Below are positions 1-64,000 of a stretch of DNA of 64,000 nucleotides, in pieces. This DNA is from Brachyhypopomus gauderio (taxonomy: Eukaryota; Chordata; Actinopteri; Gymnotiformes; Hypopomidae). The position numbers were made by a program, and so were the translations under genes. Numbering within the stretch: the first letter of the stretch is position 1; the number at the start of each line of letters is the position of its first letter. The notes under the pieces were generated by a model that saw only the letters and a list, made by a program, of their open reading frames with translations, had not been told where the DNA came from and did not search any database. The DNA lies in NCBI RefSeq assembly GCF_052324685.1, contig NW_027506877.1:2011749-2075748 (forward strand), read 5' to 3'.

Positions 1-1
1 T

Positions 2-1497
2 ACACGTCGCGGATCAGCCCTAAATTCTCTCCAGATTGTTATACATCGCTCTTCGTTTTTTGCTTGTGGAAGTTTTTTTTATAGTGTAGAAGATGCGGGA
101 TCTGTCAGCAAAGCTACTGTATGTCGGTCTGTCCAAAAACTATGTCTGGCATTAAATTGACTAGTGCCCATTTTTGTGGTGTTTCCTGGGCATAAGCCAG
201 TTATGGACATCAAAGAGGAATTCCACAGCATCGTTTGTCTTTAATTCACACGGACAATAAAGAAATTAAGCAAAGGAGAAGCAGTATATAACAAACTTAA
301 TCCCATTTACATTTTAAGGATTTCCTAGAGTGGTTGGCTGCATTGATGGAACCTACATATGCTACCTATTCCAGCACCATTAGAACATGAAGGCGATTAC
401 ATAAACAGAAAATCCATCCATAGCATTAATGTACAGGTACTAACCTTTATAATACTTAATGAATAATGTACTTATCTTTAATGGTAACAAAACTAACATA
501 GCTACTGCCACCAGCCACTTTCCCTCAAACTGGACATATATAGACTTACCTCCCCCTGACTATCTCAGATTTGCCACCAGTCCAGAGACCAGTCCACCAG
601 CCCTTTGGCACCATGCACTTTATCCCTGTCCCATTTACCTACCTCACACACACTGTACATACTGTACTTATATATTTATATTTCATACCTTATACTGTTA
701 TCTATTTTACATTTTTTTACCTTGCTTATTTAATGTCTATTGCCTGGCTTGCACCATGACCGTCTTGCACTATGTTGTCCTGCACTATGTTGTATGTAAT
801 TGCTGCTGTGATATTTTGTAGTATGTAATTGCACTGAGGCCTAGCCTAAAAGTGTTTCATTGTGCTGTACAACCCTGTTTCAGCATAATGATAATAAAGT
901 TGAATTGAATTGAACTGACCGTTCTCCCCATCAAGATCATATGTGATGCTTCCCACCTCATCACAAATGTTGAAGCCAGATGGCCAGGATCCGTGTATGA
1001 TTCCACACTGTACAACAAATCTGAATAGAGTAGGCCTGAGGTAGTGCAGTGTAATAGTTAAATCAGTGTAATGCAGTGTAATAGTTAAATCATTGAAACC
1101 CTAGTGTGATATAGGACACTATGACGGCCTCCTTCATGGAGACAGAGGGTATCCCTGCCTGTCCTATAGGCCTACCTTATGACTCCCTATTCAGATCCTG
1201 CACCTGGACCACAGTCCCGCTACAATCAGGCCCACAGCAAAACCAGGGCAAGAATTTAAATGACCCTAGGAATCCTCGAGGCCAGGTTACAGTGCCTGAA
1301 GGGGCTCAGAGTAACCCCTGATAGGGTGTGCCACATAATAATGGCATATGTGGTATTACACAACATTGCAACCATCCAGGAAGAGCGACAGCCTACCATC
1401 TTTGACATGCCCACAGAGGAACCTTACATGCATGTGGGTGACAACAGAGATGGTGGAGTTGTCAGAGACTCCATCTGCAATCACTGCTTTCCACATT
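2..1497 (+). pseudogene. Harbinger (HARBI1-like) transposase remnant
   Basis: Three blocks read like a HARBI1-type DDE transposase. Block one, about 2-240, gives FFACGSFFYSVEDAGSVSKA followed by TVCRSV, then FPGHKPVMDIKEEFH with a stop between. This matches the N-terminal helix-turn-helix region of the family. Block two, about 370-435, gives EGDYINRKSIHSINVQ, the conserved stretch after the first catalytic aspartate, and ends at a CAG/GT intron donor. Block three, about 930-1490, gives ICDASHLITNVEARWPGSVYDS and later VCHIIMAYVVLHNIA, the end of the DDE domain. In-frame stops and frame changes make it a pseudogene. The intron between blocks two and three holds a LINE tail. Confidence 0.85.
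470..918 (+). mobile_element. 3' tail of a non-LTR retrotransposon (LINE, L2/CR1-like) inside the Harbinger
   Basis: The segment ends in AATAAAGTTGAATTGAATTG, the short tandem 3' end seen on many teleost LINE tails. Just before it is the usual text of such tails: alternating 'tgcactatgttg' phrases and 'tttcattgtgctgtac'. It separates the transposase block ending at about 435 from the block resuming at about 930, so it landed in the transposase intron after the Harbinger was in place. No reverse transcriptase coding is present, so it is a 5'-truncated copy. The left boundary is approximate and I found no clear target duplication. Confidence 0.6.
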
Positions 1498-1843
1498 AAA
1501 TCATGCACCACCACCCACCCTGTAACCTTTTTAATATACATTACAGTCAAATTCGCTGTTATGTTTCATTATTTCATTTTTCTTGTAAATAAATATATTT
1601 TAGAATATATTTTAAGAATAAGATATAGTTATATACAGCCATACCACTTTGTACTATATTCTTATACTTCATTTTTATCTGATGCCATGTGTGTTTCACA
1701 CCACTCAGATTAGACCTGGAATCAGTAAGTGTTCAATTAAAAAATATTTAAAAACTCAATACAGTATTATAAAGGTGGAGAAAATAATAATATAATCGCA
1801 CCCTTCTGCTAAATATAAAAATATAATTTTCACTCACGCATTA

Positions 1844-2012
1844 ACTCTGTTGGCAATTCTTTGACATGCTGACTGCCTTTCTCTAGCAGCTACCGCAGTA
1901 TTACATTTACGTTTAATAATATGTAAATATTCTGCATACGCAGTCTTTAATACTCCTAAGCTACAGTGGTGTGAAATACGATGCTCGGCTGATTTTCGCG
2001 TTTAAGTCCATG
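1844..2012 (-). pseudogene. Harbinger Myb/SANT-like accessory gene, first exon remnant
   Basis: Reading the - strand from 2012, an ATG opens MDLNAKISRASYFTPL and then meets a stop. After a small frame change the frame continues LKTAYAEYLHIIKRKCNT, then ARERQSACQRIANRVNA, and ends at a GTGAGTG donor. This is the Myb/SANT-like DNA-binding domain that Harbinger elements encode as a second protein, which helps bring the transposase to the element's ends. It runs opposite to the transposase and close to the right terminal repeat. The frame change means it is no longer functional. Confidence 0.7.
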
Positions 2013-2202
2013 ATAAATCCTATTTATCTGCGTTCCATTAAGAATGCCTTTTATAGTTACGCGTGAACGCGCTTCTGTCTGGGTCAACCTACTCAGAGTT
2101 GAGCGACCCCGATTACTTTAACTCCGATCAGCCGTTTTGGAACCGAAAACTCTGAGTATGTCAGATCGGGGTAAGACAACTCAGAGTTCAGGGTTAAGTT
2201 TA

Positions 2203-2236
2203 GAGTTTGTTAACCCCGCTTTCTGGAATACCCCCC
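2203..2236 (-). repeat. Right terminal inverted repeat of the Harbinger
   Basis: The block reads inward as GGGGGTATTCCAGAAAGCGG followed by GTTAACAAACTC. Inside it are further subterminal copies of ACTCAGAGTT (about 2091 and 2180) and of GATCGGGG in both orientations, as expected for transposase and Myb-like protein binding sites. The partner repeat lies left of the window. Confidence 0.7.
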
Positions 2237-2239
2237 TGG

Positions 2240-5200
2240 TCTGTGTTGAAGGACACAGCAATTTAGGCCAATTTAATGTACAAAAGGAACCTGTGAAGTA
2301 TTTACCCAATTTACATTTTGGGAGTACACAGCAGTCGCTACGTGGTCTAGATACCCAGTCCTGTGCTGAGTCATGATCAAGGACAAAGCATTTCATTTGC
2401 ATTTGAATGAAACCTGTAGCCAGTTTGGAATGGGTACTCTGAGAGATTTCAAGTCAAGAATATTTCCTCCTATTTCAAGTCCGTGTTTCTCCTGGGTGAA
2501 AAATGGCCCACACCCAAAATTGGTAAATATTATTGTTGCAATGGTCCTAACAACAAATAATTCGTCAGAAAATTTGCTAGAACCTTAATACAAGCATTCA
2601 TGAGACCTCTGTGTGGAGAGGAAGGAGAACTGGTAACAGAGGAAATTCACTTCTGTATACAGACATAAAAATCACAAAAGCATTTTAATATTTCATATGA
2701 AATTTAAACTACTAATCATGAACGTGTTCAAAGCTATCCAATATGTTCGGGGCATTTTAATTAAGGGAGTAGCTATTATTTGTTTTTAGCTATTATTTCA
2801 GCCACACCTGATCTAGTCCATCATAATCTACAGCAGAGTGGATATACAGGCAGCGCTGTCCAGAGGGAGACAAATGAAAATTTGCTCCAAAAAAATTGAA
2901 ATATGACACAGTCCCTGTCCAAAAGAGTTGATCTTATAAAAGCAGATTTTCTAAACTTTACAAAGTCCTATAGGTACAACAAATCCTTATTCCACCATCA
3001 GCTATTAAGAGAACAGGTCAAGCCTTTGTGATGTTCATGTTGCCAGAAAGTTATCAGAAAGAAAAGATGTGTAAGACCTAAAGCTTCTCCAAGCAGAGAT
3101 GACAACCTGCTGAAATGTAGTTCTCAAAACTCCTTCAAAAACTGTAAGCAGAATTCAAGACCTCAGAAAAGACTTTTTCCAAGAACAATAACCAGAAGGT
3201 TATGTTCTGCAGGTTTTGTGTTTAGAAGATGTGTTTAAAAGCCCAAATAAATATCTGGGAAATAATAAAGGTCTACTTTTGAACACTATATAAAACTGTC
3301 TGCTTGCATGCTCAATTACTGTTGAAGGAACCACACACTTGTATCAGAATGGAAAATGTCAATTTTAACCCTCTTTTAGAAAGCAAAAGAGAAGAGAGTG
3401 ACAAGTAATATTACGAGTGACAAATTCATAAACGACACTGTAACAATATGGTGAGATTCCGTTTAAGAAGAAAAATAAATCACACTTCCCATGATGCGCC
3501 GATTCTGAATATGCAGTGCGTCTTGTTAACGTTTGCTAAATTCACTTGTGAAGTCGTTTATTGATAAGCTACATTAAGGAGACAACTGTAGCATTAATCT
3601 GCTTTTCATATAGGAAAACAGATTCGACATGCCTGACAATAAGAATCAACTAGCCGACTGAGACGCGTTTCTCAAGCTGTGAAGGCGTTTCGCATTAAAA
3701 AAACACACCTAAATGAGACTGCAGCGATGAGAGAGAGAGAGAGAGAGACATTGCTGTAATGCTTTGGCAACACTGTACCCTATACAGTCATGCTAATAAA
3801 GCTATATTGAATTGAGAGAGAGAGAGAGAGAGACTGAGACTGACCGAGGAGCAGACAGATAAGGGAGTGAATTGAATGTCAAAGTGTTCTGACCGAGGGT
3901 CACAGACAGTAAACCACAAATTCCCTTACAGTAACTATGATGTCTCAAACTGCATTATCTTAGCGCTATCGCAAAACCAACAAAATCATATTTTGTTGAT
4001 TGCCAAGCTCCATATTATTCCAGTATAAGTGCCAGCCTCATGGAAAAAGCTTCTCAACGTGCTAAAGTTAAACGGATATCCGTATTTCTCTGATAATATA
4101 TTCTCATGACTCTCCTCAAAACAGCGGACTACACGGCTAACTAGTTTTAGTCTTTGAGTCTCACAAAGTTTTAATCACACGCTACAGGAGCCATCATCTA
4201 CACACAAAGTGGCTACAGAGTACCAAAATAGTTATACATGCTATACTTTGGTTTAACAAATTATATAACATGTATAATAAAGATTAAAAGGCCGAAATGG
4301 AGCACAGCTTCTCAGATAGAAAACGACCAGGTTATTTTAACTGAGTGGCATTTTACTAACAGACCGCCATATTAGATGAAAATACAAAATAGTTTTTAAC
4401 AGCCATCGGCCTGTGGCCTAACTAAAGCACTAAAATGTTACATTAATCACGCACATATCGGTCGACGTTACAGGTACAAACAATTTCCATACTGCGAATT
4501 CAACAAGGCTTTTAAACAGTCAAATCACAACAAAATATATTGCTTTATCACGACAGAAATAAAATAATTCTAAACAATTTGTTCAAAATGGCGAATTTAG
4601 GCCTATACCGAAATAACTTTATGTGTGGCACCATGTGAAGGTATTACTGTGAATACACCGTTTGTCAGAATAAAAAATTAAGCATTATAGAAGTTACGCA
4701 TTTGCACCCACGTTTTTGATAATATTCGACAATTTTACATAAACATTTTAGTCTCTGTTATTTTGCAGTAAGCGCTTACCTCGCTGTCTTCGTCCGTCCC
4801 TGCGCTGTTTTAAGCGTAGACCATTCGGTAATGCTGCAAAGTAAATCTGCGGCACTTCACAGGATTTACAGTTCGGTTTTGTATTTGGCAACTTTAGTTT
4901 TCACTTAGGTAAAGTTTTCAAAACAAATATCGATCCTTTTGGTACCACGGTCCAGGACAAACTGCAGGCCCTTACTCCTGTCACGTCAAAGATATACGGA
5001 GTCTCTCTAAGCACATCACTTCTCAAGACTTTTCCCTCAGATTTGGAAGCATTTCAGCCCCCAAATGAAAAATGTAATGCAGAAAATGGCAGTGTAATCC
5101 TACATTTGCATTTAAATGGTCCAGGCATAGCTACATGATAGTTAAAAATTTTTAATTCACATTCAATAATTTTTTCATTTAGATTTGCAATTTGGCATTT

Positions 5201-6590
5201 GATATTTTGACAGGCCGAGCGCAGTAAGTGTGATATTATTGAGCTGCAGAGGCGCTGTTTCCCCTTTAACGTATTGGATCTTATTAGCATGGACAGGATG
5301 AAAAGTGCATTTCAAACGCGGTCATTGAGTGCAAACGTAGCAAATGCATATTAAATGAATAACACTTAATTATAATTTTGACGCGGATGTCGCATTATCA
5401 CATAAAACATGTTAATTACAATTGGGAAACATAATTTAGTTGAAATTAGGCTACTCAGAAAACAACCGAGTATCTGTAAATTAAATATAAAAAGAAGCCT
5501 ACTACATTGCAAATGTAAATGAAAGTGAATTTGTAATTTTGAGCCAAAACGTGCATGTATGAATGGAATATTTACATGCAAACTTTGCCATTTTGCATAT
5601 TACATTACATTATTGCATATCAACCCTGTACAAAACCTTATTAGACATCAACCCATATTGGCGTAGGCCGTATCCAGCCCCACTACCCTAGCCCCACTGA
5701 CACTGGTAATACTGTTTTATTTACCCACAATGCTGTCCCCACACACCCAATCACTCTGCAACATGTAAAATCCATATTAGCATCCCCTGTCACTAAGGCT
5801 ATACTGCATCTCATTTGCATCATTAATGCACATTCCGTGTTGCCAGTTACATGTGGATTATATCTACCATGCTACCAAGCATTTCCTTATACAGCAGATC
5901 CATACTGGCCACCACAGTGACTGGGCAAGTTCAAACCACAAATCCAGTGTTTGACCACATGTTTGCAGTATTGATGCTGACATGGTATTGATCTAGTACC
6001 AAGTTTGAATATATGACGAAAAGCAAACATTAAATATGTGTCAGTGTTTCTGGTGTGTGGGAAGTTGCCAACCAAATGTTTCGCAAACAGAAGTTCTGTG
6101 GTCATAAACTGAGCACTGATGACGATAGCTAACACAAACGGTGCATGGCAACAGTTGGGTTATAGTCCTTATCTGCACAACAAGTAAATATTCATATTCA
6201 AGTGGGTGGTGAGTATGTACCACTTAGCATTAGGTTTACTGTATCCTTTTTATCACACCCTACCTACACACACACACACACACACACGCAAATGCAGCTA
6301 TACCTGTACTCGTGTTATCTAACCATAAACGGCCAAGGATCAAAGGACATTGGGAAGTTTCGGAGAGATCCCCGCAGTGTGTTTTTAAGAACAGCACAAC
6401 TGGTCTTTAGTACTGAGCTCTAATTCACTTTACTGTATGTAGCTGTGCGTTTGGTGTAAGGACGTTTCGTTGGTTTTTGTTTCTTCATCCAGACTTTGTA
6501 TGTGATCTGTCGGGATCTGTTCATAGGATCACATACAAGAAACTAATCAATCAAGATTGGCGTGAGACAAACGAGGCCTGCATTGTAAAA
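2240..6590. other. Intergenic stretch without a recognisable gene
   Basis: No coding exon with family similarity or a convincing chain of splice sites was seen on either strand. It is AT-rich with scattered stops. It holds (GA)n tracts and a LINE-tail scrap near 3.7-3.8 kb and a short (CA)n at about 6266-6288. The last few hundred bases before 6592 should carry the tm4sf5 promoter and 5' untranslated region, but no clear TATA box or CpG island stands out. Confidence 0.6.
3728..3835 (+). mobile_element. LINE 3'-end scrap flanked by (GA)n microsatellites
   Basis: About 70 bases reading 'aatgctttggcaacact', then 'cagtcatgctaataaagc' and 'ttgaattga', match the end text of a teleost LINE tail. 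It lies between two (GA)n runs at 3728-3748 and 3814-3832. No coding part is present. Confidence 0.45.
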
Positions 6591-6591
6591 G

Positions 6592-8257
6592 ATGTGCTGT
6601 ACGGGGAAGTGTGCCCGTCTGGTGGGCTTGATCCTGCTGCCCTCTGCATTTGCGTGTATGATAGCCAATCTGCTACTCTTCTTCCCCAATGGGAATCATC
6701 TGGAGAACGACCAGATCTCTTTACAGGTCTGGCTTATGGGAGGACTCCTTGGCGGAGGACTATTTGTAAGTAATGGTGCACTGTAAAGATCTTTGTCTTT
6801 TTCCTCTTTCTTTGTCAGAAACAAAATCAAATTTACCTCAGCTAAACTAGACTGGCATGCTTCTGCAATTTTATACTCTCTTTAATATTCCTTCTATACT
6901 CTCATAAACAGTTCAGTAGTATATTTTTGTTTTAAGTTTTATTTTTTTAATAGGCAGAATATGTGTAATTGTTTTATCATAAAGTATCTGTGTTTTTTTT
7001 TTTTTTTTTTTTTTAAGATTATGCCAGTTTACAGATCCCCTGAGTCATTCACAATAATATTTTATGGATCTGGACAATCTCATGCAGAAAAAACAATATA
7101 AAATGTGATGGGGTTATTTTCAGAATTAATTATACAAAAATATTATGCTATAGAAGTGGCAAGAACATGAACAAAAAATACGATGTCATATTAAGTCATA
7201 CATATCTGTAACATAATCAAGACAAATGCTAGAATTATATTAGTATAGCCATTTAAGTGACTGGCCTGACAGCTCAGTTTTAAGTTCAATGTTCTAATAT
7301 AGAATTCAACCTAAAAATGCAGTGTTATTAACATACCTTTGACATTTTAAAATCAGTTCTTATCCAACTGAGGTGAAATACATTTCTAATGAAGAATGTC
7401 GTTCCACTTTGGGATGCTGCTGGCAGTAATTCACTAAATTAAAAGTGTGATTTTGCTTGTAAATAAGACAGAGGTTTAAATGACAAGAAAGAGATGAGGA
7501 AGGATTTTTTTTATTTTGACTCTCAATAGTGGGTGAAATATTTAATATTTTGAAAATGCCATTCAGTAATACTGGCAGAGGAAACAAATGCATCTTCTCA
7601 TTGATGCACTTTGGAATGGAAACTGGCCTTGCACTTTGGAATGATAAATGCTCTAAAAGTAAAATTACACAAATACACAATGAGATTAGATAAGAGAGTA
7701 TAAAGTAGTGATCTGTTATTGTATAAAGACATGTCTATAATGTAATGTGTTTACTAGCACTATCAACAAGGTATTGTAAATGATGTTGTAAAAGTTATTT
7801 AATGTTTGTGTTCAATGATAGGTGTCTTTGTTTCCATCAGATGCTGTGTCCAAGCTGTTCAGCTATCAGGGCTGGGGGCAAGGGTTGCTGTGGAACAGGT
7901 TGCTGTGGGAACCGTTGCCGTGTGAGTGAACCCACACAAGTGAGATAGGGAAGAAAAAACTAAAATATGCTGAACTCAAAGTAGTTATTGAAAAAATGGG
8001 TCAGCACAAAAAAAACTGTAGCCATGAAAGAGGAAACAAAGTATGATAACTGAGGTCAATTAACCCTGTAAATGAATAACATGAAGTAAACTTGCATCTT
8101 ATTTAATCTACAGGCTAGAAATCTAACTTCTACTTGTGGCTTTCCTTTGCCAAATTACAAGAATTTGAGGAAAGGTTAAGGTTAGGTTTATGTGTAAGTG
8201 TAGCAGTAATGAACTATGAATGTATTTTTCAGTGCAACCTCAGGAGCTGTCACAGTA

Positions 8258-8332
<75 letters not shown>

Positions 8333-8832
8333 GCTTAGCTCTGTGTTTTCTTCTGCATTTGGTCTGATTGGGGCCATATACAGTACCAGTGTAGCATCTG
8401 CTGCACTGGCTATAGGACCAAAATGTCAAATGGCAGACAAGGAATGGAGGCAACCCTTTGAGGACATGCCCCAAGGGTAATGCACACCTAAACTACATGT
8501 TTGAGTGTTCCATTGCTGCAGATATCCTAAAAGTAGGTGAATGAGTACAAGTTTATTGACTGGTAAGCTTATGAAATAAGTGCACATTCTTTTGTGGCCT
8601 CTAGGTGGTTCTGTGGATACATCAATGTAACCGTAATTGTACATGCAAGTGTACACTGTATTAGTGTTTATTTACATTTACATTTCCGGCATTTAGCAGA
8701 TGCTCTTATCCAGAGCGACTTACAAAAGTGCTTTGCATCTGATCACAGATTTATAGACTATGTAACTAAAAGTTATCCTCATTATCACTTTAAAGGGCTT
8801 TATTTTTAAAGCAAAGCAAGGTATTAATGAGC

Positions 8833-8891
<59 letters not shown>

Positions 8892-8916
8892 CCTGCTACC
8901 CTCTCTTTCCTTGTGC

Positions 8917-8993
<77 letters not shown>

Positions 8994-9716
8994 CGTGTGC
9001 CTTGCTCCGTTTACAGGAACAGCAGCTACTTGGTGAATAAATCTCTGTGGTCACTCTGTGAGTTCCCGCAGAACGTGGTCCTGTGGCACATTGTGCTCTT
9101 CTCCATCATCCTGGGCCTGGGCATGCTGCAGGTGGTGCTCCTCGCCATCCAGGTCATTAATGGCTGCCTGGGCTGCTTCTGCGGAGACTGCAGAAAAAGC
9201 AAAGACGTAAGAATCACACCTTCGTCATCTTTACAATGATCTATACTGGCTCGGCGGGGATTTGTGGAATGTATGGATTGGTGGGAATCTGTGGCTCATT
9301 AATTGATCACTGATAGACTGAAGGGGGAATGTGACATATGAGGAAGAAACATGATGCCATCAAGCTATTAAACTCTGGAGTTATGGCTATACAGCAAGAG
9401 ACGGAGCAGGTTCTTCAGAAGCTGTGCTAATGCACTTCAGCATTTCAGGTGCACTCTGTGCCTCTCTGGGCTCTGTGCTCTCAGAGCATGTGAACACACT
9501 GCGACAGGCAGATTGGCATTAGATACGCTACACACTAGATGTATTATTGGGTTTTCAGACGTCATTAGAAAATGTCTGATTTGGACAAGAATGAGATATT
9601 ACTTTTTGCAAGTCAACTTATAGGTCCAAGTTCATTTTCCAGATACACTGTGAACACTAATGTCACAATTACTCACGAGTGTTTCCATTGTTTTTCAGGA
9701 TGATGGCGGATTATGA
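6592..9716 (+). CDS. tm4sf5: tm4sf5: transmembrane 4 L6 family member 5
   Basis: Five coding exons join in phase: 6592-6765, 7841-7921, 8331-8476, 9017-9206 and 9699-9716, giving 202 residues. The protein is a four-pass plasma-membrane protein of the L6 (TM4SF1/4/5/18) family, which organises integrin and growth-factor receptor complexes. It starts MCCTGKCAR and has a first membrane segment at about 10-31 and a second at about 47-68. The cysteine-rich loop [18 protein letters not shown] then leads into the third segment at about 87-110. The large outer loop has two N-glycosylation sequons (NSS at 135, NKS at 141), and the fourth segment is at about 155-178. The phrases [10 protein letters not shown]-like, [12 protein letters not shown] and [10 protein letters not shown] point to TM4SF5 rather than TM4SF1 or TM4SF4. 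The last exon codes only five residues and the stop. Exon 3's acceptor lies directly on a (TG)n tract. Human TM4SF5 is about 197 residues. Confidence 0.93.
8260..8329. repeat. (TG)n microsatellite forming the 3' splice site of tm4sf5 exon 3
   Basis: About 35 TG units end in TAG at the exon boundary, so the polypyrimidine tract is replaced by a UG repeat in the RNA. Confidence 0.9.
8671..8732. repeat. Short teleost interspersed repeat fragment
   Basis: The phrase 'catttagcagatgctctt' followed by 'atccagagcgacttacaa' is a very common interspersed motif of teleost genomes. I do not know its family with certainty. A decayed second copy is visible near 51207-51252. Confidence 0.5.
8834..9000. repeat. 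(CT)n followed by (TG)n in tm4sf5 intron 3
   Basis: A (CT)n-rich block at 8834-8896 is followed by (TG)n at about 8917-8984 and a short GC-alternating tail. The acceptor of exon 4 (9016) lies about 30 bases further on and keeps a small pyrimidine tract. Confidence 0.9.
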
Positions 9717-12700
9717 CCAACAGATATTATTAGTGAGCTAGATATAATTAAACATTCCAAATCCAGACATCTTTTAAAAATTTTCCATTTGTGTTCATTC
9801 ACTGTATGGACAGCAGCAATTTGCTCATCTTCTTATTGTTTTGATCAATGTACTAAATTTATTCTGGTGAATTAAGTTACAAAACACATGCTTTATAGTA
9901 GTAACTAGCCTTTAATTTGTCAAGTGATGCATTTTTTATGAATGTATCCTGAAAGTAATCTTAGTATTATAGAAATAGACAAATCATGTGTTTTATAAGT
10001 ATATGTTCATATACACATTTCTATACATTAAGCAGTTCAATATTATATGACTGATCTATAGTCAAAGCCAATTTTGTGTACTGTGCTATTTATTTATCCC
10101 ATTGTCATCAATTATTAAACCAGTTACATCAGAAATGCTCATGGATTATTTGTTAATGGTAAGTAAAACCTACAGGGATGTCATGTGTGTTTTATTACAA
10201 TGTTGTTCTCAAGTGTTCACATAATAAATTACATTCTCATTCCAGTGTGTTCTTCTTCAGTCTTTATTATGGTTTCTGCAGACCAAGACCACAGCATCAT
10301 TTTAGCCCTGGAAGAATTTCTAATAACAGACATTAACACTGAACTTCGGTGGACACCTCAAGCATGCTGTTTACTGGAATGACTTTGTAGTGCCCTCAGT
10401 GTCTCAACTATTTGCCAGTGTGAGCTGAATCCTGTTTGAAAGCAGGGTCAGGCACCCTCGTGGTAGAAGTGACATCCACAGCTGTACAAACATCTTGGCT
10501 TGGCCTTTAATAAAGGGGTTTCATCAGGTATTAGGTTAACATCTGAGTAAATGATGCTGCGTCAGCAAAAATGGCAGACTACGCAGGACTCCGTGCAGAG
10601 CCTTTGATCATAGGGTATCTCAGGGCTGGGTCTGAATCGGTCAATAACTTAGGTCACCACACTGGAGAAACCCTCATTTTTGTTCTGCTCTCACACTTTC
10701 GGGTCCAGGACATGATTCTACATGTCCTGGACCCGAGACATACATTTTATTAAATACATGGGATTTTTGTTTCCTAACTTTGCCCAGTGTTGAATAGCCT
10801 GCTGGAATAGCCCTGCTAACTGATAAAGGCAAACATACCTTGCATTTTTTGACTATATGTGGAAAAGACTGCTGCGGTGCTTGTGCCATCATGGACCGAA
10901 TGAATTGTGGGCTTGTTCCAAATCAGGTGTAGATCCCTTGTTTAACCAAGGGGCCTTACTGAGTCTCTAAGTATTAGATTAGTGTGGCCCATGTGTCAGA
11001 AAAAAGGTACAACAGTTTGGTAGCTCTCGTTTGGCGACTGAGTACTGAAAGATAAGGTGAAAGTTCTGAAAAGTTGCAAGCATTTCCCCTGAAATTCCCA
11101 TAAGCTGTGAAAGCAAATGCCATGCGCAGAAAGAACACGGAGAGACACTGGAGGGAGAGACTGACTACCAGAGAGTAAACATTCACCGCTGCTTGTCATG
11201 CAGATCACATGTGTTCACCCACCAACAGGATGAGGGGAACGTGAAGGGGAAAAGACAGAACAGACAAAAGATGGGGGGGGGGGGGGTGGAGAAAACATTT
11301 TGCGGGTTAGGTGAAACCCACCAGAACCAGTGACAGTTGGTATGCGCTCAAATGGACTAATTCAGTTTGACCACTCTGCCAATTTCACATGTGCACGCAC
11401 ACACGCACGGACGCACGCACACACACACGCACGCACACACACACTTTGTGCAAAACATACACAAACCACCACAATGGAGTAAGGAACAGAAAAGAAAAGA
11501 ACATTACTGGAGCAGACCAGTTAGACGACATGGTTCAATGTGATGGAACTCATTGGTCCCTGCTGTTTGCAAACCACATCATTCTCAATATGTAAAAGTG
11601 CTGCTCTTGTCATAAACAAAAAAACAACAAAAAAAAATAGAGTTTTCAAACACACCCGAAGCATATTTCTAACGGCTTGTAACGCATTTGGACTGTCACG
11701 TCACGTGCTGTCACAATTGGAATGAATCCATGTGGAAGTGCACAAACAAAACTTTCTCCATGGTAAACAAGTCTCTCGGGGGGGTGTGTCTGCCTCAAAA
11801 CAGACATCACATCACTGGTGGTAGCGGAGCTTTGGCAAGATAGGCATTTAACACAGACATACTTGGAGCACAAATCATACTGACCCTGCAACCCTGAGAC
11901 AACAGACCAAAAAAAAAGTCTTAACTCTTAGAGATCTTAACTGATCTCTTAGAGAAGTGAGGCAGTGTGAAAGGGGTGCATGAAAAGGGGGAAAACAGGG
12001 ACAAAGGAGGAAGAAATGGGAGGGGAGGATGTAAGGAGGGAGAAAAACTGGCCTGAGGCAACTTGAGCTAGACTGCGCCAGTAATAGCTTCGCATGTGTA
12101 TGAATATGGCCACGCTGCTCTGGCTGACAAGAGGGAGTAAACATGTGTTGCATCAGTAAACGGTAATGCAGGAGTGTACATGCCTTATTTTAGCCTTCAC
12201 ATACCAGTGCCAGGTCGCTGTTCTCCTCCTGAAACGGAACCTTTCGTGAATTTCGTGATTTCTTTACCGCCCAATCTTTTGCAGGTGGCAAACGTGGAAA
12301 ACGGTTGTTTGATTATGTAAAGGACTGTTTTGAAAGATTGATGGTTAACAAAAAACTTAATGTATGAATTATTTGTTTTAATTAATTTATTACACATGAT
12401 GGTCTTAGATTAACTCACAAGAGCAGCACAAGACCACCATATTTATTGCTATGCACCAATAATGTGTAACCTTAACAGAAGACAGGCTTACGTTACCTTT
12501 CTGTTATCTTGTATATTCCGTATGAAATGATAGGAAGTGTGTTAGTTTGAAACTCACTGAAATGTCACAAACCAAGACAAACTCTGTTTATCTCTTTTTT
12601 TACACTGATCTGAGATCAGTTATTTCTCTTCACTAAAGGGCAGCTGCTAAGCTCTGTTGCTCTGTACCAAAGGCCCACGGTGCTTGGTTAATCATCCCCC

Positions 12701-14200
12701 ACTCACTTATGTGCGTCGCTGAGAGAGTGTCCCACTTCACAACTCTCCAAAACTCCTTTACCCACATCTCTATCAGGCTCTTCAAAGTTTAAGGAAGACG
12801 GCTGGGTGAACGAGGCAGATTAAAAGGGAAGCAGAGGGAGAAAAGATCAGAACAGCAGACACTGACAACAGCAGTTCAGAATGATCTAGGGAGAACTTTT
12901 AATCAGTGTGACCATGGCCTTATGGTAACAGTACTGTTAAAGTATATCTACTTACTCTTAATATTGTAGGCATTACTATTATGCACATACTACTTATATA
13001 ATTTCCACACCTAAAAAGATTTACATGTAATCAGAAGGAAAACTGGAAACTAATTCCAATCAATTTCCTTTTATTTTACAGTGATCTAAGACTAGATTTT
13101 GTTCACCAAATTCTAACCATAACCAACATAAATGTGTGCACAGAACAAATCCTATTTTCGAATACTCTGCTCAACAATGCTTTAAATACACGACGGACAC
13201 ACAAAATATATCACATCAATAGAGATTCTGGTATGCAAGCCAGAATGACATGGTCTGCATTCCAGTTTATTTCTACTTTTGGAATCAACTCTATAAATTT
13301 CCACTGGAAAATACCCAGTGACAAAGCTTCTGACAGCCTGGGATAACAAGACAATAGGAGTATAGGCTCTTGTTACATAATTACATATAACCAATCAAAT
13401 CTCAGTGAATGAGTCCAACTATAGGAATATAGCACTCTTACTTATGTCCATGAGACCCACTCACTTCATGTGAAGGTGGTTCTAGGTAGAAAAAAACTAA
13501 ATCCTTTAGCTTTCCTTTAGCATAATTCATTTAGCTAGGCACTGTAGCAGCGATGCTGATATGCTTCCCAGAAAACAAAAATAACCACGTTTACTCTAAA
13601 AGATACAGTAACAAAAGACAGACAATGGGCATCAGTGATCCCAAGTCACCGTCATCTTACACAGGGCAAGACACTGAACCAGTTCAGATACGCAGCTTTG
13701 ATCGGGTCCCTACAGTAATGCAGAGTATACTGGGAAAATGTAAAAAAAAATAATTGTTGAGTGCTTATCATTGGTGTAAAATCAAAATAATGTATGATGC
13801 TTGTGATAAAAACTCAGTCCGTTCATACTAAAAATAAAATATACACTCCTGTTACTATGATAGTATGATTACCTTGCACAGACCTAAAAGAGCAAGCAAC
13901 AGTTACACTAACCAGGGATGAAAGAAGGTTCCCTGGAACCATCAATCAGTTCAATGGATTTCTGTATTTTTGTTACTTCATTCACTATTGTGGGGACTTT
14001 TATACTGATAATAAAATGTAAACGGAGCGAGGCCCGTTTTGTAGCAATATAACAACCGCTAAGCCATAAAATAAAAAAAGAAACAGCACAGGCAGAATTA
14101 TGCACAATTATCTTTGCAAGTGGTCGAACAAGTACTGAATTGACTGTAAAGAGGTTTATCGTTCATTTTTGGAAGCTCGCCAGAGTCTTGTTGCGCCACT
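9717..14200. other. Intergenic stretch between tm4sf5 and the next gene
   Basis: The first few hundred bases are probably the tm4sf5 3' untranslated region; an AATAAA lies near 10223. No further coding exon was recognised on either strand. The stretch contains a perfect hairpin at 10699-10736, a G run at about 11274-11286 and a (CA)/(CG)-rich block at about 11392-11444. Confidence 0.6.
10699..10736. repeat. Perfect 16-bp inverted repeat with a 6-base loop
   Basis: The left arm TCGGGTCCAGGACATG (10699-10714) and the right arm CATGTCCTGGACCCGA (10721-10736) are exact reverse complements around ATTCTA. It lies alone in intergenic DNA. The centre also looks like two p53-type half-sites placed side by side, with a CATG core in each but three mismatches to the consensus. 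No function is proven. Confidence 0.85.
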
Positions 14201-14248
14201 GAGAGAACGCTGGAGGCGTGCACCCGCACGAGCGCTTCTGAGGCAGGC

Positions 14249-14499
14249 TATTTAAAGCTAACGCTCCCCGTGCTCTGCAAGGGCTTTGCATGTTGTCATT
14301 TTAGAGACAGACAGTGCACACGACGTGTTCTGCTAGAATTCGTTTTCTATTAAGTTAGGTGAAGGGATAAATGTCAGGAATATAAAGGACCCTGAAACGC
14401 TCAGAAAACGCGAAAAACACGACTTTGATTCAACTGGAAGAACAAAACACATTACGGCTTCACAGTCTCACTTCTTTTGGGACTTCTTACTGTAACTGG
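14249..14499 (+). promoter_or_regulatory. Probable promoter and untranslated first exon of the unknown two-exon gene
   Basis: A TATTTAAAG box at about 14250 stands in locally GC-rich sequence. Some 240 bases further on, CTG/GTAAGT forms a strong 5' splice site at 14499/14500. No ATG-led coding frame leads through this block. The simplest reading is a 5' untranslated exon of about 14280-14499 spliced to the coding exon at 17820. This is inferred from motifs only. Confidence 0.45.
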
Positions 14500-17400
14500 T
14501 AAGTTAATATTGCAAATTGCCGATTACACTGTAACATACACGTCAGACCGTGTAAATATTTCGTGTCAGCAAATACACACGATTAAAAGTTGATTACCTG
14601 CAATACTTGGAGTGTCTCTGTAGTTTAGCCTATTAATCAAAGATAGTCTCGCTTAAAAATCCTGTTATTAAATGAATGTGACTTGTTCCAATAATTATCC
14701 GATAGACCGCGAGGTATATAAAACTTACTCTAGATAAGCTCGCTTTCTTTCCGTGGGTCTCGAACTGACCCACTTTCTAGTGTGCTCCAGCTTGTCGCCA
14801 ACAGTTTTATATAACATGCTTTCCACACAACACGTCTACTTCTTGTTATTTTTATACTACGAATGAATTCACTTGGAGGTGTCGTGAATGTCATATAAAA
14901 ATGTTTGATCTCCCGAGCTCGATAATAAAAGCTACAGGTACGGACGCAATTTTTTTCGTGTCAGCTTGTACGTCACGTACGGCACATCGGAGAAACGCCT
15001 GTGTGCTGCTGAGTGCATGGGGCGAAAGAAATGGGGCCATGGATGAATTGCGCAATTCTTGCTCCTTTAACATAATTATCGTATCAACGTTATCTTGCAA
15101 GTGTCTGCTACTGAAACCAAATGATTTGCAGGTCACACATTGTCTTATGTAGCTGAGGTAACTCGGGATTTCAGACTCGGGGTTAAATATTTCCTTAATA
15201 TTTGCTGGCTATAGAGGACACTGCAAATCACTTATCTTAGTGCCTTGAGTATCTCCCAGCTACAAGTCCGTCTTAATTGTTATTATTAGTTAAATGTTCC
15301 ACTTCAGTCAAGGAAATATTCAAGTTCAGGCCGTAAATGATGAAAATCTATATTAATGGAAGAAACTATAGGCTATGTAGGCCTATTTATCTGCTTAAAC
15401 CAAAGAACTTCGTTGTAAGTATACGATTTCTTTCTCGTCTATTTTAACTCAAAATGACAGCAGCTTCACTGCTGTTCTTGGCGTGTTGCCTAACTGAGGG
15501 GTAAAAGCTATCGCCTTCAGAAATTCTAATGGTCCACTCAGCTTGCATGCCGAAGATGTGTGTATGCACCAAAGTGGCTTTCATATTTAGAAGAACCTCA
15601 AGAATGTTTTAAACATCTGTATTATATTAGTGGCAAACCCCTTAATTAAAATCTCATTCTGATAATATTTTACAGTTCATTTGGCAGCCAATGTTTCAGG
15701 GCGTTCTTAGACAAAAAACAGAAGGCAGAATGCGAGTCGTCGAAAATATGCAAAAGTAAATACTTTATACATGTGTATATTCTGAGAAAAGGCCAGGAAT
15801 ACACGGGGGAGAGAAGGCGCGGCAGTGTGTTGTGAGTAAACTTTGGTGAACTGCTTGGAAAATGTCAAGTTGAATTCCTTCGGTTTTTTTTTGTTTATTT
15901 AACCTAAGAAAGGCACAGAACACACAGAGCCAAATATGTAGATTAACATGTAGTGTAGTACCATGTACAGGCTGTCTTGTACAGTCACATAGGTTTTCTG
16001 TTTGTGAAAGATATTTTACCTGTAGCTAGTTTTAAAGTAAATTATAAACAGAACCACAAAGAACCAAGTTCTCATGACATTCGAGGTACAAGATTACAAC
16101 TGGACGGGGAGCAAACTGGGTTATTTCCAGCCTTTAAGACCCTGGCTGTGATTTATATTGCTTGCACTCTCTCATCTGTTCTGGACTATATCCCTCCTGA
16201 GGACCGCCAGAGAATGCTGCTTCAGAACAGCAGCTCACAATCCTTTACCTCTGACCAGACAGACTACACAGCACGAGTCTGGGCTGAATTACAGCTGGGA
16301 CACAAGAACCACTGTAGCAGAGGAGACTCTGCATTGGCTGTGTCTGTACTAGTAAAAATAATAGAATTAATAGCACTGCTAAACTTTCCCGTGCTAGTTC
16401 TACAAATGATATGTGTGGGGCATGTGTAAGATTTCCAATTTCTGTTTGAGAGAAATAAATCATAAACATGGTTACAGTGTTCTATTGTTTTAGGTCTTCA
16501 GTATTCTGAAAGTTCACAGAGAAAATCCTTTGGACATTTTGTTCTCGCAGCAAGCCTGGAGCCGAAGCTAGAGCCGTTGCACTAAAAGCTCTCAGACGCA
16601 TGCTGCCTTATTTCGTTGTGCATTAAGATGGCTTAGTCTCAGTGTAACAGTAAGGCAAGTCCTTCTGTTTTATAGGATTGCCACGCTTATTCATAGCAAC
16701 CCTGTTGTTGTTCATTAGTGTAAGAAACTTGACAGACTTATGAGAGGTTACCTCATAACTTTAAGATATGGGGTGACTTAGGGAATCACTCTTAGGGACA
16801 GAGATGTGGTGAAATGGAGAAGAATTATAATGGGGACAGAAGTGAAGTAAAATGAATGAATTGGATTGAGCAGTTTACAAGACAAAAAATGAATGAATGA
16901 ATGCATGAATGCGTGAATTGATTAATTGTCTTGCGTGGCATTGGGAGGGTGGTTGAGTGTGCGGGGCAACGTTGAACTGCTGGTAATTAAAACCAGATAG
17001 TCTTGTGTGTAGTTCGCGGTAGCCTACTAAGAGCAGAGGGGTCAATTCCAGGTTCAGAAAGCAAAAGTCCTCACCAGGATTTTCCTCAAGCTTGCTAGAT
17101 TTTCTAATTAGTGCAATCCAGGTAAAATTAGTGGAATCAACTCAATCCAGGAAGCCTGAGCAAAATCCTACTTTCTGAACCTGGAATTGACACCTCTGAC
17201 TAAGAGACCAGGTGTCAAGAGAATTGCTGGAGACCGAGAGAGAGTGAGAGGGAGTGCATTTACAGTTAAGGAGCCAGCAGGAGAGAAGACATGCTGCAAC
17301 AAGCAATGAGAAGTAAAGCCAGCTGAGTGGACAGCTGGGGATTTGTTTTTTAAGTTAAGATGATAAAATGGAACTGTGTGTCATTCCTGCCACCCGAGGC

Positions 17401-17819
17401 CTTGTTGCAGTCCCAGACCCTGTGAAAGTGCCTCACCATGATCATGAACATGTACTGACATGGATTTCTTGTCACACTGATTTTGTCAGCACTTTTCTCG
17501 TTATGCTACTTAACCAGTGAACTGGCACAACTGGTTTATGTTTGAAAATATTGCATGTTTGTGAATGCTGGCTATCCCAAGCAATTTGTACGAGGGACTC
17601 CCATAACACTGACATGGTGCTGCATTTGCGTTATGATGTGACGCTTGACACCGTTGCGGGCATCAGTAAGTCATGGGTTTATCAGATTTAATGTGGAGCC
17701 CATTAGGGTCACATGTAGAAATAGGCTCCACTCACACTTGTAGTGAGGTAGGTATAATAAACCTCCTTGATTCTTCTAAACAATTTTTCTTGCGTTGTTT
17801 TCTTCTTCTCGGCATCTAG
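14500..17819 (+). other. Presumed first intron of the unknown gene
   Basis: Apart from a 165-bp hAT MITE near 17.1 kb, no exon or other element is convincing here. A 150-codon open frame at 15977-16429 has no family similarity that I recognise and is treated as chance. Confidence 0.4.
17034..17198. mobile_element. hAT-type MITE, 165 bp, with intact ends and an 8-bp target duplication
   Basis: The left end CAGAGGGGTCAATTCCAGGT and the right end, read inward as CAGAGGTGTCAATTCCAGGT, continue to match through TTCAGAAAG, so the 29-base inverted repeats differ at one place. The element is bounded on both sides by the perfect 8-base direct repeat ACTAAGAG (17026-17033 and 17199-17206). A CAGAGG-type end with an 8-bp duplication is the signature of hAT transposition. 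At 165 bp it codes for nothing and must have been moved by a transposase made elsewhere. The perfect duplication suggests it is fairly young. Confidence 0.88.
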
Positions 17820-17823
17820 AGAC

Positions 17824-18561
17824 ATGGGTGTAAAGGTACTGCTGTGCTTCCCCTTCTACAAACGATGCAAAGGACGATGGAAGAACAGACATTGCGCTCG
17901 TGAGATCGGTAGGAGGTCCACGTCATGGCACGTTAAGTCGCATATTGGTTGTATCACATGCTAAATGTCCCAGCATGTGCAGTAGAGATCCGTTTAAACA
18001 CAGGGGGTTTATAAAATATTTGGAGTCCAACTAGCTTCAACTGAACTAGTTACACAGCTCATGTATTCACTAGCCTCAGACACACACAAGCCGAGCACGT
18101 AGTGGGCATGTTCTTCACACTTCAGCTACAGCAGTGGTGGTGTTGGGATAAAACTGGGACCAGATGAGCTAGTTAGTGAAGTACTTATTACCTCATATTA
18201 CCCTAAACATAAACATGTACCTTAAATCATATATTAACTTCAATTAAACTCCACATTTTTTAACAAGAGGTTAATGATTAACCGTGCCCATCTGTTATCG
18301 GCTAGATGTGAGGTTTTTGTGTTATTGCTCTGGCGTAGTTCTGATGTTTAAATGCAGCTGTGTCTTTAAGGAACCCCGGTGTCGAGTGAGGAGCGCGAGG
18401 ATCATCAGAAGACCCGTCTGTCCTCCTCCACGTCCGTGAGCAGTGAGACCGGGAGCAGCGGCAACCTGGAGGGGCAGCGTGCATTTTTTTCCCAGAAGGC
18501 CCGGGTCTCCCTCAGACACCAGATCGACAGCAACGTCAATGAAGTGGATGCCACATATTAA
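17824..18561 (+). CDS. Unrecognised 91-residue basic/serine-rich protein, two coding exons
   Basis: Exons 17824-17908 and 18371-18561 join in phase 1 across clean splice sites (TCTAG at 17820, GATCG/GTAGGA, TTTAAG/GAACC). The protein starts MGVKVLLCFPFYKRCKGRWK, an N-terminus with Cys-8, Cys-15 and clustered basic residues that could sit on a membrane through acylation. Gly-2 lacks a good myristoylation context. The middle is acidic and serine-rich (SSSTSVSSETGSSGN), and the end reads RVSLRHQIDSNVNEVDATY. I do not recognise the family. The start is chosen because the ATG lies four bases inside the exon and no upstream coding is visible. AATAAA signals follow at 19427-19436, so the gene converges on mettl3 with only about 250 bases between their poly(A) signals. 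It could be a shorter isoform of a larger gene. Confidence 0.6.
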
Positions 18562-19426
18562 ACACCATGTAACTCTCACTGGTTGCCAAGCTCCTGAAAA
18601 TGAACTGTGAGCCCCTCCCCCATCGATTGAAAGGTGGTGTTGGCACTGAGGCAAGATGGAGGCGGCAGTGTCATTAGGTCTTCCTTTGACCACCAAATCA
18701 CCACTGAATGATGTTTACATTGAAGGAGATGTTTACAATAGAAAAAACAGTGCTGTCTTTGTTCACCAGTTTGTCCTACTCACCATCTTTGGTGTGGTAT
18801 GTCCCGTCCTGTCAAGGTTTTTTGGGGCTGGTTTCATGAACATGGATCAGGTTTAGTCTTAAATGAAACTGCAGTGAACAACCATTGGAAATCATTTTTT
18901 TGTGTAGATTTTTAAAAGAAACTGGCCCTGAAGGTCACGAGTGTCCACTTATTTCTGGTTGTTTTGTGCAAATTAGTTCATCCTTAACACTAATAATATC
19001 ATTTCAACTGTAAAAATGTTTTTTCTTGTTGGACAGAATCTAACTAATTGCAAATAAGCAAGAGGTCATTCTAATCTATTTTTTCACCTTTACAGAACAG
19101 TTTTTAAGCTTTTTTTTAATCTCTGTCCAAGTGCCATTTTCCAGCCAGTGCTGACTGGTTAATATGCAACCTAAGAGCAAATGTGCTGCAAAGTGTGTGT
19201 AGATGTTAAACAGAAGACAACGTTCCATATTTACCACAGCGTTTTTCTCGTTTGCATTCTAAATGGATTACTGATCTTACAGAGGTACATCATCTTACAA
19301 CAGGGCTGACTGAATACTTTCCTAACCCAAGTCTACCTGTTTGTCTTTTGTATAAATATCTACAATGACTGTACAATTTCATTAATGCAAATATAAAATT
19401 TCTATATGTTAATATATATATTTTTA

Positions 19427-19436
19427 AATAAATAAA
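19427..19436 (+). terminator. Overlapping AATAAA polyadenylation signals of the unknown gene
   Basis: AATAAATAAA lies about 870 bases after the stop codon at 18561, in AT-rich sequence. This is a plausible 3' end, inferred from the motif alone. Confidence 0.45.
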
Positions 19437-19689
19437 ATTATAACCAAGAAATTTTAAATTTCATTAACAAAATCAAAACAGTAGTACACATTTTCTTTTG
19501 GTTTGGCGGAACAATTTTAAACATTTTTAACATTCAAAGATTATTGTTGAAGTATAATTTTCTAAGTGATGCCTCTCACTGTCAGATAAGGTCATTTTAG
19601 ATGTACACACTACTGCAAATTTGGATATGTTGGCGAAAAGATTTCTAAAAGCAGTGAAAACCAACCCACAAAAATATTTTCCCTACCAT

Positions 19690-19695
19690 TTTATT
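19690..19695 (-). terminator. mettl3 polyadenylation signal
   Basis: TTTATT on the + strand is AATAAA on the mettl3 strand, about 80 bases after the stop codon. This would give a very short 3' untranslated region, as is usual for METTL3. Confidence 0.6.
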
Positions 19696-19773
19696 GAAAA
19701 AAAAAATACAAAACAAATTCACAGATCAGAGTCAACCAGCCTATAAATAACATGTCTTAAGTCAGAGCTACCT

Positions 19774-22696
19774 TCACATGTTTTTGGGTTTGGAAATGAC
19801 TCCGTCTGGATAGCGCTTCTTGAAGCGCGCTACCACATCAGGGTCCAGCAAATGAATTCCGTCCAGCTGATTTCCCAGTGTTACCCTGGAAACCAAAGAA
19901 AGGACAAAAGTGAGCAGCAATGAAGTAAGACGAAAAACAAAACACTGCAAGATCTCCATTTACGCCATTTACCAGTTTGGCTGGACATTATGGGGTCTCC
20001 CAAACAGTTCAATCTTTCTGGTGCCAGGAGATAACCGCTCAATCATGCCATATATCTCATCTGGTTTGTGACTGGTAGAACGTACCTATTATACAAATAA
20101 TTCACATTGCTTTATTAAAAAAAATTTTCCAGCTACACAGAGATGGCTAAAACCAACATATTCAAAAATAAAGAACAAACAGACTAATATATGTAAAAGG
20201 ATTACCACTGTGTTAGTACCTCTGCAACAATTACATCACAGTCTAAACCTCTGTTGAATCCTTGGGGATTTCCTTTCACCCCAACCTGAAAAAGAGAGAG
20301 AGAGGGTATTAAGATTAATACATTTGTTGGAGAGGCACGCACACACAAACACACACGCACCAGGCAGTGTTCTTTGCCATGGTTCAGCCAGTGTCCAGTC
20401 CTCCCAGTACGAATGATCCTCTGAAGCTGGTTGGTCTTCACCCAGATGATTTCATCCACACGCTCATAACTGAGCCCAGAGAGACATGCAGAGAGAGTAA
20501 AAATCAAAATGAAAGAAACAAAGCTATAAAGTTCTACGGAATTTCAACAGAGAGAAAACATTTCTTCCCATATAGACACACACTTACCCCCAGAGACTAA
20601 GACACTCTCTCCCAAGCTCCATAGCTCTGTAAATGACAATATGAAAATGTCAACAGGAATAGCAAATTCCAGCAAAATTTTGGAAGGTCTCAAGCGTGTG
20701 TTTTTGACTAAGGCTCTTCCTGAATAATCAGATATATCAATGACCTGTTTATTGATAGATTTTTATAATGCAAACAAATATTTATATTGCCTCAATTTTG
20801 GGGGAAAATACTGGCCTTCAAAGCAAAAAATCTTCCAGGACCACATTTCTACAAGTACAGAAACTAGACCAATGTGAATATTTAAACAATACAAATGTTT
20901 TTAAACAAAGTATGTAACCTGCTACATGAGAAATGCTGAAGTGGAACCTTAGATATGATTCATATCATTGAGTCATCCAAGGTAGATGTAAATTAAAATA
21001 TATACTTTAGCTAACTACTTTTATATCCAGATACCCAACACAAATAGCTTAGCTGCACTTTTGAAAACATCACTAGGTTTAGATTTCAACATCTAAAAAT
21101 GTGTGCATGACTTATGACTCTGAGGTGGAGCTGCCTATCAGTCAAACAGTGGACCTTATCAATACCTTCCAGTGACCCACAGGAACAGGAAACCATCATC
21201 CTGCAGAATAGGAATGTTGAGCTTCCTCATCTCGTCATCTGTTAGTGTTCCATATGGAAGTTCCATGTGAATATCCCAAGGAGGGTCGGCCATCACTACG
21301 GCAAACTTCCCCAAGATGGACACGTCCAGGTAACGAATATCACAGCAGATCCACTGAAGCAGATGCAAAAGACGGCAAAACCCATGAGGGGAAGTCATGA
21401 AGAGAACTCGCGGTATAGATTCAGCAAGGATGCATTACATTTGTTCAAGTAAAATTAATGGATACTGTTAAAATTACAGTGCAGTTGTCAGGTTGACATA
21501 ATTGCAGCATCATTGTCTAGTGAGCAATTTTCACTACATAATATTATATTCACTAGCTTGAGTGAGTACTGACATGAGGTCACCACAAAGAACGAGTTTA
21601 CATGCTGAACAGACACATTCCAACAGAGAACTTTAAATATTTGTTTTTTTCTCCTCCCATAAAGCCACTGAGGCTCTCTTACCTGAGCTGGAAACAATTT
21701 CCCCACATTGCTGTCTGCATCTGTGGCATGCAGGCCCAGCTCCGTAGCACCTGCCTGCGGTCCCAAGGCCCCGCCCTCAGCCTCCGGGGGACTATCAATC
21801 TCATAGTGCACGTATTTACAGGTGTCCATGTGAAAGCAGGTGTTCAAGAAAGAACAGTCTCCAAGACTCTCGTCTGTGTGCTTGTTTATGATTCGCCTGT
21901 GAAAATAACATGACTATTTAAGCCAATGGGGGTGGTTGACATGGGGGGGGGGGGGGGGGGGTGTCAATATGTCTAATGGAATCTCCCCCCCCCCCCCCAA
22001 ACAAAAAGATGAAGAGCATGCATATATAAGTGGTGGGCCGTTACCGGCATTCGATAATGTGATACTCTTATCAGGCGATATAAAAAACATCACCATTAAT
22101 CTATTCTTAAAGTTGGGTTGGGAGCTGGGTCAAAATAGGCAAGCAAACTATGATGACTTTCACCTTGATAGTTTAGCTCGGGTGTATTCCTAACCAAATT
22201 GCACAGTAGGGGGCGAGAACGAGTTTTCAAACCTGTGAATTACAAAGACTACCATACCACAACAAATCGCACATGTGTTTACATGGATGCAGCCACGAAG
22301 CCGCCAGGTTTGCTTCATGGAAAATTAATTTTTAAGCTTACTTATGGAGACATTGACGAGAATAAAGTTGTTTGCACCTCATGCAACGTGGAATTAGTTT
22401 ATTGTAGGAGTTCTACCAGTCTGAAGTACCATTTAAACGCAAAGCACCCGTTTGCTAATGCTGCTGATGCTGGGTCAAGCACTCATGCAGCCCAGTGGAA
22501 GAGTCGCCGCTGCCGAAAACAGGTTATAGGTGCATTGGTCTAATGCACCCTCTGTATTAAGAAACCCTATCTCATCTCAAAGACTGAATTTTAGTCATTA
22601 CTTGGGTAGCACGCATATTCTGAATGAGCCATTTTAATCTAGATTAATTTCAAGATTTCAGTGAGATTAGTCTAGATTTTTTTTATATATATATAG

Positions 22697-22733
<37 letters not shown>

Positions 22734-24399
22734 CGTAGAGGACGGACTCACCTAAAATGCAGCTTGCTGCAGGGTTGCGGAGTGTCCCCATACCGCATAC
22801 ATTCCTCCTTAGTCCCATGGTCACAGAACTCCTGCACCTGTGCTCGGCCCCGCGAGCGAAACTTTTCCACAATTGACTGCTCCCGGGCCGAGCTGGTGTT
22901 TAGTAACTCTAGGATCTCCCTACTCACCTGTAACACACACACAAACACCACAATCAATTTGCCTGCAATAAGGTCTACGTGCATCCAGTAGCCTGAATAG
23001 TATTTTGTACCTTTTTGCTTTGCTGCTCCTTGGTTGACTGCTGGCTCAGAAGGCTCTCTATCTCCATGTCCAAGTGGGATGTCTTTCCTTTATTGCTCCG
23101 CCCCTTTTTCTCTGCCCCACCTCCCCCACCCGCTGACTTCCAATCTGAAGTTCCTGTCAGCTGTGAAGTAGAGGCAGAAGCCAAAGAAATGGATGATGTT
23201 TTGGGTGGTGAAGGTGGAGACTGGAGCAAAGGGGAGGCGCCTGGAGCCCTTTTTTGGTGAATGACATCATTTCCTTTCCTTTTGACACCAGTTCTCTGAG
23301 GCTGGGTGGCAGAACCACCAATCATGGCCCATACTTTGGTATGATCGACGGCAATGACTAAGGTGGACGAGGATGAGGAGGAACATGAGGCTGTGATGGT
23401 CGGCTGCCGGACTTCGATCAATTCTTGAGCAGAAAATTTAAGTAGAAGACTCTGGATGGAAGCATGAGATACCGGTGATTCTGACTGGGAAAGGGAAATG
23501 TGAACACAAGAAGAACAAAGAGAGAGACAAATTTGATCAGAGTAGTTCCAATATATTGTATTATGTTTTAAACTTCATATCACATATCAGTGGCTTGTGT
23601 CCTCCCTATCCCATACATACAGTGTTGAGCTGGTTAGTGATGGTGAGAGAGTCAGTGGGAAGTGTCAGACTCAGTTCGGCCAGATATCCCAGAAGTCTCC
23701 TCTCCAATTCAGGGTCAGGGGGCCGTTCCACTTCTACCTGAACGGGAGTTTGGAGGGTTGGTCCTGGGCTGTCACTACGTGTGGACGGTCCATCAACACC
23801 TCCAACCTCTGAAATAAGAGAAGAGGGGGATAGGGTGAGGGGAGGGGAGCAGCATAAGAAAGAGAGGGGATAGAGAGGATGAGAGGGAAAAGACAGGGAA
23901 TGAGAGATCTGGCTCATTATCTTTAGCTTCATGATGCTTGCAAATAGACCTAAAAACGCAGTCAAATGTATTTGTGTTATCTGTTTACTCTAACTTGTTT
24001 CTGCATCTTCAATAACAATAACAACTGCATAGGATACTTTTATTTGTCCGTTTTTAATCTGTTACTTTACAGTTTTTTTTACATTTTAATAATTTATCTA
24101 TGCATGCTATTATAGCTACCAACATGTAATTACATATGATTTGTTATACAACCATTACATATAAGTTGGTAACCTATCATCGCTCATAATTTAAACTAAT
24201 TTAAACAGTTTGCTCGATTCTTTGGAGCTTTCTATATAGCTAGCTAAATGGCTAACTTTAGCTAGATAATCTAGCTGGGCTGCTAACACGGGAACATACC
24301 AATACCGAGCTGTGTCGTATTCCTTCTCCTTTGGAGTCTCTCTCGCAAAGAGTTCACCTGTTTTTTATGCGCCTGAATGTCACTCCATGTATCCGACAT
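19774..24399 (-). CDS. mettl3: mettl3: N6-adenosine-methyltransferase catalytic subunit
   Basis: Eleven exons on the - strand join in phase: 24399-24300, 23808-23621, 23484-23011, 22927-22752, 21896-21683, 21353-21166, 20626-20588, 20469-20361, 20285-20220, 20085-19973 and 19885-19774. They give 592 residues (human about 580). METTL3 pairs with METTL14 in the nucleus and transfers methyl from S-adenosylmethionine to N6 of adenosine in mRNA. The start [14 protein letters not shown] matches the family. [18 protein letters not shown] precedes two CCCH zinc fingers (about 270-350, including [11 protein letters not shown]). The catalytic DPPW is at 407-410. [20 protein letters not shown] contacts the partner and RNA-side loops, and the end is [14 protein letters not shown]. 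All key motifs are intact. Exon 3, the serine- and proline-rich linker, is the least conserved part. Exon 7 has only 39 nt. Confidence 0.98.
21943..21998. repeat. G-run and C-run inverted pair in mettl3 intron 4
   Basis: Nineteen G (21943-21961) and fourteen C (21985-21998) are separated by a 23-base spacer. They can pair as a hairpin, or the G run could stack as a quadruplex. The pair lies about 50 bases upstream of exon 5 on the mettl3 strand, close to that exon's acceptor. Run lengths in such tracts are prone to sequencing error. Confidence 0.75.
22203..22560 (+). mobile_element. hAT transposon fragment with an intact BED-type zinc finger, in mettl3 intron 4
   Basis: On the strand opposite to mettl3, a frame from about 22283 to 22543 reads [17 protein letters not shown] and later [20 protein letters not shown] then YHLNAKH. 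This is the BED zinc finger (CxxC then HxxxxH) typical of the N-terminal exon of hAT/ZBED transposases, with the usual alanine- and serine-rich stretch after it. No dimerisation or catalytic domain follows, so only the N-terminal part is present. CAGTAGGGGGC at 22203 may be its left end. The frame is still open across the finger, so the copy may be young or may be an exon donor, but I see no evidence that it is expressed. Confidence 0.6.
22685..22735. repeat. (TA)n/(CATA)n/(CA)n compound microsatellite in mettl3 intron 4
   Basis: A short mixed dinucleotide and tetranucleotide tract ends about 15 bases after the 5' splice site of mettl3 exon 4. Confidence 0.8.
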
Positions 24400-24545
24400 T
24401 TTAAATACCACAATACTAAGAACATACACCCAGCTAAACGACTAATACACACATTAGGATAGGCGCCAGCTATTCCTGTTGCACACACAGTACCCAACTT
24501 CCTCCCTGGAGCGGAAACCTTTCGTAAAAGTCTGGAGGAAAAAAT
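24400..24545 (-). promoter_or_regulatory. mettl3 5' untranslated region and core promoter
   Basis: The sequence just upstream of the start codon lacks a TATA box. It carries two ETS-type sites in opposite orientation, ACTTCC at about 24497 and GCGGAA at about 24511, as is common for housekeeping promoters. The assignment rests on position and motifs only. Confidence 0.4.
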
Positions 24546-27260
24546 CTAACAAATACATAAACAGAACAAACAGGTCAAGCTTCGAATAAGTTTGAAAGAT
24601 TATACTGTATATTAACAAATATCAATTATCTTTCTGAATATCTTTCTAAGTTTATGAAAATAAAATTAGTAGCGGAAATCCCAGACAGGCTTAATACGTG
24701 ATCAAATTAAATTATATTTTAAAATAAATGCATAACGAAAAGCTGACTAAATGACGCCGGACCACTAAGCCTATTTGAAGATGATAAATATTCAAGTCGT
24801 AATTTATCATTATAAATACGTTTGTGTCATTGCAGAATGATCACTCGCTTGAGTCTGACTGGCAAAGGGGAACAGAAAGAACAGGCCATCTAGTGGCTTA
24901 CAAAAAGAAAATGACAGACCATACTGTTAAAGGTTTGAAATGTAACATACCAATACCACAGGATGGTATCCTTATTATTCTTGCATTTAAGTTATATTGG
25001 GGGTTTATTTTTTATCTCATGTTCTTACCTTTTATTAGCTGAAATTGACATTCACTGAAATTCTATTTATCAGCTTCAACGTTTCATCTTTCATCCATCT
25101 TTCTCACGCTAATTCAGAGCAGTTTAAACTATTCCAGTCACCACGTTCTGCGTTTCAGAACGACTAAGTAAGTAGTAAAAATGGTGCTCATGTTTTTATT
25201 CCTTATAGGCATTTAGTTAATTCACATAGGAAGAACAGCTGTACACAGCTTTCAGGTTATAATGCCCCCCACCCCCAATTAATACTCAGAAAAACGGTGA
25301 TTGTTTTCTTTTGAATACTGAAGTTAAAATTGGGACTATGTTCCGATAGAGACATACTGTTATGGTTAGGATTATATTTAAAAAAAACATAGTACCCAGC
25401 AATACAGTTGAATGTGTGTGCCTTTGCAAAGCTACCTTTGGTCTCTATAATAAAAGAAAAGGCCAAGCTTCACTTCACCAATGTCTAAACCCTTGACAAT
25501 TTTAGACAAACAGCAAGGGTTAGGATTTTGCTTTAAGCAACAATTTGCATAATTATTTCTGGTAGGATAGAGCCCACACACTCCTATGACTTGGTGCCCA
25601 GCATGTAAAAATGCTTTTGATGTGCCCTCTTAGTAAATGTTAATGACCAGACAGGAAAGGCTGAGTAATCAGAGAAGTCCGTTTGGGAACAGAAAGAGGT
25701 GGAGTGAGAAAAGAAAAAGGTGGAGTGGGGGGTGGCGGAGGCTCGCTACATCCTTGCTGTGAGCCAAGATTGAGATCTGACTGATGCTTTGACAAAATAA
25801 AATATGAACCTTTTCAATTCAGTCATTCAGTAAAGGAACACTGTTTTTGGTGTTAATATTGTAATTTTGCATCTTTACACCACTACAATGGATTTGAAAT
25901 GAGGCAATCAAGATGCAATTGAAGAGTAGAGATTTAGCTGTTGTTCAAGGGCTTTAACATATTGTGTTAATTATTTAGGAGCTACAGGCGGTTTTTGCTG
26001 ACAGAAGTAGGAAGATGAATTCTTGAGTATTAAAGGTTGTTCAGATCCAGTCATACAGAAAGATAATAACCCAAAGCGTACAGCAAAAGCAACCAAAGAG
26101 CTTCTTAAGGCAAAGGGCATTCTATTTCTTAAATGGCAGTCTGTCACCTGACCTCAACATAATTGAACATTCTTTCCACTTTCTCAAGACAAAACTATAG
26201 GCAGAAAGAACCACAAAGGAACAGGAGCAGAAGACGGCTGCTGTAAAGGTCTGCCAAAGCGTCTCAAGGCAGGAACCTCAGCATTTGGTGATGACTGTGG
26301 ATTCCAGGTTTCAGATAGTCATTGACTGCAAAAGATTTGCATCCATGTATTAAAAGTAGTCTTTGTATTTATAGTCGTTAGTTTGTCCAGTTGTGTTTGA
26401 GCCTGTGAAAGTGGAGGGACTGTGCAATTCCTTAACAGTTGATGTGATGTTTTCGTAAAAACCCCCTCTAACTACAGCTGGACATCTATACTTCAGTTAC
26501 ATCTTAATCCCTTCATTTCACATTTGTTGTAATTGTGTACAGCAGCAAAATTATGAAGATTGTGTCTTCATTTGTCACTGTCTAAATACTTATGGACCGA
26601 ACCGAATGTGAGCACACACTCCTCTGTTGTGTGAGCTGGCAAATGTACAGGATCAACTGTTATTGGGAGAGCAGTGGGCATGCGGGCCAATTAACATTTG
26701 AGTCACTTCTTGTCATTAGCAGGTTTCTGCAACAAGGACCTCATGTGGAGAGCAAGACATGCAAATGCTTTGCACTTAATCACAAGTGACACACTCCTGG
26801 CTTTAACGGAGTTCTGTGTCAGTTCATTCTTTCACTTACCAGCTATTATCACTGCTAGGATGTGCTTAATGATGCAGGTTCATAGGATTTCTGTCTGCGA
26901 GTGACTTATGAGCATCTCTTTAGAAATTCGCAGATGAAAGATGATGTGTTTCAAAGATATGGAGGATGTTGTTGGCTCAGAAGAGGCATTAGATTGGTAC
27001 GACGCATGCCATGACGCAAAGATGACACATCCATGTGACCTTATCAGAGATTTTCCCTACTGAGATATCCACCCCAACACACCCTGACTTTCATTTCAGC
27101 ATACACAAACACCTACCCAGCTTTCTGTCATGCACAAATGCACACAAACACACCCAAACTAACAACACCTAGTATACATAACCACGACCACCGCACTACG
27201 TCCGTCCTCTTACGTGTTCCCATCCTCGACCAATAGCATCTGTCAAACACCCACCTATAT
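24546..27260. other. Intergenic stretch between mettl3 and the somatostatin gene
   Basis: No coding exon was recognised on either strand. It is AT-rich. A Tc1/mariner relic occupies about 25795-26603. Regulatory sequence for the divergent mettl3 and somatostatin genes must lie at its two ends. Confidence 0.6.
25795..26603 (+). mobile_element. Tc1/mariner DNA transposon relic, internally deleted
   Basis: A central stretch near 26065-26170 translates brokenly as DNNPKRTAKATKELLKAKGI then FLKWQS, the Tc1 transposase block that usually reads HTAK...PDLNPIE. The right end has the common teleost Tc1 terminal phrase 'gtctaaatacttatggacc' at 26579-26597. The left side near 25870-25920 ('accactacaatggatttgaaatgaggcaatcaag') is the degenerate inverse of the right arm near 26490-26560, so long inverted repeats are present. 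At about 0.8 kb it is half the usual 1.6 kb, with the first half of the transposase missing and stops in the rest. It is old and inactive. Confidence 0.8.
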
Positions 27261-27265
27261 TGGAC

Positions 27266-27275
27266 TTATATATAA
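27266..27275 (+). promoter_or_regulatory. TATA box of the somatostatin-family gene
   Basis: TATATATAAC lies about 90 bases before the start codon, which places transcription start near 27295-27300. Somatostatin genes are TATA-driven. I did not find a perfect cAMP response element (TGACGTCA) in the preceding few hundred bases. Confidence 0.65.
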
Positions 27276-27358
27276 CCTTTCGCTGCCGGCCAGCCACTTC
27301 AGTCAGTTATCTATCGGCCAGGTGAGGTTACAGGTGTGTTTGTGCCACATACAACAGG

Positions 27359-28250
27359 ATGCGTTCTTACTTGCAGGTGGTGATGCTGACTCTGTCCCTC
27401 CTTGTTTTGGGGAGTAGCATCAGTGCAGCACCCAGACAAAGAGAAATGCTGGCCCCGCTGTTCCAGAAGGAAGCAGACATCAGAGGGAGTGAGGTGAGAA
27501 TTGTGTTTTGTTTAATTTAGTCATTTTCTTTATGATGGCATTTGCATATGTTTGCTGCTTGGTTTATTAAGAAAAAGTAAATGCACTGAAAATGCAACTG
27601 GGCTGATTTTTTTAAAGCAATAAAACTTGGATCTTGATTTCCCCCAATAAATTTCATATGTGAAATTATGTTTTCCTTTCAGATGTGATATTAAAGACAT
27701 GCCTTTTGTGTCCGTTGTCACATGTACAACTTAAAGTTAATGAATTCTCATTAACGTGTTTAATATGTTATATAACAAACCAATCTATATAAATTATACA
27801 ATTATAAATGATAACATTTAATGTTTCATTTAATGTTATGTTTCAATTAACAAATCAACACCTTGTAATCAACATCTTGTAATAAAAACTTTTTTGGTTA
27901 TACACCAATTATTATATAAACTTATATAAACATGTACTGACTTGTTGCAATAATATACATATTCTAGAAAATTAGCTGACAATGCCTAAAGCAGTCTATA
28001 CTGTACATTTTAGGCTTTGTCGTCTCATTCAATCAATAGAAAACCAATCCGTTTGTCTTCTTAGGACATATCGCGCGATGTCCTGCTGAAGATTCTTTCT
28101 GAGCTGGCGGTTCCGCGCGAGAGCGACGTGCTCTCTGTGGAAGACGGGCTGGATCTGCGGAACGAGGTCGTACGACAGCTTCCCTTATCGCAGCGAGAAC
28201 GGAAAGCCGGATGCCGGAATTTTTTCTGGAAGACGTTCACCTCCTGTTAG
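27359..28250 (+). CDS. Somatostatin-family prohormone (Arg-4 somatostatin-14)
   Basis: Two coding exons, 27359-27493 and 28065-28250, join in phase 0 and give 106 residues. The protein is a secreted hormone precursor. A signal peptide (MRSYLQVVMLTLSLLVLG, cleaved near residue 24-25) is followed by a short propeptide with the family phrase LLKILSELAVP. A basic cleavage site RERK then leads to the last 14 residues, AGCRNFFWKTFTSC. This is somatostatin-14 with arginine for lysine at position 4; the FWKT receptor-binding core and the two disulphide cysteines are intact. The single intron inside the propeptide is the family's usual structure. Teleosts have several somatostatin genes (sst1 to sst6). 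Its place beside mettl3 and trip6, and the changed residue, argue against sst1; sst5 or sst6 are candidates but I cannot decide without a tree. Confidence 0.93.
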
Positions 28251-28545
28251 CTAGACCGTAGCACGATGTATTTTCGTCTATCGTTCAGCCCTTGCCTTCA
28301 ACATTTTTTTTAGAACGAGTTAGATAGGACTTTTGTGTTTTTATTCTCTAGCATATATTGGGCACTACGATTTCTGTAAATGTTGGCGGTCCTTTTTATA
28401 GGAGTGAATTAATTATTTTAGTGTTAGCTCTGCCAACTCACACTTATGGAAGTGTATTTGAAAAGGCTAATATATATTTATTAGCAAACAGTGCGCTGTA
28501 TCTGTGGTTGTATTGGAGTGCCGTTGTTACTTCAAATGGACTTCA

Positions 28546-28551
28546 AATAAA
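28546..28551 (+). terminator. Polyadenylation signal of the somatostatin-family gene
   Basis: AATAAA about 300 bases after the stop codon is a plausible 3' end for a short prohormone mRNA. Confidence 0.55.
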
Positions 28552-28725
28552 CATGATGGTATGAACTTCCCCAGACTTATCTAGTTAATATTTAAAGCTA
28601 AAGCTGTGATTAAATTTCAAACATTCAGCTCATGTTGGAAAGCTGACGATGTTGCAAGTGAATAAAAATCTCACCGTTAAAAGACAATCAATTGGAATAT
28701 TTGCTATACATCTACAGGCACAATA

Positions 28726-28771
<46 letters not shown>

Positions 28772-31005
28772 GCTTGTGGGAATTTAGGCTACCCCTGGAA
28801 TCACGATCACAGAATAGCACGTACACCCTCCTTTACACCAACTGGTCTTCATTAGGCATGTGTGCCAATTTTACAATTCATCAATTGCAATAAAACAATA
28901 TTATGTTCCAAAGCAATAAGAACTGATGTTATTATCCATTAGCAAGGCTAAAACTGCAGGATCATTATTACACAGTGGCATAGGAAAAAAAAGTAGGCTA
29001 CAAAAACACCCACAGAGTAATGAAAGTGTCTCGCATTACACCTGAGGGAGTAAGTAGATCCTCAGTAACAGAGGAATCCAAAGTGTAGGCAGAACATGTC
29101 AATAACAGAAAAAAAACATTGAGCACAAATTTCTAAATCAATAAATAATAACAACAAAAAAACCTTTTCGCCCAAAAATGTTTTTAGTTTTCCCCCATAT
29201 GAACAGTGTATATTAGTACTAGTCTTTTCACTCACTCTGCAGACTCATACATTTCAGTTGCAGTGTCAAAGTTGTAGCCCTATAGATTATTTAAACAGAC
29301 CTATAGGTTATTTATGACAGATAATGAGTTTCAATCATACCCAAAATAAAACAGCACAAGAAAAAAGAAACAACAAAAAAAAAAACCCCTGAACATCTCG
29401 ATCAACACTTTTGTAACATTAAAGGCATACTGGGAGGGAAACAAGACCACCAGTAATAAAGGGAGTGGTGAGAAAAGACCCGCTACACCCTTCTCTACGC
29501 TGGATAAACAAAGCAAACGGGATCCTACTACCAACCTGCAATATATTGGTTGAGGAGTGAAGGAACAGCCAGCATTAACTTTTTTTTTTTTTTTTTACAA
29601 ACATTCAATTATCTTCTGCATGTAAATACTCATATAACATACAATCATAAATCAAAATGTGCCATGTTGTTTTAATGCTGGACCACACTTTGTATATACC
29701 CAATTTCTCAGATGGTCCAAAATGAAAGTTCAAATTACTCTTTCCCTTAATTTCCGTGGTAACTGAGCTCTAGGACGTCTACCTCTGTATCGTTCCACTT
29801 ACTACAGCAAAATCTTAACATTTCCCTCACTATATACTACAGGTCACCGTCAAATCCTTTTCCTCAGAGCAAGTTTACATCATGATCACATCATGTTACA
29901 TCATATTACATCATGATCACATCACCCTGCATGATCTAAACGAGGGCACTCATATGCACTACGTTTCACACACTCGTATCTTACACACAACTCCTTCATT
30001 TAGCCGTGTTCGAACACGGCACACTCGTAAGATGATGGTCAAGGTTAGGACTTTGTTAGAAGCTAATCTCACATACACAAAGAACCTGACCAAGAACACA
30101 TCCACTTCTTTTCAGCACAGTGATCACAGCATAAAGAGAAAATGCTGGCATTAATATATCTAACCACCATAATTATCAAGCATCAAGGTTAAGTCTTAGG
30201 TACGCAGAAATGGTTGCGATATCTATTGAGGATAATGGCAAAGCTAAGTGTAACAATTATTCAATCACTGATATGTTGAACATGTCCTGCTGATCCCAAC
30301 AGGGTACGTCAGACATTAGTGTTCACAAATAACAGGCACTCTGTTGAGAGCAGCGAATCTAAGGGGATAATTTTTTATAACTGAGTGAGCAAAACATTAC
30401 GTGAAGCCTAAAGATTCCAGAACAGTCGATGAACCCACTACTGACAAATATCTGAATTAACGGATGTGCAGAATAAAGTCAAAAGACAATAAACAGAACG
30501 ATGCAGCTCCTTATTTCAATGACTACTGTTTTGATTTTAAAATTCAAGATTCAAGACAAAATCAATAAAGGTCTGTAATACAGATTTTGAGCAGTAGTGA
30601 GTCTTTGCTATAATGTACAAATGTACCCTGATGAAGCCCTAACCCTGTATAGTGAGCAACACACATGAACTAACAGCTATGCATGTGTGTAAACCCACAC
30701 AGGCATGCGCGTGCACACACAAACACACACCCCCTCCCACAATTTCCACCCAGGACACTTCAAGATGAATTTATATCCACCGTCCAACTCCCCATCTGTT
30801 TCATGACAGAGGAGAATACTATCTGACCATTTAAAACGGCACATGTAAAAAGATTTCAATCTTATTCATGGCTCTTTTTAATTATAACCCTGAGAATGAG
30901 AAATTCAGCTGTCCTTTATATGATTTGCTTTATATAATGTTAGGAAATATAGGGTAGTTTGACAATGGCAGAGCATCTGTATGAATAACCCTTACAGCAA
31001 ACAGC

Positions 31006-31036
<31 letters not shown>

Positions 31037-31093
31037 ACCACACGGGATAAGAGGGTGCGGAAAAGGGGGGTGAAACATGACAGGAGGAGACCG
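28552..31093. other. Intergenic stretch between the somatostatin gene and trip6
   Basis: No coding exon was recognised. It holds a (TG)n tract at about 28729-28768, a T run at 29580-29596, a small direct repeat of 'acatcatgatcacatca' near 29880-29926, and a C run of about 30 bases at 31004-31034. Its right part should include the trip6 3' untranslated region. Confidence 0.6.
31004..31034. repeat. C homopolymer run after the trip6 stop codon
   Basis: About 31 C lie 60 bases downstream of the trip6 stop on its strand, where they read as a G run in the 3' untranslated region. The length is likely unreliable in short-read data. Confidence 0.8.
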
Positions 31094-34000
31094 TTAGCAG
31101 TCAGTGGAGATTTTGGCTGAGAGGTCTTGGATTCGCCGAGCGCTGCAGGTCTTGCACAGAATATGGCCATCCAGAGGGTAGCATCCCCGGCCCTCTCCCT
31201 CAGACGAGAGAAGTAAGCCACACTCCTGAAATAAACCCAGAGATGCCCAGAGATGTTTCACTGCTTGTTGACATGCCTTTGGAAGGCGTGCATGTAACTC
31301 AGCTAGCGTGTAAGCTTTCGTAGAGTAAAAGAAGCACAGATCTCACCAAGAACTTCATCGGCGGTTTGTATGGGCGTACCTCACAAACGTAGCAGTTGAC
31401 ATGGAAACTGCGATCCAGAGCCACGATCCTCACAGTCTCCTCCTGGCCGGCCTCAGGCATGATGGGCTGGGCGCAAACAGAGCAACGTGGGGCAAACTTC
31501 CTGCCCACACAGGAAGTAGAGAAAGTGTTTAGAACTGTTTTTAAACACCCTGTCATACAAGCTTACCCTTCTTGATCTAAACAGGTGTAAAAGATACTTG
31601 CAACTTGCATTACAATCCCACTAAAACATCTCTCATTGGGTCTACATATACTCAACTATAACTAAAAGGAATCTGTGCTCTTCATAAATGTGATTTTTTG
31701 TTAAAAGCACCTTCGTTTTCTACTCAAACCCACAGAACCCTAAACCTTCAGAGCCACCGCGGTCACCTGTGGAAGTCCTCGATGCAGTGGATCTGCGAGG
31801 TGGCGTCCACGGTGAAGGGCACCCCATCCAGGCAGCAGCCACACACCACGCAGGTGAAGCAGCGCGGGTGGTAGGCCTTCCCCATCGCACGCAGGATACG
31901 GTCCAGGATGGGGCTGGAGCACTTAGAGCAGCGCTCCAGCGTGCTCTGCAGACGCACGCGAAGAAACGAGGAAGGGCACCAAGAGAGTCACTAACGAGAC
32001 TGTACGTGGTCATTAGAAACTATGACAGAAATTAATGTAAAACGCTGTAAAAGTTATACCGGAAAACAGCACAACGGAAAGGAAAAGAAAGTAAGGGACA
32101 TAAGAAAGCAACACAAAAACAAACAAACAAAGGTCAGCCAGGAGACTCACGATGTAACAGCTCTCACAGTAGCTCTTCTTGTCCAGTGCATAGAAAGGCT
32201 GGCCTCTGAGACAGGCATGGCACGTGATGCACGTGAAACACTCCACGTGGAACACTTGCTCCATCGCAATGCAGCCACTACCATCACCTACTACATTATC
32301 CCCACACCTCGCACAGCGGCCTGACGGAGGGGGAGGAACAAGAGCCTTTAATTAAACACTCTGCTCCTCATGAGCAAGTTTATGTTTTTGTGACTGAAGT
32401 AACAAACATTTTTTTTAAGGGTGTGAAAGACACTCACCAAAATATTCCTCTGTGGGGGGATGATTCATGTCATACACCAACTTCTTAGTGAGCCGATCTA
32501 ATTCCTCTTCTGGTCTCGACACTGGCCCCTGGTGGTCAAACACACCAAAAGCAACAATGAGCTAGCAAATTTTAACAAACAGTATTCTGGCGCTTTTATA
32601 TTCAACTCATCAGATTCTAATTACACTACAAAGACTACCCTAGATCATAATACAACTCAGATACCTGAGCATGGATGTCTAACCTGTGATTATGGTTGTC
32701 TGCTGTCTTTTGTGTGATATGAACGAACAAAAAGATCCTTATTAAATAATGTCTTCAGAGAGTTAACGTAAAGCACAATGAAAAGCATCTCATCTTCTGG
32801 GGATACCTCACCTTACTCGGCTGGTATGTTGCCCCCTGTTCTTGCCCTTTTTTCCCAGGCAGTCCCTGAATCCTGGATGGTGCCTGGACTCCCACCGAAG
32901 GGCCCTTATATGCCGCTGGATCTCCATGGGCCTCCTGGGCTGGAGGTGGTGGTGGCGGGTACCACCCCTGCGCTTCTGGGTAATGTGGGTGATCTTGTGG
33001 GGCAGGGCGGGAGGCATGCTGGCGGGGAGGGGGTGGGGTATAGGCCTGCTCCGCCCGTCGTCCGCTCTGGGAGTAGGTGACAGGCTGGGCGGTCTTAACC
33101 TGGACGCTGAAGCGCGGGCCGGTCGGCGTGGAGGCAGTGGTGTATGAGGCAGGCACCGGCTGAGGGTACGGTTTGTAGCCAGAGGACGGGGGCGCGTAGC
33201 TGTAATCAGGCTGGGGAGTGGAGGCGAAATGTGCAGCAGGATGGTACTGACTCTGGGGGTGAGGGGGGTAGCCCATGGTGGGTCTGGACTGGGACGACGG
33301 CCCCGTCTGGGTCAAGGAGGAGGGCTTGTAGCGTTCGCTGGTGAGGTGCTTGTTGTAAGGCACGTTGTCATACAGCTATGACAAGACAAGAATGAGCAGC
33401 TCATCAGAAATTCACTCTCAAGAGACTTTACATCTGTTCATTCATGTACCTCAGCTTCTTAGCCCACAAACATGACATTTGAAAACATTAAATTACAAAT
33501 GCCACAACAGAGTAATGAACAACAATGGTCATATTATTCCAACGCAAGTGAAGACTATAACCTCGTTATACCGCACTTCTACTCTTCTATATATTTTTGT
33601 CCAGTTTTGCTCTCCCTAGTCATTATATACTCAAAAGATTATAAAGCAACATGCAAGTTTTCAGAGCCAACATGGGGGAAAAAGGTTATCCTTAAGAGAG
33701 TTTCTAGAGCACCTGTGCGCTTGAGTTCGAAGGGTGACTGTCCAGGTCAGCCAGCATGCAGGTCAGAGAGTCTATCTCTGCATCAATGCTCGAGAGGTGT
33801 TTATCAGAGCCACGAACCTGCCACAAGAACATGGGTGCAGGCGGTCAAACAAAGTGGACATGTTGCCAAATGGCCAGAAGCTGAACTCAGCAGGATACGT
33901 TCAATCACTCCTATTGTTGCTTTGTTTTATACCATCAGAACATAGGATGTATATATGGGAGCATGCAAAGGCTTTGGACCCACTTCCTTCATGGTTCTTT

Positions 34001-35129
34001 TTAATATACAGTTAAGTAAATATTAGTAGTAGTAATGATTTTCAGGACCCAGAAAGAATGTCTCCATCTAGCATGACCTTCCTACTCATGTTAAAAGAAC
34101 CGATTCGCTAAAATAAAACAAAACAGCAAGGTCAAACGTTCCCCCGAAATTCAACAGCAGAAGTCAATGACGTTCTTTCTAAAAGGCTGCGCCAACACCA
34201 AAACTCTGCAAGTTGAGGACGACTCACGTGTTGATCGTAGCCGGACATGTGTGGGTTCCAAGAGGGGTGCTCCTCTTTGGGCCCGTTCCCAGGGGGGTAG
34301 TAGTGCTCTCCTGATTTGGGGGAGAGTGGGTGGTACGGGGAGGCACCAGAATAGTCATCCTGAAGTTGGTGGTGCATACTGCCACCTAAATAACCACACA
34401 CACACACACACAACCAAAAAAGGACTTCGTTTTATAGCTGAGCACTTGCCACACTGCACGTCATTTTATCAGCCAGACATGTTCCTCCTCAGTTGACCCT
34501 CTGTTCAAGCCGTCATTGGATTATACATAATTGTTTGTAAAAAAAAAAAGTGTAAACCCTGAAGATCTCTGAGTGATACAACGGTAGGGGTTTTGTGTTC
34601 GTGATTTGCCTTTCACAGAAATGCTGGTAGGGACAAAGAACAGGAGACATACCAAACACACCAAGAAACATTTATAATCAAATCACTCAACTGTATAGAA
34701 CGTGTTAAAATACTCCTCCGAACATTATCTGGTGACAGCACATACTTCATCGTTTCCACGGGTTACATCGACACCAAAATATGATCCCCCGGAAGCAACA
34801 CAGCCATCACTGTTACTCTTGTTTACATTGTTATGGATTTAGTAAGGCTGTCGCCGACCCAAGTCTGCAGAAGTCTGGAAACGTACACAGGGCAAACGTA
34901 CGCTGGGCCTAAAAGCACTCTCACCTGGCGGTGCAGTGGCTATGTACCTTGCAGGTACACTGTTTCCACCTGTTGCTCCATTTTGATCATATACACCATA
35001 TTTGGGCCTCTGGTCAGGTGGGCCCTTTTTGGGCAGTCTGTAGAAGGCAGCCCCAGTGTGAGACATCTGCGCTGCAGGTCTCTCTGGGCTACCCAGAGTC
35101 CTCGGAGGCAGCCATGTAGGGCCAGACAT
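31094..35129 (-). CDS. trip6: trip6: thyroid receptor-interacting protein 6 (zyxin-family LIM adaptor)
   Basis: Nine coding exons on the - strand join in phase: 35129-34925, 34385-34228, 33817-33713, 33375-32812, 32528-32438, 32320-32151, 31945-31767, 31500-31380 and 31225-31094. They give 574 residues (human about 476). TRIP6 is a focal-adhesion and nuclear adaptor acting in Hippo, LPA and NF-kB signalling. [13 protein letters not shown] is the TRIP6 start. The proline-rich N-terminal half contains [12 protein letters not shown]-like text and a DAEIDSL motif. [21 protein letters not shown] leads into three LIM domains (about 377-430, 437-492, 497-560), all with their zinc ligands. [20 protein letters not shown] and [14 protein letters not shown] set it apart from LPP, zyxin and ajuba. 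The final TDC is a PDZ-binding end. The extra length lies mostly in the proline/tyrosine-rich exons 2 and 4. The ATG exon seems to start near 35144 after an acceptor, so an untranslated exon lies upstream. Confidence 0.97.
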
Positions 35130-36240
35130 AATGGGCTTCCACTAGCAAAGTAAAGCATGGTTTATGTTTTCTGGGTTCAGAGAATGAAAATGAACATTTT
35201 CTACAGCATTTTAAACTTGGCTAAAGGTTTGATAGTGATTACGAGCTTGTATTTTAAGTGGCTATGATTTGAGAAAGATAGAGAAACCAAGAACATGTTA
35301 TGTATGAGTACAATCCAAAAACGGATGATTATCCCTTTAGACCTAATCATTTATCTAATCCCTCACAAAATAAAAAAAACATCAACCAACATCATTGGTA
35401 CTAGGATGTAAGCAAGTGGTTACCCATGGAAACTAGAGGATGCTCCATTTTTGGTTTCCCATGGTAACTTATGGGTCCTACAACAACAGGCTCAATGTAA
35501 ATAATAAAAAAAAGCAGGAAAGGGGACCATTTTCAACTATAAGGGGAATTCCAGGGGTCCACAAGCAAAACAGTCTCAGTCTCTCTCTCCCTCACTCACT
35601 CACATTCACACACACACACACAATTCCCACAGGTGCAAAGTTCCTCCTGATCTCTAATGGCACAATAGCCATTGTCTTAAATATTTAGACCTGACCCTTT
35701 GTGTACAAACTTCTCTATGAGAATAATGTAGGAAATGTGTAATTATCGTTTTGTGTTGATCCATCTGGACAATCACAATGCACACCGCACAATGGTCAGT
35801 CAAGCACAAAATACTGGATAGTTCAACAACAAAGCTGACTTCAAATAAGATAGTTATTGGGGAAACGTGGCCTAACTTGCAATATAAAAACACCAGCAAC
35901 TGACACCTCTACATTCAATATCCGTGATAATATGTTTAATATGTTTTCTAAGACACCTGAAACGCAACAGCAAAGACGAACAGATCACTTGCGCTGCACA
36001 ATTCTGGCGATCAAACGTCTTTAAGTTTGCGTGACAGTGCCGACTTGGTGTATATCTGAACCCGTTGGGGCGCATACTCAAAGCCGAGGACTGCTGGGCC
36101 GTAATTCAGAAACTGCGGTGGCGAATTTGTGGGTTAGTGGGTTCCACAAGACGCCAGCAGATCATCTGTGCACTTTCCAAAACGTGTGGCAGAGAGAGCG
36201 ACTCTTTGGCGGAAGTGTGGTCTGCTGCTTCACCACGTAC

Positions 36241-36276
36241 GGGGTGGTGGTGGTGGTGGTGGTGGTGGTGGTGGGG
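36241..36276. repeat. (GGT)n trinucleotide repeat
   Basis: About eleven GGT units lie at the edge of the GC-rich block upstream of trip6. On the trip6 strand this reads (ACC)n. Confidence 0.85.
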
Positions 36277-36339
36277 TGGGGGAGCGCTGCAGTCTGCGGT
36301 CCCAAATCAGTCTCTTTAGAGAGGGTAAAAACTACTCGA

Positions 36340-37135
36340 TCTTCGCACCACAGCGAACCGAACCCGCTAGCTAACCCGAGGTACCGGGGACGCGGTCGGC
36401 CGTGCAGGAGAAATCGGGAACAGAGAGAGCGACGACGTCCGTACCTCTTCAAAACGATGTCTAATCCCAGCACGTCTTACAGCTGGACCGATCAGAGTCT
36501 CATCTGCGAAATGAAACACAGTTTAGGTTTGGCTTTTGAAACAAGCGACCACAACGCCGCCTCTGCTTTCCGTTACACCGGTCACCCAACTATAAATCTG
36601 GCAGCTAGATTAACATGTCAGCGAGTGGCGTAAAAGTCTGCGGCTCCAGCTTTTTCGTAACCGCACTTCTAGCACTCGTGTCGAACCAAAGCACGACATT
36701 TACACGATTTAAATGCAAACATTGGAAAAACAGCTGATCAACTTTCTCGCCGAACCACAACGGCGGTAGTTTAAGGTTACCGTTAAAGTTAGTTCGCCCG
36801 AATGCACACGCTACTAGCTGCACAACTAACGCCAGATATGCGCGGCTCCGTTTTTTCTCCACACCGCCCCTCGCGCTCACGGACGAACGGCCTTCGCTAT
36901 TTCTCCTCCATTTGGCGTGCAGCGGCGTAAAACGAACTTTTTTTTAGAGAAGGATACTTTCGCGTTCGGCGTGGGGTTTTAATTCCCGTGAAACCTACTT
37001 TTCCGTGGGTCCTACGTGCGACACAGGCCCCGCGGTGCAGGCGCGTGACGTAAGGTCGTTTCGGAGCGTGGAGACGCGAGGCGCTCGCGCTCTGTCGGCC
37101 AGCCCGGTCCCATATTGGAATGACAGATGGCGCGT
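36340..37135 (-). promoter_or_regulatory. CpG-rich promoter and untranslated first exon of trip6
   Basis: CpG density rises sharply here against AT-rich surroundings. A GAG/GTACGG donor on the - strand at 36445/36444 could end an untranslated first exon that splices to 35144. Near 37020-37135 are a CRE-like TGACGTAA, a CArG-like CCCATATTGG directly followed by GGAATG (the TEAD core), and GATGGC (the YY1 core). A 200-codon open frame on the + strand through this block is a by-product of its base composition. The promoter role is inferred from position and composition. Confidence 0.55.
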
Positions 37136-40100
37136 GTCCTAATTCATAGGTGAGACTATGATGATAATAAAAAAAACGTTTCGTCTACCCGAGGTGGCCT
37201 AGTCACTACCTAGTTCCTACTGTGCACGGAGGTACCCTGAACTGTGAATGCAATTACATGATCTCTGTATCCTTGTCTCAGAGAAAACAAACGTAATGCA
37301 CGTGGCAATCTCGATGCGGTGGAGTGTGAGAAGGATATCTAATACAAAATATTTTTATCTATTGTCATTTTTTTTCGACATCTAAGCACATTTGAGAATT
37401 TAAACTGGCGCGTCGTCGTAATGCTTGAAAATCAAAACAAGTGTGTCGTCGTGTCTACTTCAAACCATCTGCACACGGAACACAGGATAAAGTTACATTT
37501 TATTTGAGCGATATTTGCAGACCCTCTTAAAGTACAAGCGACCCAAAATACCAATACTTGCCCTTTTTCGGGGTGCCAGATGAGTGCCACATGCCAGACA
37601 AAAGTGAAACGCATCATCTTTGTAATGCGCTTAAATATTCGACATGTCTCTGATATATCTCTTAAATATATATCTGCCAGAAGTGGTTAGCATTTGTTAT
37701 TTCTTTGACATGCGGGCCTCTCGTGCTTCACGTGCCAGTGTTCTGTTCCAGGTCTCTCCACATCCCCCCTTTCACCTGCCACATGGATGGATTGAGTTAT
37801 ATCTTATAAGAGGAAAATCAAAGCTAGAAGTTCACAACCCGAAAAAACATTTATTTATAAACATTCAATCAACTTAAAAATGATTAAATATATATTCATA
37901 TTACATTTTTCATATTTCAAGCATTTTCATGGTCATTGTATTTTCTTTGGTTCCTACGCTAATTTTCATTAGCTAGTTCAAGTGCATTAGGACCCTTTGT
38001 CTGAACTAACCAATAGGAGAAATGAGGAAGCTATAAAGCGGACGGAAATAACAATAAGGGCGGTCCGCTCCCGGTTGCCAGGTAATGCCCACCAGTCAGT
38101 TTAAAGTGAAATTTAACAAACTACTTTGGTAACGCGCCGGCCATATTAACATTTACATTTATTTACATTTATGTAAATATGTGTACCACTTGTTGTTTAT
38201 CTGCAGTTCGCCGTCCTGTGCCATTTCTGACCGAAATGTCCATACCAACATTTCTCTGGTCCAATTATATATTTTTGTCATTTGATAACCAGTTGCAATT
38301 ATTACCTAGCAACTTTAAAAGTAGCTCATAGTGGATATGATAAGTAGCTGGTCTCTGTTGGAGAACGTTTGAGTGAATGCTTCAATTCATCCATTCCAAC
38401 ACTGGGTCACACAAATAAGCTTCAACCATAATTATGGACTTGACTGGGTTATGGATAATTACACATAACTAACTTAACTGAACTTCACAAAATACATCTT
38501 TTCACATTAATGTCATTGTGCTTTCTCGATATTAGATATCCAGACTTGATTAATGTCCCTGTTCTAGGACGTTTAGACTTTCTTTCTTAAAACGAACTTG
38601 TAAATCTACATGGGTAGCTAACTATTAGCAGTTGCTAACGCTACACACATTGGGTGGCAGATACATAGCTAGCTAGCTGCAGAGTGAACCCATCTTTGAC
38701 AGACACGTTAGCCTACCATTCCTTTACTGTTAGTGGCCCATATTTGCATACTCTGGGTTACAGTCAATCAGATTTTGGACACTATTATCAGGCAACACTA
38801 CCCAATCATAACCCATTAATCAAGAATAATCCTCATGAATATTTATTTAATTCATTGCATGGTCAATAAAATTAAGTATACATATGCTTACCTTAATTCA
38901 GAAAATCTTTCATATGCTATGGCTGATGGTGTAATGGGGCATCACGACACGAAATTCACCTAATGCAAATGAAACGTTTGATGTCATTTAACCCCTTGGC
39001 ATAATCAGCCTCTCATGAGTAAATTAACGATGGTATGGCTTGAAGGATTCATAGAGAAGGTATCTCGATAGCATCTGGTTACACCGAGGGAAAATCGAAC
39101 TGAAGCCTCAGACATAGACTAACAGGTACAGGATCAATACAGGCCTACATTATATAAACAAATAGGCTAATTTAGGGATAATGTAATAATTTTTCTTCTT
39201 CTTCTTCTTCTTCTTATTTAAGTATATAGTGTGGGAACCCTATTGTAATTGTTAGAATTTTTCTTATTCTTATTATTAGGGTTCAAGCATGTAGTGCTAT
39301 TAATGTAGTAGTGGGCCTAGCTCTTCATATGACTATTTAAAGACCAGTGAACTCAGATTCAACCAGAAAAATCAATATCATATAGTTGTCATCACAGTTT
39401 TCTTAAACACTGCCCTATAATTGTGTGACTGTTGACTGCACTGTGAATAGGGTATTGTTAGCAGGGATTTTTCTTCAGATCCATTTTTGATAAAAAAAAA
39501 AAAAGAAAAAAAAAAGCTATTTAATGTGGCAGTAACTTCTAATAATAACACTTCACTGGTTAAGGAAAAGAGAACTGTGACCCAAAATGTTAACATTTTT
39601 ATTAGAATATCTAGATAAACTTCTTAAACCAATGCAGTTTTATGGCTTTTGCAGTGAGTAATTCTAACCACGTCTACCTCTCTCCCTTTATTACTCATGA
39701 GTTTTGGAAAGGTAGCTGTTATTGGTTGATTTATGGGTTTCCTCATGGTCCTTTCTCACTTTCCAAGACAGCTGAGAAAGAGAGAGAGAGTGCTGAAACA
39801 GTGAATAGTCTATTCAAGTGAAAGACAGACCCCCCCCCACACACACACATACAAAGATGAAATATCTTCTGTATCTGTACTTCCGCGGAAGGTTCTTTTC
39901 AGTATTTCTCTTTATTGTTTTCTTTGCGCTTTTGTTTCCACATTTCTACCTCCTGCCACCTTCCTAAAGAGAACAAACAATCCCCCCCTCACCAAGACCT
40001 CCACCGGACAGCCCCAACATATGTCCTTATATGTCCAAAACGCTGGGCTCCGGCAGGAAGAAGCAGTTTATCACGACCAGTTATTGTTTCAACAGCTGCA

Positions 40101-41254
40101 ATAGTGGGATCCTGCAATGAAATTAGACGTGGGATTTAAAATCATTGAAAAAGAACAACATTGTTCATTTTTTTGCATTTTTTACATTTACCCTTAAAAG
40201 CTCTTTTGACTTACTGATTTGTAATGACATGTACTCTTTAATATACACAATTAGCATAATTACACAATCAAAAAAGCATTATACAGTGACCCAAAAAGCC
40301 ATCAAGCAGCCAGAGCAAAACCTTTTGCTTATTTTTTACCATTCCTTAGTATTTGGGCTATTAATGCTGACTGCACACCAGTAGTTGACTGCAACTATTT
40401 TCTCAATCAGCAATAGATTAAGTCTAAACTTTAGTTAATTGAAAGTTAATTTAGTCCAGGACCACATCATTTACTCTCTAAATTTAGGGTGATATGGTGT
40501 AAAATAACTAAAGTAAACTAAACTCCACAATATACATATATATAATTTTATTATTAATAATAATTATGTGTGTGTGTGTGTGTATAAGAGGTGCCTAGGC
40601 TGTTGTAGGAGTGCCTGCAGTGGGGTGGTGTAGATCAGACAGCTTCACCCCACCCAGGCTGCATGCTGCGAGACGCCAGGCAAGGCACGACCGCTCTGGA
40701 TAACAGTGGTGCTGCTGCCAGTGCGCCGGCCTGTGCGGTTTCCGCTAATTGGTGAACCTCCTTCAGTAATGTTCTCACTTTTCCTCGGCCGCCCCCTCTC
40801 TTCCGTTACTCGCACAATGCCTGGAAGTCGCCTAGACCCACATCTCCTTCTGTTTTTTTGTTTTCTTTTTTTTTTTTTGTTTTTTTTCCTCCCCTCTCTC
40901 CCTTTTACACCGAAGACACAATTGAGTCAGGTCCCCAACAAAACAAATAAGAGTACAAAGAATCACACACACTTGACACCCCAGTCCAAAAGTAGTTCCG
41001 ACTCGCATAGTTTTCATTTACATAGAGGTTAGTACTAGATCCTCTATCACACATTAGCATCACAACAAATGAATATGCTTCAAGGATGCCCTGCAGACTG
41101 CTGAGTTTGTGTCCTGCATTGGCAATCAAATGAGTCTAGTTCCAGTCCCAGGGCTCTTTCAACACTGACAGGAGTGGCACATCTCTTCCAAAAAAGGATC
41201 AACACATCCCTCCCCGACCCAAAAATCATACAACACTTACTATAAAAATAGTCT

Positions 41255-41323
<69 letters not shown>

Positions 41324-41424
41324 AAAAATCATACAACACTTACTATAAAAATAGTCTTACTATATATATACAATACCATTTTTTTCATATAAGTCACAAA
41401 AATTATGTGGTACGCTTTTCTCTA

Positions 41425-41465
<41 letters not shown>

Positions 41466-41499
41466 AAAAATCATACAACACTTACTATAAAAATAGTCT

Positions 41500-41581
<82 letters not shown>

Positions 41582-43440
41582 TAGAGAAAAGCGTACCACA
41601 TAATTTTTGTGACTTATATGAAAAAAATGGTATTGTACTATGGAATAATTCTTTATTTAATGTTTGAAAAGGGACCTCGGTCATCAAACACATCATCCAC
41701 TTTAGTAGAAACACCACTTCATAAGTAACACTGCGGCTGTACAGTATTGGCATATTAAGAAATCCACTTTGTAATGAACTATGACAGTCTGGCAGGGTGA
41801 AAAATGTGAAAGATTACAGGCTGCAAACATTTACCTGTAAAAGCTACTATAAGTTGTTTACCTAATAAAGTTAACTGTTATAAAGAAGCGTGAGTGTGCA
41901 TTATTGTCAGCATTCTTATTAGTAAGTGTGATAACCCAGGTTACTGCCTCATGTCTGACCCCTGCAAATTCCTTAAAACTTGCCATATGCAAATAGCAAG
42001 CAGCAAGGACTCCTGTCATTCAATATGACGCACAAGAATGAATGAAAGAATGAAAACCTCAATCCTGCCAACAACTCAATAAGAGTCGGTGTGTGTGAGT
42101 GTGTGTCAGAACCTCTCCATGAACCTCACTCAAGATGAGGTAACTTCCCATGTGTTTTCAACTTATTGGAGACCTAAGAGGGCCTCACATCCCGGTCTCA
42201 TTCTCCTCTTAGCCTTACTGACGGATGTCCTGCGCGGGCGTTTTATGCCTGGCTCTGTGTGAATGTGTGTGTTGCACAGGAAGCATCATGGATATATGGG
42301 GGCGGGGGAGAGCTGAGAGGGTGTTCCATGGTTCCTGCACATCTGTGTGCTGCGTTTCTCTAGGTGCTGTGAGGTTGTTTTTCACTTGTGAGAGTAGGGG
42401 GATCACCCTGTATAATTTTTTTTTTCACTCTCCCATTTCCTTCCTCACACACATAACAAGGGCCCCGCACACACACACACACGCACACAGAGGGTCACAG
42501 GATGCCAGACAGAGGCTGTCGGCAAATCTTGTGGGAGGTGTGTGTAGGGTTTGTGATCTTGCTTCACCTGCTGACCTCGATCTTCTCATCTGAGATCAGG
42601 ACCCGGATCTGCAGAGAGCACACCGATCTCACATGCTGAGTTAGGCCACGTGCATATCACACATAGTGGGATATGAAAGACCAACGTAAACCCTAAATCA
42701 GCATTCATACTCTTTATGATTTTATTGGTAGTGTTTTATATCATATTTTTAACCGATTTTCAGAGGACACCAAATGCTTGTTGAAATCAAACAAATGAGT
42801 GAAATTCTTTAGAACATAACCCTTCAGATGTGACTCTATTAGATGCCTACTAGGGCAAATATTTTCCTTGGCTGATAATAACAGTCTCCCATACTGCACC
42901 ACCCAAAGTGATGTGTTTGTGATTATTGTTTATGTTGCTGACATTGTATAATATAAACATTGTTTATATTACAGTGAACATATTGCCTTGAAAAGTATCT
43001 GAAGTATCTCTCAAATGGTACTGATTACTGTTCCATAAACAAATCTATATATCTATAATAATATTAATGTATTGCAGGGTGTAGGAGGATTAGGGTGTTA
43101 ATGTCAATTCTCTTTGTTTTTCAAAAACTTCCTCCTGGGCCATTTCCTGTGTCCTGGAGAGAGTCAGACAGCGTTGTGGAGCTTTGCTTTGGTTAGGTGA
43201 ACTCCTGGACAGTGTTATTGGACCTTCTGACCCTCCGACAATGCACACATGCCCACGCACACACGCACAAGACACGCACTCACACACCCCTACACACAAC
43301 ATAAATCTCTCTCCATACACCCACCCATCCACACAAACAAACAAAGACTTAATGCGGGCTACAACACACCTCAGATCAAAAACTCCTATTTCCTGTGATC
43401 ACTTTACATTGGAGGCAGGTTACAAACAAAAAGCCCTAAT
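37136..43440. other. Intergenic stretch between trip6 and bcl6b
   Basis: No coding exon was recognised over about 6.3 kb. It contains a (TTC)n tract at about 39196-39214, a compact GC-rich block at about 40590-40850 without a convincing frame, a T-rich run at 40853-40887, and duplicated AT-repeat structures at 41217-41640. Both flanking genes point away from it, so it probably carries their upstream regulatory DNA. Confidence 0.55.
41217..41640. repeat. Direct and fold-back duplications around (AT)n tracts
   Basis: A 47-base block starting CCCAAAAATCATACAACAC occurs three times in direct orientation (41217, 41321 and 41463), each time running into (AT)n. A second block of about 57 bases occurs as an inverted pair. 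It is at about 41371-41428 in the form 'caataccatttttttcat...ctaccat' and at about 41579-41637 as its exact reverse complement. Together they form a long imperfect palindrome with (AT)n at its centre. Confidence 0.85.
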
Positions 43441-43445
43441 ACACA

Positions 43446-43868
43446 ACTATAAATATCTGAGGCACGTTGGAGCCTGGTGTCTTTTCCGGCCCTGCTTCCA
43501 GTGCGCGCGTGGGCCTCCCGGGGAAGAGGGAAACGAGGATCCGGAAAGATTTTATCCTTTTGCACAGATCTGAGTCCAGTTTTGGTGCATCTTTGGTCAG
43601 GATGAATGTTAGGATTTAGGGAAGGGGACAACTGTTCCAAGGTCAGTATCACAAGGACTACATCTACAACACAGGAAATGAGCGGCCCTGGCCACATGGA
43701 ACTTCCTGCATAACATTATAAATGATCTCCTCCCTCCGGCTGTGTTGGTCAGTTGTAAAATAGCATCATCTGAGAAGAGTGCACAGAACTGGGTGTGTGG
43801 TGAGTCTGACAACACTAAAGAGGAGTGACAAAGACGTGGTGGTGTGTGCTCTCGTCCCTGCTGGTCGG
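43446..43868 (+). promoter_or_regulatory. Possible bcl6b promoter and untranslated first exon
   Basis: TATAAATA at about 43448 is followed by GC-richer sequence and by CGG/GGTGAGTT at about 43868, a good 5' splice site. A small block at about 44325-44410, bounded by TTTTCAG and GCAG/GTAAGT, fits a second untranslated exon. Both are inferred from motifs alone. Confidence 0.4.
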
Positions 43869-44514
43869 GGTGAGTTTATGCTGGTTAATATGGATTTTTT
43901 CATTAAATGATCTGTTTTCCTCGCAGTTTGAATCTGAAAATTTTTGGTTATCAAAATGGGAAACAAATTATCAGATCATATAAAGTTAAAGTAAGATTTT
44001 TTTTACTTAGAATTTTGTGGTGTTAGGAAAAGACATTGCTTTTTTAATGAATGGATGAATGAATGGATGAATGATCATGTGAATGATCCCTTGTCAAATG
44101 CTATTCTAGCCTTTGGTCTCAATGGGATTTATATTCTATTTTGCTGCATCCTTATGAAAACCATGATTTGTTATATGCATTTATTCTGCATTTATGTAGA
44201 ACAGGATGTTCTTACACTGTTTTTTTTAAAAATAGTAAACCAACTGTGATATTAACAAAGGAGTTGACATGGTGCTTGATTACTGATGACGTCTCTGAAT
44301 GATATTTTATCTCCGTATTTTCAGGTACGAGTTGGGAGCTGGTCTCCCCAAGCAGATCCATCTAGAAGTTTCTCTTTTAACCGCAGGTCTAACTTCTCTT
44401 CTAAAGCAGGTAAGTTCCTGGTTTTGCATAAATATGCAACACTGCTCCATCAGTGCTGTTTAGACTGTCTTATCAAGTGTCTAATTAATCTTCCTCCAGC
44501 AGACAATAAGCACC

Positions 44515-48405
<3,891 letters not shown>

Positions 48406-51400
48406 GCGAACCCATCTGACGGTCCCTTCTTCCAAAGCTTTAGTGCGGTTTGCGGTATTGGGTTAGATTTTTCGAAATGGAGATGCATGTGAAGGTAATG
48501 GCAGGATAGGGGATATTAAGAACTTTGATTTTATGGTTGTTTAATATAAATAGGTGGAGCGCTGCATTCCTGGAAATCACATATCAAAACCTACAACAGC
48601 CTTCCAGGAATGCTACTCTCCTGCACTAGACGTGCTGACTACTATTTTAGCTACTTGTTGCTACTTTTTCCCTATTTTATTATTTATTTGACTGGCCAAG
48701 TGTTCTCTTCCATTCAGTAGCATCATATATGGATAAAAGACAGAAACACAGCAGCATGCCTCAGACAAGGGGACCATCCCATAATAAAGCTCTGTGGCTG
48801 ATCGCCATGGTCTCAGAACTATAAATGGCATGGTACCCAGAACTCTCAGAGTAGAACAGTGAGAATCAGAATCATCCAAGCGCATTACAAAGTAATAAGT
48901 CAGAGGAATGTTAGGGAGATGGTATGCGGAGAGGTGTGTTAGGAGATCAAATGGAGAACAAGTAAGGTCTGGTTTAGCATGAAAAGTAAGATGTTTTCCA
49001 GCGAGGAGAGGAGAAATCTTCGGTTGTCGTCAATGGAAGGGAAGGAAAGTGTGTAATGAAAGAACGTGTAGGTTGTTTGAAAAGGAATATAGGAGCAGGT
49101 TTATAGTTCTCAATTGCTAATTTGTTTAATTTCTTCAATGTGGAGGGGCTGAGGGCCATATAGATTGTAATGGCTATGATTTAAATGTAGTCCAACTATT
49201 TAACAGATGTTAATTCTCTACTGTATCATTTTTGGTCTGATCTTCCTGTCTTTTTGAGTAAGAGATGTCTAGAACAGTCATTTGCTCGCTTGCATGCCAG
49301 TAGGCCACTGACCGTCGTGTTCTCATTCTTACTGAGTGTGAAATCGGCAGCTGCATCATGTTATCTTTTAGGTTACTTCTGCACTAACAAATATTTCGCT
49401 CTACTAATTTTATAAGGCCTGGAGCCTATTTATTTGAAATAAATAACCTCACTAAATATAAATTAGATATATTAGAGGAGTTGCTTCTCAAAGGATCCAA
49501 AATTTTGTATTAGTGATATTTCTGATCAAGGGAAAAAATATTTTGTCAATGGTATGTGATAGACTAGGAGTCCAAGCAGGCCGCGGACTCAAACCAGACA
49601 AGATAAATGTAAAGGTTAGTGGTAAGGATGAAGATATTCTTGACATTGTCAAATGTAATGCTCTTTTGCTGGACAAAGACAAGACCTATTTTATATAAAT
49701 TAAACTTAAATTAATTTCTCTTAATTGGAGATACAGTGTCTGTTGTCATTGTGTGTATGTGCCTCTCTATTTTTACAGCAGTTGGCAGACACAACAATAA
49801 TTGCATCCACGCATTGGAAACTATGACAAGTTTCACACATTCTCGTGAGCTGCGCAACATGTCTAGATTTTAATTTCAGCGCCAATATCAAGAATATTGA
49901 TAGTGAATAATATTGATATTGAATATTGATACTGAATAATATTGAATATTCTATTGAATAATAGAATATTCGGACAGCTAGCGTGAGCGGCGCGAAGCTG
50001 CATCACAGCATCAGAAATTTAAATAATGTAATGTGTCCTGGCACTCGTGAAAAGCAACCCATGACAATCGTGAAGCAGATTTACAGCGGCAATGTGCGCG
50101 TTCTGGAGAGGGCGCGTACACGACATACACGTGTGCGATAATGACGGAAACAACAAGCAGGTGAAATGCGAAATATCTGGAATATCAATAAAAAAGCATG
50201 GAGGGTGACCGACGTTATTCAAAACGCGTCGTCTCATCGTAGAATAAGAAGGTATGATCGGGTAAGTAACTACGGGTACTTTTAACATAAAATGCCTTAG
50301 ATCAATTTACATTGTACACCGTGTTTAGTGTAGCGTTCCCTGGAGTTACTTAATTAATAGGAATGGTTCCGTTTTAACAAACGCTAGCGACAAGACAGCG
50401 AGACCGGCTTTGGTGCTTCGACAATAATGGGCAATTATTGCATAGAATACCATACTGTCTAAACGTATTTAGAAGGCTGACACCATAGTTTCAGGTAGCG
50501 TATTTTGCTTTAATCACACGAACCGAACAGGCGAACGCAAATATAGTCACAATGAAAGGATGTCAAAATAAGAGTTCGAATGATTTAACTATGTGCTCGG
50601 TTTACCTGAGAATGTGGACGTATTGCATTGTAATTAATTACGCCGTTCGTTGATCGCCTTGGCACCTACTGTCATTAGCACCAAAAGCTGACTTTGTTTA
50701 GTACGATTTCAGTGTTGTGTTGATGACAGGCCATTAACACCACAGCTTTGCTCAGTGCAAGCACAGAACGTGAACCTGCCTTCTATACTGTAGCCTTGAA
50801 ACATTTGCGTTGCCCGGGCAGCGACTTGCAAGCAGTAATAATATTGATTGCGTTGGGGCAACGGTAACATTGCAAGTGTAAGCCATTTTATTCTATGGAT
50901 TTGGACATATAGAGACATGACAAGGTTGGATTTGCTACCTTGTTCCTCTCTTTAAGGCAGTCAGACTCTTGAGTCTCAAGTCCAATCCGAAGCCGGTTCT
51001 CCGTTGGCAAAATCGGTTCTGTTAAGACACTATAAATTTGTTCGTTCAGAATTAAGAAGACTGTCGCAAGATGTGGGCGGGTCCTTGCTGTTACTTATAC
51101 GTTTGTTTAAAATAAAGTTTAAAAAGCTATATAAATGACAAACTAATAAATGAACCATGCGTAGTCTTGCACGTAATCATCGTTTGGTACTGATATTGAC
51201 ATTTACATCTATGATATTTAGCAGATATTCTTAACCAGCAATCCCCTTACACCAAAGATGCTAAAAGACTTCGTTCTCTGTCGTCAAATGTACTCTAAAA
51301 AGTACAACAAAAGTACAAATGCAAACAAAGAGAGTGAACCATGATGTTCTTATGCGTCTACTTCTGCCTGCTATTCAGATATTCCAAGACATTTAAACCA

Positions 51401-51807
51401 GTGGAAATACTGATCTGTTCTTTTAAGGTTATTTAGTTACTTGGAACCAGCAAAGCGATATAAAGAATTGTAAGTATTCTCTTAGTAATGGATGAACGCT
51501 GTAGTGAATAATCTCTTTCAGGATGTATTGAGGGGGTGGAAACCCAGTGGCCTGTCTGTAGGTACGGCCATGTTTTCGGTCCAGACATTACTTCTCCTGG
51601 TCAAGTGTGTTCATGGTGACTTCTAGTCATCACTCTGGCAACTGCAGAACAACGAGGTAAAAAGTATTTTTGTTTTCTGTTGTTAGAATCTGGAATGTGT
51701 CTTCTATAATCATTATAATGCCAGAAACACTGTAAGGTCATATATTTAATATTTTTGTTCATCCTAACATGGGCTTGATTTAAATGTACAGTGGTTTAGG
51801 GGAAACC

Positions 51808-51860
<53 letters not shown>

Positions 51861-52885
51861 CGCGCGCTTCTTCACGTTGCATCTCTCTACCGCCTCCTTC
51901 AAGGAGAGGTAGCTACTGTGTAGTTTTCATGAACTGGTGAGTTTGGGTATTTGAATAGGTTAGTACTGTTTTGTCATCTGTCCGTACAAGGATTTTTTGT
52001 GCTTTGTGGTATCTTTTTTCAATTTGTTTGTTTCTGGAATGTTTATGTTCATTGGAAATGTAGTGCAAATTGTTGGAATTGTTGGAACTGTCATCTTCTT
52101 TTAAGAAAAGCGTTTTTAAAAGATTAAAGACGTCGTCATTTTTTGTCCTTGAGTCTGTTTGTTAACGTGGCAGCAGTAGCAGGTATTTTCATGACTTGAA
52201 GTTAAATATCACTGTCAGAGGAGGCCCTCGGTTTCAACTATAGTTTAACTGAAGAGGTGACGCCAGGGGTTAGTGGAGCGAAGGTCACGCGCAGAGCCGC
52301 AATGCTTTGCTCACGCTGTGTCAGCTACGTGTCTCCACTAACCTGGGTAGAGCACAGATGGTGCAACACGGATATTTCACTCCTGGGCAAAATAATTTAG
52401 CTATGTTTAGACGAAGGCCAAACATTGTAGACATATTCATAAAACAGCAGTTTCCTAACCTTTCCAGTGGTGTCCTGTTAGAGTTTTGCTACCTTTGTAA
52501 GTTTTTTTTGTATAACATGTAGTCCTTTGACCAGAACCGTTTCCTTCTCAGTCACAGGACAGCCACTGGAAAGTGTATATATATGTGGCAATGCTATAGG
52601 CCAACTGGATTATTGCCATATTAATTAAACTTTCGATCTCTTGGACTGCACTTGGCCTTGTAAGGAAGACATTGTTGTTAATCTTGATTTGAATACATAT
52701 ATGAGGAACTTTAATATGGCTTGATATCTGACTTTACAGTTATCCCAAAGATTACACACTCCATCTGAATATTCTAGTTTTTTAATAACCTAATTTTTAC
52801 CACTTATTCTTGATCCTCACAATTAACTGGCTGCCCCTGCACTCTCTCACCCTCTCTCTCCTCCCCTTGTCTCTGTTTTTTATTA
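48406..52885. other. bcl6b 3' region and upstream region of slc16a13
   Basis: No coding exon was recognised. AATAAA at 49438-49443 may end the bcl6b transcript. Low-complexity 'gaatattgata' repeats lie at 49880-49975. GT-donor-like sites near 50263 and 51656 could belong to untranslated first exons of slc16a13. A (TG)n/(CG)n tract lies at about 51818-51867, and a decayed copy of the interspersed repeat seen near 8.7 kb at about 51207-51252. Confidence 0.5.
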
Positions 52886-52902
52886 GTCTCTGTTAAGTAT
52901 TG

Positions 52903-53210
52903 ATGGCTAAGCACCAGGAGCAAACAGAGAAGCAGCAGCGGTCCCTGCAGGCGGAGGAAGCCCCGGACGGAGGCTGGGGCTGGGTAGTGGTGGGGGTCCT
53001 CTTCACATCCTCCGCCCTGGTCTTTGGCCTCATACGCAGCTTGGGGGTCTTCTTTGTGGAGTTTGTGCAGTACTTTGAGGAGAGCGCACAGGCTGTTTCC
53101 TGGATAACCTCCATTGGAGTGGCCATGCAGCAGTTGCTCAGTGAGTACAGTCACATGTGCACATGTGTGTGTTAGGGTGGATACTATGCACAACTAATGC
53201 TCATATGCAG

Positions 53211-53246
<36 letters not shown>

Positions 53247-56091
53247 GCCCTGCAGGCACAGCTGCATGTAATGCATATGGAGCACGCCCTGTTGTGATGA
53301 TGGGAGGCTTCCTGTCTGGACTGGGCCTCATTCTAGCTTCTCAGGCTGCAACACTCACACACCTGTATCTAACCATGGGAGTTATTTCAGGTTACTATTC
53401 ATGCATTCATTCATGCATTCATCCATTCACCCATTCATTCTTTTTGCTTTAAAATGTAAATTCATGAAACTGTGCGCAGATAACTGGAGTTATACGTCAC
53501 TGCTTGCTGTAGAACGGACAGTATCATAGACACATATGAACTGTTTCTATACAACATCTGCTTTTGTAACTGATACATTATTAATTTTCTAAAAGTTAAA
53601 ATAGCGTGGATTTGTTAGAATGTACTAGTGTTGTAAGATGTTCAATGTATAGTTACAATATGAATTCAAATTTAAATTCAAAATGATCTTGAATTACCTT
53701 TTTTTCTGGTCTTGGACTCTGTTATGGTCTTGAACTGGACTCTGGTCTGGTCTAGTCTGGTCTTGACCTAGACTTTGCTATGGTCTGGTCTTGTCTTGGT
53801 GTTGGTCTTGACCACCAGGGTGGTCTCCTCAACAACAAAATAGATGGCCAACTATTCTGTGTTCTTTGTCTTTCTCTAGGCACAGGCTGGGCTCTGGTGT
53901 TCACCCCTACCATAGCCTCTGTCATGCAGTATTTCACCTGCCGGCGCTCTCTGGCCATGGGCCTGGGCTTTACTGGTGTGGGCCTCTCATCTTTCGCCTT
54001 CTCCCCACTCTTCCAGTACCTGGTAGAGACCTACACCTGGCGAGGGGCCCTGCTCATCCTGGGGGGCCTCAGCCTCAATATAGTGGCCTGTGGTGCCCTC
54101 ATTCGACCCCTCGGAGCCCCCAGAGGCATGGCTACGGTAACAATATTGTTTGGAAATTAGCTTTGTGGAAGTGTTGGTTTGAAAGTCAGGGGAAATTTAA
54201 CACCAGCATGCTTTTGGAAATCTGAGACTAGTGTAGCGTTTAGTGTAATTTCAATGTATTTTTGTTTAAAGAGTTATTGGACGTGTGGTCAGATACACAC
54301 AAACAGAAGTCTCGGCAGTCTGTATGCTGACTTCAAATTTCATATCAGCAGTTCACTGATAACTTTCACACTTGTTCTAATAATTAGTATTAATACTTAC
54401 ACATGGAAATGGGGACTGAACAATAAGAATCCAGCATATAGCTATGATCACAATTAATGCAATAGTATAAGTTTGTAGAAACATAATCTTGCACAAAACC
54501 GAGTGATCAGGTTTGATTTCTCTACAGTGTGAAGGGATAACATTTACGTTTAATACATGCTTGTCTTCATGAAAATAGGCCAAGCATCAACAGAAAACTG
54601 AATATAATTGCAAATCTGCACCACTATTGGGCACAGTTTTTGTTTAGTATATTATACATTTTCACAAATAATACAGAAACAAGTCACTGGATGTTGTATC
54701 TTTGGTAATAATATTTTTAGGATCAGGTGTAATGTAAATACTAAATATAAATTTTAAGCAAAATTGTAATCCCTGATTTTACTTCTCTCACACTAATCCC
54801 CTTTTCTCCTTTCCCAGGCTGAATGCTCCAGCGGTCCCACTGGCTGTGTCTCTCTCATTTCCCGCGCCTGTGAGTACTTCGAGCTGTCGCTCCTCTCACG
54901 GCGAGGATTCCTCACCTACAGCTTAGCCGTCACCTGCTTCAACGCGGGCTACTTCATCCCCTACGTCCACCTGGTGGCCCACAGCCGGCTGGTCGGCTTC
55001 TCCGAGTACCAGGCCGCCTTTCTCATCTCTGCCACCGGCGTGACCGACATCGTGGGGCGCGTGGTGTCCGGCTGGGCCTCGGACCTGCGCCGCGTGCGCT
55101 TGCTCCACATGCTGGCGATCTGGTCGGGCTTGTTGGGGCTTTTCCTGCCGCTGCTGCCGGTCTGCTCTCTCGGGCGCAACTACGGTGGCCTGCTGGTGGT
55201 CAGCCTGGCGTACGGATTCTGCGCCGGGGCCATGACGCCCCTGGTGTTTGCGGTGGTGCCTGAGATCGTGGGAATGGAACGCATGCTGGGGGCGCTTGGC
55301 CTGCTGCAGCTGATCGAGAGCACGGGGGGGCTTCTGGGAGCGCCGCTGTCGGGTAAGGAACGAATGTGGCTGCTGGTCGAGGCATTAACATAACCTCATA
55401 ACACACAACACTTAGTCTGCTTTTAAGTGCTGTACGCCCAAGGTGCTTCACATCGGCTTGGCTGGGGGATTTTAATAGCTTTAGGTGTCCGTTACCGTGC
55501 CTAGAACTAATCAGAATGTTTGTGCCCTGAAATGAAACCCTGCTAAACATGAGATGATGGTAATCTTACCGAATAGTTTGGGCTCATTCAGAACTGCATC
55601 CTGGAGGTGATAAGAAACATGGTTATCTGGTCTGGTATTGCGACCAGAGAACCATGTGCTGTGCTGGGAATTGTAGTCATTGCTGTGCTGAGTATAGTGG
55701 TCATTGCAGTGCTGCTGTCCTTTTTTATCTCCTCATAGGCTGGTTGAAGGACCTCACAGGATCTTACACAGGCTCTTTTGTGGTAGCTGGTGGGTTCCTC
55801 ATCTTGGGCACCATGATAATGGCGACACTTCCCCGTTTTTGGTCCTGCGCCAATTTCCCACCTCCGTCACCAAAGAAGAAGGTCAAAAATGAGTGTGTAG
55901 AAGACAAGTTACTCAAACAGCCTTTATCCTCAGACTCTGACCAGGAGAAATCCCAGTCCATAGATGACATGTCTTTCTCAGGAACAGATTTAGAAACAAA
56001 TGCACATCAGAATCATTCAACAGAACCAGTAACGGAAGTGGGTCAGACAACACATTCTGCAGATAGGACAGAAGGTGAAGTTGCGTGCTGA
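52903..56091 (+). CDS. slc16a13: slc16a13: monocarboxylate transporter 13-like protein
   Basis: Five exons join in phase: 52903-53140, 53247-53390, 53880-54136, 54818-55352 and 55739-56091. They give 508 residues (human about 426). It is a 12-pass major-facilitator protein of the SLC16 family in the plasma or Golgi membrane. MCT13 is not well characterised, and its substrate is probably a monocarboxylate. The family signature [10 protein letters not shown] is at about 21-30 before the first membrane segment. [73 protein letters not shown] and [19 protein letters not shown] follow in family order. The match is closer to MCT13 than to MCT11. The cytoplasmic tail after about residue 430 is longer and polar. 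The start at 52903 is 17 bases inside the exon. Exon 2's acceptor is a (TG)n-TAG. Its position after bcl6b repeats the human 17p13 order. Confidence 0.88.
53212..53244. repeat. (TG)n microsatellite forming the 3' splice site of slc16a13 exon 2
   Basis: About 16 TG units run into TAG at the exon boundary (53246/53247). Confidence 0.9.
53705..53816. repeat. Irregular (GGTCT)-type simple repeat before slc16a13 exon 3
   Basis: Variants of 'tggtcttggactctg' and 'ggtctggtct' are repeated about ten times. The tract ends about 65 bases before the exon. Confidence 0.75.
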
Positions 56092-59000
56092 TTGGCTGCA
56101 AGAGAGGTATTCATTTAACATAGTGAACACAGTGACTGACATCAATTTTTGTTTGCATTTGTAAAAAATATTATATTGTTGGCCAGGTCTTGGTCAATGG
56201 TCATCACAATGCCAAGCATTCATAAAACTGAACCATTAATCAAAATAAGCCCTTTGAATCTAGTCCATTCTTTAGAATTCTCAAAATCAAACACTCTGTA
56301 ATGGAATATAACTACTTTGTCAGACGTGGTGTCTGATCTTTGAACTTTGTATGGGAACTAAAGGGTGAATTAGACGCTTTTGAAGCATGAACACCTCTAA
56401 AGGATAATATAGTGACACTAAACGGAGAACACTGGTTTGTTTTTCATCAGTTTCTTGTTTTCAGAAATGCAGACAGTGCAAAAAAGTGCCCTAAAATTAT
56501 GCCCTGTGGGAGTCTATGGGATGCACATTTTTTGGCTGTGTGTCTAACAATAAACCAAGCATTTGACAGAAATCATGAAACCATTTTAAACTGCTCTGCT
56601 GAACGAACAGTTTTTTTTTCAGAATTTAATTTATATGATGGCTACAACTATCATTCTGTCCTGCTGTTCTCTCACACATGAAACACTGGTTTGGGGTACT
56701 CAAAGAAATGTTGACTGGTTCCCAGTGGAAGTGCCAGGGGTTGAAAATGGTAAAGTAAGGCAAGGGTTTGGCTTGGAATCCACTGAGCTGCAAGATGCAT
56801 TTTATCTATTGGAATATTCTGCATGTTGTTGTACTAAACATCATTCTTTAGAGTACATTTAACTGTAGAATGACATAACATGGAACTTTATAAAGAATCA
56901 CTTAAGAAGCAAATTAATTGATTAATTTTTTTATTGCTTCAAACAACAATAATTCATAGCATTTCGGTTACTTGGAGAGGAACAATTAAGTAAAATGGCA
57001 AAGAATGTCACATGAAAGGTTTGTCATGTGAGATTAGTTTTTGCTTAGTAAGAATTTGACGGCAAAGAAAGTTAACCTTGTAGTCTTTGACATTAGAGCA
57101 GGGGCATATTCAGGTTACACACAGAAGCGTAGTTCTCATGATCTTGTAACTTGCTTTTACTATAGTTGTAAACCTCTGGACTGTTGGTCTAATATCTCCA
57201 CAATGACAACATGCCTTTTAAACACGTGCTAGATGCATGTTACCCTTTATTTGTCATGTCATATAATTCTGTGTTTAAAGCTGTGTTGTTTAGTTATTTA
57301 TTTACAGTGTTGTGGACACCTTTGGGGGATGGTGGGGGGGTGGTGGTGGTGGGGAAGATGGTATTTTAAATTTGATCTCTGTTCACAAATCAAAGGTACT
57401 TTCTCCAGTTTGGGTTAAACTTTAACTTGTAACATTGTGTTTCTCCATTGATATGGTTAGATATCTGTGTGTTGAGTTTGCCACTGTGGCACTCTTGACC
57501 CACATGTCTGAAACCATGAGGGCCTCTATAATGTACTTAACCCAGATATCTGAAACCATGAGGGCCTCTATAATGTACTTAACCCAGATATCTCAAGCCA
57601 TGAGAGCCTCTATAATGTACTTAACCAAGATATCTCAAGCCATGAGGGCTATAATGTACTTAATTTTAGACTATGTTAAACTGAACTGGTTACGTTGTCA
57701 TTTTTCATTTAGTCATTAACAATAATTGTTGATAATCTTTATTTAGGAAAAGTGGCTATAGTTAGAAAGGTATGTTATTCGAAGGCTCATGGTTTGATTG
57801 CTCAGTGATTTGGTTACTTAGTCCAGTTGAACTTGTACTTTTGTAACCAGTCAGGTATGTTGGGGGGTATTTTTGCTTACATTTTTGCTTTATCATACCA
57901 GACATTATGTTCTGAATGTCTCATCAGACATTTCCAAATATCCGACCTCTTAAAATGTCACATTCTCCTGAATGTGTGTGTAGAACTGTTTATTTTATAA
58001 TGGGCAATCTCAAAGCACAGTGGCTAGTTTTGCAACGGTCCTAGCGGTCTGGATTACTGCATTGTGGTACATCGTTCCATTTGATGTCATTCCTCACAGA
58101 TTACCTTATCACTGTAAAGGCTCAGATTTTCTTGGGCTTGTGTGCAGCTCCGTGTGCTTGTAGAGTTCTCCTCCACACAGAAAGTGAGGCAATCCAAAGC
58201 TCCACATTGTGTATATAGAACAGTGCATACAGAGATGCAGGATATTGTCCATTCTGATTTAAACCTAAAGAGTTGACATCAGCTGTTCTAAATCAGACAC
58301 GTGTCACTAGCACATTTATATTATCAGAAGACAGAAGACCTTGAGGTGTAGAGAAATCCATAAGCAACCAGGCATGAGTTGTGCAGTTTCCCTACCATGT
58401 CTCCTGTTTTGCTGCGAGTTATGGCCTTAAACATGATGAGCCTTAATCTCCCTTAGTGCCAACCATCACACCCACATGAGAGAGAAATTTTAACCACACA
58501 CAGACACTGCCATTTCTGGCCCCGGGCCTCAGAGGTGGGAGCCACCAGTGTGGACTGAAGATGGTTTGTGTTGGGGGTAATGTGACCTGCAGCTGATTGG
58601 ATCCTGGACTGATTACAGGACTGACCTGTCTGTAAGCGCAGCAAACAACTGGAGCTTAACATAAAGGGGCAGACATTCTGCGCTGGACTGCATATTGTGA
58701 CACTACGGTGATTACTTACCGATAAGTGCTAACGGATTACGGCACATGGCCCGCTAGTGGATGAAAGCCAGTGGATCCAAAAGTGGTCCTCTGTTCATAT
58801 TGTTTTAACAAAAAATAAGGAACAGTGTTGAATGGTTGCAAGCAGCAATCAGTTTTTTGTCTTTAATGACATCACGTGCCTGTGGTTCTGAGCCTCTTGG
58901 CTTTCTTGTTGATTTTTCCAGGTTAATGATTACGCACAATGATTTGTGTACTGTGTTTAATTCTTTTTTTTTTTTTTTTTACTAGCAAAGGTGTAATAGT

Positions 59001-60180
59001 TTATGGTTTTAATAAAAGAGTATATTTCATGAATGAACTCTTTCTGTGTATGCTTATAGGCATGTGAAATTAACTACAATAAAGAGAACTAATTTATGAC
59101 CAGGTTGCAATCACATAGCATCATATAATTATGTAAAGAGATACACTACACCATTATGTGGAAAACACTTAAAAATAATACTTAAAGCATTTATCTCACT
59201 AGGCACAGATAGTGCTACTTAAATTTAAGTTACGTTCAATAAAACAATGCTAAGCCAGCTGGTACTGTGCCCTGTTCTGTAACACAAGCATTGCAGCCCT
59301 GAGGCCTGATGTAAAATGTTTAAAAAATATTAAAATTGTTTTCAGCCAAATAAAGACAGGCCCAGTCCCACATCTTTTTTAAAAATCAAACTTGTCTAAC
59401 AAGCCAACGACAGGTGTGATTCAAAGGCCACGTGTTGTCTGTTTGTACATGTGTTCAAGTGTGTTTAAATAACAAAGTCAAAAGGATGGGCAGTACATTA
59501 AGGATGTGAAAATCTTTAGGTAGCAAGTCAGAGTTAGACATATTTTAGAAAGCGGTTTAATTTTGTTACTGCTTCCCAGGAAAGATGGGACATACATCTT
59601 TCACTGCCTTGAAGAAATGCAGATGAAACTTGATTTCTATGCAGCGTTAAAAAAACCATAATGGAAGCGTAATTTTACTCATGATAAGGAAATTAAACAT
59701 TTAAGAAAATCCATCAATTACCACCCATCTAATGTGAGATGTGAACATGCCAGAATAACACTGTTTCTCGTAAGATGGAGTAAAAGCACTCTGCCCCAAA
59801 TAAAAATGTTTACAATAAAAATTCACTTCAGTTCTTGTTTTTAAATATTACAGGAATAAAATATTTCAGTATCCCTGTATTTAAAAAATAAAGAGATAGC
59901 CTGGCCAGTGTGATCTGAGAGGAGTCTGGCAGCAGTATCAGTGAGACAGAAGGGAACGCTGCCGACAGCAGGGCGGTCTGATAAGCCTAACGCCCACTAA
60001 CACTGCTAAACACACCGCGTCTCACCTAAGAACACAACAATCTAAACAAACAAAAGGGACTCAGAAAGAAGACATGAACATCCTAGGTCATATCTAATTG
60101 TGTGCTTGGGTACGAGAGAGAGTGAGAGAGAGTGAGAGAGTGAAAATGACAAAAACGTGCGCAGCAGTGCCACCTCGTGG
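56092..60180. other. slc16a13 3' region and intergenic stretch to acap1
   Basis: No coding exon was recognised. A four-copy 42-bp minisatellite lies near 57.5-57.7 kb. T runs lie near 58967-58980 and GA-rich tracts at about 60114-60142. Both genes end here (convergent), so it must contain both 3' untranslated regions. Confidence 0.5.
57501..57662. repeat. 42-bp minisatellite, about four copies
   Basis: The unit 'ccatgagggcctctataatg' plus 'tacttaacccagatatctga' is repeated with a few substitutions, and the last copy lacks six bases. Because 42 is a multiple of three it gives an apparent repeated peptide, but nothing else suggests coding. Confidence 0.85.
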
Positions 60181-60549
60181 TTATGGGATTTTAATGTCAG
60201 CACTGCGACGTTTCAGCTTCTCCGGGTTGTGAGATGCCATTTGAGAGAAGTCCCTAAAAATGTCATGATAGGTCTCATCACCTGCAGAGGGAGAAGAGAA
60301 AAAAGCGGGTGGGGGAAGAAACAGGATTCCATTTAGCATAAACTAATTTACATGAAATTTGCACTAACTAAAATTGATGTTTGCCTCAGTTCACATGTTA
60401 AACTAATCAAGGTAATTGAAGCAGTATAAAGTATAAAACATGTTAGTACATTTCAACCATCAAATACACACTGCTCTGTAACATGCATCCCATCTCCTTT
60501 TGTAAATCCAATCTCTTGTAAACACAATACACTCTAATGTAATTAAAAA

Positions 60550-60613
<64 letters not shown>

Positions 60614-61108
60614 TTTTTTATATATATATATATATACACACTAAATATACACACAGTGACACAAAGACACACAGACGCACGCATGCAGACACAATATACT
60701 GATTATACTGATTACTGATTTGTTCTCAGGTTTTCAGAGCTCAGAGCAATAGTGTGTTAGAATTTGCCATAAAGTTAAATCGAGAGGTAATTCAGCCTCA
60801 GTATAAAGGCAGATTTCAGACGTCAGTTTTCTGAGAATAATGTTAGAAATGCTTTAACATGAGAGTTTCCCCATTAATACAGTTATGTTCATCTTCCTCC
60901 TCCCTGTGGGTATACAGGGAGGACCCGAGGCATTATGGGAGTGACGGGGACTGTCCAGACTGTGTTTCTTTTCAAGATAAAAGTGTTCATGTTAGTAGAA
61001 GATAAGGAACAGGATGCCAAAGCTTGGCAGCTTGCCAGATCGATTACCTGTGGCACGCCGCAAAGACGACACACACTGCAAGCAGTGGACACTTGGCCGT
61101 CCATCTCA

Positions 61109-61157
<49 letters not shown>

Positions 61158-63385
61158 GTGCGATACACACACATACACAGAGACACTGACATAAGGACAA
61201 GCTGCTGATGCAAAAGACATCTTGTTGCATAACTTTAAATATCTGGCGCTAGTAAGTAAATAGGAATAGGACAAGTGGCACTCCAAAACAAGGAAAAATT
61301 ATTAAATTAAAAGCATCAAGTTTAAATGGTCTCTTTAAATGATTCTGAAATTTGGAGAAAGTGCGCCATTATCCATTTAGTAATAAAAAAAAAAAAAGAG
61401 CGCCAAATATTTAAGCACTTCTGAAATCAAATGACAAATAAGCAAGGGCCAGAGCACAAAGCCTAATCATCAGCCCTGTCCAGCAGACGTCCAGCACGAC
61501 GTTTCTAGCACTGTGTTTTCTGAAAACTACATTCCCCATCGTAATATTTTCACTGATAACAGAGTAAGCAAAAGCCATCCTCTGTTGGCATATAAACCTG
61601 ATTTTGTTTTGTTTACATGAAATACACAGAAGGTACATGAACATGACCCTATATACATTGACTATTTACATATGTACTGCATATTAAACATGAATGCACT
61701 TTACATTATATTACACAGGAACACAGGATTATGATCATATAAATATTCTTAATTTACAGTAGCTTCCTACATGGCTGGAGAATTATTTCAATCTTGATTG
61801 ATTACAATCTTATGTTTTGTTGCCTGTTGTCTGATCTTTGGTGTTTTAATAGAGATTAATAGAAACATATGTTTTATTTTTAACATTGTCTCTTTTGTGG
61901 TGTTTATGAAGAGGTTTGCCACATGTTGACTAAAGCAGTGTTTCTCCACCCAAGCCTCAGGATACACTGTGTGGTACATCTTTTTGCTCTCTCTAGCTCT
62001 CAAAAGCACCTGACCAGTCAAAAACACTAAATACGTGGTACAAAGCACTCGGAACAAAAGTTAGAGCAAAACCATGGACCGTTTGGTTAGATCCACGGAC
62101 TGGGTTTGAAAACACTGCGCTAAACATAACAGAATATTATATACAGCAAAACAATACTTTTCATTTCCAATTAACTGCGTGTGTTGTGCTAAAATATCCA
62201 ATTTGTCCCTCCTAACCAAAGTTCGTGGTTGCTCAGTGCCTAAGGTGGTTCTTAAATGCCTGAAAGCTTTTCTTTGTCTGTTCAATCAGGTCCCCGGATC
62301 CACCCCCCCCAGCACAACCCAGCCCTTCTGAGTGACCTGATTGGGCAAATCCATCCATCTCCCGCATCTCCTTGTTCATCTTGGCTATTCGAAGGCTGTG
62401 AAGAAAAAAAAGGCAAAGCATACTCACTGATCAGATTTACGGTCAACAGTCCCTGAATTGCATGGACTAAAAAAAACCTCCTTTACCGCCGTTTATGTTC
62501 TAAAGCATAATATACTCACAGAGTAACGATATCAGCGTTGGCGTTTTCTACAGCGATGGTGATGGGGTCCTTCTTGTTGATGTCCTTCGCATTATAGTCA
62601 GCTCCTCTCTTTAGAAACAGGCACACCAACCTGTAACACACACACACACACACACACACAGCAGTCAATTAGGAAGAACTGTGCATACAGCAGCTCCATT
62701 CCATGTTGCTTAGTTTGACAGTGGCTGTGGTGGTGCCCGCGTGTTGGTGTGCAGGTGGGGGTCTGGTGTTGGTGTGCAGGTGGCTACCCCGTATGTCCCA
62801 GTATTGTAGCGTGGTGTAAGGGTCTGGTGTTGGTGTGCAGGTGGCTACCCCGTATGTCCCAGTATTGTAGCGTGGTGTAAGGGTCTGGTGTTGGTGTGCA
62901 GGTGGCTACCCCGTATGTCCCAGTATTGTAGCGTGGTGTAAGGGTCTGGTGTTGGTGTGCAGGTGGCTACCCCGTATGTCCCAGTATTGTAGCGTGGTGT
63001 AAGGGTCTGGTGTTGGTGTGCAGGTGGCTACCCCGTATGTCCCAGTATTGTAGCGTGGTGTAAGGGTCTGGTGTTGGTGTGCAGGTGGCTACCCCGTATG
63101 TCCCAGTATTGTAGCGTGGTGTAAGGGTCTGGTGTTGGTGTGCAGGTGGCTACCCCGTATGTCCCAGTATTGTAGCGTGGTGTAAGGGTCTGGTGTTGGT
63201 GTGCAGGTGGCTACCCCGTATGTCCCAGTATTGTAGCGTGGTGTAAGGGTCTGGTGTTGGTGTGCAGGTGGCTACCCCGTATGTCCCAGTATTGTAGCGT
63301 GGTGTAAGGGTCCTCTTCCATCTGAGTCAGCCTGGTTGACGTTAGCACCGTTCTGCAGCAGGAACTCACACGCTGCCAGAGAATT
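60181..63385 (-). CDS. acap1: acap1: ACAP-type ArfGAP with ankyrin repeats, C-terminal four exons (partial)
   Basis: Four - strand exons join in phase: 63385-63276, 62630-62520, 62395-62337 and 60281-60181. They code the last 126 residues; the rest lies right of the window. ACAP proteins stimulate GTP hydrolysis by ARF6 at endosomes and plasma membrane through BAR, PH and ArfGAP domains, and end in ankyrin repeats. Here NSLAACEFLLQNGANVNQ, GRGPLHHATILGHTG and VCLFLKRGADYNAKD are ankyrin repeats. ADIVTLLRIAKMNKEMRE follows, then GDETYHDIFRDFSQMASHNP and the end KLKRRSADIKIP. The end resembles ACAP1 more than ACAP2 or ACAP3, and the neighbours bcl6b and slc16a13 fit the human 17p13 ACAP1 region. 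The donor of the third exon is a choice: CAG/GTCACT at 62337 gives the family-like length, while another in-phase GT further on would add about ten residues. The first exon's tail and donor are tandemly multiplied. Confidence 0.85.
60545..60636. repeat. (TA)n tract within an A-run/T-run hairpin, in the last acap1 intron region
   Basis: An A run followed by CTA, about 28 TA units, TAG and a T run form a self-complementary arm. More TA units and a short CA stretch follow. Confidence 0.85.
61111..61155. repeat. (CA)n microsatellite in the last acap1 intron
   Basis: About 22 CA units in intronic sequence. Confidence 0.9.
62761..63310 (-). repeat. 61-bp minisatellite, nine perfect copies, carrying an acap1 exon end and its splice donor
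   Basis: Nine identical 61-base units stand head to tail. On the acap1 strand each unit is 35 bases of exon (CCC TTA CAC CAC GCT then ACA ATA CTG GGA, CAT ACG GG; PLHHATILGHTG), the GTAGCC donor and 20 further intronic bases ending CAACACCAGA. The copy nearest 63310 is the real end of the exon that begins at 63385; the other eight lie in the intron. A partial variant of the intronic half lies at about 62741-62760. Complete identity between units indicates recent expansion or sequence homogenisation. Confidence 0.95.
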
Positions 63386-63451
63386 CTGCACAGAGAGACA
63401 CATTAAGAACCCTCACTTTCATATGATTAAAAATATGACATGCATGTACGG

Positions 63452-63544
<93 letters not shown>

Positions 63545-64000
63545 CTCTCTCAGTAAGGCATCTATAGACACAAGCATTGTCTATAGTACACTACACATTT
63601 TCACACAAACATCAGTACTACTTCCTGTTACAACACATTTACAAGTTCTGCTTATATGAGGCGGGCTCTACATGGTCCTGTCAAAACACTCAAACCCATC
63701 TAGAAACACATACTGAACAGACTTATACAAATACATACTCAAGATACTTATACAAACACGTACTTAAGAGACTTATACAAACATGTACTCAAGAGACTTA
63801 TACAAACATACTCAAGAAACCTAAACACATACTAAAGTGACTTATACAAACACGTACTCAAGAGACTTATACAAACACGTACTCAAGAGACTTATACAAA
63901 CACGTACTCAAGAGACTTATACAAACACGTACTCAAGAGACTTATGCTCTATACACACTCACCACTCACTAACCTCCTATACTCCCTACACACTCACCAC
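63386..64000. other. acap1 intron at the right edge, with tandem repeats
   Basis: A (CA)n tract of about 44 units lies at 63454-63541. A 25-bp tandem array ('acttatacaaacacgtactc' plus 'aagag') follows at about 63718-63945 with roughly nine copies, the right-hand ones almost identical. No exon was recognised, and the next upstream acap1 exon is beyond the window. Confidence 0.75.

Follow-up and report, generated by a model that had tools for sequence, protein, structure and literature searches.

The window analysed here, a 64,000-nt stretch of the Brachyhypopomus gauderio genome (contig NW_027506877.1), carries on its minus strand the 3′ part of an ACAP gene, in which a 61-bp minisatellite takes in the end of an ankyrin exon together with its 5′ splice site (Table 1). 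Reading frames are open through exons A, B and C of this gene. A 120-residue translation (part of exon A, with B and C) matched human ACAP1 chains with 190 bits and ACAP2 with 170 bits, in both cases over one full-length stretch, in a comparison that covered 31 rows and was without any ACAP3 chain; six rows of designed proteins and ankyrins outranked the human ACAP1 chains, on bits summed over repeats. Judged by these scores, in rows from which ACAP3 is absent, the gene is closer to ACAP1 than to ACAP2, so that acap1, the name given to it in an earlier sequence-only reading of the window, is the better one. Exon-like frames in the neighbourhood of acap1 carry BTB, C2H2 and MFS domains and are reminiscent of BCL6B and SLC16A, which lie near ACAP1 on human 17p13.1.

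Table 1 Features of the acap1 region and of its paralogs. Positions are those of the window unless another stretch is named; a slash marks the end of an exon.
Feature	Position	Strand	Description
Exon-like frame	21162-21434		MT-A70 domain
Exon-like frame	32016-32351		LIM domain
Exon-like frame	44485-44751		BTB domain
Exon-like frame	47781-48155		C2H2 domain
Exon-like frame	54797-55390		MFS domain
Exon C	62630-62520	-	LVCLFLKRGAD...ADIVTL
Intron B	62631-63275	-	645 nt; donors 2-9 inside
Additional 18-nt copy of intronic CCACCTGCACACCAACAC from the unit	62741-62758	-	Directly after the 61-bp array
61-bp minisatellite	62759-63312	-	Nine identical units and a GACCC tail; exact period-61 run
In-frame TAG	63272-63274	-	Met at once beyond donor 1
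Exon B	63385-63276	-	110 nt, ankyrin exon, NSLAACEF...GHTG; end within repeat unit 1, end position shared by four paralogs
25-bp minisatellite	63704-63945	.	9.9 copies, 86%; in intron A, away from both its splice sites
Intron A	64415-63386	-	Next intron upstream of exon B; runs past the window end
35-bp minisatellite	63943-64418 (window part 63943-64000; rest in flank L014)	-	13.7 copies, 95%
40-bp array, C14 ACAP paralog	L006:1388-1517		3.2 copies, 98%; holds the exon B acceptor and first exon bases
Exon B donor, C12 paralog			CACAGG/GTGAGC
Exon B donor, C21 paralog			CACGGG/GTGTGT
Exon B donor, C14 paralog			CACAGG/GTACAC
Exon B donor, C1 paralog			CACAGG/GTGAGC

Four other ACAP copies are present in the genome (on contigs C12, C21, C14 and C1), and in all four an intron lies at the codon and phase where acap1 exon B ends. 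Because this position is common to the paralogs, intron B is, by homology, old and the donor at 63276 real, in agreement with the exon end proposed earlier. With lengths computed from the exon B start at 63385 and the acceptor base at 62631, intron B comes to 157 nt once eight extra units are subtracted. The exon B donor of the C14 paralog leads directly into a CA microsatellite, GG/GTACACAC... (stretch L006, about 1607).

The array is 554 bp long (9 × 61 + 5) and is scored by TRF at 9.1 copies with a 100% match (score 1108). The sequence-only reading had recognized a real repeat but had drawn it too narrowly, at 62761..63310, and had assigned 35 nt of exon to each unit; by the coordinates, a unit comprises 37 nt of the exon B end and 24 nt of intron, including the 5′ splice site. 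Its claim of nine identical donors holds, with one unit sequence in nine of nine copies and last exon bases at 63276, 63215, 63154, 63093, 63032, 62971, 62910, 62849 and 62788. The motif GGGGTAGCC occurs nine times in the array and once more in the window, at 28793, and a 32-bp piece spanning the junction gave nine matches (with at most three mismatches) against none in 100 shuffles. A dispersed repeat family was rejected, as the array DNA was found at one place in the 796-Mb assembly by a search that ignores very common words and scores the best candidates only. Each unit holds one GT and also a CACCAG, preceded by a tract that is poor in T as judged by eye, unscored, on which ground the unit was rejected as a cryptic exon. 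Predicted folding of one, two and three units gave -7.1, -17.8 and -28.3 kcal/mol, values that are without a shuffled control and tell nothing.

An assembly artefact, with too many copies or an array that is in part invented, would fit the identity of all copies and the presence of exactly 2500 N in the flank 2.7 kb away, beside a 19-bp minisatellite, since such a run means either that the assembly was hard here or that the sequence has been withheld. We nevertheless consider it very unlikely: 554 bp is well inside a typical long read, the array borders are clean on both sides, and the assembly kept the variant units of an imperfect 35-bp array close by. The N run itself (L014; 66016-68515 when window numbering is continued into the flank) may hide the PH and ArfGAP exons of acap1, unless it is a withheld stretch.

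Reading through donor 1 gives CAT ACG GGG TAG, and the immediate stop means that the protein is kept by donor 1 only, which had been claimed from the letters alone and which the frame confirms. Were a later donor used, this stop would lie upstream of the new junction, by 57 nt for donor 2 and by 118-484 nt for donors 3-9. Nonsense-mediated decay obeys a 50-55-nt rule; on these distances, decay is plausible for transcripts of donors 3-9 and borderline for those of donor 2. The array could then serve as a length-dependent brake, in which donors 2-9 vie with donor 1 and, through premature stop and decay, longer alleles yield less ACAP1. Such a role would draw on the identity of all nine donors, on stop-to-junction distances that make decay plausible from donor 2 or 3, and on a human repeat of the same build, in CBS, which a table of PMC1395315 lists with raised homocysteine. 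An effect need not mean a function, however, and arrays at other splice sites argue for no special target, so that we regard the brake as unlikely.

One of these other arrays lies at the neighbouring intron. The true exon A donor (last base 64416) is copy 1 of the 35-bp array, which has 14 units, 13 with GTG/GTGAGT and one with GTG/CTGAGT. The position of this donor is shared by both paralogs in which it is visible (CAGGGG/GTGAGC and CAGGGC/GTGAGT), and reading through it gives V S V stop. The 19-bp minisatellite, situated in another acap1 intron, starts near a donor; it was excluded from the splice-site count given below, as its unit lacks a GT on the gene strand.

Donor strength was assessed with a hand-entered vertebrate donor matrix, on which the acap1 exon B donor (GGG/GTAGCC) scores 1.37 of a possible 12.71, the paralog exon B donors 2.06, 6.15, 8.43 and 8.43, and the intron A donor 9.45; because the real exon B donor is outscored by 15 further GT sites within 62600-63390, the matrix is a blunt guide. 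On the strength of the 1.37 score, nine strong donors were rejected as a description of the array. Predicted U1 pairing is -5.9 kcal/mol for the acap1 site, compared with -5.6 for C21, -5.0 for C14, -9.0 for both C12 and C1 and -11.8 for the consensus. As this pairing is not below that of C21 or C14, the donor, weak by the matrix, is not extreme within the ACAP family. The extra donors might conceivably help, with eight downstream U1 sites strengthening recognition of an exon end whose true donor is weak while donor 1 still does the joining; intronic U1-binding enhancers are known, reportedly from the work of McCullough and Berget in 2000, and donor 1 stands under all of its paralogs on the matrix. 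Against this are the bluntness of that matrix, a predicted pairing no weaker than that of C21 and C14, although it falls short of C12, C1 and the consensus, and the strong donors of the intron A array, which mean that weakness is not the common factor. We therefore hold a helping role to be highly improbable.

The acceptor array in the C14 paralog shows that the phenomenon is not confined to acap1, and the idea of an acap1-only event was rejected. Across the five ACAP genes, 3 of the 23 splice sites visible at exons A to C in the loci examined (five acceptors and five donors for each of exons B and C, plus three A donors) lie within arrays with a period of at least 15 and at least 2.5 copies. 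For background, 20 stretches of 10 kb from the one genome, not selected for genes, were searched for periods of 15-200 and at least three copies; they contain 23 arrays covering 17,926 of 200,000 bases (9.0%), or 4.2% when one all-array 10-kb stretch is dropped. The dropped stretch (L020:1-10000, contig C2) consists entirely of a 27-bp tandem array of about 366 copies at 83%. The binomial probability of at least 3 in 23 is 0.07 to 0.34 for backgrounds between 4.2% and 9.0%, and that of at least 2 in 22, leaving out the index site, 0.24 to 0.60, figures to be read with thresholds that differ slightly, sites that are not independent and ACAP genes picked because of the finding. Since 3 of 23 is not clearly above background, splice junctions seem, in this small sample, to be struck about as often as other DNA. 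The acap1 case also suggests that splice sites are poorly shielded from minisatellite growth in this genome. Among the six sampled arrays with at least nine copies, none is 100% identical, whereas the acap1 61-bp units are identical in nine of nine.

On the basis of these observations, we propose, with a probability of roughly two in three, that the 61-bp array is a young and probably neutral splice-junction minisatellite in a repeat-rich genome, formed when the junction was duplicated and then expanded, with donor 1 mostly used. The array opens in the exon, at the GACCC of AGAG-GACCC-TTACACC, and closes exactly nine units on in the intron, at the GACCC of CACCA-GACCC-CCACC. A replication or repair event between this 5-base match, GACCC in the exon (AGAGGACCC) and again in the intron 61 bp downstream (CCAGACCC), may have duplicated the exon end and its donor; a first duplication between two such copies 61 bp apart would account for both array borders. 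Unequal exchange could then have grown the array to nine identical units, taking intron B from about 157 nt to its present 645 nt. The matching boundaries and the perfect identity are plain in the DNA; the duplication and the exchange are events that we infer from them. The 18-nt copy that follows the array is, with the GACCC tail, a marker of the old intron sequence, and, as it copies part of the intronic stretch of the unit, a small 25-bp repeat was probably present in intron B beforehand. That all nine units are identical suggests a recent spread of the array and makes variable copy number between individuals a fair expectation.

In the RNA, the spliceosome would meet nine donors of one strength, which is low on the matrix. 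Donor 1 probably wins in most transcripts, because only there is the full upstream exon adjacent and the exon of normal size (110 nt, compared with 171-598 nt from the later donors); use of donors 2-9 would give RNA with the stop, the removal of which would cost part of the yield. A similar process may have struck the neighbouring intron A donor and the C14 paralog acceptor, and these two arrays, with minisatellites common in the genome, indicate that splice sites are swept in without special purpose. Neutral expansion accordingly fits better than a dedicated brake.

Several considerations weigh against neutrality. Classical splicing work on pairs of equal donors reportedly found that the site closer to the acceptor is often chosen. 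Donor 9 defines a compact 157-nt intron; were it preferred, most of the RNA would be lost and the array selected against. SRSF1 is reported to shift site choice to the intron-proximal donor and hnRNP A1 to the intron-distal one (PMC5585400). Two consecutive donors in one gene could be a hint of something specific, and the 3 of 23 sites, at the lower background (0.07), leave room for a mild excess. A brake and a U1-recruiting aid are both possible. A more far-reaching proposal would be that junctions in this fish lineage are repeatedly captured by minisatellites, that the arrays set splicing efficiency, and that acap1 output is tied to two linked length-variable arrays (nine weak and 13 strong copies), the weak one acting through multiple U1 binding as decoy or enhancer; we think this quite unlikely, and retain the young, probably neutral array as our preferred reading.

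Tandem units with splice signals have a precedent in introns to which Zhuo and others, in 2007, reportedly ascribed an origin in tandem arrays. The acap1 unit differs in having one GT and no convincing acceptor by eye, and for that reason we propose no new intron. In human segmental duplications, internal tandem repeats at exon-intron boundaries are reported together with 27 intron modifications and alternative splicing patterns (PMC2812944); these repeats and the acap1 array are alike minisatellites at exon-intron boundaries, but the human cases concern recent paralogs and new introns, whereas the acap1 intron is old and its position conserved. Among fish, polymorphic intronic minisatellites are known from the sea bream growth hormone gene (PMC3045353). 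In open-licence literature queried on related topics, at the level of titles and the starts of abstracts, no report was found of arrays at two successive donors of one gene. The second donor array, in intron A, and the paralog acceptor array extend this case of a known kind.

The gene offers, in effect, a natural version of the classical splicing experiment, with many identical donors of which the first alone gives protein, and with a strong-donor version next door. The lengths of its alleles across a population would be a direct test of which site the spliceosome favours, that on the exon side or that on the intron side.

The closest known system is human CBS, in which a VNTR is said, by Lievers in 2001, to be associated with reduced CBS activity. 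That repeat is given as c.1444_1467+7(16_21), a 31-bp unit of 24 exonic and 7 intronic nt in 16-21 copies, in PMC2630376, and is placed at exon 13-intron 13 in the table of PMC1395315, where its activity column begins with 'down' in a row that holds four variants and is ambiguous in layout. The CBS and acap1 units are both an exon end with its 5′ splice site, repeated many times in a conserved gene; they differ in that CBS has polymorphic arrays of 16-21 31-bp units with single-base differences, and the fish gene nine perfect copies of 61 bp (37 + 24 nt). In both acap1 arrays the founder copy is a real junction, present in 9 copies at intron B and 13.7 at intron A. By analogy, the acap1 array would belong to a known kind, the splice-junction VNTR of the CBS type.
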